DNA of 64,000 nucleotides from Pseudomonadota bacterium (GTDB lineage Bacteria > Pseudomonadota > Alphaproteobacteria > Acetobacterales > Acetobacteraceae), in NCBI GenBank assembly GCA_021809435.1, contig JAKBAD010000001.1:186001-250000 (forward strand), in the 5' to 3' direction. This document shows positions 1 through 64,000 of this stretch, in pieces. The notes beneath the pieces are model-generated. The model was not told the DNA's origin. It saw nothing but the letters and a program-made list of their open reading frames with translations, and searched no databases. How positions within the stretch are numbered: the stretch's first letter is position 1; each line of letters begins with the position of its first letter. The position numbers and the translations under genes were made by a program.

Positions 1-138
1 CCAAGCCCCCAGCAGCTCGCCAAACACCTGGGTCAGCTCGGGGGCGGTCACAAAATCGGCAAACGGATCATGGGTGGCGTAATAGGCCGCATTGGCCCGC
101 GCCATGAAGGCGTCGAAGCGCTCAGGCCGAACGCTCAC
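1..138 (-). CDS. MidA-family SAM-dependent methyltransferase, N-terminal fragment
   Basis: Only the first ~46 codons lie in the window; the gene runs off the left edge. The translation contains YYATHDPFADFVTAPELTQ followed by VFGELLGAW, the SAM-domain entry seen in the MidA/NDUFAF7 family (COG1565), whose mitochondrial member methylates an arginine of a complex I subunit. The substrate in bacteria is not settled. The most upstream start is a GTG at 138, which overlaps the end of lgt by 17 bases. An ATG at 105 is the alternative. Gene order lgt then midA with overlap suggests one transcript with hldD. Family call is fairly secure; the start is not. Confidence 0.75.
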   Translation of the reverse strand, partial: MSVRPERFDAFMARANAAYYATHDPFADFVTAPELTQVFGELLGAW

Positions 139-949
139 GCCCGCTCCGCCAGATCAGATACGCCCCGCCAATCATCACCGGCACCGAGAGAATCTGCCCC
201 ATGGTGGTGTGAAACGGCAAGAACCCCAGAAAACTGTCCGGCTCGCGGAAACATTCCGAAAAAATGCGGGCCACCCCGTAGAGCACCAGAAACAGCCCGG
301 CCAAAAACCCCGGCCGTGCCCGCAGCCTGTCGCTCTGCGCCGCGCTGATCATCACGATGAACAAGATCAGCCCCTCGGTCGCCGCCTCGATCAGTTCGGA
401 AGGGTAGCGCGGCAGCATCGTCCCCGATTGCGGATAGATCATCAGCACCGGGAATTTCGAGCCGGCATCGGCCACCCGCCCCCACAGCTCGCCATTGATG
501 AAATTGGCGATCCGCCCCAAAAACAGCCCAATCGGCACACACACCGCCACCCGGTCGCCAAACGTGAACATATCGAGCTTGTTCTTGAGCGAAAACCAGA
601 TGATGGCGATGGTCACGCCAATAAACCCGCCATGCGAGGCCATGCCCCCCCGCCACACCGCGATGATGTCGATCGGGTGGGTGAGCATATGCCCCCAGCT
701 CTCGAAATGGCTCTGGTAGAAAATCACATAGCCCAGCCGTCCGCCCACCAGCACGCCCAGCACCGCCCAGGTGAGAAAATCATCCACCTGCTCATGGGTG
801 GCGGCAATGGGCGCCATGCGCACCAGCTTGCGCGCCAGCGCCCAGCCCAGCAGCAGGCCGGTAATATAGGCCAGTGCATAATAATGCACGGCAAACGGGC
901 CAATGCTGAACAGCACCGGCGAGAAATCAGGCCAGGTGAAAACCGTCAC
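122..949 (-). CDS. lgt: Prolipoprotein diacylglyceryl transferase
   Basis: This inner-membrane enzyme moves a diacylglyceryl group from phosphatidylglycerol to the lipobox cysteine of prolipoproteins, the first step of lipoprotein maturation. The 275-residue product has the usual length and about seven hydrophobic segments. The Lgt signature is visible as GRIANFINGELWGR around residue 140, with HGGF earlier and the family's HYYALAY motif near the N-terminus. Its ATG overlaps the stop of hldD by four bases (ATGA), so the two are probably translationally coupled. The 3' end overlaps the midA start. Confidence 0.96.
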   Translation of the reverse strand: MTVFTWPDFSPVLFSIGPFAVHYYALAYITGLLLGWALARKLVRMAPIAATHEQVDDFLTWAVLGVLVGGRLGYVIFYQSHFESWGHMLTHPIDIIAVWRGGMASHGGFIGVTIAIIWFSLKNKLDMFTFGDRVAVCVPIGLFLGRIANFINGELWGRVADAGSKFPVLMIYPQSGTMLPRYPSELIEAATEGLILFIVMISAAQSDRLRARPGFLAGLFLVLYGVARIFSECFREPDSFLGFLPFHTTMGQILSVPVMIGGAYLIWRSGRERSA

Positions 950-1929
950 AGATAAGAATCCGCCTTGAGCAAATGGTTGCGAATATAGGCGCTCACACCT
1001 TCCTCCAGCGTATGAAAGCGGTGATTGAACCCAATCCCCGCCAGCCGGTCCATGCGCGCGGCCGTGTAGCTCTGATACTGCCCGCGCAAATTCGCCGGCA
1101 TATCGATAAACTCAATCCGCGGCTCCACCCCGTTGGCCCGGCACACCGCGGCGGCCAGATCAGCATAAGAGCGCGGCACCCCGGTGCCCAGATTATAAAT
1201 GCCCCGCAACTCCGGCACGCTCAGCAAAAACTTCAGCGCCGCCACCACATCGTCAATATATATAAAGTCCCGTGCCTGCTGGCCGTCGGCAATCGCGGGG
1301 TGGTCCGAGCGGAACAGCCTGGGCGCCAAACCCTGGCGCACCTCGTCATGCTTCACCTTCACCACCGAGATCATCTTGCCCTTATGATATTCATTTGGGC
1401 CATAAACATTGAAAAACTTGATCCCCGCCCAGGCGGGCGGCATCCTGGCATGCTCGGCCGCCTGGCCGGCGACCCATAAATCAAAGGCGTGCTTGCTCCA
1501 GCCGTATAAATTCAGCGGCTTTAGGCGCCGGAGCGCGGGCAGCGAGAATTCATCATCAAACCCGGCCGCGCCATTGCCATAGGTGGCGGCCGAGGAGGCA
1601 TAAATAAACCGCACCCGCCGTTCGGTGCACCAGTGCCACAGCTTCTGCGAGAGCGTGACATTAGTGTGCCACACCAAATCGGCGTCCGTGGCGGTGGTTT
1701 CCGAAATGGCGCCCAGATGCACAATGGCGGTGATGCGCATATCATGCTCAAGAAACGCCTCGAGCTGCTCGGGGGCAATCAGTTGCGTGGGCGGGTGATT
1801 GGCGAGATTGCGCCATTTCTGCCCGTCATGGCCCAGCCAATCGGCCACCACCACTTCCCGCCCGTCGGCGGCCAGCGCCGCGTGCAGATTGGACCCAATA
1901 AACCCAGCGCCACCCGTGACCAGTATCAT
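946..1929 (-). CDS. hldD: ADP-L-glycero-D-manno-heptose 6-epimerase
   Basis: A short-chain dehydrogenase-type epimerase (also rfaD/gmhD) that converts ADP-D-glycero- to ADP-L-glycero-D-manno-heptose for the LPS inner core. The N-terminal Rossmann motif is TGGAGFIGSN. The catalytic YxxxK appears as YGWSK, preceded by ASSAATYG. The family-specific segment KFFNVYGPNEYHKGKM lies in the middle, followed by RDFIYIDDVV. Length 327 aa is normal. It is the first gene of the leftward hldD-lgt-midA group and is divergent from ubiK, 47 bases away. No kinase/cyclase partner (hldE) is in the window. Confidence 0.95.
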   Translation of the reverse strand: MILVTGGAGFIGSNLHAALAADGREVVVADWLGHDGQKWRNLANHPPTQLIAPEQLEAFLEHDMRITAIVHLGAISETTATDADLVWHTNVTLSQKLWHWCTERRVRFIYASSAATYGNGAAGFDDEFSLPALRRLKPLNLYGWSKHAFDLWVAGQAAEHARMPPAWAGIKFFNVYGPNEYHKGKMISVVKVKHDEVRQGLAPRLFRSDHPAIADGQQARDFIYIDDVVAALKFLLSVPELRGIYNLGTGVPRSYADLAAAVCRANGVEPRIEFIDMPANLRGQYQSYTAARMDRLAGIGFNHRFHTLEEGVSAYIRNHLLKADSYL

Positions 1930-1976
1930 GACCGGGGTTATATGGAGGTTGAGACCAACAGAGAAGGCCCCCCGAG

Positions 1977-2234
1977 ATGAATGATCGTCCGAAATTCTTC
2001 GATGACCTGGCCGGCGTCGCCGGCGGCGCCATTTCGGCCCTGGCCGGCCTGCGTGAGGAGCTGGGCTCCCTCGCCCGCGCCCGCGCCGAGGAGGTGGTGC
2101 GCCGCCTCGACCTCGTGAAGCGCGAGGAGTTCGACGCCATGGCCGAGCTCGCCGCCAAGGCCAAAACCCAGGTCGAGGCGCTGGAAGCCCGGGTGGCGGC
2201 CCTCGAATCGCAATTGGCCGCCCCGCACCCCTGA
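1977..2234 (+). CDS. ubiK: Ubiquinone biosynthesis accessory factor UbiK (BMFP family)
   Basis: An 85-residue, highly helical and charged protein. The N-terminal half holds FDDLAGVAGGAISALAGLREEL and the C-terminal half a coiled coil (EALEARVAALESQLAA). This is the YqiC/BMFP layout; UbiK in E. coli helps the aerobic ubiquinone pathway through UbiJ and binds membranes. The start ATG at 1977 directly follows GAG-rich bases (CCCCGAGATGA), so spacing to a ribosome site is short. Divergent from hldD. Family call rests on size, coiled coil and the VKREEFDAM motif typical of the group. Confidence 0.85.
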   Translation: MNDRPKFFDDLAGVAGGAISALAGLREELGSLARARAEEVVRRLDLVKREEFDAMAELAAKAKTQVEALEARVAALESQLAAPHP

Positions 2235-2927
2235 ACGCGCCAATTTGATACAGTCCAGGCCGGCCGCCCCCAGGCGTCCCGGCTCCGGATTGTCGCCGCG
2301 CCAGCTATGGTCCCCCGGAAACAGCGCCTCAATTATTCGCGCGGCGCATAGCTGATTTGCAAATTCAGTTTTTTCCAGCTCGTTTGCCGTGAATTCACCA
2401 AAAAAACCGGTCTCTGGCGCCGAAAATTCGCATAAAAAAACCTCCGGTTGTATATCCGTGCGTCGGGAAGATTTTTCGGATCGCCGATAAGCCGTTGATT
2501 TAAATTCGGATAATTTAACCGAAATCAAAACAATAACACTATAGTTACAAACCCGCCAAAGTCCCGTGACCGTCCTCACCAGAGACAAGCCGACTGTTGA
2601 CTGAGGGTTAAAATGACAGTTTCCTCATCTATAGCGGGGCGGTACACCGTAACCGTGACAGGGATCTTTGAAAATTTATCGGAACAGCGCAAAGCTTTGC
2701 TCATTATTTAGAAGTTTCTCGCGGATTTGGGGCGGGATTTGTGCCGATTTGCTTCAGAAAACCTCCGCAACCCATTGATTTTCTGGCGGCACCCCGGCCA
2801 CATGCCATACATGTCCAACTCTTGTTGATAAACCTATGAAAAGCTAAGATTTTGCCCGATAAATTGTCTTGACTTACGATAAGTTGTTGCGACAAACTTG
2901 CATTGCCGCCTTGAGGGATTTGCCGAG
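2235..2927. other. Long AT-richer intergenic stretch without a convincing gene
   Basis: About 690 bases between ubiK and the small membrane protein gene, noticeably richer in A/T than the flanks. Open frames on the minus strand here lack ribosome sites and recognisable content. One perfect 6-bp inverted repeat, TTAAAT (2500-2505) and ATTTAA (2513-2518), with a 7-base spacer could be an operator. A near-match to a DnaA box (TGTTGATAA, one mismatch) occurs at about 2823-2831. No tRNA, tmRNA, 6S or SRP RNA was recognised. Confidence 0.5.
2852..2880 (+). promoter_or_regulatory. Candidate sigma70-type promoter for the small membrane protein gene
   Basis: TTGCCC (2852-2857) and TACGAT (2875-2880) are separated by 17 bases, about 48 bases before the likely start codon at 2928. 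Matches to the consensus are partial, so this is only a suggestion. Confidence 0.25.
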
Positions 2928-3182
2928 ATGCCGTCGTTCAAAATGGACAAAATTTTTCCCTGCGCGAAATTTTTCGCCGATGGCCGCACCGCCGCCGGCA
3001 TCATGGCTTTGCTCATGCAATTAACCCTCGTGCTGTGGCCGTTCGCGGCCCGCTGGGCCACCCAGGCGCATGAGCGTCAGCGCATCGAGCGCCTGCTCGA
3101 TGAATTGTCCGAGGCCAACATCCCCACCATCGACCCCTACGCCCGCGCCCCGCGCAAAAAATTCCGCCAGATGGCCCTCTAA
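2928..3182 (+). CDS. Small conserved-type membrane protein, unknown function
   Basis: An 84-residue protein with one hydrophobic segment (GIMALLMQLTLVLWPFAARW, about residues 25-44) followed by a charged helix (AHERQRIERLLDELSEAN) and a basic tail ending KKFRQMAL. The orientation and function are unknown. The start at 2928 is chosen because GAGGG lies at 2912-2916. An in-frame ATG at 2943 (MDKIFPC) and one at 2898 are alternatives. It is followed after 33 bases by the methyltransferase gene, so the two may be co-transcribed. I do not recognise a named family. Confidence 0.6.
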   Translation: MPSFKMDKIFPCAKFFADGRTAAGIMALLMQLTLVLWPFAARWATQAHERQRIERLLDELSEANIPTIDPYARAPRKKFRQMAL

Positions 3183-3215
3183 GCGCCGGCGCCGCCCGCG
3201 CGGCGCGGCTCCCCC

Positions 3216-3863
3216 ATGCCAGCAGCCACCCTGTCAGCCTTCATTCGCGGCCATCTGGCGCCGGGGCGCTCCGTCCTGGAGCCGGATTTGCGTTTATACC
3301 TCGCCACCGAAATCACCCCGCTCTGGCAAGCGACCGAAGGCTTCCTCGCCACCCATGATCTGGCCCCGCCCTTCTGGGCCTTCGCCTGGCCGGGCTCCGA
3401 GGCTCTGGCCCGCCACATCACCCTCCACCCCACGCTGGTGCGCGGCCTGCGCGTGCTTGATTTCGCGGCCGGCGGCGGCTTGGCCGCGCTGGCGGCGGCC
3501 CGCGCCGGCGCCGCTCATGTCGAAGCCGCCGACATCGATCCCCTCGCCGGCGCGGTCATCTCGCTCAACGCCGAACTGAACAATCTTGCCGTCTCTGCGC
3601 GCATAGAAGACCTGGTCGGCCACCCGCCCACATGGGACATCATCCTCGTCGGCGATGTCTGTTACGAGGCGCCGATGGCCGCTCACATCATGCCCTGGCT
3701 ACGTGCCTGCTCTGCGAAAATTCCGGTCATCATGGGTGATCCAGGCCGCAAATACCGCCCTCAATCGCCCGGTGAGCGGCTCGCAACCTATAAAGTCCCG
3801 ACTTTGCGCGAGCTGGAAGACGGCGATTTCCGCGAGGTCACTTTGTTCCGTCTCACCCCCTGA
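3216..3863 (+). CDS. METTL20/ETFB-lysine-methyltransferase-like protein
   Basis: A 215-residue class I SAM-dependent methyltransferase. The SAM-binding loop is VLDFAAGGGLAALAAARAGA (about residues 79-98), followed by the acidic EAADIDP. The post-II motif is GDVCYE, close to the D-x-F/C-Y-E hallmark of the METTL20 group, which in mitochondria and Agrobacterium methylates lysines of electron-transfer flavoprotein beta. The PPFWAFAWPGSEALA segment before the SAM loop is also typical. Substrate in this organism is inferred only; an acyl-CoA dehydrogenase operon that would use ETF lies elsewhere in the window. Confidence 0.8.
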   Translation: MPAATLSAFIRGHLAPGRSVLEPDLRLYLATEITPLWQATEGFLATHDLAPPFWAFAWPGSEALARHITLHPTLVRGLRVLDFAAGGGLAALAAARAGAAHVEAADIDPLAGAVISLNAELNNLAVSARIEDLVGHPPTWDIILVGDVCYEAPMAAHIMPWLRACSAKIPVIMGDPGRKYRPQSPGERLATYKVPTLRELEDGDFREVTLFRLTP

Positions 3864-3881
3864 ACGGGGGAGCGTTTTTTT
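3856..3881 (+). terminator. Weak intrinsic terminator overlapping the methyltransferase stop codon
   Basis: CCCCC (3856-3860) pairs with GGGGG (3866-3870), and a run of seven T ends at 3881. The stop codon TGA (3861-3863) lies in the loop. The stem is only five base pairs, so strength is doubtful. Confidence 0.45.
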
Positions 3882-3905
3882 GCCTGTCCCATCCTGGCAC
3901 CGGCG

Positions 3906-3934
3906 TTGACCTCGGCCAAACCGGGGACTAAGCA
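3906..3934 (+). promoter_or_regulatory. Candidate promoter of the sdh operon
   Basis: TTGACC (3906-3911), a 17-base spacer and TAAGCA (3929-3934) precede the sdhC start by 43 bases. The -35 is good and the -10 poor. Confidence 0.3.
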
Positions 3935-3977
3935 CCTGCACAAAATTGCGTGTAACGGCCACACTGAAAGGTTTTCC

Positions 3978-4412
3978 ATGAAGGATGTCCGCGAAGCCCT
4001 GATGGTAGGGCGTAACTCGGAAGGGAAGCTGGTCCGCCGGCCGCTCTCACCGCATCTGCAAGCCTATAACATGGTCCGCATCTCGTCGGGCACCTCGATC
4101 ATGCACCGCATCACGGGCGTGGCCTTGAGCGCGGGCGCCTTGTTCCTCACCGTCTGGCTGGCGGCCGCCGCCGCGGGCGACTCGGTGCTCTCCGTGGTCC
4201 AGGCGGTTTACGGCTCGGTCATTGGCCTGCTGGTGCTGGCCGGTTTCACCTGGGCGCTGTGGTACCATTTCCTCAACGGCCTGCGCCATCTGGCGTGGGA
4301 TGCCGGCAAAGGCTTCGAGCTGCCCGACATGCACCGTTCGGGCAAGCTGGTCATCGCCGGTTCCTTCATCCTGGCCGCGGTCACCGTGGTCGCCGCTTAT
4401 CTGGTGTGGTGA
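3978..4412 (+). CDS. sdhC: Succinate dehydrogenase cytochrome b556 subunit
   Basis: One of the two membrane anchors of complex II, helping bind heme b and ubiquinone. The 144-residue product has RPLSPHLQAYNM followed by SGTSIMHRITGVALS, the SdhC signature with the quinone-site serine and arginine, and three hydrophobic helices. The heme-ligand region appears as HFLNGLRHLAWD. The start at 3978 is preferred over an upstream in-frame ATG at 3906 because GAAAGG lies eight bases before it and the N-terminus then matches the family. First gene of sdhCDAB. Confidence 0.95.
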   Translation: MKDVREALMVGRNSEGKLVRRPLSPHLQAYNMVRISSGTSIMHRITGVALSAGALFLTVWLAAAAAGDSVLSVVQAVYGSVIGLLVLAGFTWALWYHFLNGLRHLAWDAGKGFELPDMHRSGKLVIAGSFILAAVTVVAAYLVW

Positions 4413-4416
4413 GATC

Positions 4417-4818
4417 ATGAGCAGCAACTCCAACCCCTCCATCCATATCCGCCGCTCGCCGCTTGGCCGCGCCAAGGGCCTGGGCGCCGCCAAGGCCGGT
4501 TCGGCCCATTGGTGGGCCGAGCGCGTCTCCTCCGTGGCGCTCATTCCGCTCACCCTCTATGCCATCTTCTCGGTGGTGGCGCTCGGCCATGCCGATGCCG
4601 CGGGCGTCGCCGCCTACATGGCGCTGCCCTGGAACGCGGTGCTGTTCATCGCCTTCGCGGTCACGCTCTACCACCATATCGGGCTCGGCCTGACGGTGGT
4701 CATCGAAGATTATGTCCGCCCTGAGGCCCAGCGCATCACCCTGACCTTCATCGTCAAGGCGGGTGTCATCCTGCTGGGTCTGCTCTCGGTCATCTCCATC
4801 CTCAAGCTCGCTCTCTGA
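4417..4818 (+). CDS. sdhD: Succinate dehydrogenase membrane anchor subunit
   Basis: The second hydrophobic anchor of complex II, 133 residues, three transmembrane helices. The N-terminal segment [20 protein letters not shown], followed by [13 protein letters not shown], is the alphaproteobacterial SdhD pattern. [16 protein letters not shown] carries the probable heme-ligand histidine and the quinone-site region. The ATG follows the sdhC stop by four bases. Upstream frame extensions inside sdhC are rejected as shadows. Confidence 0.93.
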
Positions 4819-4834
4819 AGGGGATAACGCTCTC

Positions 4835-6646
4835 ATGAACGCGATTTCAAAGCCCGCCTTCGGGGCTTACAATGTCATCGACCACACTTACGATGTCGTG
4901 GTCGTCGGCGCCGGCGGCTCTGGCCTGCGCACCACGCTCGGCATGGGCGCGGCCGGCCTCAAAACCGCCTGCATCACCAAGGTCTTCCCCACCCGCTCGC
5001 ACACCGTCGCGGCGCAGGGCGGCATCTCGGCGGCTCTTGGCAACATGGGCGAGGATGATTGGCGCTGGCATATGTACGACACCGTCAAGGGGTCGGACTG
5101 GCTGGGCGACCAGGACGCCATCGAATATATGTGCCGCGAGGCCATCCCCGCCATCCGCGAGCTTGAGCATTACGGCATGCCCTTCTCGCGCACCGAGGAC
5201 GGCAAGATCTACCAGCGCCCCTTCGGCGGCCACATGAAGGATTACGGCAAAGAGCCCGCCATGCGCGCCTGCGCCGCCGCCGACCGCACCGGCCACGCCA
5301 TGCTCCACACGCTCTATCAGCAGAGCCTGAAGCACGAGGTCGAGTTCTTCGTCGAATATTTCGCCCTCGACCTCATCATGGATGACGAAGGCGCCTGCCG
5401 CGGCGTCATGGCCTGGTGCCTGGAAGATGGCTCCATCCACCGTTTCCGTGCCCAGACCGTGGTGCTGGCCACCGGCGGTTATGGCCGCGCCTGGCTGTCT
5501 TGCACCTCCGCCCACACCTGCACGGGCGATGGCGGCGGCATGGTCATCCGCGCTGGCCTGCCGGTCCAGGACATGGAATTCGTCCAGTTCCACCCCACCG
5601 GCATCTTCCCCGCCGGCTGCCTCATCACCGAAGGCGCGCGCGGCGAAGGCGGCTACCTCACCAACTCCGAAGGTGAGCGCTTCATGGAGCGCTACGCCCC
5701 CACCGCCAAGGACCTCGCCTCGCGTGACGTCGTCTCGCGCTCGATGACCATCGAGATCAATGAAGGCCGCGGCGTGGGCCCGAACAAAGACCACATCCTG
5801 CTCCATCTCGAGCATCTCGGCGCCGACATTCTCCACGAGCGTCTGCCCGGCATCTCCGAGACCGCCCGCGTCTTCGCCGGTGTCGATGTCACCAAGGAGC
5901 CGATCCCGGTTCTGCCCACCGTGCATTATAACATGGGCGGCATCCCGACCAATTATAAAGCCGAGGTGCTGCGCCCCACCGCCGATAATCCCGATGCCGT
6001 GGTGCCGGGCCTTATGGCGGTCGGCGAAGCCGCCTGCGTGTCGGTGCATGGCGCCAACCGCCTGGGCACCAACTCGCTGCTCGACCTGGTGGTGTTCGGC
6101 CGCGCCGCCGCCCACCGCGCCGCCGAGACCGTGAAGCCCGGCGCCACCCAGGCCCCGCTGCCCGCAGGCGCGGGCGACGCCTCGCTCGCCCGCTTCGACA
6201 AGCTCCGTCACGCCAACGGCGCCACCCCCGTGGCCGAGCTGCGCGATCAGCTGCAGCGCACCATGCAGGGCCACGCGGCGGTGTTCCGCAACTCCAAATC
6301 CCTCACCGAGGGCGTGGAGAAAATGGGCAAGCTCTGGGCCGGCCAGGCCGACCTCAAAGTCGCCGACCGCTCGCTGATCTGGAACTCCGACCTCGTCGAG
6401 GCGCTGGAGCTGCAGAACCTGATGGGCAATGCCGCCGCCACCATGGTGGGCGCCGAAGCCCGCAAGGAAAGCCGTGGCGCCCAGGCGCACGACGATTTCC
6501 CCGACCGTGACGACGCCAACTGGATGAAGCACACGGTCGCCCATGTGCATGAGGACGGCAAGGTCGACCTCACCTATCGCCCGGTGAAGATGCAGACACT
6601 GACCAACGAAGTGTCGGTCTTCCCGCCCAAGAAGCGCGTTTACTAA
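4835..6646 (+). CDS. sdhA: Succinate dehydrogenase flavoprotein subunit
   Basis: The catalytic FAD subunit of complex II, oxidising succinate to fumarate. The 603-residue protein has the dinucleotide fold [11 protein letters not shown] near residue 22, the covalent-flavin motif [16 protein letters not shown], and active-site elements [19 protein letters not shown] and [19 protein letters not shown]. The start at 4835 follows GAAGGGG and gives the expected N-terminus; the open frame itself extends upstream into sdhD. Spacing to sdhD is 16 bases and to sdhB 18 bases. Confidence 0.98.
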
Positions 6647-6664
6647 GAAAAGCGGAGCAGAAAG

Positions 6665-7447
6665 ATGGCTGAATTCAAGCTGCCTGCGAACTCGACGATC
6701 GGCGAGGGCAAGACCTACAAAGCCCCCGCCGGCGCCAAGCGCGTCAAGGCGTTCAAGGTTTATCGCTGGAATCCCGACGACGGCAAAAACCCCGTCATGG
6801 ATACCTACGAGATCGACCTCGACAAATGCGGCCCCATGGTCCTCGATGCGATCGTCAAGATCAAGAACGAGATCGACTCGACGCTCACCTTCCGCCGGTC
6901 CTGCCGCGAAGGCATCTGCGGTTCGTGCGCCATGAACATCGACGGCGCCAACACCCTCGCCTGCCTCAAGCCGATCGACGACGTGAAGGGCGATGTCTCC
7001 ATCCATCCGCTGCCGCACATGCCGGTGGTGAAGGATCTGGTGCCCGACCTGAGCCAGCCTTATGCCCAGTACCGCTCCATCGAGCCCTGGCTGCAGGCCG
7101 AAACCGCCCCGCCGCCCGATGCCGAGCGCCTGCAGAGCAAGGAAGAGCGTGCCGAGCTCGATGGTCTGTGGGAGTGCATCCTGTGCTTCTGCTGCTCCAC
7201 CTCGTGCCCCAGCTATTGGTGGAACGGCGACCGCTATCTCGGCCCCGCCGTGCTCATGGCCGCCTATCGCTGGATCGCCGATTCGCGTGACGAAGCCACC
7301 GGCAAGCGACTCGATGCCTTGGAGGACCCCTTCAAGCTCTATCGCTGCCACACCATCATGAACTGCACCCAGACCTGCCCCAAGGGCCTCAACCCGGCGA
7401 AAGCCATCGGCAAGGTCAAGCAGATGATGCTCGAGCGCCAGGGCTAA
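6665..7447 (+). CDS. sdhB: Succinate dehydrogenase iron-sulfur subunit
   Basis: Passes electrons from FAD to quinone through three clusters, all visible. The [2Fe-2S] motif is [13 protein letters not shown] with a later ALAC-type cysteine (NTLACL). The [4Fe-4S] motif is [16 protein letters not shown]. The [3Fe-4S] motif is [17 protein letters not shown]. At 260 aa the length is standard. A ribosome site (AGCGGAGCAGAAAG) precedes the ATG. Last gene of the operon; a composite palindromic element and a strong terminator follow. Confidence 0.98.
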
Positions 7448-7463
7448 GGCTCGGCCCAGGAGC

Positions 7464-7607
7464 AAAAGTTTTTGCGGGGTGTGGGGAGCTTTTTTCAAAA
7501 AGCTCCCCACCTCTTCAAGCCACTAAAAAACCCGCCCCTGCTAGGGGGCGGGTTTTTTAGTGGCCCGTGGGGGCGTTTTGAAAAACACCCCCCCCAAAAA
7601 AACGTTT
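7464..7607. repeat. Composite palindromic element, copy A (with central terminator insert)
   Basis: Starts AAAAGTTTTTGCGGGG and ends with a C run then AAAAAAACGTTT, an outer inverted repeat shared by five sites in the window. Inside are a hairpin at 7481-7510 (GTGGGGAGC arms with T6/A5 at the tip), a central 19-bp stem at 7520-7563, and a second hairpin at about 7567-7595. It sits directly after sdhB. Only copy B shares the central CCACTAAAAAA insert. Confidence 0.85.
7520..7563. terminator. Strong bidirectional intrinsic terminator after sdhB
   Basis: Perfect 19-bp arms (7520-7538 and 7545-7563) with a six-base loop. The GC core CCCGCCCC is flanked by A6 and T6, then AGTGG/CCACT. It should end sdhCDAB transcription. 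Confidence 0.85.
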
Positions 7608-7683
7608 ACCCCCCAGGCCGGCGCCACCCCAAGCCGCGCCGAACAGGGCAGGGGGCAAACTCTTGCCAGTGCCCCCCAGCGTG

Positions 7684-7790
7684 CTAGAGCATTTTTTATT
7701 CACATGAGTTCATGAAAAATGCTCTAACGCTTTGTTTAAGCGAGTAACTTTATCCAATCAAACGATTCCATTTGATTGGATGTCGCTCTA
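7684..7790. repeat. Intergenic mosaic element with two nested palindromes
   Basis: The ends CTAGAGC and GCTCTAG are inverted. The left palindrome (7685-7726) has TAGAGCATTTTT and AAAAATGCTCTA arms. The right one (7752-7781) has ATCCAATCAAA and TTTGATTGGAT arms. Many alphaproteobacterial genomes carry short dispersed palindromic elements ending in a GAGCAT-type motif; this looks like one. It lies between the sdh terminator and the ahpC promoter region. Confidence 0.65.
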
Positions 7791-7817
7791 GGCTTCTGAA
7801 GATTCAGGACGTGATCT

Positions 7818-7832
7818 ATCGCTCCAATCGAT
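7818..7832. promoter_or_regulatory. Candidate OxyR/LysR-type site upstream of ahpC
   Basis: ATCG (7818-7821), seven bases, CGAT (7829-7832): an inverted repeat with T-N11-A geometry, close in form to the ATAG-N7-CTAT half-sites of OxyR. A second CGATAG pair lies about 30 bases further on. The regulator gene oxyR is in the same operon. Assignment is inference. Confidence 0.35.
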
Positions 7833-7921
7833 CATCCAAGCCAAAAAAATCAATTTCCCCGATAGCGAAAAAATCGATAGAACCACCCCTGTTGAGATCA
7901 AACCACTCGAAGGAGTAATTC

Positions 7922-8485
7922 ATGTCGCTGATCAACACGGAAGTTAAACCCTTTGCCGCCAAGGCCTTCCAGGCCGGCAAGTTCATTGACGTCACCGAGG
8001 CCAGCCTCAAGGGCAAGTGGTCGGTGGTGTTCTTCTACCCCGCCGACTTCACCTTCGTCTGCCCCACCGAGCTCGAAGACCTCGCCGACCATTACGCCGA
8101 ATTCCAGAAGCTGGGCGTCGAGATCTACGCGGTCTCCACCGATACCCATTTCTCCCACAAAGCCTGGCACGATACCTCGGCCGCCGTGCAGAAGATCAAC
8201 TACGTCATGGTCGGCGACCCGACCCATGTGATCTCGCGCAATTTCGATGTGCTCATCGAAGCCGCCGGCCTGGCTGATCGCGGCTCCTTCATCATCGACC
8301 CGCACGGCGTCATCCAGACCGTCGAAATCAGCGCCGGCGGCGTTGGCCGCGACGCCAAGGAGCTGCTGCGCAAGATCAAGGCCGTGCAGTATGTCGCCGC
8401 TCACCCCGGCGAGGTCTGCCCCGCCAAGTGGAAGGAAGGCGAAAAGACCCTCGCCCCCTCGCTCGACCTGGTCGGCAAAATCTAA
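7922..8485 (+). CDS. ahpC: Alkyl hydroperoxide reductase subunit C (typical 2-Cys peroxiredoxin)
   Basis: Reduces H2O2, organic peroxides and peroxynitrite in the cytoplasm. The peroxidatic cysteine lies in [19 protein letters not shown] (residue near 48), and the resolving cysteine in GEVCPAKW near residue 166. Length 187 aa is typical. GGAG lies 7-10 bases before the ATG. It is followed after 102 bases by its reductase ahpF and then oxyR, a complete peroxide-response operon. Confidence 0.97.
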
Positions 8486-8587
8486 CTCCTCCGCCTACCC
8501 GGCTGGCCCGCGAGGGCCAGCCACCCTGTCGCGCCCGGCATTACCTCCCATCGCCCGCGCCCTCTCTAGAAACATCAGGATAAACCC

Positions 8588-10153
8588 ATGTTGGACAACA
8601 GCCTCAAGGGCCAGTTGCAGGCCTATCTCGCCCGCATGACCGCGAACATCACGCTGGTGGCATCGCTCGATGAAGGGGCGCTGTCCACCGAAACGCGCGG
8701 CCTGCTCGAAGACATCGCGGCCCAATCCCCCCGCATCACCCTGCGCCTCGATGGCGACGACGCCCGCAAACCCTCCTTTGAAATCATCCGCGAGGGCGCT
8801 GATCGCGGCATCCGCTTCGCCGGCCTGCCCATGGGCCATGAATTCACCTCCCTCATCCTGGCTCTGCTGCAAACCGGCGGCGTGGCGCCCAAAATCGAGC
8901 CCGAGCTGATCGACCAGATCAAGGCGCTGCCTGGTGAGTACAATTTCACCACCTATTTCTCGCAATCCTGCCAGGTCTGCCCCGAGGTGGTGCAAGCCTT
9001 CAACGTGCTGGCCGTGCTCAACCCCAATATCCGCCACATCGCGGTCGATGGCGCGGCCTTCCAGGCCGAGGTCGAGGCCGAGAAAATCCTCGCCGTGCCC
9101 ACCGTCAAGCTCAACGGCGCCGAATTTGGCGCCGGCAGCATGAGCCTCGAGCAAATCCTCGCCAAGCTCGATAGCGGCGCCGAGGCCCGCGCGGCCGAGG
9201 CCATCTCGAAAAAATCCGTGTTCGATGTGCTGGTCGTCGGTGGCGGCCCGGCCGGCGCGGCGGCGGCCATTTATGCCGCGCGCAAGGGCATCAATACCGG
9301 CGTGGTGGCCGAGCGTTTCGGCGGTCAGGTGCTCGACACCATGGCGATCGAGAATTTCATCTCCGTTCCCCACACCGAAGGTCCCAAGCTCGCCGCCGCC
9401 CTCGAAGCCCATACCCGCGATTACGGGGTCGATATCATGAAAGGCCAGCGCGCCCAGCGCGTGGTGCCCCCCAACGAGCCGGGCGGCCTGTTCGAGGTGC
9501 AGCTCGCCTCCGGCGCGGCGGTCAAGGCCAAGTCGGTGGTGCTCTCGCCCGGCGCCCGCTGGCGCTCCATGAACGTGCCGGGTGAGGCTGAGTACCGCAC
9601 GAAAGGCGTCGCCTATTGCCCCCATTGCGATGGCCCGCTCTTCAAGGGCAAGCCGGTCGCGGTCATTGGCGGCGGCAATTCGGGCGTCGAGGCCGCCATC
9701 GATCTGGCCGGCATCACCTCCCACGTCACCCTCATCGAGTTCGACCACCAGCTCCGTGCCGATGCCGTGTTGCAAGCCAAGCTCCAGAGCCTGCCCAACG
9801 TCTCCGTCATCGTCTCCGCCCAAACCACCGAGGTGCACGGCAATGGCGACAAGGTCACCGGCCTGTCCTATAAAGACCGCAACACTGGCGACCTCCACCG
9901 CCTCGACCTCGCGGGCATCTTCGTGCAAATCGGGCTGGTGCCCAATTCCGACTTCCTCAAAGGCACCATCGAGCTATCCCCGCGCGGTGAGATCGAGGTG
10001 AATTTGCGCAACGAAACCTCCCAGCCCGGCGTGTTCGCGGCGGGCGACGCCACCACCGTGCCCTACAAGCAAATCATCATCGCGGCGGGCGAGGGGGCCA
10101 AGGCGGCGCTTTCCGCGTTCGATTACCTCATCCGTCTGGCACCGGCGGCCTGA
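8588..10153 (+). CDS. ahpF: Alkyl hydroperoxide reductase subunit F
   Basis: An NAD(P)H-dependent flavoprotein disulfide reductase that recycles AhpC. The N-terminal double thioredoxin-like domain (about residues 1-195) has the redox pair SCQVCPE. The FAD fold starts at [19 protein letters not shown] (about 218), the thioredoxin-reductase-like redox pair is CPHCDGP, and the NAD(P)H fold is [11 protein letters not shown]. Length 521 aa is standard. Its stop overlaps the oxyR start (TGATG), so translation is coupled. Confidence 0.97.
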
Positions 10154-11052
10154 TGGCCGCCTACCTGCCCACCCCCCAACAGCTTCGCTACCTCGTCTCG
10201 CTCGCCGAGACGGGGCATTTCTCCCGCGCGGCCTCAAGCTGCGCGGTTTCGCAAAGCACGCTCTCGGCGGGCATCCTGGCGCTCGAGCGCGGGCTGGACG
10301 CGCAAATCCTCGACCGTTCCGCCCCCAAGCACGCCGTGTTCACCCCGCTGGGCCAGGAGCTGGTCGAAAAAGCCCGCGAGGCCCTGGCCGCGCTCGCCCT
10401 GGTGGCCGAAACCGCCGATGCCGCCCGCGCCCCCATGTCCGGCCCGCTGCGTTTGGGGCTCATCCCCACCATCGGCCCGTTCCTGCTGCCCCGCCTCATG
10501 CCGCTGCTGCGCGCCGGCTTTCCTGGTCTCAAGCTGTATTTGCGCGAAGACCAGACCGAGCGTCTGACCGAGCAGCTCGAAGACGGCCAGCTCGATCTGC
10601 TGATCCTGGCCGAGCCGTGCGTCTCGGGCGGCGCCGAAACACTGGCCCTGCTGCAGGATGAATTTATGGCCGCCCTGCCGCCAAACCACCCGCTGGCCGC
10701 CCGCGCCACCATCGCCCCGGCGGCGCTGGCGGCCGAGCATTTCCTGCTCCTTGAAGACGGCCATTGCCTGCGCGACCAGGTGCTCTCCGTCTGCAACACC
10801 TCCACCCGCGAAACCCGCTTCGCCGCCACCTCCCTGCATACCCTCATCCAAATGGTGGCGGGCGGGCTGGGTGTCACGCTGGTGCCCCGCCTCGCCATCC
10901 AGGCCGGGCTCGCCCAGGGCACGGGCGTCGAGCTGCGTCCCCTCGAAGGCGCTGGCGGCTGGCGCACCCTCTCGCTTGCCTGGCGTCCCGGCTCCGCCCG
11001 CATCGCCGAATACCGTGCCCTTGCGCCCGTCATCACCCAGGCATGTGCCTGA
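10153..11052 (+). CDS. oxyR: LysR-family peroxide-sensing regulator OxyR
   Basis: A 299-residue LysR regulator. The N-terminal helix-turn-helix is RYLVSLAETGHFSRAA followed by VSQSTLSAGILALE. The C-terminal domain carries the two sensing cysteines expected for OxyR: LEDGHCLRDQVLSVC holds both, with the usual short spacing. Overlap with ahpF and the candidate site before ahpC suggest autoregulation of the operon, inferred from family behaviour. Confidence 0.93.
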   Translation: MAAYLPTPQQLRYLVSLAETGHFSRAASSCAVSQSTLSAGILALERGLDAQILDRSAPKHAVFTPLGQELVEKAREALAALALVAETADAARAPMSGPLRLGLIPTIGPFLLPRLMPLLRAGFPGLKLYLREDQTERLTEQLEDGQLDLLILAEPCVSGGAETLALLQDEFMAALPPNHPLAARATIAPAALAAEHFLLLEDGHCLRDQVLSVCNTSTRETRFAATSLHTLIQMVAGGLGVTLVPRLAIQAGLAQGTGVELRPLEGAGGWRTLSLAWRPGSARIAEYRALAPVITQACA

Positions 11053-11222
11053 GCAAGGGTGACGCGGCGCCCTAAATCGTCTCAAATACGGCGCGCGCCC
11101 TGACGTTTTTTCCCCGCGCCCGCCCGTCTGCCCGTCATGCGGGTGGCTCATGCGTGCCCGCAAAGAAAAAGCTGACAGAGAGTGTTTAAAATAGTAATCT
11201 CCATGGTGTGAAGGAGTGTACC

Positions 11223-12545
11223 ATGAACGTCGTCGCCCACGGCAGCAATGCGCCGCTAGCCAATCATTGGATGCCCTTCACGGCCAACCGCCAGTTCCAT
11301 GAGCAGCCCCGGCTCATCTCCCGCGCCGAAGGTGTTTATTATTTTACACCTCAAGGCGATAAATTGCTCGATGGCTCGTCTGGCCTCTATTGCATCCCGC
11401 TGGGCCATGGCCGCCCCGAAATCCGCGACGCGGTCTATCGGCAAATGGAAACGCTCGATTACGCGCCGCCCTTTCAATATGGTGTGCCGGTGGCTTTCGA
11501 GCTGGCCACCCAAATCGCCGCCCTCACACCGCCCGGCCTCAACCGCATCCTGTTCACCAATAGCGGCTCCGAAGCGGTCGACACCGCCTTGAAAGTCGCC
11601 CTGCAATATCACCGCGCGCGCGGCGAGGGGGCGCGTCAGCGTTTCATCGGCCGCGAGCGCGGCTATCATGGCGTGGGCTTTGGTGGCTGGTCGGTTGGCG
11701 GCATGGTCAATAACCGCAAATCCTTTGGCGTCGGCCTGCCCGGCGTCGCGCATCTGCGCCACACCCACATCAAGGAAAATGTCTTCCAGATGGGCGAGGG
11801 CGAGCACGGCGCCGATCTGGCCGATGATCTGGAGCGTTTCGTCCAGCTCCACGGCGCCGACACCATCGCCGCCTGCATCGTCGAGCCCGTTGCCGGCTCC
11901 ACCGGCATATTGGTGCCGCCCAAGGGCTATCTCCAGCGCCTGCGCGATATTTGCACCAAACACGGCATATTGCTGATCTTCGATGAGGTGATCACCGGCT
12001 TTGGCCGCACCGGCCAGGCCTTCGCCGCCCAAACCTTCGGCGTCACGCCCGACCTGATCACCATGGCCAAGGCGATCAACAACGCCTCCATCCCCATGGC
12101 GGCCGTCGCCGTGCGCGAGGACATCCAGCAAACCATCCTCGACGCCGCGCCCGAAAACGCCGTCGAATTCTATCATGGCTACACCTACTCCGCGCACCCC
12201 GCGGCGGTCGCGGCGGCGCTCGCCACGCTCAAAATCTACCGCGAGGAAGACAGCTTCGCCCGCGTCCGCGCCCTGAGCCCTGGTTTCCTCGAGCAAATCG
12301 CCGCCTGCAAATCCCTGCCCGATGTCGTCGATACCCGCGGCCACGGCCTGCTTGGCGCCGTGCAGGTGGCGCCCAAGGGCAATCCCGGCGAGCGCGGTTT
12401 TGGCATATTGCGCCGCGCCTTCGAGCGGGGTCTGGTGCTGCGCGCGGCTGGCGAATCCATCGTGCTGGCCCCGCCTTTCGCCTCAACCCCCGAGCAGATC
12501 AGCGAAATGGTCGAAATCATGCGCCGCGTCATCGCCGAGAGCTGA
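11223..12545 (+). CDS. Omega-amino acid (beta-alanine):pyruvate aminotransferase, class III
   Basis: A PLP enzyme of fold type I, 440 residues. The N-terminus [19 protein letters not shown], then [20 protein letters not shown], is characteristic of beta-alanine:pyruvate transaminases. The PLP-binding region has [13 protein letters not shown], and the Schiff-base lysine is in [10 protein letters not shown]. The start at 11223 is set by AAGGAG at 11211-11216; an in-frame ATG at 11208 precedes it. It would yield malonate semialdehyde (or another semialdehyde), and the next gene is an aldehyde dehydrogenase. Confidence 0.88.
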
Positions 12546-12547
12546 GC

Positions 12548-12598
12548 GGCCCGCCCCCGTTTTATCGTCAATCAGGCGGGCCGCCCATCTGGCCCGCC
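12548..12598 (+). promoter_or_regulatory. Three-arm alternating hairpin between aminotransferase and dehydrogenase genes
   Basis: GGCCCGCC (12548-12555), GGCGGGCC (12575-12582) and GGCCCGCC (12591-12598). The middle arm can pair with either outer arm, so two exclusive hairpins are possible. The downstream pairing is followed by GTTTTC and then the AGGAGG ribosome site at 12605. This resembles an attenuator or a processing/stability element. Function is inference. Confidence 0.45.
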
Positions 12599-12615
12599 GT
12601 TTTCAGGAGGAACCA

Positions 12616-14049
12616 ATGTACCAGAACGTGCAACTATTCATCGGCGACCAGTGGCGCGACGCCCAAAGCGGCAAAACGCTCGATGTCATCAACCCCGCCA
12701 CCGAAGAGGTCATCGGCACGCTCGCCCACGCCGAGATCCCCGACCTCGACGCCGCCCTGGAAGCCGCCGCCAAGGGCTTCGCCACCTGGCGCAAGATGAC
12801 CGCCTATGAGCGCAGCAAGATCATGCGCCGCGCCGCCGACCTCATCCGCGAGCGCGCCGACCATATCGCCCGCCTGATGACCATGGAGCAGGGCAAGCCG
12901 GTGGGCGAAGCCAAAATCGAAATCATGGGCTCGGCCGATGTGGTCGATTGGTTTGCCGAGGAAGGCCGCCGCGCCTATGGCCGCGTCATCCCCAACCGCG
13001 TGCCCGGCGTCTATCAGCTTTCCCTGCGTGAGCCGGTGGGCGTGGTGGCGGGCTTCACGCCCTGGAACTTCCCGATGAGCCAGGCGGTGCGCAAAATCTC
13101 CGCCGCGCTGGCGGCGGGCTGCGCCTTCATCCTCAAGGGCCCCGAGGAAACCCCGGCCTCCTGCGCCGAGCTGGTGCGCGCCTATATCGATGCCGGCGTG
13201 CCTTACGGCACCGTGCAGCTGGTGTTTGGCGTGCCGGCGCAAATCTCCGAATATCTCATCCCGCACCCGGTGATCCGCAAAATCTCCTTCACCGGCTCCA
13301 CGGTCATCGGCAAGCATCTGGCGGCGCTGGCCGGCAAGCACATGAAGCGCGCGACCATGGAGCTCGGCGGTCACGCCCCCTCCATCGTCTTCAACGACGC
13401 CGACCTCGATGCGGCGGCGACGATTCTGGCCGCCAACAAGTTCCGCAATGCCGGCCAGGTCTGCGTCGCCCCCACGCGCTTTCTGGTGCAGGAAGGCGTG
13501 TACGAGGAGTTCCTCGGCAAGTTCGTGGCCAAGTGCGAGGCGCTCAAGCTCGGCAACGGCCTGGAGCCCGACACCACCATGGGCCCGCTCGCCAATGACC
13601 GGCGCGTGGCGGCCATGGAAGCCCTGATCGGCGATGCCGTGCAAAAGGGCGCGACCGTGCGCACGGGCGGCAAGCGCGCGGGCAACAAGGGCTATTTCTT
13701 CGAGCCCACCGCCATCGCCGATGTGCCGATGGATGCCCGCCTGATGAACGAGGAGCCGTTCGGCCCGGTTGCCATCTTCCGTCCCTTCCAGACCTTCGAT
13801 GAAGTGATCTCCGAGGCCAACCGTCTCCCCTACGGCCTCGCGGCCTATGCCTATACGCGCAATACCAAAACCGCCACGGCGCTGGCCTCCGAGCTGGAAT
13901 CTGGCATGGTGGCCATCAACCATCACGGCCTGGCCCTGCCCGAAACCCCGTTCGGCGGCGTCAAGGATTCCGGCTACGGTTCCGAGGGCGGCGCCGAAGG
14001 TCTCGAGCCCTATCTGGTCACCAAGTTCGTCACCCAGGCGGGCGCGTAA
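12616..14049 (+). CDS. NAD(P)-dependent (succinate-)semialdehyde dehydrogenase
   Basis: A 477-residue aldehyde dehydrogenase. Visible motifs are [29 protein letters not shown], the catalytic glutamate MELGGHAP, and the catalytic cysteine [11 protein letters not shown]. This matches the succinate-semialdehyde dehydrogenase subgroup. A strong AGGAGG at 12605-12610 fixes the start. Because the upstream enzyme looks like a beta-alanine transaminase, the true substrate could be malonate semialdehyde or another omega-semialdehyde; sequence alone does not decide. Confidence 0.88.
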
Positions 14050-14054
14050 ATTTC

Positions 14055-14218
14055 AAAAGTTTTTGGGGGTGTGGGGCCTTTTTTCAAAAAGGCCCCACAT
14101 GGTCCACTAAACACGTGTTCCACTAAAAAAGCCCTCTGGTTTTCCAGAGGGCTTTTTTAGTGGCGGGGAAAGAGGTGGCCCTTTTTTGTAAAAAAGGGCC
14201 ACACCCCAAAAAACTTTT
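14055..14218. repeat. Composite palindromic element, copy B (with central terminator insert)
   Basis: Starts AAAAGTTTTTGGGGG and ends ACCCCAAAAAACTTTT. The hairpins are at 14071-14098 (GTGGGGCC arms) and 14175-14202 (GTGGCCC arms). A central 20-bp stem at 14120-14163 (CCACTAAAAAAGCCCTCTGG arms, TTTT loop) is a strong bidirectional terminator. It separates the convergent dehydrogenase and TIGR02300 genes. Confidence 0.88.
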
Positions 14219-14225
14219 AAATTCT

Positions 14226-14552
14226 TTACCGTTCGTCCTCGCCGCCCTCGGGCTGCACGTCGATATCGGCGTCAATCACGTCCGCGCCATCGTCGAGGTC
14301 ATCGGTATCTTCCAGAATATCCTCGTCGTCGCCATCATCAGGCACCTCGACGTCAATATCATCCGCGTCGATCTCAGGCTTGGCGGCCTTCTTCTGCTCC
14401 TCGGGCAGCGGCGCGGTGCGCTTCAGGCGCGGCTGCTCGGCGGGCTGCTCAATGCCGCATTTCGGGCACAAGGCCGGCGCCTTGCCGAGGTCGAAAAACC
14501 GCGTGCCGCAAGAGACGCAGGTATGTTTTTCACCAAGTTCCGGTTTCGCCAT
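14226..14552 (-). CDS. TIGR02300 family (FYDLN-acid) protein
   Basis: A 108-residue protein with an N-terminal zinc-ribbon-like part (LGEKHTCVSCGTRFFDLGKA, then LCPKCG) and a long acidic tail rich in D and E. This matches the alphaproteobacterial FYDLN-acid family, whose function is unknown. Here the signature reads FFDLGK. It is convergent with the dehydrogenase gene and divergent from aroA, as is common for this family in alphaproteobacteria. Confidence 0.9.
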   Translation of the reverse strand: MAKPELGEKHTCVSCGTRFFDLGKAPALCPKCGIEQPAEQPRLKRTAPLPEEQKKAAKPEIDADDIDVEVPDDGDDEDILEDTDDLDDGADVIDADIDVQPEGGEDER

Positions 14553-14673
14553 GTCACCCTCAGGTCAAATCAATTCACTCAAGGTCGGGGCGATGCCACG
14601 GCGCGCCTTTCCTGTCAAACCTCTTGCCTTCACTCTATGGCAAAGCCGCTCAGCCGTGCTAATCGGCGGGGCC

Positions 14674-16008
14674 ATGAACGCCCCATCCCCCCGCCCGTAT
14701 GCCAGCGCCAAGCCCGCTCGCCCGCTCACCGGCACCATCTCCGTGCCCGGTGACAAATCCATCAGCCACCGCGCCCTCATGTTCGGCGCGCTGGCGGTCG
14801 GGCAAACCCGCATCACCGGCCTGCTCACCGGCGAGGACGTGCTGCGCACCGCCGCCGCCATGGCCGCGCTGGGCGCCGAAATCTCGCGTGACGGCGATGA
14901 CTGGCTGGTCTCTGGCCGCGGCATCGGCGCCCTCACCGAACCCGCGGACGTGCTCGACATGGGCAATTCCGGCACCGCCGCGCGCCTGCTCGCCGGCATC
15001 CTCGCCTCCCACGATATTTACGCCGTCATGACCGGCGATGCCTCGCTCCGCAAACGCCCCATGGCCCGCGTCATCGAGCCCCTGAAGCAAACCGGCGCGC
15101 AGTTCCTGGCCCGTTCGGGCAACCGCCTGCCGCTCACCATCCGGGGCGCGCGCGAATCCATGCCGCTCAGCTACCGCCTGCCGGTGGCCTCCGCCCAGGT
15201 CAAATCCGCCGTGCTGCTGGCCGGCCTGAACGCCCGTGGCGTCACCGAGGTCGAGGAGCCCGAGCCCACGCGCGATCATTCCGAGAACATGCTCCGCCAT
15301 TTCGGCGCGCGTGTGGATGTCGAGCGCGTGGGGCGGGGCAGGGGCATCAAGCTGTGGGGCCAGCCCGAGCTGGTCGCGGCCGATGTGGTGGTGCCGGGCG
15401 ATCCGTCCTCCGCCGCCTTTCCCGTCGCCGCCGCGCTCTTGGTGCCCGACTCGCACGTGACCCTGCAAGGCGTCGGCCTCAACCCGCTCCGCGCCGGCCT
15501 GTTCGAGACCTTGCGTGAAATGGGCGCCAGCCTGGCCGTGCATAATGCCCGCACCCAGGGCGGCGAGCCGGTGGGCGACCTCATCGCCATCCACACCACC
15601 CTCAAGGCGGTCGATGTGCCGCCCGAGCGCGCGCCCTCGATGATCGATGAATACCCCATCCTCGCCGTGCTGTGCGCCTTCGCCCAGGGCACGTCGCGCC
15701 TGCGCGGCCTGGCCGAGCTGCGCGTCAAAGAGAGCGACCGTCTCTCCGCCACCGCCGCCCTGCTCAGCGTCAACGGCGCGCGCGTCGAAATCGAGGGCGA
15801 TGACCTGATCATCCACGGCACTGGCGGCCTGCCCGGCGGCGGGCTGGTCGAAACCCACATGGATCATCGCCTGGCCATGAGCGCCCTGGTGCTGGGTCAG
15901 GCTTCCGCCCAGCCGGTGCGCATCGACGATGCCAGCTTCATCGACACCTCCTTCCCTGGCTTCGTGCCCCTCATGCAAGGGCTGGGCGCCGGACTGTCCA
16001 CCCCATGA
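14674..16008 (+). CDS. aroA: 3-phosphoshikimate 1-carboxyvinyltransferase (EPSP synthase), class II-like
   Basis: Joins shikimate-3-phosphate and PEP in the shikimate pathway. The 444-residue sequence resembles the CP4 (class II) type: GTISVPGDKSISHRALMFG, TRITGLLTGEDVLRT, RLPVASAQVKSAVLLAGLN, APSMIDEYPILAV, LRVKESDRLSA and DHRLAMSALV. The glyphosate-contact loop reads GNSGTAARL, so it has glycine where CP4 has alanine. The ATG at 14674 lacks a strong ribosome site; the open frame extends upstream but aligns with no family sequence. The stop overlaps cmk by four bases. Confidence 0.95.
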   Translation: MNAPSPRPYASAKPARPLTGTISVPGDKSISHRALMFGALAVGQTRITGLLTGEDVLRTAAAMAALGAEISRDGDDWLVSGRGIGALTEPADVLDMGNSGTAARLLAGILASHDIYAVMTGDASLRKRPMARVIEPLKQTGAQFLARSGNRLPLTIRGARESMPLSYRLPVASAQVKSAVLLAGLNARGVTEVEEPEPTRDHSENMLRHFGARVDVERVGRGRGIKLWGQPELVAADVVVPGDPSSAAFPVAAALLVPDSHVTLQGVGLNPLRAGLFETLREMGASLAVHNARTQGGEPVGDLIAIHTTLKAVDVPPERAPSMIDEYPILAVLCAFAQGTSRLRGLAELRVKESDRLSATAALLSVNGARVEIEGDDLIIHGTGGLPGGGLVETHMDHRLAMSALVLGQASAQPVRIDDASFIDTSFPGFVPLMQGLGAGLSTP

Positions 16009-16628
16009 TCATCGCCATCGACGGCCCGGCCGCCGCCGGCAAGGGCACGCTCGCCAAGCGCCTGGCCGCCGCGCTCGGCCTGCCTTACCTCGATACCGGC
16101 CTGCTCTACCGCGCCACCGCCAAGCGGGTGCTGGTGGCCGGCGCCAACCCGGCCGATGAACAAGCCGCCCTGCACGCCGCTCAAAGCCTCACCCAGGCCG
16201 ATTTCGAGCGCCCCGACCTGCGCGACACCGAAACCTCCAAGGCCGCCTCCCAGGTCGCCTCTCTGCCCGCCGTGCGCCATGCCCTGCTCGAATTCCAGCG
16301 CCGCTTTGGCGGCCAGCACGGCGCCGTGCTCGATGGCCGCGACATCGGCACCATCATCTTCCCCAACGCCGATGTGAAACTCTTCGTCACCGCCTCCGTC
16401 GAGGCCCGCGCCCAGCGCCGCTGGCTGGAATTTCAGACACGCGGCGAAACCGTGCCCCTGGCCGAGGTCATCGCCGATGTCGCCGCCCGCGACGAGGCCG
16501 ACCGCACCCGCGCCGCCGCCCCGCTCATCCAGGCGCCCGACGCCACCCTCATCGACACCACCCACCTCACTGCCGATGAAGCCTTCGCCCGCGCCCTCGA
16601 AATCGTCCAAACCCGGCAGCCCGTCTGA
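16005..16628 (+). CDS. cmk: Cytidylate kinase
   Basis: Phosphorylates CMP and dCMP. The P-loop is IAIDGPAAAGKGTLAKRLA at residues 2-20. YLDTGLLYRA follows, then VLDGRDIGTIIFPNADVKLF and a lid region with AARDEADRTRAAAPL. Length 207 aa is typical. Coupled to aroA by an ATGA overlap. The usual downstream rpsA is absent; a terminator and a convergent gene follow instead. Confidence 0.96.
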   Translation: MIIAIDGPAAAGKGTLAKRLAAALGLPYLDTGLLYRATAKRVLVAGANPADEQAALHAAQSLTQADFERPDLRDTETSKAASQVASLPAVRHALLEFQRRFGGQHGAVLDGRDIGTIIFPNADVKLFVTASVEARAQRRWLEFQTRGETVPLAEVIADVAARDEADRTRAAAPLIQAPDATLIDTTHLTADEAFARALEIVQTRQPV

Positions 16629-16640
16629 ACCTCCGCAAAC

Positions 16641-16670
16641 AAAAAAGCCTCCCGCGCGGGAGGCTTTTTT
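16641..16670. terminator. Bidirectional intrinsic terminator between cmk and the acyl-CoA dehydrogenase gene
   Basis: Perfect palindrome with AAAAAAGCCTCCCGC and GCGGGAGGCTTTTTT arms. It serves both convergent genes. Confidence 0.92.
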
Positions 16671-16686
16671 TCGGCGTTCAGGCGCC

Positions 16687-18468
16687 TCAGAACAGCTCTT
16701 CGGGCATCTCCATCAGCGCGCCCTTGCCGGCTTTGATCACCGCCAGCAAAGACCCCACCTGCGGCAACATGCGCTCCAGATAGAACCGCCCCGTCGAGAG
16801 CTTGGCCTGGTAGAACGGCGCATCCGCCCCGGCATCGGGCAGTTTCTCCAGCGCCAGCTTCATCATCTTCAGCCACATGAAGCCCAGCGCCACCAGCCCG
16901 AACAGGCGCAGATAATCGGTGGCCGCCGCGCCGGCCTCCTCGGCATCGCTCAGCGCCTTCTCGGCGATGAAAAACGTCGCCAGCTGCAACGCCCCAAAAG
17001 CCCGCCCAAACCCGCCGACCGCGCGGCCCAGAATCGGGTGGTCCTTGTTGGCGTCGATAAACTCGGCAACCGGGTGGAAGAACCGGCGCAGACTGCGGCC
17101 AAAATTCGCTGGCATCTTGCGCCCCACCAAATCCAGCGCCTGCACGCCGTTGGTGCCCTCATAAATCATGGCGATACGGGCATCGCGCAGCAGCTGCTCC
17201 ATGCCATGGTCGCGAATATAACCATGCCCGCCATAAGTCTGCACCGCGAGCGAGGCGCATTCAAACCCGGCATCGGTAAAGAAGGCCTTCACCACCGGCG
17301 TCAGCAGCGCCACAAACTCCTCCGCCTCGGCGCGCCTGGCCGGGTCGGGCTCGTGGTTCGCCTCATCCAACCGGCGCGCCACCCAGGCGCCCAGCGCCCG
17401 CGAGCCTTCGACATAAGCGCGCATGGTCAGCAGCATGCGCCGCACATCGGGGTGCACGATAATCGGGTCCGCCGCCTTCTCGGGATATTTGGCGCCCGAG
17501 AGCGCGCGCCCCTGCAAACGCTCCTTGGCGTAAAGCACGGCGCCCTGATACGCCGCCTCGGCAATGCCCAGCCCCTGCGTCGCCACGCCCAGCCGGGCGG
17601 CGTTCATCATCACAAACATCGCCTGCATGCCGCGGTTGGGCTGCCCGACCAGCCAGCCCTGGGCCTCGTCGAAATTCATCTGGCAGGTGCTCGACGCCTT
17701 GATCCCCAGCTTATGCTCGATCGCCGCGCACGAAACCCCATTGCCCCCGCCCGCCTCGCCGTCGGCATCGGGCAGAAATTTCGGCACCACGAACAGCGAA
17801 ATGCCTTTAATGCCGGCGGGCGCATCGGGCAGGCGCGCCAGCACCAGATGAATGATATTCTCCGAGAGATCATGCTCCCCGGCCGAGATAAAAATCTTCG
17901 CCCCGGTAATCCGGTAAGAGCCATCCGCCTGCGCCACGGCCTTGGTGCGCACCAAGCCGAGATCAGTGCCGCAATGCGGCTCGGTCAGGCACATGGTGCC
18001 CGACCACTGGCCCGAGATCATCTTGGGTAAATAAAGCGCCTTTTGCTCATCGGTGCCATGAATCTCAAGCGCCCGCACCGCCCCCTGCGTCAGGCCGGGA
18101 TACATGCCAAACGAGATATTGGTGGCGCAGATCATCTCCTCCACCAGCTTGGCCAGTGTGGCCGGCGCGCCCTGGCCGCCAAATTCCACAGCCGCCTCCA
18201 GCCCGCCCCAGCCGCCTTCGTTAAAGGCGTCATAAGCCGCCTTGAAACCCGCCGGTGTACGCACCACGCCATTCTCAATCGCGCAGCCTTCCAAATCGCC
18301 GCTGGCATTGAGCGGCAGCAGCTGCTCGGCGCAGAATTTCCCGGCTTCCTCCAAAATCGACTCAACCAGCTCGGGCGTGAATTCCTCATGCCCCGGCAGC
18401 GGCGCGTCGTTCATCAGCTCGTGCAGCACGAATTTCATATCGCGCAGCGGGGCCTTGTAGGTTTGCAT
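16687..18468 (-). CDS. Acyl-CoA dehydrogenase (large, DmdC-like type)
   Basis: A 593-residue FAD enzyme of the long subgroup with an extra C-terminal domain. Visible motifs are GTMCLTEPHCGTDLGLVRT (flavin/substrate loop), ITGAKIFISAGEHDL, a central helical domain, and YGGHGYIRDHGMEQLLRDAR with IYEGTNGVQALDLVGRK near the active site. This subgroup includes 3-methylmercaptopropionyl-CoA dehydrogenases, but the annotation as a general acyl-CoA dehydrogenase is safer. The ATG at 18468 is preceded by AAAGGAG. Last gene of the leftward merR-linked beta-oxidation operon, 13 bases after the bifunctional enzyme gene. Confidence 0.9.
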   Translation of the reverse strand: MQTYKAPLRDMKFVLHELMNDAPLPGHEEFTPELVESILEEAGKFCAEQLLPLNASGDLEGCAIENGVVRTPAGFKAAYDAFNEGGWGGLEAAVEFGGQGAPATLAKLVEEMICATNISFGMYPGLTQGAVRALEIHGTDEQKALYLPKMISGQWSGTMCLTEPHCGTDLGLVRTKAVAQADGSYRITGAKIFISAGEHDLSENIIHLVLARLPDAPAGIKGISLFVVPKFLPDADGEAGGGNGVSCAAIEHKLGIKASSTCQMNFDEAQGWLVGQPNRGMQAMFVMMNAARLGVATQGLGIAEAAYQGAVLYAKERLQGRALSGAKYPEKAADPIIVHPDVRRMLLTMRAYVEGSRALGAWVARRLDEANHEPDPARRAEAEEFVALLTPVVKAFFTDAGFECASLAVQTYGGHGYIRDHGMEQLLRDARIAMIYEGTNGVQALDLVGRKMPANFGRSLRRFFHPVAEFIDANKDHPILGRAVGGFGRAFGALQLATFFIAEKALSDAEEAGAAATDYLRLFGLVALGFMWLKMMKLALEKLPDAGADAPFYQAKLSTGRFYLERMLPQVGSLLAVIKAGKGALMEMPEELF

Positions 18469-18481
18469 CTCTCTCGCTCCT

Positions 18482-20779
18482 TTAATTGCGCAGCGGCTTG
18501 CCGGTGGTGAGCATATGCTCAATCCGCGCGAGCGTGCCCTCGCGCTTCACCAGCCGCATGAACGCCGCCCGTTCCAGGCCAAGCACAAAATCCTCATCCA
18601 CCTCCCCGGTCGGGTCGGCCGTGCCGCCCGAGAGAATGCCGCCCAGCTCCCCGGCCACCACCACGTCATAATCCGTGGCCATGCCCTTGGCGTGAAAATC
18701 GCGCACCGCCATCTCAAACGCGGTAGCGCCGGCGTCGCCTGGCAGCCGGAATATAGGCGGCGCGGGCGGGGTATAATGTTCGGCCAGCTTCAGCGCCTTT
18801 TGCTTGGCGTCATGCAGCAGCCGGTCGCGGTTCATGGTCACCTCGTCGCCGTCGCGCAAAATCAGCGCCTTTTGCGCCTGCGCGGCCGATTTCGAAACAT
18901 AAGCGGTCGAGATCATCTCAAACACCTTCACCGGCGCGGGCATCGGCCCCTTGGGCAGGCGCGGGCTCGCCAGATAGCGCGCCAGCATTTCCTTGCACCC
19001 GCCCCAGCCTGGAATCAGCCCCACGCCCGCTTCCACCAGCCCGGCATAAAGCTCGGCATGGGCCTGAATGGCATCCGAGTGCAGCAAAATCTCGCACCCG
19101 CCGCCCAAAGCCATGCCGCTCGGCGCGGCCACCACGGGGAAGGGGGCATATTTCAGCGCCTTATAAGTCTCCTGCCCGGTCTTGATGAGTTTCTCAATCT
19201 CGCTCCACGCCGCCACATTGGCGGCCAGAATAGCCAGCCCCAAATTGGCGCCGACCGAGAAATTCCGCCCCTCATTATGAATAACCAGCCCCCTGGGCTT
19301 ACGCGCGATCGCCTGGCCCAGCAGCTCCATAATGGCCAGATCGAGCGAATTGCTCTTCGAGGTGAATTCGAAACATTCCACCCCATCGCCAATATCCCAC
19401 AGCGCCGCCGAGGGGTTTTTCAAAATCGGTCTGGTCGCGCGCTTGATGTCGGCGAGCAGCAGCACCCCCTCGGGGCGCGTCACGGGGGTGAGCGTACCGT
19501 CTTGCAGGGCAAACAGCCGGCCGTCCTTCACCTCATAAAACCGCTTGCCGCGCGCGGCGTCCAGCACTGGCGGCACCGCCAGCCCCTCGCGCGTCAGCCA
19601 GTCGGCAAACCACCCGGCACCCAGCTTGTCGATCAGCTCAAACGGCCCCAAAGCCCAGTTATAGCCAAGCTTCATCGCCTCATCGATATCGGTGATCCGC
19701 TCGGCGGCCGAGGGAATCAGCGAGGCCGCATAAGCCAGCGTGCGCCCCATCACGGTGGCGGCATAGCGCGCTTCCGGCGTGGTGCCGTCAAAAATGCTCT
19801 TCAGGTCTCGCGCCTTGGCTTCCGCCACGTTGGGCTTGCGCACGGCCCGGTACGCGCCTGAAACCAAATCAATCGCCTCACGCGCCTTGTTGGGCCCGCG
19901 GCGATAAAACCCGCCCTTGCCCTTGCGCCCCGTATAGCCCTCCGCGATCATCGTCTCGATCACCGGCAGCTTCACATTCAGCGCATGAAACGCATCGCCC
20001 TCGGGCAGGGTGGCGGCCAGGCTGGCATTGATATGAGGCATCAAATCCAGCCCCACCAAATCCACCAGCCCAAACACCCCGGTCTTGGGGATGCCAAACG
20101 GCCGGCCGATCAGCGCGTCCGCCACCTCCACATCCAGCCCGGCCTTCACCGCCTCCACCACAGCGCCCTGCAGCCAATAAACCCCCAGCCGGTTGGCAAT
20201 AAAGCCGGGGCTGTCCTTGGCCCGCACCACGCTCTTGCCAAGCCGCACATCAATAAACCGGGCCAGATCATCGGCACGCGCGGCATCGGTCTCGGGCGCG
20301 GTCACCAGCTCCAGCAGCCGCATATAGCGCGGCGGGTTGAAGAAATGCGTAATGCAGAAGCCGCGCCTGAACCGCTCGCTCAAGCCATGGGTCAGCGCGC
20401 TCAGCGGAATGGTCGAGGTGTTCGAAGACACCACCGCCCCGTCCTTCATCACGCCATCGATCTTGGCATAAAGCGCCTGCTTCAAATCCAGCCGCTCGAT
20501 GATCGCTTCCACGATCCAGTCGCTCTCGGCCAGCTTCCACAAATCATCTTCAATATTGCCAACACTCACGCGCCTCACCGCCTCGTCCGACATAAACGCC
20601 GCCGGCTCGGTCTTGCGCAGCTTGGCCAGCGCGCCCTCGGCCAGCGCGTTGCGGTTGCCAGCACCCTGGGGCACAATATCGAGCAGCAGCACCTCGGCGC
20701 CGGCATTGGCGCAATGCGCGGCAATTTGCGCGCCCATGGTGCCCGCGCCAATCACGGCAATCTTGTTGAACACGGCCAT
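18482..20779 (-). CDS. FadN-like 3-hydroxyacyl-CoA dehydrogenase / enoyl-CoA hydratase
   Basis: A 765-residue bifunctional beta-oxidation enzyme with the dehydrogenase part first: IAVIGAGTMGAQIAAHCANA at the N-terminus and the STIPLSAL/ITHFFNPPRYM region after it. A crotonase-like part follows late (SVGANLGLA near residue 500, GMALGGGCEILLHSD, GVGLIPGWGG). This order is the reverse of E. coli FadB and matches Bacillus FadN. The start at 20779 overlaps the thiolase stop (TGATG). The set of thiolase, FadN-like enzyme and dehydrogenase matches the composition of fadNAE operons. Confidence 0.92.
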   Translation of the reverse strand: MAVFNKIAVIGAGTMGAQIAAHCANAGAEVLLLDIVPQGAGNRNALAEGALAKLRKTEPAAFMSDEAVRRVSVGNIEDDLWKLAESDWIVEAIIERLDLKQALYAKIDGVMKDGAVVSSNTSTIPLSALTHGLSERFRRGFCITHFFNPPRYMRLLELVTAPETDAARADDLARFIDVRLGKSVVRAKDSPGFIANRLGVYWLQGAVVEAVKAGLDVEVADALIGRPFGIPKTGVFGLVDLVGLDLMPHINASLAATLPEGDAFHALNVKLPVIETMIAEGYTGRKGKGGFYRRGPNKAREAIDLVSGAYRAVRKPNVAEAKARDLKSIFDGTTPEARYAATVMGRTLAYAASLIPSAAERITDIDEAMKLGYNWALGPFELIDKLGAGWFADWLTREGLAVPPVLDAARGKRFYEVKDGRLFALQDGTLTPVTRPEGVLLLADIKRATRPILKNPSAALWDIGDGVECFEFTSKSNSLDLAIMELLGQAIARKPRGLVIHNEGRNFSVGANLGLAILAANVAAWSEIEKLIKTGQETYKALKYAPFPVVAAPSGMALGGGCEILLHSDAIQAHAELYAGLVEAGVGLIPGWGGCKEMLARYLASPRLPKGPMPAPVKVFEMISTAYVSKSAAQAQKALILRDGDEVTMNRDRLLHDAKQKALKLAEHYTPPAPPIFRLPGDAGATAFEMAVRDFHAKGMATDYDVVVAGELGGILSGGTADPTGEVDEDFVLGLERAAFMRLVKREGTLARIEHMLTTGKPLRN

Positions 20780-21915
20780 CACACGCGCTCCAAAATGGTG
20801 GCAATGCCCTGGCCGCCGCCAATGCATTGCGTGGCCAGCGCATATTTGCCACCCACGCGGGCCAGCAGGCTGGCGGCCTTGCCGGTAATGCGCGCGCCCG
20901 TGGCGCCCAGCGGGTGGCCCAGCGCAATCGCCCCGCCATCCAAATTCACCTTGGCCGGGTCAAGCCCCAAATCGCGGATGCAGGCGAGCGACTGCGAGGC
21001 AAACGCCTCGTTCAGCTCCACCACGTCAATGTCGCCGATGCTCAGCCCCGCGCGGGCCAGCGCCTTGCGGGTCGCGGCCACGGGGCCAATGCCCATGATC
21101 TCGGGCGCGCACCCGGCCGAGGCATAGGCCTTCACCCGCGCCAGCACCGGCAGCCCGTTGCGCGCCGCATAAGCCTCCGAGCACACCAGCACCGCCGAAG
21201 CCCCATCGGTGAGTGGCGATGACGTGCCCGCCGTCACCGAGCCGGTGGCGCTGAAAGCGGGCTTGAGCCCGGCCAGCGTCTCGGCGGTGGTGTCGGGGCG
21301 GGGGCAGCCATCCTGGTCCACCATGCCGGCCTTGCTCTCAATCGGGGTAATTTCCTCGGCCAGCCGCCCGGCTTGTATCGCGGCGGCGGCTTTTTGCTGG
21401 CTCACCACCGCGAACGCCTCCTGCTCGGCGCGCGAAATGTTCCAGCGCGCCGCCACGTTTTCGGCCGTCTCGCCCATGCCCATATAGGCCGCGGGCACTT
21501 TCTCAATCAGCGCCCGGTTGGGCATGGTGTTGAACCCGCCCATCGGCACCCGGCTCATGCTCTCGACCCCCGCGGCGATAAACACCTCACCCGCCCCCGC
21601 CGCGATATGCCCGGCCGCCATATGCACCGCCTGCATCGAGGAGCCGCAGAACTGATTGACCGTATACCCCGCCACGCTTTGCGGCAGCCCGGCCAGCAGC
21701 CCCACCAGCCGGGCGATGTTCAAGCCCTGCTCACCTTCGGGAAAAGCGCAGCCCATGATCAGCGCCTCGATATCGGCGGTCGTCACCTTGGTGCGCGCCA
21801 CCAGCGCAGCCACCACCTGCGCGGCCAGATCATCAGGCCGCACACGGGCCAGCGCGCCCTTGTTCGCCAAGGTAAAGGGGGAGCGGACATAGCCCGCAAT
21901 CACGGTATGTTGCAT
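20779..21915 (-). CDS. Thiolase (acetyl-CoA C-acyltransferase)
   Basis: A 378-residue thiolase for the last step of beta-oxidation. The nucleophilic cysteine is in VNQFCGSSMQAVHMAAGHI (near residue 88), the C-terminal histidine in GGAIALGHPLGATGAR, and the second cysteine in YALATQCIGGGQG. The start at 21915 follows GAGGAGAG; upstream frame extension is discarded. First structural gene of the operon after the MerR gene. Distinguishing FadA from a biosynthetic acetyl-CoA acetyltransferase rests on operon context. Confidence 0.92.
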   Translation of the reverse strand: MQHTVIAGYVRSPFTLANKGALARVRPDDLAAQVVAALVARTKVTTADIEALIMGCAFPEGEQGLNIARLVGLLAGLPQSVAGYTVNQFCGSSMQAVHMAAGHIAAGAGEVFIAAGVESMSRVPMGGFNTMPNRALIEKVPAAYMGMGETAENVAARWNISRAEQEAFAVVSQQKAAAAIQAGRLAEEITPIESKAGMVDQDGCPRPDTTAETLAGLKPAFSATGSVTAGTSSPLTDGASAVLVCSEAYAARNGLPVLARVKAYASAGCAPEIMGIGPVAATRKALARAGLSIGDIDVVELNEAFASQSLACIRDLGLDPAKVNLDGGAIALGHPLGATGARITGKAASLLARVGGKYALATQCIGGGQGIATILERV

Positions 21916-21970
21916 GAAACTCTCCTCAAAAATATGGTCCGTGCGCCCGGTCGCGGCGCGCGCGGGGGGG

Positions 21971-22366
21971 TTAGGCCGTGGCCAGTTTTTGCCCCAGTAT
22001 CGTCTCGACCTGGGTTTCAATGGCCTTGAGTTCGGTCAAAGTCTGCTCCAGCGCCACGCGCTGGTCTTCCAGCAGCTTCATGCGCGCCCGCACGGCCTTG
22101 AGCAGCGCCCGGTTCTGCTGGCTCATGCTCGGGTCGGCGTCATAAAGCTCCAAATATTCCTTGATCTCGCGCAGGCTGAAGCCCAGCCGCTTGCCGCGCA
22201 AAATCAAAATCATCCGCGCGCGGTCGCGCTGGGTGTAAATGCGCGTGGTGCCCGCGCGCTTGGGCGCAATCAGCCCCTTATCCTCATAAAACCGCAGCGT
22301 GCGCGCCGTCACGCCAAGCTCCGCGCCCAGCTGCGTCACTGTATAAAGCCTGTCTTGCGCCGCCAT
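21971..22366 (-). CDS. MerR-family regulator, probable controller of the beta-oxidation operon
   Basis: A 131-residue MerR protein. The winged-helix start is YTVTQLGAELGVTARTLRFY followed by EDKGLIAPKR, and a long coiled coil fills the C-terminal half. There is no cysteine cluster of the metal-sensing type. MerR proteins of this kind (for example LiuR) control acyl-CoA or branched-chain amino acid breakdown, which fits the neighbours. GGGGAG precedes the ATG. It heads the leftward operon, 55 bases before the thiolase gene. Confidence 0.85.
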   Translation of the reverse strand: MAAQDRLYTVTQLGAELGVTARTLRFYEDKGLIAPKRAGTTRIYTQRDRARMILILRGKRLGFSLREIKEYLELYDADPSMSQQNRALLKAVRARMKLLEDQRVALEQTLTELKAIETQVETILGQKLATA

Positions 22367-22430
22367 CTCTGCTCCCCTTGCTCTCACGCCCTTAAGGGCC
22401 TTGTGGTGCCATTTTCAGGTCGCATCTTAA

Positions 22431-22442
22431 CCTATACGTTAC
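22431..22442. promoter_or_regulatory. Candidate MerR-type operator upstream of the merR/beta-oxidation operon
   Basis: On the minus strand this reads GTAACGTATAGG. The same motif with two changes (TTAACGTATACG) occurs at 23865-23876 next to the FadL-type gene. The sharing suggests one regulator for both promoters. Inference from two sites only. Confidence 0.4.
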
Positions 22443-22451
22443 TTGATTGCC

Positions 22452-22487
22452 AAAAATTTTTTCCGGCCGGTCATCCCGGCCGGAAAA
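22452..22487 (-). terminator. Intrinsic terminator of the FadL-type gene
   Basis: Arms TTTTCCGGCCGG (22459-22470) and CCGGCCGGAAAA (22476-22487) with a five-base loop. On the minus strand a T run follows (to about 22452). Confidence 0.75.
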
Positions 22488-22496
22488 GGCCTCGTC

Positions 22497-23789
22497 TCAG
22501 AACTTCACATCAACGCCAACGGTGGCGCTGTTGTCCGAGAGGCCGTAATTGCCCGTAATCACGCCCGCCGCCGCCGAGGCGGAGTTATGGATAGAACCGC
22601 CCGAGGTGAACACATGCCCATAGGCCGCCGCGAGGGTGACGTTGGGCGTCAGCTTATACTGCACGCCAACACCCACATCATAATGGTTGGCATCGGGCAC
22701 GCGCGTGGTGCGGTAGGCCGCGGTCACGGGCGATTCGTCATAGGCAAAGCCGGTCTGGAGCAAAATCCGGTCGGTCAGCTGATAATTCGCGCCGATCGCG
22801 GCCATCCACGCATCGCGGTAATTCTCGACAATGGTGGTGTTGCCCGTGCCATTCTTCACCGTCACGGCCAGATTCTTGAACAGCGACCATTCCGTCCACT
22901 GCACCGTGCCCATCAGGGCGAGCTTGTCGGTGATCTGCTTATAAAGGCCGACACTCAGCGAATCCGGCAAGGTGATGGAGGTGGTGGCCGCCGAATTGAA
23001 GGGCGCGAAGGTCGCCCCATAAGCCGCCGGCGCGCCAATGCTCTGCGAGCCGTATAAATCGTGGCGGATGCGCGAGCGATAATCAATGCCCAGCCGCGTG
23101 CCGTCGTCAAACTGGTAGAGCGCGCCGACATTATATCCAACCCCGATCGAGTTGCCCTTGATCTGGGCAACAGGGGTGCCGTAGAGCGCATTGACGCCGG
23201 TATAAACCCCCTGGGTCAGGCGCGCCTGGAAATAGTCGAAATTCGGCCCGAACCCGATCGAGAAATTAGGGTTCACCCGATAAGACAGCGCCAGCCCCAA
23301 ATTGATATCGGTGATCGAGGAGACCAGGCTCTGATATTTGCCCACCCAGTCGAACGGATAGGCGGTGCGCTCGCCATAAGGCGCGGTCACCGAAACACCC
23401 AGCCGCCAATCGGGGTTGAGCACATAAACGCCAAACAACGCGCCCGTGGCCGCCGGGGCAATGTCATTGCCGCCTTGCGTCCCGGCAATCGGCGCCGTGG
23501 TCGGGTCGGTGGCCGAGCCATGAAAGGTGATGGAGGGCGCGATCAGGCTGACCCCACCCTCGAATTCGTTCTGATCAAGCAGGGCCATGCCCGCCGGGTT
23601 CGACCACACGGTCGAGGCATCATAGGCCTTGGCCTCGTCACCGGCGAAAGCGGTGCCCAGCCAGTCGGCATTGCCTTCGCGCAGCCCAAAGCCCGAAGCC
23701 CGTGCCGCGTGAGCCCCCGCCAGCACCACCGCGAAGCCTGCCACCCCTGTCAGAAGCCTCATGCGCGTGCCAAGAGTTTGTTTACGCAT
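22497..23789 (-). CDS. OmpP1/FadL/TodX-type outer-membrane transporter
   Basis: A 430-residue outer-membrane beta-barrel thought to import long-chain fatty acids or other hydrophobic compounds. The signal peptide is RLLTGVAGFAVVLAGAHA with a cleavage site near ARASGFGLREGNA. The mature N-terminal hatch has STVWSNPAGMALL, a FadL hallmark. Alternating barrel strands follow, and the protein ends in phenylalanine (VGVDVKF), the usual barrel-assembly signal. Its position beside the beta-oxidation operon fits fatty-acid uptake. Confidence 0.92.
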   Translation of the reverse strand: MRKQTLGTRMRLLTGVAGFAVVLAGAHAARASGFGLREGNADWLGTAFAGDEAKAYDASTVWSNPAGMALLDQNEFEGGVSLIAPSITFHGSATDPTTAPIAGTQGGNDIAPAATGALFGVYVLNPDWRLGVSVTAPYGERTAYPFDWVGKYQSLVSSITDINLGLALSYRVNPNFSIGFGPNFDYFQARLTQGVYTGVNALYGTPVAQIKGNSIGVGYNVGALYQFDDGTRLGIDYRSRIRHDLYGSQSIGAPAAYGATFAPFNSAATTSITLPDSLSVGLYKQITDKLALMGTVQWTEWSLFKNLAVTVKNGTGNTTIVENYRDAWMAAIGANYQLTDRILLQTGFAYDESPVTAAYRTTRVPDANHYDVGVGVQYKLTPNVTLAAAYGHVFTSGGSIHNSASAAAGVITGNYGLSDNSATVGVDVKF

Positions 23790-23864
23790 TTCTGTTTCTC
23801 CCTTGTGAATTCGGCGCCATGCGTCGCGCCAGCTCTTTCGTACGGCTTGGATATCAGTTATTAG

Positions 23865-23876
23865 TTAACGTATACG
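23865..23876. promoter_or_regulatory. Candidate operator in the divergent FadL/DUF2147 promoter region
   Basis: TTAACGTATACG, with a central CGTATACG palindrome, matches the motif at 22431-22442 in ten of twelve positions. It lies 76 bases upstream of the FadL-type start and 36 bases upstream of the DUF2147 start. Confidence 0.4.
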
Positions 23877-23911
23877 GAATACTAAATACGCAAAAGGGAG
23901 TCATCATACAA

Positions 23912-24415
23912 GTGTCTGCAAAAAATTTCATTCAATTCGCCGCCATGGGCACAATGCTGTGCCTGGCGCCCATCTTGCCCACAGCCCCGGCCTGGGCGCA
24001 AACCGCCCCGGCGGCGCCAGCCGCCGCCAGCCCCACCGGCTGGTGGGTCGATGGTTCAGGCAAAGCCGGCATCCTCATCGCCCCCTGCGGCGCCGATCTG
24101 TGCGGCAAGATCGAGTGGTTGCGTAACCCCCTCAACCCGCAAGGCCAAAAAAAGACCGATGTCCACAACCCCAACCCGGCCCTGCAAGGCCGGCTGCTGT
24201 GCGGTTTGCCGATTCTGGGCAATTTCACCCAAACCGGCCCAGCCTCCTGGGGCGGCGGTTGGATTTACGATCCCGAAGGCGGCAAGACCTATAAATCCCA
24301 GATGAAACTGCCCGGAGACGGCACCCTCGCCGTGCGCGGCTATATCGGCATCCCGCTGCTCGGCCGCTCCGAAACCTGGACGCGCCCGGCCACGCCGCTT
24401 ACCCCCTGCGCCTGA
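23912..24415 (+). CDS. DUF2147 domain protein, exported
   Basis: A 167-residue protein with an N-terminal signal peptide (FAAMGTMLCLAPILPTAPAWA, cut near AWA-QT). The mature part shows GWWVDGSGKAGILIAPCGAD, LCGKIEWLRNPLN, and later GWIYDPEGGKTYKSQMKL and YIGIPLLGRSETWTR, all typical of DUF2147, a periplasmic family of unknown role. A GTG at 23912 with GGGAG 11 bases upstream is the likely start. The next ATG (23945) would cut the signal peptide and has no ribosome site. Confidence 0.82.
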   Translation: MSAKNFIQFAAMGTMLCLAPILPTAPAWAQTAPAAPAAASPTGWWVDGSGKAGILIAPCGADLCGKIEWLRNPLNPQGQKKTDVHNPNPALQGRLLCGLPILGNFTQTGPASWGGGWIYDPEGGKTYKSQMKLPGDGTLAVRGYIGIPLLGRSETWTRPATPLTPCA

Positions 24416-24424
24416 GCCAAAAAA

Positions 24425-24450
24425 AAGGCCCCGCCAGAACGCGGGGCCTT
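24425..24450 (-). terminator. Intrinsic terminator of the 152-aa protein gene (and DUF2147 gene)
   Basis: AAGGCCCCGC (24425-24434) and GCGGGGCCTT (24441-24450) with a six-base loop. The T run lies on the minus-strand side, so it works best for the leftward gene. Confidence 0.8.
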
Positions 24451-24469
24451 CATAGTGCTGGGGTTGGCC

Positions 24470-24928
24470 TCAACCCGCCTTGAGCGTGCCGATGAGCGTG
24501 AAAATCTCCTCGGCCTTTTCCGGCCGCTCCCCGCAAATCACCCGCACCGGCGCGCTCTGGCCCTGGGCGGTGATGTCGATGAAATAATCATAGAACCCAT
24601 AATCGCGCTTCTGCCCGCGCGTCACCGCCTCAATTTCGGCCAGTTTCACCACCGCGCCCGAAACCTTGCCATCCATCAGATTGGCGGCAAACAGCAGCCC
24701 GCGCCCACGATCCACCGCCAGCCCGATATTTTCGCCAAAATAGCTGGTCTCGGCGGCGAAGCCGCTCTGCGCGGTCAGCCGGGCCAGCTCCTTCTCAAAC
24801 GCCTTGCGGCTCTGGCTGCGGTAGATAGTGAGGCACCACTCCCCCATCGCCTTGTACCAGGCGGTCGGCATCATGCCGACAGCCGAGAGCACGAAGGTAA
24901 TAATCAGCAAAATCCACAAAATCGTCAT
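24470..24928 (-). CDS. Membrane-anchored protein of unknown function
   Basis: A 152-residue protein with an N-terminal hydrophobic helix (ILWILLIITFVLSAVGMM) and a soluble remainder predicted mixed alpha/beta: ETSYFGENIGLAVDRGRGLL, LAEIEAVTRGQKRDYGFYDY, and a C-terminal PEKAEEIFTLIGTL. I do not recognise the family. The central part (strand-rich, ending with a helix) is PH-domain-like in rhythm, but that is only an impression. No operon partner: 146 bases separate it from the DUF3422 gene upstream. Confidence 0.7.
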   Translation of the reverse strand: MTILWILLIITFVLSAVGMMPTAWYKAMGEWCLTIYRSQSRKAFEKELARLTAQSGFAAETSYFGENIGLAVDRGRGLLFAANLMDGKVSGAVVKLAEIEAVTRGQKRDYGFYDYFIDITAQGQSAPVRVICGERPEKAEEIFTLIGTLKAG

Positions 24929-25074
24929 GGGGTCCTCTCAACGTCACGTCACGCCGACCATTACGCAAGCCCGCCCGTGCGCGCAATCCGCAACAAACCA
25001 AGCCTTCGCGCGGCGGGGCTGCCGCGGGAAAAATTTTCCTCCGCCTGATCGTTGTGCTGGCAAATCATACTTAC

Positions 25075-26373
25075 TCAATGCAAGCGCCGGGTCATCCGCC
25101 GGATCGACCACGCCACCCCGCCAACAATCAGCGGCAGCGCCAGCGCGCTCATCAGCGTGGCATTCAGCGTGGGCACCAGCTCCTGCACGGCATGAAACAC
25201 ATACCCCGCCAGCGCCAGCGCATAATAAGAAATCGCCACCACCGAGAGCCCCTCGACCGTCTGCTGCAGCCGCAGCTGAAGGCGCGCGCGCTGGTTCATC
25301 GAGGCCAGCAGGTCGCGGCTTTGGCGTTCCATCACCGTCTCAACCCGCGTGCGCAGCAGCGAGGAGGCCAGCGCCGTCCGGCTCGCCGCGTCATCAAGCC
25401 GGCGCACAAACGCCCGGCAGGTGCGCAAGCCCGGGTTCAGCCGCCGCTCGGTAAAATCGGTCAAGGCGGGGTGCCCGGCAATCCGCTCGGGCGCCAGCCC
25501 CTTCAGCCGCTCGGCCACCAGCTCGCCATAGGCTTCGGTGGCGCTCATGCGGTAGCTGGTGCGCGCCTTCAAATGCGCCAGTTGCCCGGACAGATGGGTC
25601 AAATCCCCCAGCAGCCGCTCATCCTCCCCGTTCGAAACCGCCGTCTCCGCGATTTCGGCGGTCACCTGCGCCAGCTTATCCTCCAGGTCGCGCAGCGCCC
25701 CGCCTTCGGCTTGCGCGGCGGGCAGGCCCAGCAGCGCCATGTTGCGGTAATTGCCCAGCTCCTGAATCTGCTGCACCAGCCGGGCCAAATCCCCCGCGCC
25801 CAGCCCGTGGTCGTGAATCAGCAGCCGCCCCACGCCATCCTCATGCACCCTAAATTCCGACCAGATCCGCGCCATGCCCCTGGCCACCAAACAGCTCACA
25901 TGGTCGGGATCGGGAAAATACCGTGCAATCGTCTCGGGGTCAGGCGCGGGGGTGTCTGGCCCCAGCACCACGATATGGGTGGCGCGCAGCACCTCGCCCG
26001 GAATCCGCGCCACCCAGTCAGCGGGCAGCCTGGCCAGCGGGTCATGGTCGAACAGCGTCTCCACCGGGCCGGGGCAAATAAAACTATAGGAGGTGAATTC
26101 CGCGTGCCGCTCCCACACAAAATAAACCCCCGGCAACTGGGCGGCGAAATGCTTGCCGGGCTCGGGCGTCACGCCAAAGCGGGCGCATAAATCCTCGGCC
26201 GCGGCACGGTCGCGGCTCAGCTCGGCCTCGTCCGAGACCATCACCACCTGCAACACCCGCGCGGGTGAGCCAAAGCGCGGAAACCGGCGCAGATGCAGCT
26301 CCGCGCTCAGCGCCCGCCTGAGCTTATGCTCAGGCAGGGCCAGCATCGCGCGCGCGGTTTCCGGGTTGGTCAT
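25075..26373 (-). CDS. DUF3422 family membrane protein
   Basis: A 432-residue protein. The N-terminal part has ELHLRRFPRF and HAEFTSYSFICPG, hallmarks of DUF3422. The middle holds NYRNMALLGLPAAQ and long helices (RARLQLRLQQTVEGLSVVAI). Two C-terminal membrane segments end in RRMTRRLH. The function of the family is unknown. The start at 26373 lies seven bases past the enoyl-CoA hydratase stop, so the two probably share a transcript. Confidence 0.88.
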   Translation of the reverse strand: MTNPETARAMLALPEHKLRRALSAELHLRRFPRFGSPARVLQVVMVSDEAELSRDRAAAEDLCARFGVTPEPGKHFAAQLPGVYFVWERHAEFTSYSFICPGPVETLFDHDPLARLPADWVARIPGEVLRATHIVVLGPDTPAPDPETIARYFPDPDHVSCLVARGMARIWSEFRVHEDGVGRLLIHDHGLGAGDLARLVQQIQELGNYRNMALLGLPAAQAEGGALRDLEDKLAQVTAEIAETAVSNGEDERLLGDLTHLSGQLAHLKARTSYRMSATEAYGELVAERLKGLAPERIAGHPALTDFTERRLNPGLRTCRAFVRRLDDAASRTALASSLLRTRVETVMERQSRDLLASMNQRARLQLRLQQTVEGLSVVAISYYALALAGYVFHAVQELVPTLNATLMSALALPLIVGGVAWSIRRMTRRLH

Positions 26374-26380
26374 GGGGCGG

Positions 26381-27157
26381 TTATTCGCCCGTCCAGTTGC
26401 CGGGGCGTTTCTCGATAAACGCCGCCATGCCCTCTTCCTTGTCCCGGGTCGCGGCCAAACCGTTAAACAGCCGACGCTCAAAATGAATCCCCGCCGAGAG
26501 GCTGGTCTCAAACGCGGCGTTCACCAGCTCCTTGTTGGCAATGGCGGCCAGGGGGGGCATGGCGGCAATGGCGGCGGCGGTCTTCAGCGCCTCCTCCACC
26601 AGGCTTTCTTTCGGCACAATGCGCGAAACCAGCCCGGCCCGCTCGGCTTCCCCAGCATCCATGAACCGCCCCGTCAGGCACATTTCCATCGCCTTGGCCT
26701 TGCCCACCGCGCGGGTCAGGCGCTGTGAGCCGCCCATGCCCGGCGCGGTGCCCAGCTTGATCTCGGGCTGGCCGAACTTGGCGTTGTCACCGGCCAGAAT
26801 GAAATCGGCCATCATCGCCAGCTCGCAGCCGCCGCCCAGGGCAAAGCCGCTCACGGCGGCCAGCCAAGGCTTGCGCGTGCCCACCACCTGGTCATAGCCG
26901 GCGAAAAAATTCTGCCCATACATGGTGGCAAAGCCCAGCGGCTGCATTTCCTTAATGTCAGCCCCGGCGGCAAAGGCCTTTTCCGAACCGGTGAGCACCA
27001 GGCAGCGCTGGCTGGCATCGGCCTCATAGGCCGCGAAGGCCGCCATCAAATCGCGCAGCACCTGCGAGTTCAGGGCATTCAGCGCCGCCGGGCGGTTCAG
27101 CCGCACCAGCGTCACCGCGCCGTGGGTTTCGATCAAAAGGGTCTCATACTCTGCCAT
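26381..27157 (-). CDS. Enoyl-CoA hydratase/isomerase family protein
   Basis: A 258-residue crotonase. The oxyanion-hole segments are KAFAAGADIKEM and GFALGGGCELAMMADF; a catalytic glutamate lies in FGQPEIKLGTAPGMGGSQRL, with the second in the following helix region. This resembles short-chain enoyl-CoA hydratase (crotonase). The start at 27157 has AAGGAG upstream; an in-frame ATG 24 bases earlier is less likely. It is not in the main beta-oxidation operon but is transcribed the same way. Confidence 0.92.
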   Translation of the reverse strand: MAEYETLLIETHGAVTLVRLNRPAALNALNSQVLRDLMAAFAAYEADASQRCLVLTGSEKAFAAGADIKEMQPLGFATMYGQNFFAGYDQVVGTRKPWLAAVSGFALGGGCELAMMADFILAGDNAKFGQPEIKLGTAPGMGGSQRLTRAVGKAKAMEMCLTGRFMDAGEAERAGLVSRIVPKESLVEEALKTAAAIAAMPPLAAIANKELVNAAFETSLSAGIHFERRLFNGLAATRDKEEGMAAFIEKRPGNWTGE

Positions 27158-27241
27158 GGTTGTCTCCTTGGGTTTGCCCAAGCCCTAGCATGAGTGCCCC
27201 GCCTTGGCACAGGGGGGCGTTGGGGGGACAAACGCCCAGCC

Positions 27242-28081
27242 TCAAAAATCCAGTCCAATATCAAGCACCTTGGCCGAATGGGTCAGCCAGCCGGCCGAGA
27301 GCAAATCCACACCGGTCTCGGCGATGGCGGGCGCCGTCTCGGCGTTAATCCGCCCCGAGGCCTCGGCAATCGCCCGGCCCGCAATCATCGCCACCGCCTC
27401 GCGCAAGGTGGCGGGCGCCATGTTATCGAGCAGCACGGCATCGGGGCGCTCGGGCAGCGCCTCGGCCAGCTGGGGCAGCGTATCCACCTCAATCTCGATC
27501 TTCACCAAATGCCCGGCCGCCGCCCGTGCCGCCCGCAGCGCCGCGCCCACGCCCCCGCACAGCGCGATGTGGTTATCCTTGATCAAAATCGCATCATCGA
27601 GCCCAAAACGGTGATTCGCGCCGCCGCCCATGCGCACGGCGTATTTCTCGGCAAAGCGCAGCCCCGGCGTGGTTTTGCGCGTGCAGGTAATGCGCGCCTT
27701 GGTGTGGGCAATGGCATCGGCAATGCCCCGCGTGGCCGCGGCAATGCCTGAGAGATGGCCCAGATAATTCAGCGCCACCCGCTCAGCGGTGAGCACCGCG
27801 CGGGCATTGCCGGCGATATCGGCAATCACCTGCCCCGGCACCAGCCGCGCGCCATCTTCCATGTGGGCCGAAAATTCAATGCCCGGGTCACTCAGCGCAA
27901 AGGCCATCCGGGCAAAGTCCAGCCCCGCCACCACGCCCACCTCGCGCGCCACCAGCTGGCAGCGGGCGGTGGCGGCGGCGGGCACCACGGCGGCCGAGGT
28001 CACATCCCCCGCGCGGCCCAAATCCTCCAGCAGCGCGGCGCGCACGGCGGGTTCAATCATGATAGCGGGCAGAGCGTTCAT
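27242..28081 (-). CDS. nadC: Nicotinate-nucleotide pyrophosphorylase (quinolinate phosphoribosyltransferase)
   Basis: Converts quinolinate and PRPP to nicotinate mononucleotide. The 279-residue sequence has [40 protein letters not shown] with the catalytic basic residues, and [20 protein letters not shown]. The C-terminal barrel has AVLLDNM and [15 protein letters not shown]. The start at 28081 overlaps the nadB stop (TGATG). Last gene of nadABC. Confidence 0.96.
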
Positions 28082-29457
28082 CAGGCGGCTTTCATATCGT
28101 GCAGGGTGGGGGCCAGCGCATGGGCGCCAACCGAAATGTCGCGCGCCAGCGCCGCGCGGGCAATGGCGGCGCACAGCCTGGCGGCTGGGTTTTGGGGCAT
28201 GGCCGCAAAAGCGTCCAGCGCCGTCTCCAGCCCTGTTGTGGTACGCACCACGCCCAAATGCGCGCTCATCAGCGGGCGTATCGGGGCAATATCGGGCGCG
28301 GGCAAGGAGGGCTTGGCGCGCGGGCGCACAGGCCGGGGCGCGCGCCCGGCCATGGCCAGCCCGGCCTCATGCCCGCACACCGCCGCCTCGAGCAGCGAAT
28401 TGCTGGCCAGCCGGTTGGCGCCGTGCAGCCCGGTGCGGGCCACTTCGCCCGCCGCAAACAGCCCCGGCACGCTGGTTTCGTTTCCCGCATCCACCCGCAC
28501 GCCGCCCATATGGTAATGCGCCGCCGGGGTTACCGGAATCGGCTGGCGGGCGGGGTCGATCCCAGCCTCCCGGCAGGCCTTGGCAATGGCCGGAAACCGC
28601 GTGGCAAAGCCCGCGCCCATATGGGTGGCGTCGAGATAGACCCGCTGCCCGCGCTGCTGGCGGGCAAACACGGCGCGCGCCACCTGGTCGCGCGGGCTGA
28701 GATCGGCGCCGTTCATGAAATAAACCCCCGTCTCATCCACCAGCCGCGCGCCCTCGCCACGCACCGCTTCCGAGACCAGCGGCAGCGTCACCCGGCCGGT
28801 GACATCGAGCGCGGTGGGATGAAACTGAATGAATTCCAAATCCGCCAGCGCCGCGCCCAGATCTTGGGCCAGCATCACCCCGGCGCCAATGGCCCCTTCG
28901 GGGGTGGTGGTGCGGGCAAACAACCCGCCAAGGCCACCCGTGGCCAGCAGCACGCGGTCGGCGGGTAAAACCGTGCCATCGGCCAGCATCACCCCGCTTA
29001 TCCCGCTCTCATCGGCCAGCAGCCGCACCGCGCGGGCGGTCAGCCGGGTGACCGAGGGTGTGGCGGCCACTTTCTGGGTCAGGGCGCGCATCAGCTCGGC
29101 GCCGGTGGCATCGCCCTGGGCGTGGAGAATTCGCCGCGCCGAATGCGCGGCCTCCAGCCCCAGCGCCAGCGCGCCGTGCGCGCGGTCAAACCGCACGCCC
29201 AGTGCCAGCAGCCGCTCAACCAGCGCCGGCCCCTGGCTCACAATCCGGGCCACGGCCTCGGGCGCGCACAAGCCCGCCCCGGCGGCCAGCGTATCGGCGA
29301 TATGGGCGGCGACGCTGTCGTCGCCCCCCACGGCAGCCGCCAGCCCGCCTTGCGAAAGCTGGCTCGCCGCCCCTCCAACATCCAGCAGCGTCACGGGATG
29401 CGGCGCCGCCGAGAGCGCCGCGCTCATTCCCGCCACACCCGCGCCAATAATGATCAT
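28081..29457 (-). CDS. nadB: L-aspartate oxidase
   Basis: FAD enzyme making iminoaspartate for quinolinate synthesis. The FAD fold is at the N-terminus ([17 protein letters not shown]), then [17 protein letters not shown]. Later come [35 protein letters not shown] and [20 protein letters not shown], the succinate-dehydrogenase-like active site. The ATG at 29457 with GAGG just upstream is preferred to a TTG 15 bases earlier. A palindromic element separates it from nadA. At 458 aa it is slightly short, with a reduced C-terminal helical domain. Confidence 0.95.
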
Positions 29458-29477
29458 CAGCCTCTGTCCCAAGTTTC

Positions 29478-29569
29478 AAAAGTTTTTGCGGGTGTGGGGG
29501 CTTTTTTCAAAAAGCCCCCACGAGGAACGCCGCCTTTTTTAAAAAAAAGGCGGCACCCAAAAAACTTTT
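29478..29569. repeat. Composite palindromic element, copy C
   Basis: AAAAGTTTTTGCGGG at the left and ACCCAAAAAACTTTT at the right. The two hairpins are at 29494-29521 (GTGGGGGC arms) and 29529-29554 (GCCGCC arms). No central insert. It lies between the nadA stop and the nadB start, within an operon, which is unlike the other copies. Confidence 0.88.
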
Positions 29570-29571
29570 AT

Positions 29572-30534
29572 TCACTTCACCGCCAGCATCCGCTCGACCG
29601 CCCGGCGCGCCGGGGCGAACAGCTCATCTGGAATCATCACCTCATGGCTCATCGTCTCCAGCGCCCGGCGGATACCCTTGAGCGTGATGCGCTGCATATG
29701 CGGGCAGAAGCTGCAGGCGCGCACAAACTCGGTCTCGGGGCTCGCCTCGGCGATGTTGGCGCTCATCGAGCATTCGGTCACCAGCGCCACGCGGGCGGGC
29801 TTGTGCTGGCTCACATACTCCACCATGCGCGCGGTCGAGCCGGAAAAATCAGCCTCGGCCACCACGTCGGGCGGGCATTCGGGGTGGGCCAGCACCACCA
29901 CACCCGGAAAATTCAGCCGCAATTTCACGATCTCGGCGGGGGTGAACAGCTCATGCACCTCGCACGCGCCCGCCCAGGGAATGATCTTCACATCCGTCTC
30001 GGCGGCGACATTGGCGGCCAGATATTGGTCGGGCAGCATAATCACCTCCGGCACGCCCAGAGACTCCACCACCTGCCGGGCATTGCCCGAAGTGCAGCAA
30101 ATATCAGCCGCCGCCTTCACCTCGGCCGACGTGTTGACATAAGCGACCACCGGCCGGCCCGGATAGCGCGCCCGCAACGCCGCCACATCCGCCGCCGTGA
30201 TGGATTCGGCCAGCGAACATCCGGCTTCAAGGTCGGGGATCAGCACTGTCTTGCCTGGGTTCATCAGCTTGGCCGTTTCGGCCATGAAATGTACTCCGGC
30301 CATCACGATCACATCGGCATCGACCTTTTCCGCCTCGCGCGCCAGGGCCAGCGAATCGCCCACAATATCGGCGACCCCATGAAAAATCTCCGGCCGCTGG
30401 TAATTATGCGCCAGCACAATGGCCTTATGCTTGGCCTTCAGGGCCTGAATGGCGGCAATGTCATCGGCCACGGCCTCGCGGTCGAAACAGGGCACAATGC
30501 ACACATCGCACTCATGGTCGGCGGTCGGGTTCAT
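29572..30534 (-). CDS. nadA: Quinolinate synthase
   Basis: A [4Fe-4S] enzyme condensing iminoaspartate with DHAP. The 320-residue sequence shows AIVLAHNYQRPEI, GDSLALAREA, AGVHFMAETAKLMNP and DLEAGCSLAES (cluster cysteine), then VNTSAEVKAAADICCTSGNA (cysteine), HPECPPDV, and the last cysteine in ACSFCPHMQRITL. The start at 30534 has AGGAGCG eight bases upstream. The ATG at 30549 falls inside the first operator palindrome and has no ribosome site. Confidence 0.96.
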   Translation of the reverse strand: MNPTADHECDVCIVPCFDREAVADDIAAIQALKAKHKAIVLAHNYQRPEIFHGVADIVGDSLALAREAEKVDADVIVMAGVHFMAETAKLMNPGKTVLIPDLEAGCSLAESITAADVAALRARYPGRPVVAYVNTSAEVKAAADICCTSGNARQVVESLGVPEVIMLPDQYLAANVAAETDVKIIPWAGACEVHELFTPAEIVKLRLNFPGVVVLAHPECPPDVVAEADFSGSTARMVEYVSQHKPARVALVTECSMSANIAEASPETEFVRACSFCPHMQRITLKGIRRALETMSHEVMIPDELFAPARRAVERMLAVK

Positions 30535-30548
30535 GTCACGCTCCTGCA

Positions 30549-30569
30549 TTATACTCTGAATGAGTATAA
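30549..30569. promoter_or_regulatory. Palindromic operator 1 upstream of nadA
   Basis: TTATACTC, TGAAT, GAGTATAA: a perfect 8-bp inverted repeat. Together with operator 2 it sits between the NrtR-like gene and nadA, so it is the likely binding site of that regulator. Confidence 0.75.
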
Positions 30570-30582
30570 ATCATACAGGCGC

Positions 30583-30605
30583 GTTATACTCACTTTGAGA
30601 ATAAC
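30583..30605. promoter_or_regulatory. Palindromic operator 2 upstream of nadA
   Basis: GTTATACTC, ACTTT, GAGAATAAC: the same half-site as operator 1 with one mismatched pair. The centres of the two are 35 bases apart. Confidence 0.7.
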
Positions 30606-30621
30606 AGCGCAAGCCTAAATT

Positions 30622-31494
30622 TCAGCGGGTCAGGGGCAGCTTGGTGCCGGCAATGCCACGTTCGGCCAGTACCGAGGGGCGGAAGCGGAACAGCTTGGCC
30701 GGGCGCCCGGCCTGGCCTTGGGTGGCGCGGCCGGTTTCCTCCACCAGCTCCTGCTGCTCGATCAGCCGGCGGAAATTGGGCTTGTGCAGCCGCGCGCCGG
30801 CGATTGCCTCCATGGTCTGCTGAAGCTCGAGCAGGGTGAAATCCTGGGCCAGCAGCTCGAACACCACGGGGCGGTATTTTACCTTGGCGCGCAGCCGGGC
30901 CATGGCGGTGGCCAGAATCCGGCGGTGGTCATGGGTCATTTCCAGCCCTGGGGCCAGGGGCGGGGTGGCTTGGTGGTGGCGGGCGGCTTCGGGCAGCAAC
31001 CCGGCTTCCCAGAGTAGTTCGTAACGGGGTAGCACCAATTCCTCGTTCCACCCGGCTCCAAACAGCCCTTCTACCCGGGCCTGGCGGGCTTGGTTTCCCT
31101 TGGCCCAGGCGGCGAGGCGGGCGGCCAGGGCGGCGGCCAGATCGGCGGTTTGGCGCTGGTCTTCCCAGGGGAAATATTCATACCAGCCGCGCCACAGCGC
31201 GCCGCTGAGATGGGCGGGGGCTTCACGGGTGAGGCCTAGATAAGAGATTGAAACACCACGTGATTCTGAGAGGCTCTGGCCCGCGAAGGTGTAGAGCTGC
31301 TCGACATAGCCGAGCTTGTGGCTGGTTTGGCGCTCGACCCAGGCGCTCAAGCCCGCCTGGAGGGAGCGGTGGCCGGTTTGCAGGGGGCCGGAGGGCAGGG
31401 CGAAGCCATTTTGGATGGTGAGCACGCGCGGCTCGCCCCCGGTTACCGCGACCAGCACGGCAATCAGGTCAACCTGCAGGGGGGAGTCGCTCAT
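30622..31494 (-). CDS. nrtR: NrtR-like NUDIX-domain regulator of NAD synthesis
   Basis: A 290-residue protein with an N-terminal NUDIX-like fold (VDLIAVLVAVTGGEPRVLTI, then FALPSGPLQTGHRSLQAGLS) and a C-terminal winged-helix part (FTLLELQQTMEAIAG, KPNFRRLIEQQELVEETGR, GRPAKLFRFRPSVL). The catalytic NUDIX box GX5EX7REUXEEXGU is degenerate, as expected for NrtR, which senses ADP-ribose and represses NAD genes. It lies just upstream of nadABC, with two palindromes between. Start at 31494 chosen because the earlier extension runs through a repeat region. Confidence 0.85.
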   Translation of the reverse strand: MSDSPLQVDLIAVLVAVTGGEPRVLTIQNGFALPSGPLQTGHRSLQAGLSAWVERQTSHKLGYVEQLYTFAGQSLSESRGVSISYLGLTREAPAHLSGALWRGWYEYFPWEDQRQTADLAAALAARLAAWAKGNQARQARVEGLFGAGWNEELVLPRYELLWEAGLLPEAARHHQATPPLAPGLEMTHDHRRILATAMARLRAKVKYRPVVFELLAQDFTLLELQQTMEAIAGARLHKPNFRRLIEQQELVEETGRATQGQAGRPAKLFRFRPSVLAERGIAGTKLPLTR

Positions 31495-31562
31495 GGGGGC
31501 AGTGTCGCGCATTTGGGGCGGGATGCAAAGCGGGGGCAAAGCCACAAATCGGCATATTTTGG

Positions 31563-31621
31563 CCACATAAACCCACACAAAACCATATTTTTTGTGGGTT
31601 TATGTGGGTTTGTGTGGGTTC
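31563..31621. repeat. Inverted plus tandem TGTGGGTTT repeat upstream of nrtR
   Basis: CCACATAAACCCACA (31563-31577) is the exact inverse of TGTGGGTTTATGTGG (31593-31607), with a 15-base AT-rich loop. The right arm continues as three tandem TGTGGGTTT units (31593, 31603, 31613; the last ends in C instead of T). It sits right after the methyltransferase stop. It could act as a terminator stem, an operator array or an iteron-like cluster. Confidence 0.7.
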
Positions 31622-32375
31622 AGGCGGTGGTGAGCGCGAACAAAACCACATCGAGGTCGAAACTGCCATCCGGGGTGATGGCGAAATGGGTTTTCACCTC
31701 CTCGGGGGCGGTGGCCTGGAGGTGGCGCAGCGCGGCCAGCATGACCTCCGGGGTTTTGGTCCGCGCGGTCCAGACCGGGAATTCCATGCGTAAGTTCCAG
31801 CTCTGGCAGCCGGTGAGGCTGAACCCGGCGCGGGCCAGCTCGGCCACCCATTCCGGCACCGTATGGTTACGGCCATGGGTGGGGTCGCGCAGCAGCTCGA
31901 TGGTTTGGAGGTGGCTATCGAGCCGGGGCAGGGTGGGGGCGGTGGTGTCGATGAACAGGGCGGTGCCGCCGGGTTTGAGCACGCGCCTGGCCTCGCGCAG
32001 GCCGGTGCTCCAGTTGCTCCAATGATGGGCGGAGAAGCGGCAGAGCACGGCATCGAAATGACCGGCCGGAAATGGCAAATCCTCAGCGCTGGCCTGGATG
32101 GTTGTGATGTTTTCAAGCCCGCGGGCGGTTGCCTCGGCCTGCACGGCGGTGAGCATGGGGGCGGTGATGTCGGCGGCGGTGACGCGGGCCACGAGCGGGG
32201 CGGCCGTGTAGGAGACATGACCGCCGCCGCAGCCCAGATCGAGCACCGACCAGCTGGGGTGGGGGCGCAGGGTTTGGGCGATGAAATCGAGATCGGCGCC
32301 GGTGGCGTGGACGGCGCTGGCAACATAGGCCCCGGCGCGGGGGCCGTAATGGGCTTGGGTGTGGGGATCGGACAT
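31620..32375 (-). CDS. Class I SAM-dependent methyltransferase (UbiE/Methyltransf_11 type)
   Basis: A 251-residue small-molecule-type methyltransferase. Motif I is VLDLGCGGGHVSYTAA, motif II VTAADITAPM, then ASAEDLPFPAGHFDAVLCRF and VLKPGGTALFIDTT. A HHWSNWSTGLREARRVL segment lies between. The substrate is unknown. The 3' end abuts the TGTGGGTTT repeats. It is the last normal-composition gene before the AT-rich island. Confidence 0.88.
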   Translation of the reverse strand: MSDPHTQAHYGPRAGAYVASAVHATGADLDFIAQTLRPHPSWSVLDLGCGGGHVSYTAAPLVARVTAADITAPMLTAVQAEATARGLENITTIQASAEDLPFPAGHFDAVLCRFSAHHWSNWSTGLREARRVLKPGGTALFIDTTAPTLPRLDSHLQTIELLRDPTHGRNHTVPEWVAELARAGFSLTGCQSWNLRMEFPVWTARTKTPEVMLAALRHLQATAPEEVKTHFAITPDGSFDLDVVLFALTTA

Positions 32376-32731
32376 GGCGGGCTCCTGTGCCCTTTGATAT
32401 GGCGCGGCGGGTGGGGGGTAAAGGGTGGGGCGTGTTTGTAAAGTTTATCAGGGGGCTGAGGGCTTTGGTTGTTGCGTATATTCTGGGTTATGCGACAATT
32501 GCGCTACGGAGGCTCTGCGCCCATTATCGCCGCTGATCGACCGGTCGGAGCTTCTCCGAAGCGGACATGCGAGGAGAGCGCTACAACGGCTATGATGGGG
32601 GACATTGAGGACAGGGCGCAATGCATGAGCAGCCGTTGAATGGCACAATCGCAACATAATCCCTAAAAAACATGCCATATTTAACACCGAAAGAGACTAC
32701 AACCTAACCCCTGATTGTGCCATTTAAGGCT
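32376..32731. other. Left boundary of the AT-rich island, no clear gene
   Basis: The composition drops from G-rich to AT-rich near 32,440. The first ~200 bases still contain GC-rich scraps (for example GGAGCTTCTCCGAAGCGGACATG at about 32,547-32,569, split by AT-rich DNA) that look like older intergenic sequence. A minus-strand frame at 32448-32687 has no recognisable content. A CATAAT hexamer at 32655-32660 could be part of the island promoter. Confidence 0.5.
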
Positions 32732-34102
32732 ATGGCCATTGTCCGACCACGTCTGACTGAACATTATGGGTTATCTCTCGCTCAAGCGACGGTGCCATTT
32801 GCGATCCCATTCTTGGATGAGGATTTGCCACTCTACGTCGATCCGTTTTTGCTTTGGAAGTCACCGTCACAGCAAGACTATTCATTGCACGCGAGCATGA
32901 TCCAGTCCTTCAACCGCTTGGGCTTAGAAGCTAATAAAGGTAAGTTGGACGAGGTAACGGCATTATTCATCCAAATGTCCGAATGCGATGAGGTCGGACT
33001 AGGATCATCTGCAACGAGAATAGGAAAGCGCATCGGCAAAAATACCGCCGAGCAAATCCTCCAACTTTTTGCTCGCATTCCTCGTTATGCAAGCGGCGGC
33101 ATGGGCCATCTTGAAGAAACGCAGCTATTTATTGACGGTTTATCTAAGGACCGAATCAGTGATTTCACGTGCAATTTTGTGAAGTCGTTTCTGATTGATT
33201 TCACTATCGAAGAATGTGAGCGTGTATGTTTGCCATTGACAGATGTAACCGTTCCAAATGTGTTTGATGCTAGAACACACTCACTTGTTGGCATAAAAAC
33301 AAAACTGCCAGTTCACCCCACAACAGCACGGCCGATAATTTTAGTGCCTAAGAGATGGCTTCGTCTTGCTCCTTGGATCAGTTTCGATGAATACTTTAAA
33401 TCGTACATCCCGAAAGACGAACGTTTCAATGAGGTGGTATGGGACCGGGTAAACCTCCTGTCGTATAACAGAGATAACTGGGGCGCGGTTGAAGAATATG
33501 TAAAACTGAAGGAGCGCACGGCTGCAGATTGCAGTAATGATCCTCTATTCAAGCAAATTCCCCTCATCTCAGCACAACGCAAGCTTGCTGAAATCCAAAA
33601 GCTTCCCAGCGGCAAGAACGACAACGCCGACAAAAAATACGAAGATGCAGTTACCGCACTTCTAGCCAATATGTTTTACCCTCAGCTCGACTTTGCAGAT
33701 ACACAAGTGCGAACTGACAGTGGAGCGCAAATCCGAGACCTGATCTTCTATAACAATAGAGAAGTTGAGTTTCTCAGTGACATCGAGAAACAATTCGAGA
33801 GCCGCCAATTGGTGATGGAACTAAAGAATGTCGCTAAAATTGAGCGCGAACATATCAACCAGTTACATCGATATTTGGGCAACGAATTTGGCCGTTTCGG
33901 TGTGATTGTCACGCGCAACCCATTGCCAAGATCGATACGAAAAAATACTGTTGATCTCTGGTCTGGAAAGCGGGTCGCGATATTGCCAATCACTGACGCT
34001 GATTTAGCTTTGATGGTAGCTTTGTTTGAACAGAAGAAACGACCGCCGTTGGACGTGCTCAAGCGAGCTTATCTTCAGTTCATAAAGGAGTGTCCAGTTT
34101 AA
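32732..34102 (+). CDS. Uncharacterised protein with C-terminal PD-(D/E)XK nuclease signature
   Basis: A 456-residue protein of a family I know only as hypothetical. The N-terminal part opens RPRLTEHYGLSLAQATVPFA followed by IPFLDEDLPLYVDPFLLWKS. The C-terminal third (about residues 300-400) has a helix with E304, then RDLIFYNN with D336, then VMELKNV with E363 and K365, then HINQLHRYLG and FGVIVTRN. This spacing of D...E-x-K is the restriction-endonuclease-like core. It lies in AT-rich DNA with codon use unlike its neighbours. A GTG at 32717 is an alternative start; AAGG precedes the ATG chosen. Its stop overlaps the next gene (TAATG). Confidence 0.8.
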   Translation: MAIVRPRLTEHYGLSLAQATVPFAIPFLDEDLPLYVDPFLLWKSPSQQDYSLHASMIQSFNRLGLEANKGKLDEVTALFIQMSECDEVGLGSSATRIGKRIGKNTAEQILQLFARIPRYASGGMGHLEETQLFIDGLSKDRISDFTCNFVKSFLIDFTIEECERVCLPLTDVTVPNVFDARTHSLVGIKTKLPVHPTTARPIILVPKRWLRLAPWISFDEYFKSYIPKDERFNEVVWDRVNLLSYNRDNWGAVEEYVKLKERTAADCSNDPLFKQIPLISAQRKLAEIQKLPSGKNDNADKKYEDAVTALLANMFYPQLDFADTQVRTDSGAQIRDLIFYNNREVEFLSDIEKQFESRQLVMELKNVAKIEREHINQLHRYLGNEFGRFGVIVTRNPLPRSIRKNTVDLWSGKRVAILPITDADLALMVALFEQKKRPPLDVLKRAYLQFIKECPV

Positions 34103-34473
34103 TGCCAAAGCTGAAAGCCGAGCAAATTGAGGAAGTCCGAACCGTAATAGCAAATCTTGATGGTTTGCAATCTGAGATAACGGCAGCGGTAAAACGTAAA
34201 CCAAACGAGCCAGTCACACCATTTCAACTCAAAATCATTAATGGCGTACTCGAAAGTGCCAATAGACTACTTTCGGGCACGAAGCCGATTTCTGGCTTCG
34301 AGACATTTGATGACGACGAAATTCCAGTCGCAAGTGATGTTGCGATGGTTGTCGCCCAATATGTCGAGGCGTTCGAGAAGGTTCGGTGCGAGAATATCGA
34401 AAAATATGATAGCGGCTGGGTTTGGGTCGCCGCAGATTCGATTTATACTGTACCTCCTCGACCCCGTAAATGA
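34102..34473 (+). CDS. Small acidic helical protein, paralogue of the next gene
   Basis: A 123-residue protein with no family I recognise. Residues 33-57 (KPNEPVTPFQLKIINGVL and on) and 68-93 (FETFDDDEIPVASDV and on) align with residues 35-59 and 68-96 of the following product. Predicted mostly helical and soluble; no signal or membrane segment. The C-terminus (GWVWVAADSIYTVPP) is unlike the paralogue. The start shares an A with the nuclease-like gene's stop; AAGGAG lies at 34085-34090. Probably acts with the nuclease-like protein. Confidence 0.75.
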   Translation: MPKLKAEQIEEVRTVIANLDGLQSEITAAVKRKPNEPVTPFQLKIINGVLESANRLLSGTKPISGFETFDDDEIPVASDVAMVVAQYVEAFEKVRCENIEKYDSGWVWVAADSIYTVPPRPRK

Positions 34474-34485
34474 TGGAGAAAAGCC

Positions 34486-34824
34486 ATGCAAACTAACACA
34501 GTGACTGCCGAACAAGTTAAGCAATATAAACTCTTAGATCCATTGCTCGATTCCCTGTACAGAGAGTTTCAGGAGCTTTCCAAGAAAAAGGCAAGTGAGC
34601 CCGTGAGCAAGAGTAAGGTGAAGATTGTAAACCGTGTTCTAGAACCAATCTTAGCCTTACTCCAAGAAGAGCCTCAACGAGAATTCCTAAACTTGCTTGA
34701 CGATGACGAATTGCCGGAAAACAGCGATGTAATACTGATGCTAGGACAATTCCGTGCCGCAATGAATAGCTTCGAAACAACCTATGGCGGTAGATCGCTA
34801 AACGGTTGGCGACTAGCAAATTAA
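34486..34824 (+). CDS. Small acidic helical protein, paralogue of the previous gene
   Basis: A 112-residue protein. The shared core is KASEPVSKSKVKIVNRVLEP, then FLNLLDDDELPENSDVILML. The N-terminal segment is longer in helix (YKLLDPLLDSLYREFQELS). The gene begins 12 bases after the previous stop, with GGAG upstream, so all three island genes should be one transcript. Tandem duplicated small proteins next to a nuclease suggest adaptor, immunity or regulatory subunits; that is inference only. Confidence 0.75.
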   Translation: MQTNTVTAEQVKQYKLLDPLLDSLYREFQELSKKKASEPVSKSKVKIVNRVLEPILALLQEEPQREFLNLLDDDELPENSDVILMLGQFRAAMNSFETTYGGRSLNGWRLAN

Positions 34825-34854
34825 ATAGAAAATTCAGCATCAATTTAACGGCCA

Positions 34855-35148
34855 ATGACTATCAACAAGTATAACCAGGGCGCTTGGGACATGGATGACA
34901 ATGAATTGTGCTGGTGCGAAAATGGCCGTCTTTATCAAATTGCAGATTGGTGCGATGGTTCAACGAATGTCCAATTTTGCCCTTTGTCATGCCGAAACCG
35001 GACCTTCCGCTTTCGGCCCTTAAGGGGCGCGGGGGTTAGATGGCGATGCGGACGCCGAGTTCGACCACGCGGTCGGCGGGGATTTGGAAGAATTCGGTGG
35101 CGGGAATGGCGTTGCGGGCGAGGTAGAGGAAGAGCCAGCGGCGGATGA
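34855..35148 (+). other. Doubtful ORF at the right edge of the island
   Basis: An open frame of 97 codons. The first ~50 residues (MTINKYNQGAWDMDDNELCW, then CENGRLYQIADWCDG) are encoded by island-type DNA. The rest runs antisense into kup, with arginine-rich shadow sequence. It has no ribosome site. It may be the 5' stump of a gene truncated when the island inserted. Confidence 0.25.
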
Positions 35149-36913
35149 ATTTGAGCTTGCTCACCCCCGCCGGCACGATGCTCTCGCGGCCCAGGAAATA
35201 GCTGGTGGTCATGGGGTCAAAAGTGAGGCCGGGAAGCTCAGCCAGGGCGCGCGGCACGTTGGGGCTTTCCATGAAGCCGAAATTGAGGGTGATCTGGTAG
35301 ATTTTCTCCGCCGCCTCGTGGATGAGGGCGCGCGCCTCGGGCGGGGCGGCGGGGATGTCGAGGGTGTTGACGCGCACGAACAGCACGCGCTCATGCAGCA
35401 CCTGGTTGTGCTTGAGGTTATGGAGCAGCGCGCCGGGAACGTAATCGAGATTGCCGGTGAGGAACACCGAGGTGCCACGGCAACGCAGCACGCGCGAATT
35501 GGGCAGGCGGGTGATGAAGGAGGAGAGCGGCAGGCTGTCTTGTGTCCAGCGGGCGTAAATGAGCGCGCGGCCGCGCTGCCAGGTGGTCATGACCACCGCC
35601 ACCAGCAGGCCAAGCCCCAGCGGCACCCAGCCGCCTTGGAGGAATTTGAGCAGGTTGGCGCCGAAAAACGCCAGATCGACCACCAGGAAGGCGCCAAACA
35701 CCAGGGCGGTGAGCGGCACCGACCAGGCGAACACACGGCGATAGACGAACATGGCCAGGATGTTGGTGCAGATGAAGGTGCCGGTGACCGCGATGCCATA
35801 GGCCCAGGCGAGGTTGTTGCTGGTTTGGAAGGTGAGCACCAGCAAGATGACGCCCGCCGCCAGCAGCCAGTTGATTTGGGGCACGTAGATCTGGCCTTCC
35901 TCGGTGGCGGAGGTGTGGCGGATTTCCATGCGCGGGAACAGGCCGAGCTGCACGCATTGGCGGGCCATGGAGTAGGCCCCCGAAATGACCGCCTGGCTGG
36001 CGATGATGGTGGCCATGGTGGACAGCACCACCAGCGGAATTTGCGCCCAGGCGGGGGCGATGATGAAGAACGGGTTGGCGGCGGCGGCCGGATTGGCCAG
36101 CACCAGCGCGCCTTGGCCGAAATAATTGAGCAACAGGGCGGGCAGGACGAACCAGCTCCAGGACAGGCGGATGGGTTTGCGGCCGAAATGGCTCATGTCG
36201 GCGTAGAGCGCCTCGGCGCCGGTGACGGTGAGCACCACCGCGCCCAGAATGATGAAGGCGGAGAGCTTGTGGCGGGCCATGAAGCTGAAGGCGAAATAGG
36301 GGTTGATGGCCGCGAAGATTTGCGGGTCCTTGAGGATTTGCGCGGTGCCGAGCAGGGCGATGCTGAGAAACCACACCACCATGACCGGGCCAAACGCCGC
36401 GCCGACGCGGGCGGTGCCGTGCTTCTGGGCCATGAACAGCACGGTGATGACCAGGATGGAGGCGGCCTCGACCAGGGTGTTGGAGAGGCTGGGCCAGACC
36501 ACTTGCAGGCCGGATATGGCGGAGAGCACGGAGATGGCCGGGGTGATCATGCCGTCGCCGAAAAACAGCCCGGCGCCGATGATGCCGAGCAGGCCGAGAA
36601 CCAGGCGCGTGCGCGGGGTGGCGGCGGCGCGCTGGGCCAGGGCGGTGAGGGCGAGGATGCCGCCTTCGCCTTTATTGTCGGCGCGCATGACGAAGGTGAC
36701 GTATTTGAGGGTGACGGTGATGATGAGCGCCCAGAACATCTGGGAGAGCAGGCCTAGCACGTCGGCGCGGGCGAGCTGGCTGGCGGGGAAATAGCCGAGG
36801 CAGGTTTGCAGGGCGTAAAGCGGGCTGGTGCCGATGTCGCCATAGACGACGCCGAGTACGCCGATGACGGCGGCAAGGCGCAGGGGTTTGGCGGCGGTGG
36901 AGGTGGGCTGCAT
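35036..36913 (-). CDS. kup: KUP-family potassium uptake protein
   Basis: A 625-residue K+ symporter of the inner membrane with about twelve membrane helices and a cytoplasmic C-terminal domain. The N-terminal signature is GVVYGDIGTSPLYALQTCLG; then YVTFVMRADNKGEGGILALT; FGDGMITPAISVLSA; and TGAEALYADMSHFGRKPI, all KUP hallmarks. The start at 36913 (MQPTSTAAKP) is chosen because it matches family length; the earlier frame start is a leader of unlikely composition. Single gene at the right edge of the AT-rich island. Confidence 0.96.
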   Translation of the reverse strand: MQPTSTAAKPLRLAAVIGVLGVVYGDIGTSPLYALQTCLGYFPASQLARADVLGLLSQMFWALIITVTLKYVTFVMRADNKGEGGILALTALAQRAAATPRTRLVLGLLGIIGAGLFFGDGMITPAISVLSAISGLQVVWPSLSNTLVEAASILVITVLFMAQKHGTARVGAAFGPVMVVWFLSIALLGTAQILKDPQIFAAINPYFAFSFMARHKLSAFIILGAVVLTVTGAEALYADMSHFGRKPIRLSWSWFVLPALLLNYFGQGALVLANPAAAANPFFIIAPAWAQIPLVVLSTMATIIASQAVISGAYSMARQCVQLGLFPRMEIRHTSATEEGQIYVPQINWLLAAGVILLVLTFQTSNNLAWAYGIAVTGTFICTNILAMFVYRRVFAWSVPLTALVFGAFLVVDLAFFGANLLKFLQGGWVPLGLGLLVAVVMTTWQRGRALIYARWTQDSLPLSSFITRLPNSRVLRCRGTSVFLTGNLDYVPGALLHNLKHNQVLHERVLFVRVNTLDIPAAPPEARALIHEAAEKIYQITLNFGFMESPNVPRALAELPGLTFDPMTTSYFLGRESIVPAGVSKLKFIRRWLFLYLARNAIPATEFFQIPADRVVELGVRIAI

Positions 36914-37070
36914 GGTGAAAGCGCTGTTCCGCACAAGAGGTTTGAGCCTTTGAGGGTAGGCGCGATGGGCCAAACCGCAAGCGCGGCGAGGACCGGCGGG
37001 GAGCGGTTTTATGGGGTTTTTATGCTGATATTGAAACGGTTTGGCCGGCCTGGCGAACCAACCCGCGAGT

Positions 37071-37126
37071 GTGATGGTTCAGAAATTCGCGATATTCCAT
37101 ATCGCGAATTTCTGAAGCTGAATCAC
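37071..37126. repeat. Long palindrome upstream of kup
   Basis: TTCAGAAATTCGCGATAT (37078-37095), TCC loop, and its exact inverse (37099-37116): an 18-bp perfect stem. GTGAT (37071-37075) and ATCAC (37122-37126) extend it past a small internal loop. It would form a very stable cruciform or RNA hairpin. Confidence 0.8.
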
Positions 37127-37146
37127 ACGATCTTTTTGATTTTGCA

Positions 37147-37195
37147 GGTGTCCACCATGATTCTGAAATCCTGTGGATTTCAGAAGCGGGACACC
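37147..37195. repeat. Second palindrome, related to the first
   Basis: The outer arms are GGTGTCC (37147-37153) and GGACACC (37189-37195). The inner arms are TTCTGAAATCC (37161-37171) and GGATTTCAGAA (37175-37185). It shares the TTCAGAAAT-type arm with the palindrome 20 bases to the left. The 350-base gap between kup and pqiC otherwise holds nothing I recognise. Confidence 0.75.
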
Positions 37196-37263
37196 AGGCT
37201 TGGCGGCGGGGCTTGGGTGGGGGCGCGCGAGGCTCACGAAAACGTGATAATTTTATGCGGGCT

Positions 37264-37851
37264 TTATGGGCCGGTCAGCAGGGGCAGGGCGGCATCGGCC
37301 GTTTGGGCCCAGAGTGTGCTCATGGCGGCGGCGAGGGCTTGCGGGCTGGTGGCGCCGGGCGCGCTGAGGGTGAGGGTTTTGAGCCGCCAGGCGGGGGATT
37401 GCGCCGGGGCGTTGGCCGGGCGGACGGCGAGCTGCACGGCGAGGTGCAGGGTGCCGGTGGCGTCGGGGGCGAAATCGAGCAGCTGGAGTTCGAGATAAAG
37501 GTCGGGCGGGGCGCCGATGGCGCCCATGGAAGCCAGGATCTGGGCGTTGGGCAGGCGCTGGCTGAGGTTTTCGACCATCACCTCCTGGAGCTGCTGGGCG
37601 ATGTCGCCCGCCCAGGCGGCGTTGTCGTAGACGTTGAGCGCGTTGCCGGGGCTGGGTTTGAGCAGGCCGGATTGGGACAGATAGCTGGGTACGCCGACCG
37701 CGCGCACGGCGATGCGGGCGGTGAGGGCGGGGTTGGACGCGCCCGGCTGGGGGGTGAGGCGGTAGGGCGTGGGCAGGGGGCTGGCGCAGGCGGCGAGCAG
37801 GGCGGCGGGCGCCAAGGCCAGCACGGCGCGGCGGGGCAGGGGGCTGGTCAT
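37264..37851 (-). CDS. pqiC: PqiC-type ABC transport auxiliary lipoprotein
   Basis: A 195-residue lipoprotein: signal peptide RRAVLALAPAALLAACASPL with the lipobox LLAAC. The mature part has YRLTPQPG, RAVGVPSYLSQSGLL, and NVYDNAAWAGDIAQQLQEVM, the PqiC/YmbA (DUF330) pattern. In E. coli PqiABC forms a lipid-transport bridge across the periplasm, with PqiC on the outer membrane. It overlaps the 3' end of pqiB by four bases. Confidence 0.9.
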   Translation of the reverse strand: MTSPLPRRAVLALAPAALLAACASPLPTPYRLTPQPGASNPALTARIAVRAVGVPSYLSQSGLLKPSPGNALNVYDNAAWAGDIAQQLQEVMVENLSQRLPNAQILASMGAIGAPPDLYLELQLLDFAPDATGTLHLAVQLAVRPANAPAQSPAWRLKTLTLSAPGATSPQALAAAMSTLWAQTADAALPLLTGP

Positions 37852-39443
37852 GGGCTGCTTCTCCCGAACAGGAAGGCTTGCGGGTTGTTGTTGAGCTGGT
37901 CGGACAGTGCCTTGACGGAGGTGAGGGCGGCGCTGGTCTGGCGCAATATGTCGTCGAGCTGGTGTTGGAAGTCGCTGTCCTGGCCGAAGTTGTTATTGAG
38001 GCCGGTGAGGGTTTGGTTGGCGCTGGCGAGGGTGGCGGCGAGGTTTTGGATGGTTTGTTGCATGGGTTTGCCGCCCAGCGTGGCGTTGGAGGTGGCCAGC
38101 AGCTTGTTGAGATTATCGCCGATTTGCGCGTAGGGCAGGCGGTCGAGCTTGGCGGAGATATCGGTGGCGTTGGCGATGATCTGGTCGAGCCCGGCGGGTT
38201 GCGAGGGCATGACCAGGGCGCCGGTCTCGGTGCTGGTGGTGGCCTTGGCGGCGTTGGGGGCCATGACCAGGGCGATTTCCTTCTGGCCGGTGACCAGACT
38301 TTCGGAGGCCAGCTCGGCGCGCAGGCCCTTGGCGACCAGGGTGGTGAGGTCGCTGTCGATTTGGGCGGTGGAGGGCAGGTGGGCCTCGGGCAGGACGCGC
38401 CCGGGCTGGAGGTTCATGGCCACGCGCACGCGCACCAGCCCGGCGGCGGGGTCGACCTGGAGGCCGACGGAGGTGACATCGCCCACCTGCATGCCGTTGA
38501 TGACCACGGGCGAGCCGGGGGTGAGGCCCGATACATCGCCGGTGAGGTAGGTGATGACCGGCACCTGGGTGTGGTAGCTGGCCGATTGCGCGGCCTGGGC
38601 GGAGGGATAGAGGGGGAAGATGCTGTTGGTGGGGCTGGCTGGTTCGGTGGCGGCTGAATCGGGCAGGCTGAAGGTGATGCCGCCCGCCACCAGCGCCGCC
38701 ACGGATTGCAGCTCGAGGTGCAGCACCCCACCCTGAACGCCCAGCGAGACGCCGGAGATGTTGTAAAACCGCGTGTCGGGGCGGACCAGATCATCGAACG
38801 GGGCACGGATGAAGACGTTGATTTTGACCGGGCCCAGGCCATCGCCGATATCGTAGCCCAGCACTTCGCCGGCCAGCACGTCGCGGAAATAAATGGGGGA
38901 GCCGGAATTGAGCGAGCCGACCGATTGGGCGGTGAGCACGTAGGTGCGGCCTGGTTCGTCGGAGCGTACGCCGGGGGGTTGCTCGAGGCCGGAGAAATCA
39001 CGCTGATAATGGCCGCCGGGGGGGCCGGGATCGACGGCGATATAGGCGCCCGAGACCAGGGTCTCGATGCCCGAGGTGTCGGCGAGGTTGAAGCGCGGGC
39101 GCTCGACCCAGAAGCGCGCGTGGGAGGTGAGGAAGCGCGCGCCGGTGGCGTTCATGCGCACTTTCACGATGACGTGGGAATTATCCGGGCTGAGGCCGAT
39201 GCTCTCGACCGTGCCCAGCGCCACGGCCTTGTATTTGATTTGGGTTTGGCCGGCTTGCAGGCCGTCGGCGGTGGTGAAGGTGAGGGTAAGCAGGGGGCCC
39301 TGCTCGATGATGGTGCGGTAGCCGAGATAGCCGGCGATGACCGCGGCGATGAGGGGGATGAGCCAGACCAGCTGAAAGCGCGGGCGGCGGATGACCGCCT
39401 TGGGGGGGGCGGGCGGTGCGGGCGGGGTTTGGCTGGCGCTCAT
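37848..39443 (-). CDS. pqiB: PqiB-type MCE-domain protein
   Basis: A 531-residue membrane-anchored MCE protein. One N-terminal helix (FQLVWLIPLIAAVIAGYLGY), then repeated MCE domains: LTFTTADGLQAGQTQIKYK; an internal one with SPIYFRDVLAGEVLGYDIGD; and a third with LTPGSPVVINGMQVGDVTSV. The C-terminal coiled-coil region runs from about residue 430. MCE barrels of this kind form lipid-conducting tubes in the periplasm. The true start is 39443 (MSASQTPP). The open frame runs 448 codons further upstream, but that part is antisense-like shadow over pqiA. ATGA overlap with pqiA. Confidence 0.93.
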   Translation of the reverse strand: MSASQTPPAPPAPPKAVIRRPRFQLVWLIPLIAAVIAGYLGYRTIIEQGPLLTLTFTTADGLQAGQTQIKYKAVALGTVESIGLSPDNSHVIVKVRMNATGARFLTSHARFWVERPRFNLADTSGIETLVSGAYIAVDPGPPGGHYQRDFSGLEQPPGVRSDEPGRTYVLTAQSVGSLNSGSPIYFRDVLAGEVLGYDIGDGLGPVKINVFIRAPFDDLVRPDTRFYNISGVSLGVQGGVLHLELQSVAALVAGGITFSLPDSAATEPASPTNSIFPLYPSAQAAQSASYHTQVPVITYLTGDVSGLTPGSPVVINGMQVGDVTSVGLQVDPAAGLVRVRVAMNLQPGRVLPEAHLPSTAQIDSDLTTLVAKGLRAELASESLVTGQKEIALVMAPNAAKATTSTETGALVMPSQPAGLDQIIANATDISAKLDRLPYAQIGDNLNKLLATSNATLGGKPMQQTIQNLAATLASANQTLTGLNNNFGQDSDFQHQLDDILRQTSAALTSVKALSDQLNNNPQAFLFGRSSP

Positions 39444-40711
39444 GGCGTGTCGTCTTTCCGGGCGGCGTCCCACATCAGGCGGGGGTCGAATTCTGAGACC
39501 GCGAACATGGTGAGCACCACCACGGCGGCGAAGCAGAGCGCGCCCAGCTCGGCGCGGACAGAGGCGAATTGCCCGAAACGCAGCAGCGCGACAAGGATGG
39601 AGACCATGAACACATCGATCATCGACCAGCGGCCGATGAGGTCGAGGATGCGCCAGGCGCGGGTGCGGAGCAGCAGGGCCTCGGTGTGGCCTTGCTGGGT
39701 GGCGGTGAGGATGTAGCCCATGGTCAGCAGTTTCATGAGCGGGATGGTGATGGAGGCGAAAAACACCAGCAGCGCCAGCGGCCAGAGCCCGACTTCGGCC
39801 AGCTCTATGATGCCGTGCATGATGGTGAAATCCTGCGTGCGGGCGAGCTTGGTGACCGCCATGAAGGGGTAGATGTTGGCGGGAATGTAGAGAAACGCCG
39901 CCGCCAGGGTGAGCGACCAGCCGCGCGAGAGGGCGTGCGCGCGGCGCGGGTGCAAAATGGTGGTACAGCGGGGGCAGCGATCGCCCGGGAGGGCGGTGAA
40001 CAGGCCGTGGCAGCGATGGCAGGAGATGGCGCCGGCCTCGGGGGCGGTGGGGCCGGGCGTGCTGGAATCGAGGCTTGACCAGATGGCTTCGTGGTCGAGG
40101 CTGCCATCGGCCGCGGCGCCGGCCAGCATGCAGCCGATGAGGGCGTAGAGGGCGGTATCGAGATGGACGAGGGCGGTGGCGGTGAGGCGGGTGTAGGCAA
40201 CCAGAAAGCCCAGCAAATAGACATCGAGCATGGCCCAGGGGCTGAGCGGCTCGTACCAGCGGAACAGCGCGCGCAGCCAGGGCTTGGGCAACAGCTCGAG
40301 GCCCGAGAGGGTGATGATGAGAATGCCCAGCTTGGCGGCGGGGAAAATGAGCGTGACCGCGAACACCAGCGCCGCCACCGCGCCAAAACCCTGGGCGATC
40401 AGCTCGGCGGGGCCGGTGGTGAGGCGGGCCAGGGAAAAGCGGCCATAGGCTTCGATTTCGAGAAAAGGGGCGAGCACGGCGAACAGGTAGAACAGCAGCG
40501 CCGCGACCGCGCAGGCGAGCGGGAAGGAGTGATGGCGGCGCTGCATGGGCCACAGAGCCTGGGCGCAGCGTGGACAGTCGGCCACGAAGCCGGGGCGGCG
40601 GGTGGGCAGGTGTGAGACCAGCCCGCAATGCGCGCATTCCCGCCAGGCGCTGAGCGGCTGGGGGGTGAAGCTCTCGGGCGGGACGGGCGGGCTGGCCATG
40701 GCGCTTTGCAT
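39440..40711 (-). CDS. pqiA: PqiA-type integral membrane protein
   Basis: A 423-residue inner-membrane protein made of two similar halves. Each half starts with a rubredoxin-like CxxC pair: CAHCGLVSHLPTRRPGF with DCPRC, and CHRCHGLFTALPGDRCPRC. Four helices follow each, including the YIPANIYPFMAV motif in the second half. It is the probable membrane partner of PqiB/PqiC. The start is unsure: ATG at 40711 is taken, with TTG at 40738 and ATG at 40699 possible; none has a good ribosome site. Confidence 0.92.
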   Translation of the reverse strand: MQSAMASPPVPPESFTPQPLSAWRECAHCGLVSHLPTRRPGFVADCPRCAQALWPMQRRHHSFPLACAVAALLFYLFAVLAPFLEIEAYGRFSLARLTTGPAELIAQGFGAVAALVFAVTLIFPAAKLGILIITLSGLELLPKPWLRALFRWYEPLSPWAMLDVYLLGFLVAYTRLTATALVHLDTALYALIGCMLAGAAADGSLDHEAIWSSLDSSTPGPTAPEAGAISCHRCHGLFTALPGDRCPRCTTILHPRRAHALSRGWSLTLAAAFLYIPANIYPFMAVTKLARTQDFTIMHGIIELAEVGLWPLALLVFFASITIPLMKLLTMGYILTATQQGHTEALLLRTRAWRILDLIGRWSMIDVFMVSILVALLRFGQFASVRAELGALCFAAVVVLTMFAVSEFDPRLMWDAARKDDTP

Positions 40712-40922
40712 GATGGGCTTGATGCGGGCCGGGGGCAAGGGAAGCCGGCGCGGGTGGCGGGCCTGACAAGGTGTTATTACAAAGCAATATTTACGATATG
40801 AATATTGTTTTAATGGCGTTGCCCGGGGGCGCGGGTTAGGCTTGGCGGTTACTCCTTGTGCAAGGGCGAAACCTCGTCCGCCATGGGCGGCCAGGCAGGG
40901 GGCATTTGGAGCGGAGCGGCGT
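40712..40922. other. Divergent promoter region, pqi operon and orphan gene
   Basis: About 210 bases holding an AT-rich patch with a CAATATT (40785-40791) / AATATTG (40801-40807) inverted repeat, a possible operator or promoter core. No other feature seen. Confidence 0.4.
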
Positions 40923-41507
40923 ATGAGCAGGGAGGCTTATGAGGTCATCACCCGCGGGCTGCGGGGGGATGCGGTTGGGTTTCTCAGCCGCCATGTGGTG
41001 ATGATGGGGGTGCGCGGGAATGACGGCGCGGCCAACAGCCAGGTGCGCGGATTTGAGTTCGAGATGGCCTATCCGACCCGCAGCGGCGGGGCGGTGTTCA
41101 AGCCCACGCGCGAGGAGCTGGGCGGGGCCGAGGCGCCGGTGTTTTTTTATTATCTGCCGTGGGGCACGGGCACATATATGCGGCTCGACCCGCAGGACGG
41201 GCCGGATTTCATGATCACGGCGACGGTGAAGGGCTGTGCGGTGGGCTATGAGCGCGCCGCCGATGGCGCGGTGCGCGTTGGGCATTATGATTTGTGCACC
41301 GCCGGGCGGGGGACGAAGCCCGAAGGGACGCGGGCCGGGCGCGGTGGGGTTTATGCCGATGAGGATGGCGTGGCGCTGATTTATGGCGTGCGCGCCAACC
41401 GGCGCTGGGCGATTTATGCGCAGCCGGTGACGGCGGTGCAGACGATTGACCAGCCCAACGGCCAGGTGCGGCTGGATGCCGAGATCGGGGCGGTGAAGCC
41501 GTTTTGA
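40923..41507 (+). CDS. Orphan soluble protein, unknown function
   Basis: A 194-residue protein. It contains RHVVMMGVRGNDGAANSQVR, FKPTREELGG, VFFYYLPWGTGTYMRL, and an NRRWAIYAQPVTAV tail. Strand-rich, no signal peptide or membrane segment, no family recognised. The start at 40923 (MSREAYEVITR) is preceded by GGAGCGG; an earlier in-frame ATG at 40842 gives an unlikely basic leader. It is upstream of, and in the same direction as, the HlyD/ABC export operon, 92 bases away, so a role linked to export is possible but not shown. Confidence 0.6.
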   Translation: MSREAYEVITRGLRGDAVGFLSRHVVMMGVRGNDGAANSQVRGFEFEMAYPTRSGGAVFKPTREELGGAEAPVFFYYLPWGTGTYMRLDPQDGPDFMITATVKGCAVGYERAADGAVRVGHYDLCTAGRGTKPEGTRAGRGGVYADEDGVALIYGVRANRRWAIYAQPVTAVQTIDQPNGQVRLDAEIGAVKPF

Positions 41508-41599
41508 GGGCCGGCCCTGAGCTGGGGTGGGCTGAGATGTTGACGGGGATCAATGCGCCGCGCCAGGGTACCGTATAGGACAAGCCCAGGAGGCGGGAC

Positions 41600-42583
41600 A
41601 TGGCGGTGAGCGTGAAGGGTAGGCTGGCGCTGGGCGGGGCGGTTCTGGTGGCGCTGGGGCTGGGCTGGTGGTGGTATCAGAGCCGGCTTGAGGCGCGCGA
41701 GCTTTATGGCGATGTCGAGATCCGGGAGGTTGATCTGGCCTTCAACGCCGAGGGGCGGGTGGCCAGCATGCCCGAGCAGGAGGGCGACAAGGTGAAGGCG
41801 GGGCAGCTGATTGCCACGCTCGATGACGGTACCTATGCCAGCGCGCTGGCCCTGGCGCGGGCGCAGCAGGGGGAAGCCAAGGCGAAGCTGGATTTGCTGC
41901 TGGCGGGGTCGCGGTTTGAGGAGATCGACAAAGCGCGGGCCGAGCTGGAATCGGCGCAGGCGCAGCTGGAAAACGCGCAGATTTCTTATAAGCGTCAGGC
42001 CGGGCTGGCCGGCAAGGGCGCCACGCCGCAACAGGCGCTCGATGATGCCAAGGCGGCGCTTGATACCGCGCAGGCGGCGGTGAACGGCGCCAAGGCGCAG
42101 CTGACCGAGCTGGTGAACGGGCCGCGCCCCGAGGAGATTGCCGCCGCCAGGGCGGCTTATGCGCAGGCGAGCGCGCAGGTGGCGCTGGCCCAGACCGAGG
42201 AGAACAACACCAGGCTTTATGCGCCGGTGGACGGGGTGATTATGACCCGCGTGGTGGAGCCGGGGACGGTGGTGTTGCCCTCCTCGGTGATTTACGCGCT
42301 GGCCAATACCTCGGAGACATGGGTGCGGGCCTTTGTGCCCGAGACCATGCTGGGCGATGTGGCGCCGGGAACCAAGGTGACCATTACCGAGGATACGCCG
42401 GGCTCGAAGACCTATCATGGGGTGATTGGGTATGTCTCGCCCGAGGCGGAGTTTACGCCCAAGACCGTGGAGACGCCGGATTTGCGGACCCAGCTGGTCT
42501 ACCGGTTCAGGGTGCGGGTGACGGATGCCGATGATGGCTTGCGCCAGGGCATGCCGGTGACCATTACCCTGCCGGGGCTGTGA
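41600..42583 (+). CDS. HlyD-family periplasmic adaptor (YbhG-like)
   Basis: A 327-residue membrane-fusion protein. The N-terminal anchor helix is LGGAVLVALGLGWWWYQSRL. Then comes the lipoyl half ADLAFNAEGRV-type region (VDLAFNAEGRVASMPEQEGD), a long alpha-hairpin coiled coil rich in AQAQLENAQ-type repeats, and the second lipoyl half YAPVDGVIMTRVVEPGTVV. The C-terminal barrel has SPEAEFTPKTVETPDLRTQL, typical of the YbhG group. It is followed by a GTG-started ABC gene four bases later, so the genes act as one export system. Confidence 0.92.
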   Translation: MAVSVKGRLALGGAVLVALGLGWWWYQSRLEARELYGDVEIREVDLAFNAEGRVASMPEQEGDKVKAGQLIATLDDGTYASALALARAQQGEAKAKLDLLLAGSRFEEIDKARAELESAQAQLENAQISYKRQAGLAGKGATPQQALDDAKAALDTAQAAVNGAKAQLTELVNGPRPEEIAAARAAYAQASAQVALAQTEENNTRLYAPVDGVIMTRVVEPGTVVLPSSVIYALANTSETWVRAFVPETMLGDVAPGTKVTITEDTPGSKTYHGVIGYVSPEAEFTPKTVETPDLRTQLVYRFRVRVTDADDGLRQGMPVTITLPGL

Positions 42584-42587
42584 GCCG

Positions 42588-44297
42588 GTGAGCGGGCTGC
42601 TCGCGCGCCTGGAGGGGCTTGGCTATGAGTTCGCGGATGGGACGACGGCGCTTGACGGGCTGAGCGCGGAGATACGGCCCGGCGTGATTACCGGCGTGGT
42701 GGGGCCCGATGCGGCGGGCAAAACCACCTTGCTGCGGCTGCTGGCCGGGCTGTTGCGCCCCACGCGCGGGCGGGTGGAGGTGCTGGGTGGCGCGCCCGAG
42801 GCCGCGCATGCCGCCACCGGCTATATGCCCCAGCGCTTCGGGCTTTATGAGGATTTGACGGTGGGGGAAAATCTCGCGCTGTTCGCGGATTTGCATAACC
42901 TGACCGGCGCGGTGCGCGATGAGCGGGTGGCGATGCTGCTTGAGTTCACCACGCTCAAACCCTTTACGGGGCGCAATGCGGGCAAGCTCTCGGGGGGGAT
43001 GAAGCAGAAGCTGGGCTTGGCTTGCGCGCTGCTCTCGAAGCCGAAAATTCTGCTGCTCGATGAGCCGAGCGTGGGGGTGGACCCGGCATCGAGGCGCGAG
43101 CTTTGGCGGATTGTCGAGCGGATGATGGCGGGTGGCGATATGGGGGTGGTGTGGGCGACCTCTTACCTCGACGAGGCGGAGCGCTGCGCCCATGTGCTGC
43201 TGCTGCATGAGGGGAAATTGCTGGCCGAGAGCGCGCCGGGGGCGTTTTTGGCGCCGCTCGCCGGGCGGGTGTTTCGGCTGGATGTGGCAGCCACCGAGCG
43301 GCGCCACGCGGTGGGGCGGGCCAAGGCGCAAGGCGGTGTGCTCGACGCGCTGGTGGAAGGCGATGCGCTGCGGCTGGTGATGGCGCCGGGCGCGCCCGTC
43401 CCCGAGGCCGCGCTGCTGGGCGGGGCGAATTTGCGCGCCGCGCCGCCGCGATTCGAGGATGGGTTTGTGGCCGCGCTGCTGCAAAAAGCCCCCGAGCTTG
43501 CGGTGGGCGAGCTGGCGCCCGAGCCACGGCGGGGGGCGCGCGCGGCGGATGGACCGGCGATTGAGGTGGTTGGACTGACGCGGCGCTTTGGCGCGTTTGT
43601 GGCCGTTGATGATGTCAGTTTTGCCATTCAGAGGGGCGAGATTTTTGGTCTGCTGGGGCCGAATGGGGCGGGTAAATCGACCATTTTTCGCATGTTATGC
43701 GGGTTGTTGCGGCCAAGCGCGGGGCTGGCGCGGGTGGCGGGGCGGGATTTGCTGCGCGCGGCCAGCCAGGCGCGCGCCAGGCTTGGCTATATGGCGCAGA
43801 AATTCTCGCTGTATGGGGAGTTGAGCGTGCGGCGGAATTTGGAGTTTTTTGCCGGCGCCTATGGCTTGCGGGGCGCCGCGCGGGCGGCGGCGATTGCCCG
43901 GGCGCTGCGGAATTTTGAGCTTGAAAGCATGACGGGGACGGCGGCCGGCGCGTTGCCGCTGGGGGTGAAGCAGCGGCTCTCGCTGGCTTGCGCGCTGCTG
44001 CATGAGCCAGATATTTTGTTTCTTGATGAGCCGACCTCGGGCGTTGATCCGCTGACGCGCCGGGCCTTTTGGACGCGCATTGGGGCGCTGGCCGATGCCG
44101 GGGTGACGGTGCTGGTGACCTCGCATTTCATGGATGAGGCGGAATATTGCGACCGGCTGGCGATTGTGAATGCCGGCCAGGTGGTGGTGGTGGACACGCC
44201 CGCCGCGCTGCGCGCGCGGGTGAAAACGGCGGATAAGCCCGAGCCGACGCTGGAGGATGCCTTCATTGCCCTCACCCGGCGGGAGGGCGCGCCATGA
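42588..44297 (+). CDS. ABC transporter with two ATPase domains (YbhF-like)
   Basis: A 569-residue fusion of two nucleotide-binding domains. Domain 1: Walker A GPDAAGKTT, signature LSGGMKQKL, Walker B ILLLDEPSVGVDP. Domain 2 (from about residue 325): Walker A GPNGAGKST, a degenerate signature LPLGVKQRL, Walker B ILFLDEPTSGVDP and switch TSHFMDEAEYCDR. This asymmetry is typical of YbhF-type proteins. The start is GTG at 42588. An ATGA overlap links it to the first permease. Confidence 0.94.
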   Translation: MSGLLARLEGLGYEFADGTTALDGLSAEIRPGVITGVVGPDAAGKTTLLRLLAGLLRPTRGRVEVLGGAPEAAHAATGYMPQRFGLYEDLTVGENLALFADLHNLTGAVRDERVAMLLEFTTLKPFTGRNAGKLSGGMKQKLGLACALLSKPKILLLDEPSVGVDPASRRELWRIVERMMAGGDMGVVWATSYLDEAERCAHVLLLHEGKLLAESAPGAFLAPLAGRVFRLDVAATERRHAVGRAKAQGGVLDALVEGDALRLVMAPGAPVPEAALLGGANLRAAPPRFEDGFVAALLQKAPELAVGELAPEPRRGARAADGPAIEVVGLTRRFGAFVAVDDVSFAIQRGEIFGLLGPNGAGKSTIFRMLCGLLRPSAGLARVAGRDLLRAASQARARLGYMAQKFSLYGELSVRRNLEFFAGAYGLRGAARAAAIARALRNFELESMTGTAAGALPLGVKQRLSLACALLHEPDILFLDEPTSGVDPLTRRAFWTRIGALADAGVTVLVTSHFMDEAEYCDRLAIVNAGQVVVVDTPAALRARVKTADKPEPTLEDAFIALTRREGAP

Positions 44298-45415
44298 ACC
44301 GCCAGCGTTTGCGGGGGCTGATACGCAAGGAGGCGCTGCAGATTTTGCGCGATCCGTCATCGTTGCTGATCGCGTTCTTGCTGCCGTTCATTCTGCTGAT
44401 CATCAATGGCTTCGGGCTGTCGCTGGATGCGCACCATATGAAGCTGGCGGCCTATGTGGAAGGTGGCGGCGATGTCACCTCATCGCTCACCGAGGCGCTG
44501 GGGGCGACGCCTTATTTGGAGGTGTATTGGGCGCCGAGCGGGCAGGCGGCGCGCGCCGCGCTCGATGCGGGCGAGGTGCGCGGCGTGCTGGTGTTGCGCC
44601 AGGATTTTGCCGCCCGCCTGGCCCGTCCGGCGCGCTGGCCGGCGCGGGCGCAACTGGCGGTGAGCGCCACCGACCCCAACACCGCGGCGCTGATGGCGGG
44701 GTATGTGGAGGGGGCGTTTGGCGTGTGGCTGAGCGATGTGGGCACCGAGCGGGCGCTGAGCGTGAGCGGCGGCGCCGAGCTGGAGCCGCGCTTTTGGTAT
44801 AATCCGGAGCTGCGCTCGGCCAATTTTATTGTGCCTGGGGTGATTGCGCTGGTGATGTCGATGACCGGAACGCTGCTGACCGCGCTGATTGTGGCGCGCG
44901 AATGGGAGCGGGGCACGATGGAGAGCATGCTGGCCTCGCCCGCCAGCATGCGCGAGCTGGTGGGGGCCAAGCTGATTACCTATTTCGGGCTGGGCATGGG
45001 CTCGATGGCGATGTCGGTGCTGATTACCATTTTCGTGTTCGGGGTGCCGCTGCGGGGCGGGGTGCTGGCGCTGTGTTTCACCGCCGCGCTGTTTTTGGTG
45101 TTCACGCTGGCGCAGGGGTTGTTTATCTCGACGCTGGCGCGCAACCAGTTCGTGGCCGCGCAGGTGGCGTTTTTGACCACCATGATGCCCGCCATCATGC
45201 TGAGCGGGATGTTGTTTGATATTGCCTCGATGCCGGGCTGGCTGCGGGCGCTGACCTATTTGTTTCCGGCGCGGTATTTCGTGGCGGCGTTGCAGACGAT
45301 TTTTCTGGCGGGCGATGTGTGGCCGGTGCTGTGGCCCAATTTGGCCGGGCTGGCCATGGCCGGGCTGATTGGGGTGGTGGCGACGCTGCGTGTGACGCGC
45401 CGCAGGCTGGATTGA
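44294..45415 (+). CDS. ABC-2 type permease (YbhS-like)
   Basis: A 373-residue permease: one N-terminal helix (SLLIAFLLPFILLIINGFGL), a large periplasmic domain with VEGGGDVTSSLTEAL, then five helices in the C-terminal half. EWERGTMESMLASPASMREL is the ABC-2 coupling-region signature. In the YbhGFSR family such systems export drugs or cations; substrate here is unknown. Confidence 0.93.
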   Translation: MNRQRLRGLIRKEALQILRDPSSLLIAFLLPFILLIINGFGLSLDAHHMKLAAYVEGGGDVTSSLTEALGATPYLEVYWAPSGQAARAALDAGEVRGVLVLRQDFAARLARPARWPARAQLAVSATDPNTAALMAGYVEGAFGVWLSDVGTERALSVSGGAELEPRFWYNPELRSANFIVPGVIALVMSMTGTLLTALIVAREWERGTMESMLASPASMRELVGAKLITYFGLGMGSMAMSVLITIFVFGVPLRGGVLALCFTAALFLVFTLAQGLFISTLARNQFVAAQVAFLTTMMPAIMLSGMLFDIASMPGWLRALTYLFPARYFVAALQTIFLAGDVWPVLWPNLAGLAMAGLIGVVATLRVTRRRLD

Positions 45416-45425
45416 GGAGCGCGCC

Positions 45426-46526
45426 ATGTGGGGACGGATTATCACGCTGGTGATGAAGGAGCTGGCCTCGTTATGGGCCGATGGCAAGACCCGCTTCGTG
45501 CTGCTGGTGCCGCCGCTGGTGCAGGTGATTATTTTCGCCAATGCCGCCAATTACGATGTGAAGCATGTGCCGCTTTGTGTTTGGAACGAGGATTTGGGCG
45601 TGCAGTCGGCGGAGCTGATACGGGGATTCGCGGGCTCGGAGGCGTTTCATATCGTGGGGGCGGTGTGGAGCGAGCGGCAGGCTCGCACGGCGATCGAGGA
45701 TAAGCAGGCGGTGGCGGTGCTGCATGTGGGGCAGGATTTTTCGGCCGATATTTTGGCGGGGAAGACCGCGCCGGTGCAGATGCTGCTCGATGCCAGGCGC
45801 TCGAACACGGCGCTGCTGGCCAGCGATTATGCCGCCCAGATCGTGGCCTTGTATAATGCCAGGCTGCCCGGCGCCACCCCGCCGCCGGTGGTGGTGAGCG
45901 TGAGCAATTTGTTCAATCCGGCGCTCGACTCGAAATGGTTTATTTTGCCGGGGCTGGTGGTGATTCTCTCGCTGATGATGACGGTGCTGGTGGGGGCGCT
46001 GTCGCTGGCGCGCGAGAAGGAGCTGGGGACGTTTGAGCAGATGCTGGTGACGCCCCTGACCGCGCCCGAGATTATGCTGGGCAAGGCGATTCCGGCGGTG
46101 ATTGTGGGGCTGGCGGAGGCCAATATCGTGCTGGTGGCCTCGCTGGTGCTGTTTGGGCTGCCCTTTGCCGGGCATGTGTGGGTGCTGGAGCTGTGTTTGG
46201 TGGCGTTTTCGTTGGCTGGGGTGGGCATTGGGCTGGCCATTTCGGCGGTGACCGAGACCCAGCAGCAGGCGATTCTGGGCGTGTTTGTGTATGCGGCGCC
46301 CGCGATCATGATTTCGGGCTATGCGGCGCCGGTGGAAAATATGCCGAAATTACTGCAATGGCTCTCTTATACCGACCCGATCAGGTACATGATGGTGGTC
46401 GCGCGCGGGTTGTTTCTGGAGGATTTGCCGGGCCGCGTGGTGTGGGGGCAGGTTTGGCCGATGATGCTGATCGCCGCCGTGCTGCTGGGGGTGGCGACCA
46501 CGCTGGTGCGCCGCGCGATTGCCTGA
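45426..46526 (+). CDS. ABC-2 type permease (YbhR-like)
   Basis: The partner of the previous gene, 366 residues, same topology. The N-terminal helix is FVLLVPPLVQVIIFANAANY; a periplasmic domain follows (VWNEDLGVQSAELIRGF); REKELGTFEQMLVTPLTAPE is the cytoplasmic coupling motif; then come membrane helices ending before LVRRAIA. Gap of ten bases to the previous gene. A heterodimer with the YbhS-like permease is expected. Confidence 0.93.
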   Translation: MWGRIITLVMKELASLWADGKTRFVLLVPPLVQVIIFANAANYDVKHVPLCVWNEDLGVQSAELIRGFAGSEAFHIVGAVWSERQARTAIEDKQAVAVLHVGQDFSADILAGKTAPVQMLLDARRSNTALLASDYAAQIVALYNARLPGATPPPVVVSVSNLFNPALDSKWFILPGLVVILSLMMTVLVGALSLAREKELGTFEQMLVTPLTAPEIMLGKAIPAVIVGLAEANIVLVASLVLFGLPFAGHVWVLELCLVAFSLAGVGIGLAISAVTETQQQAILGVFVYAAPAIMISGYAAPVENMPKLLQWLSYTDPIRYMMVVARGLFLEDLPGRVVWGQVWPMMLIAAVLLGVATTLVRRAIA

Positions 46527-46567
46527 GGAGGCGATGAGGGGGAGGCAAGGAGCGCGCGGTCAGGGCA

Positions 46568-47239
46568 TTATTCACGCGCGAGGAGGCGGGCATTGATGAA
46601 CTCGGCCACTTTGCCGGCCTTGAAGGCGGCGCGCAGCGCGGCTTCGTCGTAATCCTCGCGCACCCAGGCGAGGAACGGTTTGCGGCCTTCGCCGGTGCGG
46701 GCATAGAGCTCGAAGAAGGCATCGAGGATGCCGGTTTTGGAGTGCTTGATGTGGCCAAAGCGCAGCGAGAGCTGTTTGAGCGCGGCCTGGGTGGTGCCGC
46801 CGCGGATGAGCACGAACAGCCCCGCCGCCAGGCCCGCGCGGTCGGCGCCGGATTTGCAGTGGATGAGGGCCGGGCCGCGCATGTGGGCGATGATCTCGGC
46901 CAGGCGCAGGATGCGCTCGCGGTGGGGGGCGCCGCGGGATTCGAAGGCCATGTCGTAGAAATCGAGCCCGAGCTTGCGGGCGGTGTCACGCGAGAGGGCA
47001 TCGGAGCCGTTTTTGGCCTGGCCGCGCAGGTTGATGAGCGATTTGAGGCCGAATTTATGCGTGAAGGCGCGCAGATTGCCCGGCGTGGGGTGGTTGGAGC
47101 GGTAGAGCACGCCCGGCTCGACGGGGGCGAAATTGGTCCACCACAGGCGTAGCACCGCGTGATCGACGAACAGCGCGTCGATCCAGGCGTTGCGGCGGCC
47201 TTTGCGGGTGGAGAGGTCGCCTTTGTAGATGGTATCCAT
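46568..47239 (-). CDS. Tyrosine/dual-specificity phosphatase-like protein
   Basis: A 223-residue protein with the cysteine-phosphatase loop IHCKSGADRAGLAAGLFVL (C-x5-R, near residue 130), preceded by LKSLINLRGQ and the general-acid loop region YDMAFESRGAPHRERIL. This is the bacterial DSP-like family related to SIW14/atypical phosphatases, which act on phosphotyrosine, phosphoinositides or other phosphates. It is divergent from an MsbA-like exporter (55 bases), so a lipid-linked role is possible. Substrate unknown. Confidence 0.85.
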   Translation of the reverse strand: MDTIYKGDLSTRKGRRNAWIDALFVDHAVLRLWWTNFAPVEPGVLYRSNHPTPGNLRAFTHKFGLKSLINLRGQAKNGSDALSRDTARKLGLDFYDMAFESRGAPHRERILRLAEIIAHMRGPALIHCKSGADRAGLAAGLFVLIRGGTTQAALKQLSLRFGHIKHSKTGILDAFFELYARTGEGRKPFLAWVREDYDEAALRAAFKAGKVAEFINARLLARE

Positions 47240-47294
47240 GGCCGCGCGTGTAGCGCATTTCTGTCCGGGCCAAAACTGTGCTTAATGCGCGGCC

Positions 47295-49043
47295 ATGAAA
47301 GCTTCATTGCCCGCCGCCGCCACCGCGCCCCTGATTAAACGTTTGTGGCGCGACCATGTGGCGCGGTTCAAGGGGCGGATGGCGCTGATCGTGGCCGCGA
47401 CGCTGGTGATGTCGGGGACCACGGCGCTCTATCCGGTGCTGATCGACTGGGCGTTCAGGCTGTTTGAGCACAAGGATGCGCGGATTTTATACCAGGTGCC
47501 GCTGATGGTGCTGGCGGTGACCGCGGCCAAGGGCGTGTCGATGTATTTTCAGGCGGTGCTGACGCAGGACATGGTGCTGCTGGTGATCCGCCGGTTGCAG
47601 GGCGGGATGTTCGCGCACCTCACCCGCGCGGCGCTGGCGCGCGTGGAGCGCGAGGCGCCGGCACAGCTGGCCGCGCGCTTCACCACCGATGCCACCATCA
47701 TCCGCGAGGCGATGACGCGGGCGGTGAACGCGGTGGCGGACGCGGTGACCGTGGTGGGGCTGATTGTGTCGATGATCACCATTGACTGGCAGCTGAGCCT
47801 GATCGCGGCGGTGATTTACCCGCTGGCGGTGTTGCCGGTGCAAAAGATCGGCACGCGCATACGGCGCGCCTCGGGGGGGATGCAGGAACGCATGGGCATT
47901 GCCGCCTCGATGCTCAATGAGAGCTTCGCGCAGGGGCGGGTGGTGCGCGCCTATGGGCTGGAGGACCACGAGATTGCCCGCGCGGAGCGGACCTTTGGGG
48001 AACTTTATCAGACCTTGCTGCGCATGACGCAGCTGCGCTCGCGGCTGGACCCGATGCTCGAGGTGCTGGCCGGGGTGGCGGTGGCGATGGTGATCGGGTT
48101 CGAGGGCTGGCGCTCGGCCACGGGCTCGGGCGGGATTGGCAATTTCATGGGGTTTATTTCGGCCATGCTGATCGCCTCGCGGCCGCTGCGCGCGCTGGGG
48201 ACCATGAATGCCGCCATTCAGGAAGGGCTGGCCGGGCTCGCGCGGGTGTTTAACGTGATTGACGAGCCCGCCGCCATTGCCGACCGCGCCGATGCCGGGC
48301 CGTTGCCCGTGGGGCCGGGCGAGGTGCGGTTTGAGGAGGTGGCGTTTGCTTATCCCGATGGGCGGGTGGGGCTGAGCGGACTCTCATTCACCGCCGCGCC
48401 CGGTAAGATGCTGGCGCTGGTGGGCTCGTCGGGGGCGGGGAAATCAACGGCGCTGGCGCTGATTCCGCGGCTTTATACGCCGAGCGGCGGGGTGATACGG
48501 GTGGATGGCGCCGATATTGAGGGGGTGACGCTGGCCAGTCTGCGCGGCGCCGTGGCCTATGTGGGGCAAGAGGCGCTGCTGTTCGATGACACGATCGAGG
48601 CCAATATCCGCTTAGGCCGGCCGGGCGCCAGCGCGGACGAGGTGCGCGCGGCGGCGCGCGCGGCGGCTTGCGGGTTTATTGACGAGATGCCCGAGGGCTT
48701 TGCCACCCGCGTGGGGGTGAACGGCCAGCGGCTCTCGGGCGGGCAGCGCCAGCGCGTGGCGATTGCCCGGGCGTTTTTGCGAAACCCCCGGATTTTGCTG
48801 CTTGATGAGGCGACCTCGGCGCTCGATACCCACGCGGAGGCGCTGGTGCAGGGGGCTTTGGGCAAGCTGCGCGAGGGGCGCACGACCATTGTGGTGGCGC
48901 ACCGGCTCTCGACCGTGCGCGATGCCGATTTGATTGTGGTGATGAGCGAGGGGCGTGTGGTGGAGCAGGGCACCCATGGCGAGTTGCTGGCCCATGACGG
49001 CGCCTTTGCCAGGCTGGTGCGGGCGCAGGCGCTGGCGGCCTGA
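47295..49043 (+). CDS. ABC exporter with fused membrane and ATPase domains (MsbA-like)
   Basis: A 582-residue half-transporter: six membrane helices (residues ~20-310), then the ATPase with Walker A GSSGAGKSTALAL, Q-loop YVGQEALLFDDTI, signature LSGGQRQRVAIARAFL, Walker B ILLLDEATSALD, and switch AHRLSTV. This is the MsbA/lipid flippase-like group; drug export is the alternative. Two bases separate it from the MFS gene, so both are likely in one transcript. Confidence 0.92.
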   Translation: MKASLPAAATAPLIKRLWRDHVARFKGRMALIVAATLVMSGTTALYPVLIDWAFRLFEHKDARILYQVPLMVLAVTAAKGVSMYFQAVLTQDMVLLVIRRLQGGMFAHLTRAALARVEREAPAQLAARFTTDATIIREAMTRAVNAVADAVTVVGLIVSMITIDWQLSLIAAVIYPLAVLPVQKIGTRIRRASGGMQERMGIAASMLNESFAQGRVVRAYGLEDHEIARAERTFGELYQTLLRMTQLRSRLDPMLEVLAGVAVAMVIGFEGWRSATGSGGIGNFMGFISAMLIASRPLRALGTMNAAIQEGLAGLARVFNVIDEPAAIADRADAGPLPVGPGEVRFEEVAFAYPDGRVGLSGLSFTAAPGKMLALVGSSGAGKSTALALIPRLYTPSGGVIRVDGADIEGVTLASLRGAVAYVGQEALLFDDTIEANIRLGRPGASADEVRAAARAAACGFIDEMPEGFATRVGVNGQRLSGGQRQRVAIARAFLRNPRILLLDEATSALDTHAEALVQGALGKLREGRTTIVVAHRLSTVRDADLIVVMSEGRVVEQGTHGELLAHDGAFARLVRAQALAA

Positions 49044-49045
49044 AC

Positions 49046-50194
49046 ATGCGCGGGCAATGGCGGATTTTGCTGGTGGTGGCGGCCTCGTTTCTCTCGGCGG
49101 GGTCGTTTTGGATGTTTCTGCCGCTGCTCTCGATGTCGCTGAAAAGCCAGGGGGTGAGCGATGCCCATGCCGGGCTGATTGCCGGGCTGCCTTGGGCCGG
49201 GCAGCTTGGGGTGTCGTTTTTCATCCCGGGGCTGATCAGGCGGGTGGGGTTGCAGCGCATGGTGCTGGCCGGGCTGGCGCTGGCGTTTTGCGTTTATGCG
49301 GGGTTTGCGGCCAGCCGGTCGGTGATGCTGTGGAGCGGGCTGTGCGTGGTGCTTGGTGTGTCGCTGGCGTTGCGCTGGGCGGGCATGGATACCTGGGTGA
49401 ACGGCGCCGTGCCCGAGGCCGCGCGCGGGCGGTTGATTGGGCTTTATGAATTTATTCTGAGCGGCTCAATGGCGGTGGGGCCAGGGATGCTGGCGCTTTC
49501 GGGCAGTAGCGGGCGCTTGCCGTTTCTGGCCGCTTGCGGCGTGGTGCTGGTGGCGATTTTGGCGCTGGTGGTGGCCGGGCGCGAGCGCGGGCACCCGGCG
49601 GAGGCGCCAGCCGTGGCGCTGCACCCCTGGACGCTGCTGAAAACCGCGCCGGCGCCTTTTATCGGCATTGCGCTGGTGGGGCTGACGGAGGCGTGCAACC
49701 TCTCGCTTTTGCCGCTGTTTGGGCTGGGCGAGGGGGAAGGCGAGCATGTGGCGGCGCTGCTGGTGGTGCTGGTGCAGGCGGGCGTGGCGATTGGCGCGGC
49801 GCTGGGCGGGGTGCTGGCCGACAAGCATGACCGGCGCGCGTTGCAGCTGGCGACCGCGGCCATGATGGTGGTGCTGCCCTTGGCGGTGCCGGTGCTGTTT
49901 GGCCGTGGCGCGGCGTGGCCGGAGATGTTTGGCTGGGGGCTGGCGCAAGGCGCGCTGTTTACGGTGGGCATGGTCAAGCTGGGGGCGAAATTTCCCGCCG
50001 ATGCGCTGGCGGCGGCGATGTCGCTGGCGATGGTGGTGTATACGGTGGGCGGCATTGTGGGGCCGCCGCTGCTGGGCACGGTGATGACCATAGGCGGGCC
50101 GGCCGGGCTGATTTATGGGCTGTGCGTGATTGCCGCGCTGGGCTTGGTGGCGATTTGGCGGTTGGGGGCGGCTTATTACGCCCCGGCCAAATAA
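49046..50194 (+). CDS. Major facilitator superfamily transporter
   Basis: A 382-residue protein with twelve predicted helices. The first is LLVVAASFLSAGSFWMFLPL. The loop after helix 2 has FIPGLIRRVGLQRMVLAGLA. A conserved acidic pair is in LAERD-like RWAGMDTWVNGAVPEAARG. The second half includes GVLADKHDRRALQ, the canonical MFS loop. YcaD/MFS type is likely; substrate unknown. Its 3' end overlaps the convergent sulfotransferase gene by 19 bases. Confidence 0.88.
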   Translation: MRGQWRILLVVAASFLSAGSFWMFLPLLSMSLKSQGVSDAHAGLIAGLPWAGQLGVSFFIPGLIRRVGLQRMVLAGLALAFCVYAGFAASRSVMLWSGLCVVLGVSLALRWAGMDTWVNGAVPEAARGRLIGLYEFILSGSMAVGPGMLALSGSSGRLPFLAACGVVLVAILALVVAGRERGHPAEAPAVALHPWTLLKTAPAPFIGIALVGLTEACNLSLLPLFGLGEGEGEHVAALLVVLVQAGVAIGAALGGVLADKHDRRALQLATAAMMVVLPLAVPVLFGRGAAWPEMFGWGLAQGALFTVGMVKLGAKFPADALAAAMSLAMVVYTVGGIVGPPLLGTVMTIGGPAGLIYGLCVIAALGLVAIWRLGAAYYAPAK

Positions 50195-50883
50195 CGCGCC
50201 CGCCACGCCGCGTTGAGGGCGTTGCCCTGTTTTTGGATGGTGAGCTTGGCCGGGTTGGGCGCGGGCAGGGTGAGGCCGAAGGCTGAGCCCACGCGCGCCA
50301 GCATGGGCGCTGGGGATTTCAGGATTTCCTCGTACGAGACATGGATGGGCGCGAGCTGGTTGGCCGCGAAGAAGGCGCGGAACAGCGCGTTGGCGTAGGC
50401 GATGTTGGCGAGCTCGGCCTCGATGGCGGGGCGGGTATAAGCGGGTTCGCCCAGGCGGGGCTGATGAGCCCAGAACTGGCCGGTTTGGGCGGCGATGACG
50501 CGCGAAATGGCTTGGGAGAGCTGGTCGGTGCGCTCGATGAACAGGAAGCGGGCGCGGGGGCCGAGCGCGTCGAGCACGCCGGTTTGGGTGAGCAGGGCCA
50601 GCTGGTCGGGCGAGGTTTTCATGGCGAGCGGGCCGCGATGGGCCAGGAGGCCGGTGCAGAGCGCCCGCATGTAGCTGGGCAGCGAGGTGAGGCCGAGGCG
50701 GGTGGTGTGTTCGAGGATGGTGGTGGCGTTGAAATATTCGCCCGCCTCGTTGAAGGCGCCGGTGGCGGCGAGCAGCTGGGCCAGATAATTGGAGCCGCAA
50801 CGGTTGGTGAAACAGAGAAAGAGGATGTCGGCGTCAAGCGGTGGCGGCGCGTAGGGCAGGGCGCCCCACGCGGCCTCGAGCAA
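50176..50883 (-). CDS. Stf0-type sulfotransferase, start uncertain
   Basis: The product has FTNRCGSNYLAQLLAATGA, the PAPS 5'-phosphate-binding loop of Stf0-like sulfotransferases, then FNEAGEYFNATTILEHTTRL, LAMKTSPDQL, and RFLFIERTDQLSQAISRVIA (3'-phosphate loop). Stf0 enzymes sulfate trehalose or other sugars. The gene lies right after purD. No ATG is available before the catalytic loop; a TTG at 50883 is taken and CTG codons further up are possible. Translational coupling to purD is likely. Confidence 0.78.
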   Translation of the reverse strand: MLEAAWGALPYAPPPLDADILFLCFTNRCGSNYLAQLLAATGAFNEAGEYFNATTILEHTTRLGLTSLPSYMRALCTGLLAHRGPLAMKTSPDQLALLTQTGVLDALGPRARFLFIERTDQLSQAISRVIAAQTGQFWAHQPRLGEPAYTRPAIEAELANIAYANALFRAFFAANQLAPIHVSYEEILKSPAPMLARVGSAFGLTLPAPNPAKLTIQKQGNALNAAWRARYLAGA

Positions 50884-50926
50884 GGGCCGGTGGGGCGATG
50901 GCGCGCTCGCCAGGGCGGGCGGCAGT

Positions 50927-52192
50927 TTAGAGGGCGCGCTTGCCAATGTCGCGGCGGCAGAAGCCGTCCTCCCACGCGATGGTGGCGATGGCGCCATAGG
51001 CGCGCGAAAGGGCGGCGCGCAGGTCTGGCCCGGTGGCGTTGACCGCCAGCACGCGCCCGCCATTGGCCAGGATGCCGCCTTGCTCGGCCATGGTGCCGGC
51101 ATGGAAGATGTGCACGCCTTGCTGGGTGGCGGCTTCATCGAGGCCGTGAATTTCAGAGCCGGTGGCATAGGCGCCGGGATAGCCCTTGGCGCACATGACC
51201 ACGGTGGCCGAGCTGCCGGGGTGCCATTCCAACCCGACGGTGGCGAGGCGGCCTTCGGTCGCGGCCTTGAGCAGGCTGAGCAGGTCGGATTTGAGCATCG
51301 GCAGCACGGTTTCGCATTCGGGGTCGCCGAAGCGGACATTATATTCGATGAGCTTGGGGCCTTGGGCCGTGACCATGAGGCCGGCGAACAGGAAGCCCTT
51401 GAAGGGCGTGCCGCGGCGGCTCATTTCGGCGAGCGCGGGGCGGATGATTTTTGCCATGCTCTCGTCGATGATTTCGGGCGTGGCCCAGGGCGGGTTGAAG
51501 ATGGCGCCCATGCCGCCCGTGTTGGGGCCGGTGTCGTTCTCGCCGACGCGCTTATGGTCGGCGGCCGCGCCGCAGAACAGGGCGGTTTCGCCATCGCACA
51601 GCGCGAAGATGGAGATTTCCTCGCCGATCAGGCATTCCTCGATCACCACGCGGGCGCCGGCCTGGCCGTGGATTTTGTCTTCCATGATGTCGGTGATGGC
51701 TTGGTGGGCTTCCTCGGGGGTGGTGGCGACGACCACGCCTTTGCCCGCCGCCAGACCATCGGCCTTGATGACGATGGGGGCGCCGGTGGCCTCGATATAT
51801 TCATGCGCTTCGAGGGCGTGGGTGAAGCCGGCCCATGTGGCGGTGGGGATGTTGGCGGCGTCGGCGATTTGCTTGGTGAAGGTCTTGGAGCCCTCGAGCG
51901 CGGCGGCGGCGGCGCTGGGGCCGAAGCAGGGGATGTTTTTCTCGGCCAGGGCATCGGCGATGCCAGCGACGAGCGGCGCCTCGGGGCCGGGAATCACCAG
52001 GTCGATTTTATGCTCGACGGCGAATTCGACCAGCCCGCCAATGTTGGTGGTGCGGATGGCGACGTTCTCGGCCACTTGCGCGGTGCCGGGATTGCCGGGC
52101 GCGACGTAGAGCTTGGTGAGCAGGGGGCTTTGGGCGATGGACCAGGCCAGGGCATGTTCGCGGCCGCCGGAGCCGATGATCAATACACGCAT
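50927..52192 (-). CDS. purD: Phosphoribosylamine-glycine ligase
   Basis: An ATP-grasp enzyme for the second step of purine synthesis, 421 residues. The N-terminal fold is RVLIIGSGGREHALAW. GPEAPLVAGIAD and the ATP-grasp segments IVIKADGLAAGKGVVVA and ARVVIEECLIGEEISIFAL follow, then the catalytic GPNTGGMGA and FGDPECETVLP. It is divergent from xseA with 48 bases between. The gene is normal in length. Confidence 0.97.
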   Translation of the reverse strand: MRVLIIGSGGREHALAWSIAQSPLLTKLYVAPGNPGTAQVAENVAIRTTNIGGLVEFAVEHKIDLVIPGPEAPLVAGIADALAEKNIPCFGPSAAAAALEGSKTFTKQIADAANIPTATWAGFTHALEAHEYIEATGAPIVIKADGLAAGKGVVVATTPEEAHQAITDIMEDKIHGQAGARVVIEECLIGEEISIFALCDGETALFCGAAADHKRVGENDTGPNTGGMGAIFNPPWATPEIIDESMAKIIRPALAEMSRRGTPFKGFLFAGLMVTAQGPKLIEYNVRFGDPECETVLPMLKSDLLSLLKAATEGRLATVGLEWHPGSSATVVMCAKGYPGAYATGSEIHGLDEAATQQGVHIFHAGTMAEQGGILANGGRVLAVNATGPDLRAALSRAYGAIATIAWEDGFCRRDIGKRAL

Positions 52193-52240
52193 GATGAAAC
52201 CCCTCTGTTGCTGGGGGGCGTGGTATCATACTCTCGGGCT

Positions 52241-53722
52241 ATGAGTGAAATCGGCCAGAATATTCCGGAATTTTCAGTCTCCGACATCGCGGGGGCGGTG
52301 AAGCGCACGCTCGAGGGCTCGTTCGGGCGCGTGCGGGTGCGCGGCGAGATTACCGAGTTCAAGGCTTATGGCTCGGGGCATCAATATTTCGCGCTGAAGG
52401 ATGAGGGCGCGAAGATACGCGCCATTATCTGGAAGTTCGCGGTGCCCAAGGTGGGATTGAAGGCCGAGAACGGGGTTGAGGTGATCGCCACGGGCAAGAT
52501 CACCTCGTATCCTGAGCGCTCGGAGTATCAGCTGATTGTGGAGAAGCTGGAATATGCCGGGGCGGGCGCGCTGCTCGCGCGAATCGAGGCGCTCAGGGTG
52601 AGGCTGAGCCAGGAGGGGCTGTTTGAGCGTAAACGCCCGCTGCCGATGCTGCCCAATGTGGTGGGGGTGGTGACCTCGGCCCAGGGGGCGGTGTTGCAGG
52701 ATATTAAAACCACCATCGCGCGGCGGTTTCCGCGCCTGATTTTGCTGTGGCCGGTGATGGTGCAGGGCGAGGGCGCGGCTGAAAAAATTGCCGCGGCGAT
52801 TAACGGGTTTAACGCCCTGCCCGAGGGGATGCCCAAGCCCGATGTGCTGATTGTGGCGCGCGGCGGCGGCAGTTTGGAAGACCTCATGGTCTTTAACGAC
52901 GAGGCGGTGGTGCGGGCGGCGGCGGCGAGTGAGATTCCGTTGATCTCGGCGGTGGGGCATGAGACGGACACCACGCTGATTGATTTTGCCGCCGACCGGC
53001 GCGCGCCCACGCCCACGGCCGCCGCCGAAATGGCGGTGCCCGCGCGGCTGGATTTGCTGGCCGACCTGGCCCAGAAGGCGAGCCGGCTGGAGGGCGCGCT
53101 GGCCCGGCATATGACGGTGAACGGCGCGCGGCTGGAGCGGGCGGTGGCCCGGCTGCCCGATTTGCCCGCCATGGTGGGCGCGGCGCGCCAGCGGCTGGAT
53201 GACCGGGGCGAGCGGCTGGAACTGGCGCTGCCCGGCTTCATGGCCGCCAAGCGCGCCCGGCTGGAGCGGGTGGCGCTGGCCAGCCCGCGCGAGGCGGTGC
53301 GGCTGTTGGGCGCGCGGGTGGAGCTGCTGGCCCGGCGGCTGCGCGAGGGCTTGCCCGCGTTGCTGCGGGTGGCGCAGAAGCGGCTGGAGGGGGCGAGCTA
53401 CCGGCTGGCGCATCCGGGCGCGGAAATTGCCGCGCGGCGCGCCGCTTTGGCGCTGCGCGCGCAGCGGCTGGCGGCGCCGCTGCCGGGGCGGTTGCGCGAG
53501 GACCGGTTGCGGCTGGAGACGCTCGCGGCGCGGCTGGAGGCGGTGTCTTATCAGCGTGTGCTGGCGCGGGGCTTTGCGCTGGTGACGCGCGCCGATGGCG
53601 GGGCGGTGACGGAGGCGGCCAGCGTGAAGCCGGGGGCGGCGCTGAATTTGCGCTTTGCTGACGGCAGCGTGGCGGTGCGGGCGGACAAGCCCCGGGGCGC
53701 GCAGCTGGATTTGGGTTTATAG
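52241..53722 (+). CDS. xseA: Exodeoxyribonuclease VII large subunit
   Basis: A 493-residue nuclease subunit degrading single-stranded DNA. The N-terminal OB-fold has VRVRGEITEFKAYGSGHQYF and ALKDEGAKIRAIIWK. The catalytic core shows VVGVVTSAQGAVLQDI, LIVARGGGSLEDLMVFNDE and AVGHETDTTLIDFAADRRAP TPTAAAE (split here by a space only). A long coiled coil follows. The start at 52241 is chosen by family alignment; the open frame extends far upstream over purD as shadow. The small subunit xseB is not in the window. Confidence 0.97.
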   Translation: MSEIGQNIPEFSVSDIAGAVKRTLEGSFGRVRVRGEITEFKAYGSGHQYFALKDEGAKIRAIIWKFAVPKVGLKAENGVEVIATGKITSYPERSEYQLIVEKLEYAGAGALLARIEALRVRLSQEGLFERKRPLPMLPNVVGVVTSAQGAVLQDIKTTIARRFPRLILLWPVMVQGEGAAEKIAAAINGFNALPEGMPKPDVLIVARGGGSLEDLMVFNDEAVVRAAAASEIPLISAVGHETDTTLIDFAADRRAPTPTAAAEMAVPARLDLLADLAQKASRLEGALARHMTVNGARLERAVARLPDLPAMVGAARQRLDDRGERLELALPGFMAAKRARLERVALASPREAVRLLGARVELLARRLREGLPALLRVAQKRLEGASYRLAHPGAEIAARRAALALRAQRLAAPLPGRLREDRLRLETLAARLEAVSYQRVLARGFALVTRADGGAVTEAASVKPGAALNLRFADGSVAVRADKPRGAQLDLGL

Positions 53723-53734
53723 CGGGAGATGGCG

Positions 53735-53986
53735 ATGAAAACGTTGATTGTGCAGATTAAATGCCAGTTGGGGCAGGCTTATCAGGTGGCGGCGGATATT
53801 ATCGATAAGGTTATTCCGTGCCATATTTATTCGATCTCCGGGCATTATGATTTGCTGGCGGTGATGAATTTGGACGATGAGGTTGATCCGGGACAGTTTG
53901 TGAACAACCAGTTGCACAAGGTGCCGGGAATTGCTGAAACCAGCACGATGATTGCGTTTAACGCGTTCGCGCCGGGGGCGGTTTAG
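53735..53986 (+). CDS. Stand-alone Lrp/AsnC-type ligand-binding domain protein
   Basis: An 83-residue protein made only of a RAM-type (Lrp/AsnC C-terminal) domain: VQIKCQLGQAYQVAADIID, YSISGHYDLLAVMNLD and TSTMIAFNAF. It has no DNA-binding part. Such stand-alone domains form oligomers and may bind amino acids. The start at 53735 is preferred over ATG 53729 because GGGAG then has proper spacing. It follows xseA by 12 bases, so it is likely co-transcribed. Confidence 0.85.
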   Translation: MKTLIVQIKCQLGQAYQVAADIIDKVIPCHIYSISGHYDLLAVMNLDDEVDPGQFVNNQLHKVPGIAETSTMIAFNAFAPGAV

Positions 53987-53991
53987 AGAGT

Positions 53992-54084
53992 AAAAGTTTT
54001 TTGGGGCCGCCCCTTTTTTTAAAAAAGGGGCGGAGTCTTGGGGGGCTTTTTATAAAAAGCCCCCCAAACCCCGCAAAAATTTTT
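53992..54084. repeat. Composite palindromic element, copy D (inverted orientation)
   Basis: AAAAGTTTTTTGGGG at the left, ACCCCGCAAAAATTTTT at the right, so it is flipped relative to copies A, B, C and E. The hairpins are at 54007-54033 (CCGCCCC arms) and 54040-54065 (GGGGGGC arms). It separates the convergent AsnC-type and galE genes. Confidence 0.88.
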
Positions 54085-54094
54085 ATGAATTTGA

Positions 54095-55108
54095 CTAAAT
54101 ATCGTTGATTCCAGCGCGTTTGGCCTGCCAGCGCCAGGCATCGCGGCACATATCCTCGACATTGAGTTTGGCCTTCCAGCCGAAGAGTGTTTCGGCCAGG
54201 GCGGGGTTGGCGTAGTAGCTCGCGACATCGCCCGGGCGGCGAGGGGCGATGAGGGTTTTGATCTCGCGGCCCGTGGCGCGCTCGAAGGCGCGCACGAGCT
54301 GGAGCACCGAAGTGCCTTCGCCGGTGCCCAAATTGACTGTCACCGACACGTTGTTGGCGAAGATATGTTCGAGCGCCAGGGCGTGGGCCTCGGCGAGATC
54401 GACGACATGGATATAGTCGCGCACGCCGGTGCCGTCGGGCGTGTTGTAGTCATTGCCGAAGACGTTGAGGTGCGGGCGTTCGCCGGTGGCGACCTGGGTG
54501 ACATAGGGCATGAGATTGTTGGGCACGCCGCGCGGGGTTTCGCCGATGAGGGCGCTGGGATGGGCGCCGACGGGGTTGAAGTAGCGCAGATTGGCGGCGC
54601 CAGAGAGTTTGTTCGTGCGCGCCAGATCGCGGATCAGATCTTCCATGACCAGTTTGGTGCGGCCATAGATGTTTTCAACCCTTGTTGGAAAATCCTCGAG
54701 GATTGGGGAGCTTTCGGGTTGGCCGTAAACGGTGGCGGAGGAGGAGAACACGATATGTTTGACGCTGGCCGCCTGCATGGCCTGGAGCAGGCGGATGGTG
54801 CCGATGATGTTCATATCGTAATAAAGCAGCGGGTCGGCTTCTGACTCGCCCACCGCCTTGAGGGCGGCGAAATGGATGACGGCGTCGATCGCGTGGGTTT
54901 GGAGGGTCTGGGTTAGGGTTTGGGTGTCGCGGATATCGGCTTCGATGACGGGGAAGCTTTGGCCGGTGAGGGCTTCGAGGCGGGCTGGCACGTCGCGCTC
55001 GGAGTTGGAGAAATTGTCGAGCAGGACGATGTGGTGGCCACGGGCGGCCAAAACGGCGGCGGTGTGCGAGCCGATATAGCCGGTGCCGCCGGTTAACAGA
55101 ACGCGCAT
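54095..55108 (-). CDS. galE: UDP-glucose 4-epimerase
   Basis: Interconverts UDP-glucose and UDP-galactose. The 337-residue sequence has the N-terminal TGGTGYIGSHTAAVLAARG, VIHFAALKAVGES, SSSATVYGQPE, catalytic YGRTKLVMEDLI, NLRYFNPVGAHPSALIGE, and GTGVRDYIHVVDLAEAH. It starts one base after the heparinase-like gene's stop, so it is the last gene of an rsmB-rpe-heparinase-galE run. This suggests a link to surface polysaccharide. Confidence 0.95.
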   Translation of the reverse strand: MRVLLTGGTGYIGSHTAAVLAARGHHIVLLDNFSNSERDVPARLEALTGQSFPVIEADIRDTQTLTQTLQTHAIDAVIHFAALKAVGESEADPLLYYDMNIIGTIRLLQAMQAASVKHIVFSSSATVYGQPESSPILEDFPTRVENIYGRTKLVMEDLIRDLARTNKLSGAANLRYFNPVGAHPSALIGETPRGVPNNLMPYVTQVATGERPHLNVFGNDYNTPDGTGVRDYIHVVDLAEAHALALEHIFANNVSVTVNLGTGEGTSVLQLVRAFERATGREIKTLIAPRRPGDVASYYANPALAETLFGWKAKLNVEDMCRDAWRWQAKRAGINDI

Positions 55109-55109
55109 G

Positions 55110-56714
55110 TCAGATCCTTGTGATGGTCCATTTGATGTGCTGGGGGCCGTCGGTCAGGCCGGGGAGCACGATTTGCTCGGCGCGGCGGGGCTGGTTTTGG
55201 CCGAAATAGACGCTGTCTTCGAGGCGGATGGGGGCGCCTTCGGCGCGCAGGCGCAGGCCGACGCCACCACCAGAGCGCAGCAGCACGGAGCTTTCATCTT
55301 GCGCGAGGGAGGCGGTGATGCCGGGGTGGAGGTGGAAGCGAATGGCGAAGGACTGGCCGGTGGGGGCTTCGATGAGGTCTTCGCCCTGCAGCTCATCGCC
55401 CGAGGCGGAGAGGCCGAGGCGGCGGTGGTGGATGGCGCCGAAGGTGGCTTTCCAGCCATCGTGATTGGCCTCGAGCCAATGGACGCCGTGGCTGTCTTCG
55501 CGGTGGGCCTGGACGTGCTGGGGGCGGCGGCCGAGGCCGGTTTGGAGGATTTCGGCGGAGGAGAGATCGCCGAGATTGAGGGTGGAGTGGGCGGCGGTGC
55601 CGCGCAGCGCGGACGACCAGGCGGAACTGAGCGCGGGGGCGGCGCCGCAATTGGTGATGATGCGCTCTTTGCCGAAGGAAAATTCAAACGACAGCGTACC
55701 GGCATGGGCGAAGCGGTCGAGCCCTGGGGCGGGAGGGCTGCCGGCATCGACGAAGAGCAGGGATTTGCCGGCGGCGAGGCGGTGGATGCCCCCAGGCCCC
55801 AGCGCCGCCAGCGGGCCTTTGGCGCGGCCGGCCTGGGCGAGCACGAGGTCGATCAGATGGGGGTTTTCTTCTTTGGTGCCGTTGAAGAGCGCCAGCCCGC
55901 CATCGCCGTGGCGGAGCGCGCGCAGGGCCGCGGCCGCGCGCTCGATGGTGGTGAGCAGGTCGGACGGGGGCGGGGTGCTGGCGGCTTGCAGCAGAGCGCG
56001 GATTTCGGTGAGGTCTTGCAGGGCGGCGAGATGGGCGCCAGGGCCGCGCTCGGCGTGCAGACCATCGGGGCCGAACTGGCGGGCCAGCTCGGGGGTGAGG
56101 AATTTGAGTGCCCGGGGCTGGTAGGGCACGTGGCCGGGCATGGCGATGCTGGCGGCCAGCAGGCCCTTGAGGGCGGTGAGGGCGCGGCCATCGATGGTTT
56201 CGGGGGGCAGGTCGGCGCTGAGATGGCGGCTGTCGAGGACCAGGCGGGCCATGAGGGACTGGCGGAATTCATCATCCGCGCTGGCGGCGAAAAAATCATA
56301 ATGGCCGAGCCAGGCGGTGAGGCGGGCGCCGATGATGTCGGGCGCCTGGGCGATGGGATCGGGCTTGGGTGTGTCGATGAAGGCAAGCACCAGGGCGCGG
56401 GCGCGGGAGCGGGCGGCATCGGTGCCGAGGGCCCGCAGGTCGCGCAGCCAGGTGAAGCCGTGCAGGTGGGCGCGGAGCAGCGGTGTGGCGCCCTGGGTGG
56501 TGAAGCTCTCGGGGGTGAGGGTGAGGGTGGCGCCGCCGTAATCAAGCTCGAGCTTGACCAGCCGGGCACCGCGCGCGGGATCGCCCGGCCAGGGGTCGCG
56601 GAGCGAGAGGGCGGGCGCGTCGGGGGCGCTGGGCGCGCGCAGGGCTTGCAGCCGGGTGAACAGGCCGCGAACCCTGCGGCCAAGGCCGGGACGGGGGCGG
56701 CGGAGGTCGCTCAT
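55110..56714 (-). CDS. Heparinase II/III-family protein
   Basis: A 534-residue protein of the alpha/alpha-toroid plus beta-sandwich type. Visible parts: RAHLHGFTWLRDLRALGTDA, AWLGHYDFFAASADDEFR, SRHLSADLPPETIDGRALT; later SFEFSFGKERIITNCGAA and AHSTLNLGDLSSAEI (the heparinase II/III domain signature), and HDGWKATFGAIHHRRL. In alphaproteobacteria this gene commonly lies beside rpe and rsmB. The polysaccharide acted on is unknown. Overlaps rpe by four bases. Confidence 0.9.
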   Translation of the reverse strand: MSDLRRPRPGLGRRVRGLFTRLQALRAPSAPDAPALSLRDPWPGDPARGARLVKLELDYGGATLTLTPESFTTQGATPLLRAHLHGFTWLRDLRALGTDAARSRARALVLAFIDTPKPDPIAQAPDIIGARLTAWLGHYDFFAASADDEFRQSLMARLVLDSRHLSADLPPETIDGRALTALKGLLAASIAMPGHVPYQPRALKFLTPELARQFGPDGLHAERGPGAHLAALQDLTEIRALLQAASTPPPSDLLTTIERAAAALRALRHGDGGLALFNGTKEENPHLIDLVLAQAGRAKGPLAALGPGGIHRLAAGKSLLFVDAGSPPAPGLDRFAHAGTLSFEFSFGKERIITNCGAAPALSSAWSSALRGTAAHSTLNLGDLSSAEILQTGLGRRPQHVQAHREDSHGVHWLEANHDGWKATFGAIHHRRLGLSASGDELQGEDLIEAPTGQSFAIRFHLHPGITASLAQDESSVLLRSGGGVGLRLRAEGAPIRLEDSVYFGQNQPRRAEQIVLPGLTDGPQHIKWTITRI

Positions 56715-57400
56715 CCGCCGGTGGGGGTGAGGTCGGGGCCCGTGGCGGGCGCGGTTTTGAGGGCGGTGATGGCCGCCGCGTAATCGGGCGCGCCATAGAC
56801 CGCCGTGCCCGCGATGAGGCAGGTGGCGCCGGCCGCCAGCACCTGGGGCGCGGTTTTGGGGGTGATGCCGCCATCGATCTGGAGGATGATGTTGGGGTTT
56901 TGCGCGTCGATGAGGCGGCGGAGCGCGGCGATTTTGGGCAGCTGCGAGCCCAGGAAGGCCTGGCCGCCAAAGCCGGGGTTCACGGTCATGACCATGATGA
57001 TGTCGACCAGATCGAGGACGTGGAGGATGCTCTCGATGGGGGTGGCGGGGTTGAGGACCACGCCGGCTTTTTTGCCAAGAGAGCGGATGAGCTGGAGCGT
57101 GCGGTGCAGATGCGGGCCGGATTCGGGGTGGACGGAGATGTGGTCGGCCCCGGCCTCGGCGAAGGCAGCGATGTAGGGGTCGGCGGGGGCGATCATCAGG
57201 TGAGCGTCCATCGGCAGGGTGGTGTGCTTGCGCAGGGCTTTGACGACCAGCGGGCCGAAGGTGAGGTTGGGGACGAAATGGCCGTCCATGATGTCGAGGT
57301 GGAGCCAGTCGGCACCGGCTTGTTCGACGGCGCGGACCTCGGCGGCGAGGTTGGCGAAATCGGCGGCGAGCAGGGAGGGCGCGATGAGGGGGCTGGTCAT
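56711..57400 (-). CDS. rpe: Ribulose-phosphate 3-epimerase
   Basis: A 229-residue TIM-barrel epimerase of the pentose phosphate pathway. Metal-binding and catalytic parts are visible: APSLLAADFANL, DWLHLDIMDGHFVPNLTFG, MDAHLMI, ISVHPES, MTVNPGFGGQ and QIDGGITPKTA. The start at 57400 is used; the upstream in-frame ATG at 57436 gives a basic leader. Linked to the heparinase-like gene by an ATGA overlap. Confidence 0.96.
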   Translation of the reverse strand: MTSPLIAPSLLAADFANLAAEVRAVEQAGADWLHLDIMDGHFVPNLTFGPLVVKALRKHTTLPMDAHLMIAPADPYIAAFAEAGADHISVHPESGPHLHRTLQLIRSLGKKAGVVLNPATPIESILHVLDLVDIIMVMTVNPGFGGQAFLGSQLPKIAALRRLIDAQNPNIILQIDGGITPKTAPQVLAAGATCLIAGTAVYGAPDYAAAITALKTAPATGPDLTPTGG

Positions 57401-57449
57401 GCGCCGCTTGTAGCGGTGCGACTCGGTCCCCCGCAAGGCTTGGTGATGG

Positions 57450-58766
57450 TTAATGCGCGTCGCGGTAGAGCGGGTCGATGTCGCGGGCCAGGCAGGGGGG
57501 CGAGGCGCATTCGATCTCTTCGGCCGGTGCGGCGGGGGCGCGGGGTTTGATGAGGCGGGCGATGAAGAATCCGTCCATGCCGCCGCTTTCGGCCCACAGG
57601 CCGGGATGGGTGCGGATGTCGCCCCCGGGGGTTTGCGCTTCGGGCAGTTCGGGGAGGGTGAGCGGGTGGCGGTGGGCGCCCAGGCGGGCGATGGCGGCCT
57701 CGATTCGGGCCGCGCCTTCCTCGGGTTGGAGGGAGCAGACCGCGTAGATGAGCCGGCCGCCAGGGCTGAGCATGGCGTAGGCGGCGTCGATCAGGGCATC
57801 TTGCAGGGCGGTGATGGTGGCGAGATCGCGCGGTTTGCGCAGGTGTGGAAGCTCGGGGTGGCGGCGGATGGTGCCGGTGGCGCTGCAGGGGGCATCGAGC
57901 AATATGGCGCCGAAGGGCTGATCGGGGCGCCAAAGGGTGGCGTCGGCTTGGATGGTTTCGGCCGTTAAGCGCAGGCGGGCGAGGTTGCCGCGCAGGGTGG
58001 TGAGGCGGGATTTGTCGCGCTCGACGGCGGTGACGACGGCGCCCAGGGCGCAGAGCTGGGCGGTTTTGCCGCCCGGTGCCGCGCAGAGATCGAGCACGCG
58101 CTCGCCTTGTTTGGGGGCGAGCAGACGGGCGGGCAGGGCGGCGGCGGCATCTTGCACCCAGACTTTGCCGTCATCGAAGCCGGGGACCTCGTGAACATTG
58201 GTCCCGGCGGGGAAGCGGAAGCTGCCGGTGGGAAGGGGCTGGCCGGTTTCGGGGGTGAAGCCGGGCAGGGCGGAAATGTCGAGCGGGGCCTCGGCGGCGT
58301 GGGCGGTGGCGATGGCGCGGGCGTTGGCCCCCCAGCTGGTCCAGGCCCAGGCGGGCGTGTCGAGCTTGGGTTGGTCCAGCTCATCGAGCACAGCGGGGCC
58401 GGCGGTGACCAGCTTGCGCAGCACGGCGTTGATGAGGCCGGCGAAGGGGGCGAGTTTTTTGGCGCGCGCCAGATCGACCGCCGTGCCGACGGCGGCGTGG
58501 GGCGGGGTTTGGAGATAGAGGAAGCCCGCCGCGCCGAGGCGCAGAATGTCGCGTACTTCGTCGGGCGGTTCGCGGCGGAGATAGGGGGCGAGGGTTTCAT
58601 CGAGCGTGCCGGCGTGGCGCAGCACGCAGGCGGCCAGGCGGTGGGCGGCGGCGCGGTCGCGCGGCTCGATCTTGGGGAGCAGGTTGAGGGCGTGATCGAG
58701 GGTCTGGCCCTTGCCGAACACGGCGCGGAGGAGGGTGTAAGCGGCGAGGCGGGTGGGATCTGACAT
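57450..58766 (-). CDS. rsmB: 16S rRNA (cytosine(967)-C5)-methyltransferase RsmB-like
   Basis: A 438-residue protein with an N-terminal NusB-like RNA-binding domain ([33 protein letters not shown]) and a C-terminal SAM domain. Motifs: [38 protein letters not shown] with one catalytic cysteine; and [20 protein letters not shown] with the other. The start at 58766 is chosen because the longer frame would run through the tRNA gene. A tRNA-Ala gene ends 13 bases upstream on the same strand, so they may share a transcript. Confidence 0.94.
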
Positions 58767-58778
58767 GAAAAAGGACCC

Positions 58779-58854
58779 TGGTGGAGCTGAGGGGAATCGA
58801 ACCCCTGACCTCATCATTGCGAACGATGCGCTCTACCAACTGAGCTACAGCCCC
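58779..58854 (-). tRNA. tRNA-Ala (anticodon CGC)
   Basis: The minus strand folds as a full cloverleaf: acceptor GGGGCTG/CAGCTCC, D arm GCTC/GAGC, anticodon stem CATCG/TGATG with loop TTCGCAA, T arm with GTTCGATTC. The anticodon is CGC. The G3-U70 wobble pair that marks alanine tRNAs is present. CCA is encoded at 58779-58781 (as TGG on the top strand). Confidence 0.97.
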
Positions 58855-58979
58855 GGCCCGACCAGGATGTCTGGGTCCTTGTGGGGGCGGCATGTGCCTG
58901 ATCTCACACGCGGTGTCAACATTGCCTTGACCCGATTGCGCGATTAACTGGGGGCGGCGGACAAACTGCGAGGAAAACC

Positions 58980-59288
58980 ATGGTGGCGGCATTGTTTTGG
59001 TTGATCGGCGAGGCGATTCATCTGATGATTCTGGCGATCATCATCTGGGCCGTGCTCAGCATGCTGATTTCGTTTGGCGTGGTGGATTGGCGAAACCCGC
59101 TGGTGCGCGGGGTGAATGATTTCTTGACCCGGCTGGTGATGCCGGTGCTGCAACCGATCCGCCGGGTGGTGCCGTTTTTCGGCTCGGTCGATCTCTCGCC
59201 GCTGATCGCGATTTTGCTGCTGCAGGCCTTGCAGATGGTGCTGGCGGATTTGTTCATGCGGCTGGCCATATCGGGGATGGCTTACTGA
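58980..59288 (+). CDS. YggT family membrane protein
   Basis: A 102-residue protein with two hydrophobic regions and the YggT signature: VLSMLISFGVVDWRNPLV, then VMPVLQPIRRVVPFFGSVDL, then SPLIAILLLQALQMVL. The family affects osmotic tolerance or protein placement in some bacteria; the precise role is unknown. AGGAAAACC precedes the ATG. It stands 19 bases before hpnN. Confidence 0.9.
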   Translation: MVAALFWLIGEAIHLMILAIIIWAVLSMLISFGVVDWRNPLVRGVNDFLTRLVMPVLQPIRRVVPFFGSVDLSPLIAILLLQALQMVLADLFMRLAISGMAY

Positions 59289-59307
59289 ACCGGACGGGGT
59301 TTTGAGC

Positions 59308-61875
59308 ATGCGGGTGCTGGTGAGCGCGGTTGGCCTGTCGCGGCGATTCGCGCCGCTGGTGGTGCTGGGGTTTGTGGTGCTGGCCGCGCTCGGGCTGCGC
59401 TATAGCGCCGGGCATCTGGCGATTGATACCGATACGGACCATTTATTCGCGGCCTCGCTGCCCTGGCGGCAAGCCCAGATGGAGGAGGCGAGGCAGTTTC
59501 CGCAGTTTGATGGGCTGATTGTGGCCGTGGTGAAGGGCGCCACGCCCGAGGAGGCCCGCGAGACGGCGGTGGCGCTGAACGCCGCGCTGAACCGGGACAA
59601 GACGGATTTTCACGATTCGGCCTATCCGGCGGGGGATGCGTTTTATGCCCGCGAGGGGCTGCTGCTGCTGCCCACCGGCCAGTTGGCCAAGCTGCTGGGC
59701 CAGATTGTGGCGGCGCAGCCGTTTTTGGGGCAGCTGGCGGCTGATCCCTCGGGGCGGGGGCTGGCGACGGGGCTTTCGCTGTTGGCGCAGGGTGTGGGGG
59801 CGGGGGCGGATTTGACGCCTTATGACGGTGCGCTGACGGCGGTGGCGGCGAGTTTGCGGGCGGCGGCCGCGGGGCGGGCGGAGCCGCTCTCATGGGCGGG
59901 GCTGATGGGCGGCGGGTTGGAGAGCGGGCCGGAGATGGTGCTGGCCCACCCGGTGCTGAACCAGGGGGATTTGCAGCCGGGCGGCGCGCCGACCGCCGCG
60001 ATGATGCGCGTGGCGGCCGCGCTGCCGGATGTGAAGGCAGGCCGGGTAAGCGTTGATTATACGGGAGATATTCCGCTTTCGGATGAGGAGTTCGCGTCGC
60101 TCACCCAGGGGTTGGCGGCGGGGGGCGCGGTGTCGGTGGTCTTGATCGCCACGTGGCTGTTTTTTGCCGTGCGCTCGTGGCGGATGATTGTGCCGATTTT
60201 GCTGACGCTGGTGATGGGGCTGGTGCTGACCGTTTCGTTCGCCGCCCTGACGGTGAAGGTGATGAACCTGATTTCGGTGGCGTTCGCGATTTTGTTTGTT
60301 GGGCTGGCGGTGGATTTCGCCATTCAGTTCTGCGTGCGGCTGCGCGATGTGAGCATGCATGAAAAGGCGCTGGGCGCGGCGCTCGACGAGACCGCGCGCC
60401 AGGCGGGCGGGCAGATCGCGCTGGCGGCGATTGCCACCTCGTGCGGGTTTCTGGCGTTTTGGCCGACCTCGTTCATTGGGGTGGCGGAGTTGGGCGAGAT
60501 TGCCGGGGCGGGCATGTTCATCGCGCTGATTTGCACGCTGACCTTTTTGCCCGCGCTGCTCATGCTCTTCAGGCCCCGCGCCGAGGGGCGCGAGGTGGGG
60601 CTGCCGATGGGGCGGCGGGTGGATGGCTGGCTGAAGCGCAAGCGTGCCATGGTGCTGGGCGCGTTCGCGGTGCTGGGCATGGCCGGGCTGGTGGCCGGGG
60701 CGCTGGTGAGGTTCGACGCCAACCCGCTCGACACCAAAGACCCCGACACGATGAGCATGCGCACGCTGAGCGGCATGATGGATAACCCCCAGACCAACCC
60801 GTTTTACGCCGATATGCTGGCGCCCAATTTGGCGGCGGCGCGGGCGCTGGGGGACAGGCTGGCGGGCTTGAAAGGCGTGGCGGCGGTGATTTCGGGCGCC
60901 ACCTTTGTACCCGACGACCAGGACGCCAAGCTGGCCATGCTGGCCCAGGCGCAAACGATTCTGGCCCCCACCTTGCTGGCCGCCAGCGCGCCCCCCAAGG
61001 CGCCGCCCAGCGCCGAGGCGCTGCGGGCGAGCTTTGCCAAGACGGCGGCTGATATAGCGGCGGTGCGAGACAGGCTGCCGGCGGGCGCGCCGCTGGCCGA
61101 AATTGGCACCGCGATCGCCGCGCTCGCGCGCGCGCCCGATGCCCAGCTGCTGGCCGCCAATGACGCGCTGGTGCGGTTTTTGCCCCAGACCTTGGCCCAG
61201 CTGGGAGAGAGTTTGGCGGCTACGCGGATTACCGAGGCGAATTTGCCCCAGAGCGTGGCGCGGGACTGGTTTTTGCCCGATGGGCGCGTGCGGGTGCAGG
61301 TGGTGCCCGGGCCCGAAGCCGCGACCACGGCGGGGATGAAGGACTTTGCCCAGGCGGTGCTGGCGGTTGACCCCAAGGCCGGCGGGCCGGCGGTGGAGAC
61401 GCTGGAGACCGCCAAGACCATTCTGGGGGCGTTCAGGGAAGCGGCGGTGCTGGCCTTTATCGCCATTGCGGTGATTTTGGCGGTGGTGTTTCGGGATGCG
61501 CGCGAGATGGCGCAGGTGTTGGCGACGCTGCTGCTCTCGTGCCTGTTGACCGCCTTGTTCGCCAAGCTGGCGGGGGTGGAGATTAATTACGCCAATATCA
61601 TCGCCTTGCCGCTGCTGCTGGGGGTGGGCGTGTCGTTCAATGTGTATTTCGTGATGAATTACCGCGCCGGGCTGCGGCGGTTTTGGGCCTCGGCCACGGC
61701 GCGGGCGGTGCTGTTTTCGGCGCTGACCACCGGCACGGCGTTTGGGGCGTTGGCGGCATCCGCCGACCGGGGCACGGCGAGCATGGGGGTGTTGCTGCTG
61801 ATTTCGCTGGCTGCCGTGCTGGTGGCGACGTTCGTGTTTTTGCCAGCCCTGCTCTACGCCCAGAAAGATGCTTGA
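59308..61875 (+). CDS. hpnN: Hopanoid-associated RND transporter HpnN (MMPL family)
   Basis: An 855-residue inner-membrane RND protein that moves hopanoids to the outer membrane. The N-terminal helix precedes IDTDTDHLFAASLPWRQAQ, and the periplasmic domain has AREGLLLLPTGQLAKLLGQI and AQPFLGQLAADPSGRGL. The first membrane block includes FAILFVGLAVDFAIQFCVRL, and the last one NIIALPLLLGVGVSFNVYFV. The start at 59308 (ATG) is taken over TTG 59302. No other hpn or shc gene is in the window. Its 3' end overlaps the next gene by eight bases. Confidence 0.93.
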   Translation: MRVLVSAVGLSRRFAPLVVLGFVVLAALGLRYSAGHLAIDTDTDHLFAASLPWRQAQMEEARQFPQFDGLIVAVVKGATPEEARETAVALNAALNRDKTDFHDSAYPAGDAFYAREGLLLLPTGQLAKLLGQIVAAQPFLGQLAADPSGRGLATGLSLLAQGVGAGADLTPYDGALTAVAASLRAAAAGRAEPLSWAGLMGGGLESGPEMVLAHPVLNQGDLQPGGAPTAAMMRVAAALPDVKAGRVSVDYTGDIPLSDEEFASLTQGLAAGGAVSVVLIATWLFFAVRSWRMIVPILLTLVMGLVLTVSFAALTVKVMNLISVAFAILFVGLAVDFAIQFCVRLRDVSMHEKALGAALDETARQAGGQIALAAIATSCGFLAFWPTSFIGVAELGEIAGAGMFIALICTLTFLPALLMLFRPRAEGREVGLPMGRRVDGWLKRKRAMVLGAFAVLGMAGLVAGALVRFDANPLDTKDPDTMSMRTLSGMMDNPQTNPFYADMLAPNLAAARALGDRLAGLKGVAAVISGATFVPDDQDAKLAMLAQAQTILAPTLLAASAPPKAPPSAEALRASFAKTAADIAAVRDRLPAGAPLAEIGTAIAALARAPDAQLLAANDALVRFLPQTLAQLGESLAATRITEANLPQSVARDWFLPDGRVRVQVVPGPEAATTAGMKDFAQAVLAVDPKAGGPAVETLETAKTILGAFREAAVLAFIAIAVILAVVFRDAREMAQVLATLLLSCLLTALFAKLAGVEINYANIIALPLLLGVGVSFNVYFVMNYRAGLRRFWASATARAVLFSALTTGTAFGALAASADRGTASMGVLLLISLAAVLVATFVFLPALLYAQKDA

Positions 61876-62077
61876 GAAACGCAGCCTCAGCCTCTCGGGG
61901 CACCGGACTTCGGTGGCGCTGGAGGGGGAATTCTGGGCCGCGCTGGAGGCTTTGGCGCACGCCGAGGGCGAGAGTTTGGCGGCGCTGGTGACGCGGCTGG
62001 ATGCCGCGCGCGACCCGGCGCGGAAACTGGCCTCGGCGCTCAGGGTTTATGCGCTGTTGAACCACCCCTTTGGATAA
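61868..62077 (+). CDS. Ribbon-helix-helix domain protein
   Basis: A 69-residue protein: RSLSLSGHRTSVALEGEFW forms the ribbon strand, then AALEALAHAEGESLAALVTR the two helices. This matches the RHH_4 type common in alphaproteobacteria. It may bind DNA as a dimer, or act as an antitoxin-like regulator; no partner toxin is nearby. It starts inside the hpnN 3' end, which suggests coupling. Confidence 0.85.
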   Translation: MLEKRSLSLSGHRTSVALEGEFWAALEALAHAEGESLAALVTRLDAARDPARKLASALRVYALLNHPFG

Positions 62078-62082
62078 TGATT

Positions 62083-62177
62083 AAAAGTTTTTGCGGGGTT
62101 TGGGGAGCTTTTTTCAAAAAGCGCCCCAAGGACTCCGCCCCTTTTTTGTAAAAAAGGGGCGGCCCCAAAAAACTTTT
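62083..62177. repeat. Composite palindromic element, copy E
   Basis: AAAAGTTTTTGCGGGG at the left, CCCCAAAAAACTTTT at the right. The hairpins are at 62101-62128 (TGGGG arms, one A/G mismatch) and 62135-62162 (CCGCCCC arms). It separates the convergent ribbon-helix-helix and pheT genes. Confidence 0.88.
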
Positions 62178-62195
62178 GACAACAAAAAGTTGGAT

Positions 62196-64000
62196 TTATC
62201 CGCGCAAGGTGGCGCCGGTTTTTTTGCTCACCTCGGCGACGATGCGGGTGCATAGCGCCTCGATCTCGGCATCCTGGAGGCTTTTATCGGTGGGTTGGAT
62301 GGTGACCGCGATGGCCAGCGAGACCTGGCCTTCGGGCACGCCTTTTCCGGCGTAGCGGTCGAACAGCGCGACATTGGCGATGAGGGTGCGGTCGGCGCCC
62401 TTGGCGGCGCGCAACAGCGATTCGACCGCCAGTTCGGCGCTGGCGAGGAAGGCGAAGTCACGCCGCAGGGGCTGGAAGGCCGAGAGCGTGGGCGCGGTTT
62501 TCTTGCGGCGCTTGGGCTCGGGGATCGCGTCGAGGAAGATTTCAAACGCCACCGCGCCTTCGGGCAGGTCGAGCGCCGCGCACAGCTTGGGGTGCAGCGT
62601 GCCAAAGCGCGCCAGAAGCTGTTTGGGGCCTTGGCGCAGCTCGCCGGATTGGCCGGGATGGTAGTAATCGGGCCCGCCCTGGGTGGTGGTGATGCCATCC
62701 ATGGGGGCGCCGAGGGCGGCCAGGGTGGCGAGCGCGTCGGCCTTGGCGTCGAACACGTCATATTTACGGGCGGGGACCAGCGCTGAGAGGGGCGTGGCGC
62801 CGGTGCGCAGCCCCGCCGCCACCAGGGTTTGGGTGCGGTCGGGCGCGTAGGCGGGGCCGACCTCGAAGAGCGCGATATCGCCAAACCCCTTGGCGGCGTT
62901 ACGCGCGGCCGCCTGGGCGAGCGTGACCAGGGGGGTGGGGCGCATTTGGTTGAGGTCGGAGGCGATGGGGTTGGCGAGGCGCAGACTCTCGGGCGCGGCG
63001 CCGAACAGGGCGCAGCTTTGGTCGTCGGCGAAGGAGAAGGTGACGCATTCGGCTAGGCCGCGCGCCGCCAGCACGCGGCGCGCCAGGGCGGTGCGGGCCT
63101 GTTTGGGGGTGAGGATGGGCGCGGGAATGATGCCCGAGACCGGCAGGGATTCGGGGATGATGGCATCCAGCCCCTTGAGGCGCAGCACTTCCTCGATCAG
63201 GTCAACCTCGGGCTCGATTTCGGCGGCGCCTTCGGCGGCGGCTTCGGCGCCCAGCAGATCGGGGGCCTGGTCGAGCGATGAGGGCTGGGCGATGTCGTTG
63301 CGCCAGGACGGCACGTTGACGGTGACGCTGTGGTCATCCTGCGCGGCGATGGTGAAGCCCAGGCGCTCGAGCGAGGCGACGGCCTCGGCGGCGGGGATGT
63401 TGGAGCCGCCGAAGGATTTGATGCGCGCGAAACGCAGCCGGGCCTGGCGCGTCCATGCCGGGCGCTGGCCGGCTTCGGTGACCTCGGACGGTGTGCCGCC
63501 GCAGAGATCCTGGATCATCTGGGTGGCGGCGGCCAGGGCTTCGGGCAGGAGCTGGCTGTCGATGCCGCGCTCGAAGCGGGCGCGGGCGTCGGAGTGGATG
63601 GCGGTGCGCTGGCCGGTTTGGGCGATTTTCACGCGGTCGAACAGGGCGCATTCGAGGAACACATCCACCGTGCCTTCATCGCAGCCGGTTTGCTCGCCGC
63701 CGGTGATGCCGGCCAGCGACTGGGCGCCCTGGCCGTCGGCGATGACGCAATCATCCGGGCCGGCTTGGAGCGCCTTGCCGTGGAGACCTTGGAAAACATC
63801 GCCCGGCTGGCCGGGGCGCAGCGTGAGGGTGGGGCCGGAGAGTTTTGCAATATCAAAGACATGCAGAGGACGGCCGAGATGGTAGGTGAAGTAGTTGGTG
63901 ATGTCGACCAGGGTGTTGATGGGGCGTAGCCCGATGCTCTCGAGGCGCTGTTTCAGCCAGGCCGGGCTCTCGCCGTTTCTCACGCCCCGGATGGTGCGGC
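62196..64000 (-). CDS. pheT: Phenylalanyl-tRNA synthetase beta subunit, C-terminal part
   Basis: About 601 codons lie in the window; the N-terminus is beyond the right edge. Visible parts: LKQRLESIGLRPINTLVDIT (B3/B4 start), GRPLHVFDIAKLSG, ARFERGIDSQLLPEAL, the B5 domain with VPSWRNDIAQ, VDLIEEVLRLKGLDAI, the catalytic-like core, and the C-terminal FDX-ACB domain (FQPLRRDFAFLA, NVALFDRYAGKGVPEGQVSL). About 25 extra residues, rich in A and E, split the normally compact PSWRxDIxxxxDLIEE motif in B5. Confidence 0.95.
   Translation of the reverse strand, partial: RTIRGVRNGESPAWLKQRLESIGLRPINTLVDITNYFTYHLGRPLHVFDIAKLSGPTLTLRPGQPGDVFQGLHGKALQAGPDDCVIADGQGAQSLAGITGGEQTGCDEGTVDVFLECALFDRVKIAQTGQRTAIHSDARARFERGIDSQLLPEALAAATQMIQDLCGGTPSEVTEAGQRPAWTRQARLRFARIKSFGGSNIPAAEAVASLERLGFTIAAQDDHSVTVNVPSWRNDIAQPSSLDQAPDLLGAEAAAEGAAEIEPEVDLIEEVLRLKGLDAIIPESLPVSGIIPAPILTPKQARTALARRVLAARGLAECVTFSFADDQSCALFGAAPESLRLANPIASDLNQMRPTPLVTLAQAAARNAAKGFGDIALFEVGPAYAPDRTQTLVAAGLRTGATPLSALVPARKYDVFDAKADALATLAALGAPMDGITTTQGGPDYYHPGQSGELRQGPKQLLARFGTLHPKLCAALDLPEGAVAFEIFLDAIPEPKRRKKTAPTLSAFQPLRRDFAFLASAELAVESLLRAAKGADRTLIANVALFDRYAGKGVPEGQVSLAIAVTIQPTDKSLQDAEIEALCTRIVAEVSKKTGATLRG

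Follow-up and report, generated by a model that had tools for sequence, protein, structure and literature searches.

The three genes M36A, M36B1 and M36B2, which lie on one strand in an AT-rich segment of the window (the whole 64,000-nucleotide stretch of DNA that was analysed), correspond by their profile matches to the candidate system PDC-M36 of PADLOC-DB 2.0.0. The cassette is probably a mobile, nuclease-based anti-phage system in which the M36B pair would control the nuclease. The features of the segment are as follows.

32732..34102, plus strand: M36A, 456 aa, by sequence a probable PD-(D/E)XK nuclease, PADLOC PDC-M36A
32732..33526, plus strand: M36A N-terminal domain, approximately residues 1-265, boundary estimated from the elements of the AlphaFold2 (AF2) model
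33617..34033, plus strand: putative PD-(D/E)XK core of the M36A C-terminal domain, approximately residues 296-434, containing E304, D336, E363, K365 and Q377
34102..34473, plus strand: M36B1, a 123-aa partner, the ATG of which overlaps the M36A stop codon
34486..34824, plus strand: M36B2, a 112-aa helical partner
32450..34990, no strand: AT-rich segment with the cassette, probably acquired, ends set by eye
32636..32727, no strand: inverted repeat just 5' of the M36A start, with 15-nt arms at 32636-32650 and 32713-32727

The 456-residue reading frame is present where the initial annotation had placed it. Its start is taken to be the ATG at 32732, the point at which the homologues also begin; an alternative, longer frame from a GTG at 32717 exists. 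The tight operon with two small proteins that had been described is likewise found, M36B1 starting at 34102 over the stop codon and M36B2 at 34486. None of 60 shuffles gave an inverted repeat as good as that at 32636-32727. Such a repeat is not common to the relatives, since only 3 of 25 upstream regions, the window included, beat all 60 shuffles. The repeat is possibly an operator or the trace of an insertion.

All three proteins match models of the PADLOC collection. M36A matches PDLC04597 with an E value of 3.5e-214, residues 1-455 being aligned to positions 1-456 of the 457 of the profile. M36B1 matches PDLC04599 (E 1.1e-33) and M36B2 matches PDLC04600 (E 1e-40), and each of the two matches the other M36B model as well. 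The full-length match to the M36A profile, with two M36B genes directly downstream, agrees with the composition of PDC-M36 (M36A + M36B). The family had earlier been called hypothetical only, which does not hold, since all three proteins match this catalogued candidate.

General protein family collections contribute little to the identification. No protein of the cassette has an above-cut-off match in Pfam or NCBIfam. Below the cut-off, PDDEXK_3 is found on M36A (Pfam, E 0.0064), and GxxExxY is also sub-threshold. The N-terminal domain of M36A has no Pfam match up to E 1. M36A has matches over parts of its length to three PHROGs of unknown function, and phage records gave no match at E 1e-5. 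Sequence searches of the PDB, with the protein and with three profiles, returned weak matches only, which are taken as chance. Pfam matches of the M36B proteins to phiKZ_IP and to the SWAP70 EF-hand were rejected as sub-threshold. No paper on PDC-M36 was found under that name, preprints and supplements lying outside the search; variant spellings brought up unrelated papers among the 10 listed of 43 matches, and the term PDC is not met in the available part of the PADLOC paper (PMC9252829). According to the accessible portions of PMC12988326 and PMC10855318, 'guilt-by-embedding' was the basis on which the PDC systems were put forward, and most of those discussed still await validation. Two other PADLOC candidates, PDC-M63AB and PDC-S04, gave no defence in the native host, as reported in the available part of PMC12409345.

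Several searches contributed to the set of relatives with which the cassette was compared. Scanning 84,980 species genomes yielded 28 loci, 20 of which are distinct and have an intact M36A. These 20, together with two plasmid copies, one alphaproteobacterial genome and two viral contigs, are the 25 relatives that, with the window, make up the comparison set of 26 loci with an intact close M36A. A third near-full-length plasmid match, in a second strain of Leptolyngbya boryana, stands outside the 26 loci. One locus, L018, was dropped from the alignments and trees as a repeat of L017: the two have identical M36 match statistics on contigs equal in length and range, one from a Thermodesulfobacteriota and the other from a Saprospiraceae metagenome-assembled genome (MAG), and are probably one contig binned twice.

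The order M36A-M36B1-M36B2 on one strand is found in all 26 loci. The M36B1 frame is whole in 25 of them. In the exception, L004, the stretch is open but lacks a start codon near its beginning; its M36B1 may therefore be broken, and L004 was left out of the M36B1 structure alignment. In the tree of the M36B proteins, M36B1 and M36B2 form two clades of 26 rows, each with support 100/100, and comparison of the two profiles gives a probability of 99.8% and an E value of 8.5e-29. The two clades and the match between the profiles argue that the pairing is the product of an old duplication.

The residues proposed for the nuclease centre do not vary in this set. E304, D336, E363, K365, H374 and Q377 are present in all 26 close proteins, including that of the window, and the motif E304, D336, E363-x-K365 thus stands at the positions that had been claimed for it. 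A superfamily alignment of 23 rows, consisting of 7 close and 16 distant proteins, retains D336, E363, K365 and Q377 in every row. Free variation of D336, E363 and K365 among homologues, which the initial annotation had named as evidence against its reading, was not seen in the 26 close or the 16 distant proteins. E304 is present in 20 of the 23 rows (13 of the 16 distant ones) and is replaced by H in the other three, all of them distant.

The N-terminal domain has an invariant set of its own. D31, P38, E84, G91, G98, D140, S143, D144 and P206 are identical in 23/23 rows of the superfamily alignment, D37 in 22 and K207 in 20. Nineteen columns are conserved in at least 21 of the 23 rows, and 13 of these precede residue 265. 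One of the two N-terminal stretches singled out earlier as conserved, PFLDEDLPLYVDP, carries D31 and P38 and stands; the other, TEHYGLSL, is variable even among close relatives.

The AF2 model of M36A, calculated from an alignment of 21 sequences, has a mean pLDDT of 80.3 and a pTM of 0.77, with pLDDT below 50 at residues 92-94, 268-278 and 322-335. The C-terminal domain is predicted to contain helices at 296-315, with E304, and at 372-381, with Q377, and strands at 337-340 (following D336), 359-364 (with E363) and 389-393. An order of helices and strands of this kind fits a PD-(D/E)XK core, and the predicted topology is in this sense PD-(D/E)XK-like. Foldseek comparison of the model with the PDB gave no match at E 0.001 or better. 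The best rows are mostly RPB5, with a best E value of 0.02 and query TM scores below 0.25, and the first 50 rows also hold Nt.BspD6I, MspJI, EcoT38I, FokI and Cap4. A viral library returned the same kind of rows at E 0.045 or worse. RPB5 is non-catalytic and has an N-terminal domain with a restriction-endonuclease-like fold. The Foldseek rows may be read as a weak agreement in kind with the restriction-endonuclease fold rather than as proof of it. The PD-(D/E)XK core that had been proposed for M36A is thus supported by the conserved motif and consistent with the order of the AF2 elements, whereas the matches to solved structures are weak (E 0.02 or worse). The AF2 model does not contradict the fold, a structure lacking which had been named as a ground for giving up the proposal.

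The model of M36B2 (pLDDT 92.9) is a helical bundle. Its top eight Foldseek rows in the PDB are all Bpa, the mycobacterial proteasome activator, with probabilities of 0.96-1.00, query TM scores of 0.53-0.58 and E values of 0.04-0.20. In its model M36B2 is a helical bundle, as is Bpa, which has a four-helix-bundle fold; the two share 10-14% identity, and with such E values and identity the likeness may be a chance similarity of helical bundles. None of 41 aligned M36B proteins has a C-terminal GQYL tail, the motif by which Bpa docks to the proteasome according to the accessible text of PMC11953334. The resemblance may be taken as a lead about the shape of M36B only.

The nuclease is more widely distributed than its partners. 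Among 398 genomes sampled from the phylum, 19 contain matches to the M36A profile; a close, full-length M36A is found in two of these 19, the genome of the window and G693, the rest of the matches being distant or partial. The M36B model matches in 2 of the 398 genomes, with two copies in each, and these are the same two that have the close, full-length M36A. In a set of 14 named control genomes the M36A profile matches in one, that of Synechococcus elongatus, and the M36B model in none. The 16 distant relatives that were aligned have both domains in approximately 480-565 residues and are 17-24% identical to the M36A of the window. No M36B match at E 1 or better was found near the distant matches (L032-L041 and L047-L064) in flanks of up to approximately 1.5 kb, some of the records being of one place and some being cut by a contig end. 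The superfamily alignment leaves out L048, which has an internal TGA, duplicates from the same place, and partial or C-terminal-only matches such as L033, L036, L057, L058, L062 and L063; in L057, a frame of 663 aa, the match to M36A is confined to the C-terminal end. One distant relative, L039, lies directly 3' of a gene read as a phage terminase. Since the distant nucleases seem to have no M36B nearby, we think that M36B is a controller specific to one branch rather than a general antitoxin.

The distribution of the close copies points to horizontal transfer, because members of different phyla fall together in the M36A tree. A Limnohabitans copy pairs with that of a Chitinophagaceae genome, and the copies of two MAGs, one from Myxococcota and one from Chlorobiaceae (Chlorobiota), make up another pair, both with support 100/100; some rows of the tree are MAG contigs, the host of which may be misassigned. 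Copies of M36A are also found on plasmids and viral contigs. The M36A and M36B1 of the window are on long branches in their trees, and the window copy may for this reason have diverged in function. Three pairs of loci were used for dN/dS; of the nine gene comparisons, seven gave a value, with ratios of 0.05-0.18, the other two being saturated at silent sites and that of M36B1 between L016 and L021 (dS 2.1) nearly so. Upstream of position 582 in L021, 5' of M36A, there is a strong 21-nt inverted repeat with TTATCCGTGTATAAACGTTTA arms, which resembles an integron attC site.

Not all copies are intact. Internal stop codons interrupt the matched stretch of L022 (8001-9295), L023 (213-1479) and L028, the last of which is partial too. 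Partial matches are found in L024, L025, L026 and L029. The copies seen as broken or truncated are those of L022, L023, L025, L026, L028, L029 and L044. Because several copies are in this state, loss of the cassette may be common.

The segment at 32450-34990 has a GC content of 0.461, against 0.657 in the remaining window, and the two lowest of the 64 1-kb bins of the window are those covering 33001-35000. GC3 of the cassette genes is 0.43-0.48, against 0.71-0.88 in five neighbouring ORFs. The foreign look ascribed earlier to this DNA is supported by these values. A close M36A is present in one of 38 genomes of the genus, that of the window itself, and the segment was therefore probably acquired. 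Imperfect 17-nt direct repeats (82%) lie near its two ends, at 32388-32404 and 34978-34994, and could be an insertion trace or chance. An empty insertion site was not shown, as kup and the methyltransferase gene that flank the segment were not found side by side in the genus relatives looked at.

The surroundings of the segment are ordinary. By reading of the translations, one flank carries nadA, nadB and the genes of a NUDIX protein and a small methyltransferase, and the other carries kup and MCE-type genes; in all, the translations of 42 flanking ORFs of the window were read as housekeeping. PADLOC matches among the 42 are to mad3 and mad2 (two ORFs each) and to mad8 and AriA (one each). The mad3 model also matches 3 of 82 control ORFs, and we take these mad and AriA models to be generic. 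A local defence island around the cassette of the window was accordingly rejected. Two further observations concern the same region. At approximately 31 kb, the cumulative-skew minimum of the window, the GC skew turns from negative to positive in the manner of a replication origin; DnaA boxes show no enrichment, 5 matches to the consensus being found against 4.5 expected when one mismatch is allowed. Between the NUDIX and methyltransferase genes there is a very stable hairpin (31555-31625, RNA fold of -33 kcal/mol, z -6.1), perhaps a terminator or a repeat element.

Several of the relatives have neighbours of the defence type. Around 24 loci, 215 neighbour ORFs were called; 134 of these, lying within 3.8 kb, were selected, and 133 were scanned, a 1735-aa ORF of L011 being left out. 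For the control, 19 stretches of the same genomes were asked for, 17 were obtained, and the 16 that had ORFs gave 82. At E 1e-10, the 133 neighbour ORFs matched 224 PADLOC models and the 82 control ORFs matched 5, a ratio that overstates the effect because models are counted and these are redundant for methyltransferases. Apart from mad3, the matches of the control, one each, are REase_II (E 6.6e-116), ZorB, SduA and PDC-M60B. One of the control stretches, L070 1-7000 from the Marinobacter genome, contains a run of 13 small ORFs on the same strand, which by eye resemble integron cassettes.

Seventeen neighbours from 14 loci, chosen by eye, were named singly, ten with PADLOC and ten with Pfam, three of them with both. 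Six of the ten named with PADLOC have defence-type matches: L014 adjoins a type III methyltransferase, L019 a type II methyltransferase, L066 a type II restriction enzyme together with a weak PglW match, and L008 NsnA/PD-T4-2_A, and in L065 an Mrr-like protein is found 3.5 kb away on the other strand. With Pfam, a KwaB-like gene of Kiwa was identified in Nitrosovibrio tenuis (L006 6916-7869, E 1.1e-36) approximately 130 bp 5' of the cassette, and a NACHT protein approximately 1 kb 3' of it in L015. The remaining Pfam-named neighbours include the mobile-element marks of a phage integrase (L010) and a relaxase (L012) and three ordinary enzymes, namely a nitrogenase component, a 5'-nucleotidase and a tRNA methyltransferase; three of the ten gave no match. 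A defence-type neighbour is thus found in 7 of the 26 loci, 14 having been looked at in this way, which is not an unbiased rate because the named neighbours were chosen by eye. The defence-like setting that had been suggested for the nuclease is therefore seen in these relatives but not in the window, where the 42 flanking ORFs read as housekeeping. On a Falsihalocynthiibacter plasmid, a truncated copy of M36A directly follows a PaeR7I restriction-modification pair. On the viral contig of L066 (3319-10117), the M36 cassette shares its direction with two genes read as C5 methyltransferases, a type II REase-like gene and a NERD-like gene, and an apparent integrative element lies alongside.

We propose that the C-terminal domain of M36A would cut nucleic acid, most likely DNA, by means of D336, E363 and K365 assisted by E304 and Q377. 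The N-terminal domain would recognise the trigger or the substrate and restrain the nuclease. M36B1 and M36B2 would be bound to M36A in a hetero-oligomer, by which the host would be kept safe and cutting would be licensed on infection, with protection from the phage as the presumed outcome.

In another reading the cassette is an addiction module, in which M36A would be a toxic nuclease and M36B1 and M36B2 its antitoxins, selected mainly for the stability of a plasmid or island. Small partner genes at tight or overlapping spacing behind a nuclease gene agree with such a module, as do the copies on plasmids and viral contigs and the broken or truncated copies of L022, L023, L025, L026, L028 and L029. 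The partners, however, are two in number, obligatory and anciently diverged, which is unusual for a simple antitoxin. The nuclease gene comes first in the cassette, whereas the antitoxin gene is first in many toxin-antitoxin modules, and the distant relatives have no M36B in the flanks examined, which suggests that the nuclease by itself is not necessarily lethal. For these reasons an addiction module appears unlikely. The patchy presence of the cassette (1 of 38 genus genomes) and the several loci that adjoin restriction-modification, Kiwa, NACHT or Mrr-like genes argue in turn against a role in the repair, replication or competition of mobile elements, such as end processing or the exclusion of rival plasmids, to which the defence genes would be incidental. 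In favour of such a role, relaxase, integrase, UmuDC or Mob genes lie near the cassette on the plasmids and elements that carry it, and several neighbours are not defence genes; we hold it to be quite unlikely.

The division of labour between the two domains could also be the reverse of that proposed, the C-terminal domain binding and D31, D37, E84, D140, S143 and D144 of the N-terminal domain forming the true catalytic centre. This polar set is conserved as well as the nuclease motif, and the top Foldseek rows include RPB5, which is non-catalytic, but the presence of D336, E363, K365 and Q377 in 23/23 rows is hard to explain without catalysis, and we consider the reversed arrangement very improbable. 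A more far-reaching proposal, which we put forward only tentatively and would not expect to hold in full, is that a broad, uncharacterised superfamily of two-domain nucleases has in its N-terminal domain a new sensor or enzyme, the same six residues forming a conserved acidic/serine site, and that in its PDC-M36 branch the nuclease is under a helical M36B1/M36B2 controller, perhaps a ring like that of Bpa, which would sense a phage protein and then set the nuclease free. To our knowledge, control by a helical ring of two paralogues is the principle of no described defence nuclease.

The reading of M36A as a nuclease of an anti-phage system under M36B control, which we prefer, invites comparison with known systems. 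M36A shares its motif layout with Mrr and PDDEXK_3 proteins, D...E-x-K and then a conserved Q in the helix that comes after. Neither the long N-terminal domain nor an M36B pair is known to us from those families. No Mrr_cat match was found in the M36A of the window (Pfam, up to E 1); the distant relative L049 has one at E 0.0011, below the curated cut-off. Shedu (SduA), like M36A, has an N-terminal domain ahead of a PD-(D/E)XK nuclease. In EcSduA, as described in the accessible part of PMC12904381, the clamp that grips DNA ends is N-terminal, and the nicks of the nuclease domain fall at a fixed distance. By analogy, the N-terminal domain of M36A may recognise its trigger or substrate as this clamp does. 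Shedu, however, is a single-gene system, whereas M36A has two partner genes in 26/26 loci. SduA and DUF4263 have no match in M36A up to E 1 (Pfam and PADLOC), and a short, weak SduA match (E 2.9e-4) is found in the distant relative L047. As the SduA/DUF4263 and Mrr_cat profiles fail to match, M36A is placed outside both groups; its mode of action is most likely that of a defence nuclease of the Shedu or Mrr type, but it is a member of neither. Classical restriction-modification was rejected because the cassette is without a methyltransferase (M36B1 and M36B2 have no such match up to E 1), and in some relatives a separate restriction-modification system lies beside the cassette.

Within PDC-M36, the models of which are matched by all three proteins, the copy in the window stands on a long branch. 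Three traits are described here: the invariable order A-B1-B2, a wider superfamily of two-domain proteins, and the conserved site of the N-terminal domain. With them, PDC-M36 becomes a concrete object of three genes, with named putative catalytic residues, a second conserved site and two constant paralogous partners, and the wider family without M36B nearby gives a comparison for it. If PDC-M36 does defend, it would add a defence nuclease whose cassette includes no ATPase, methyltransferase or nucleotide-messenger gene, and one more 'hypothetical' gene set moving between phyla would be explained.
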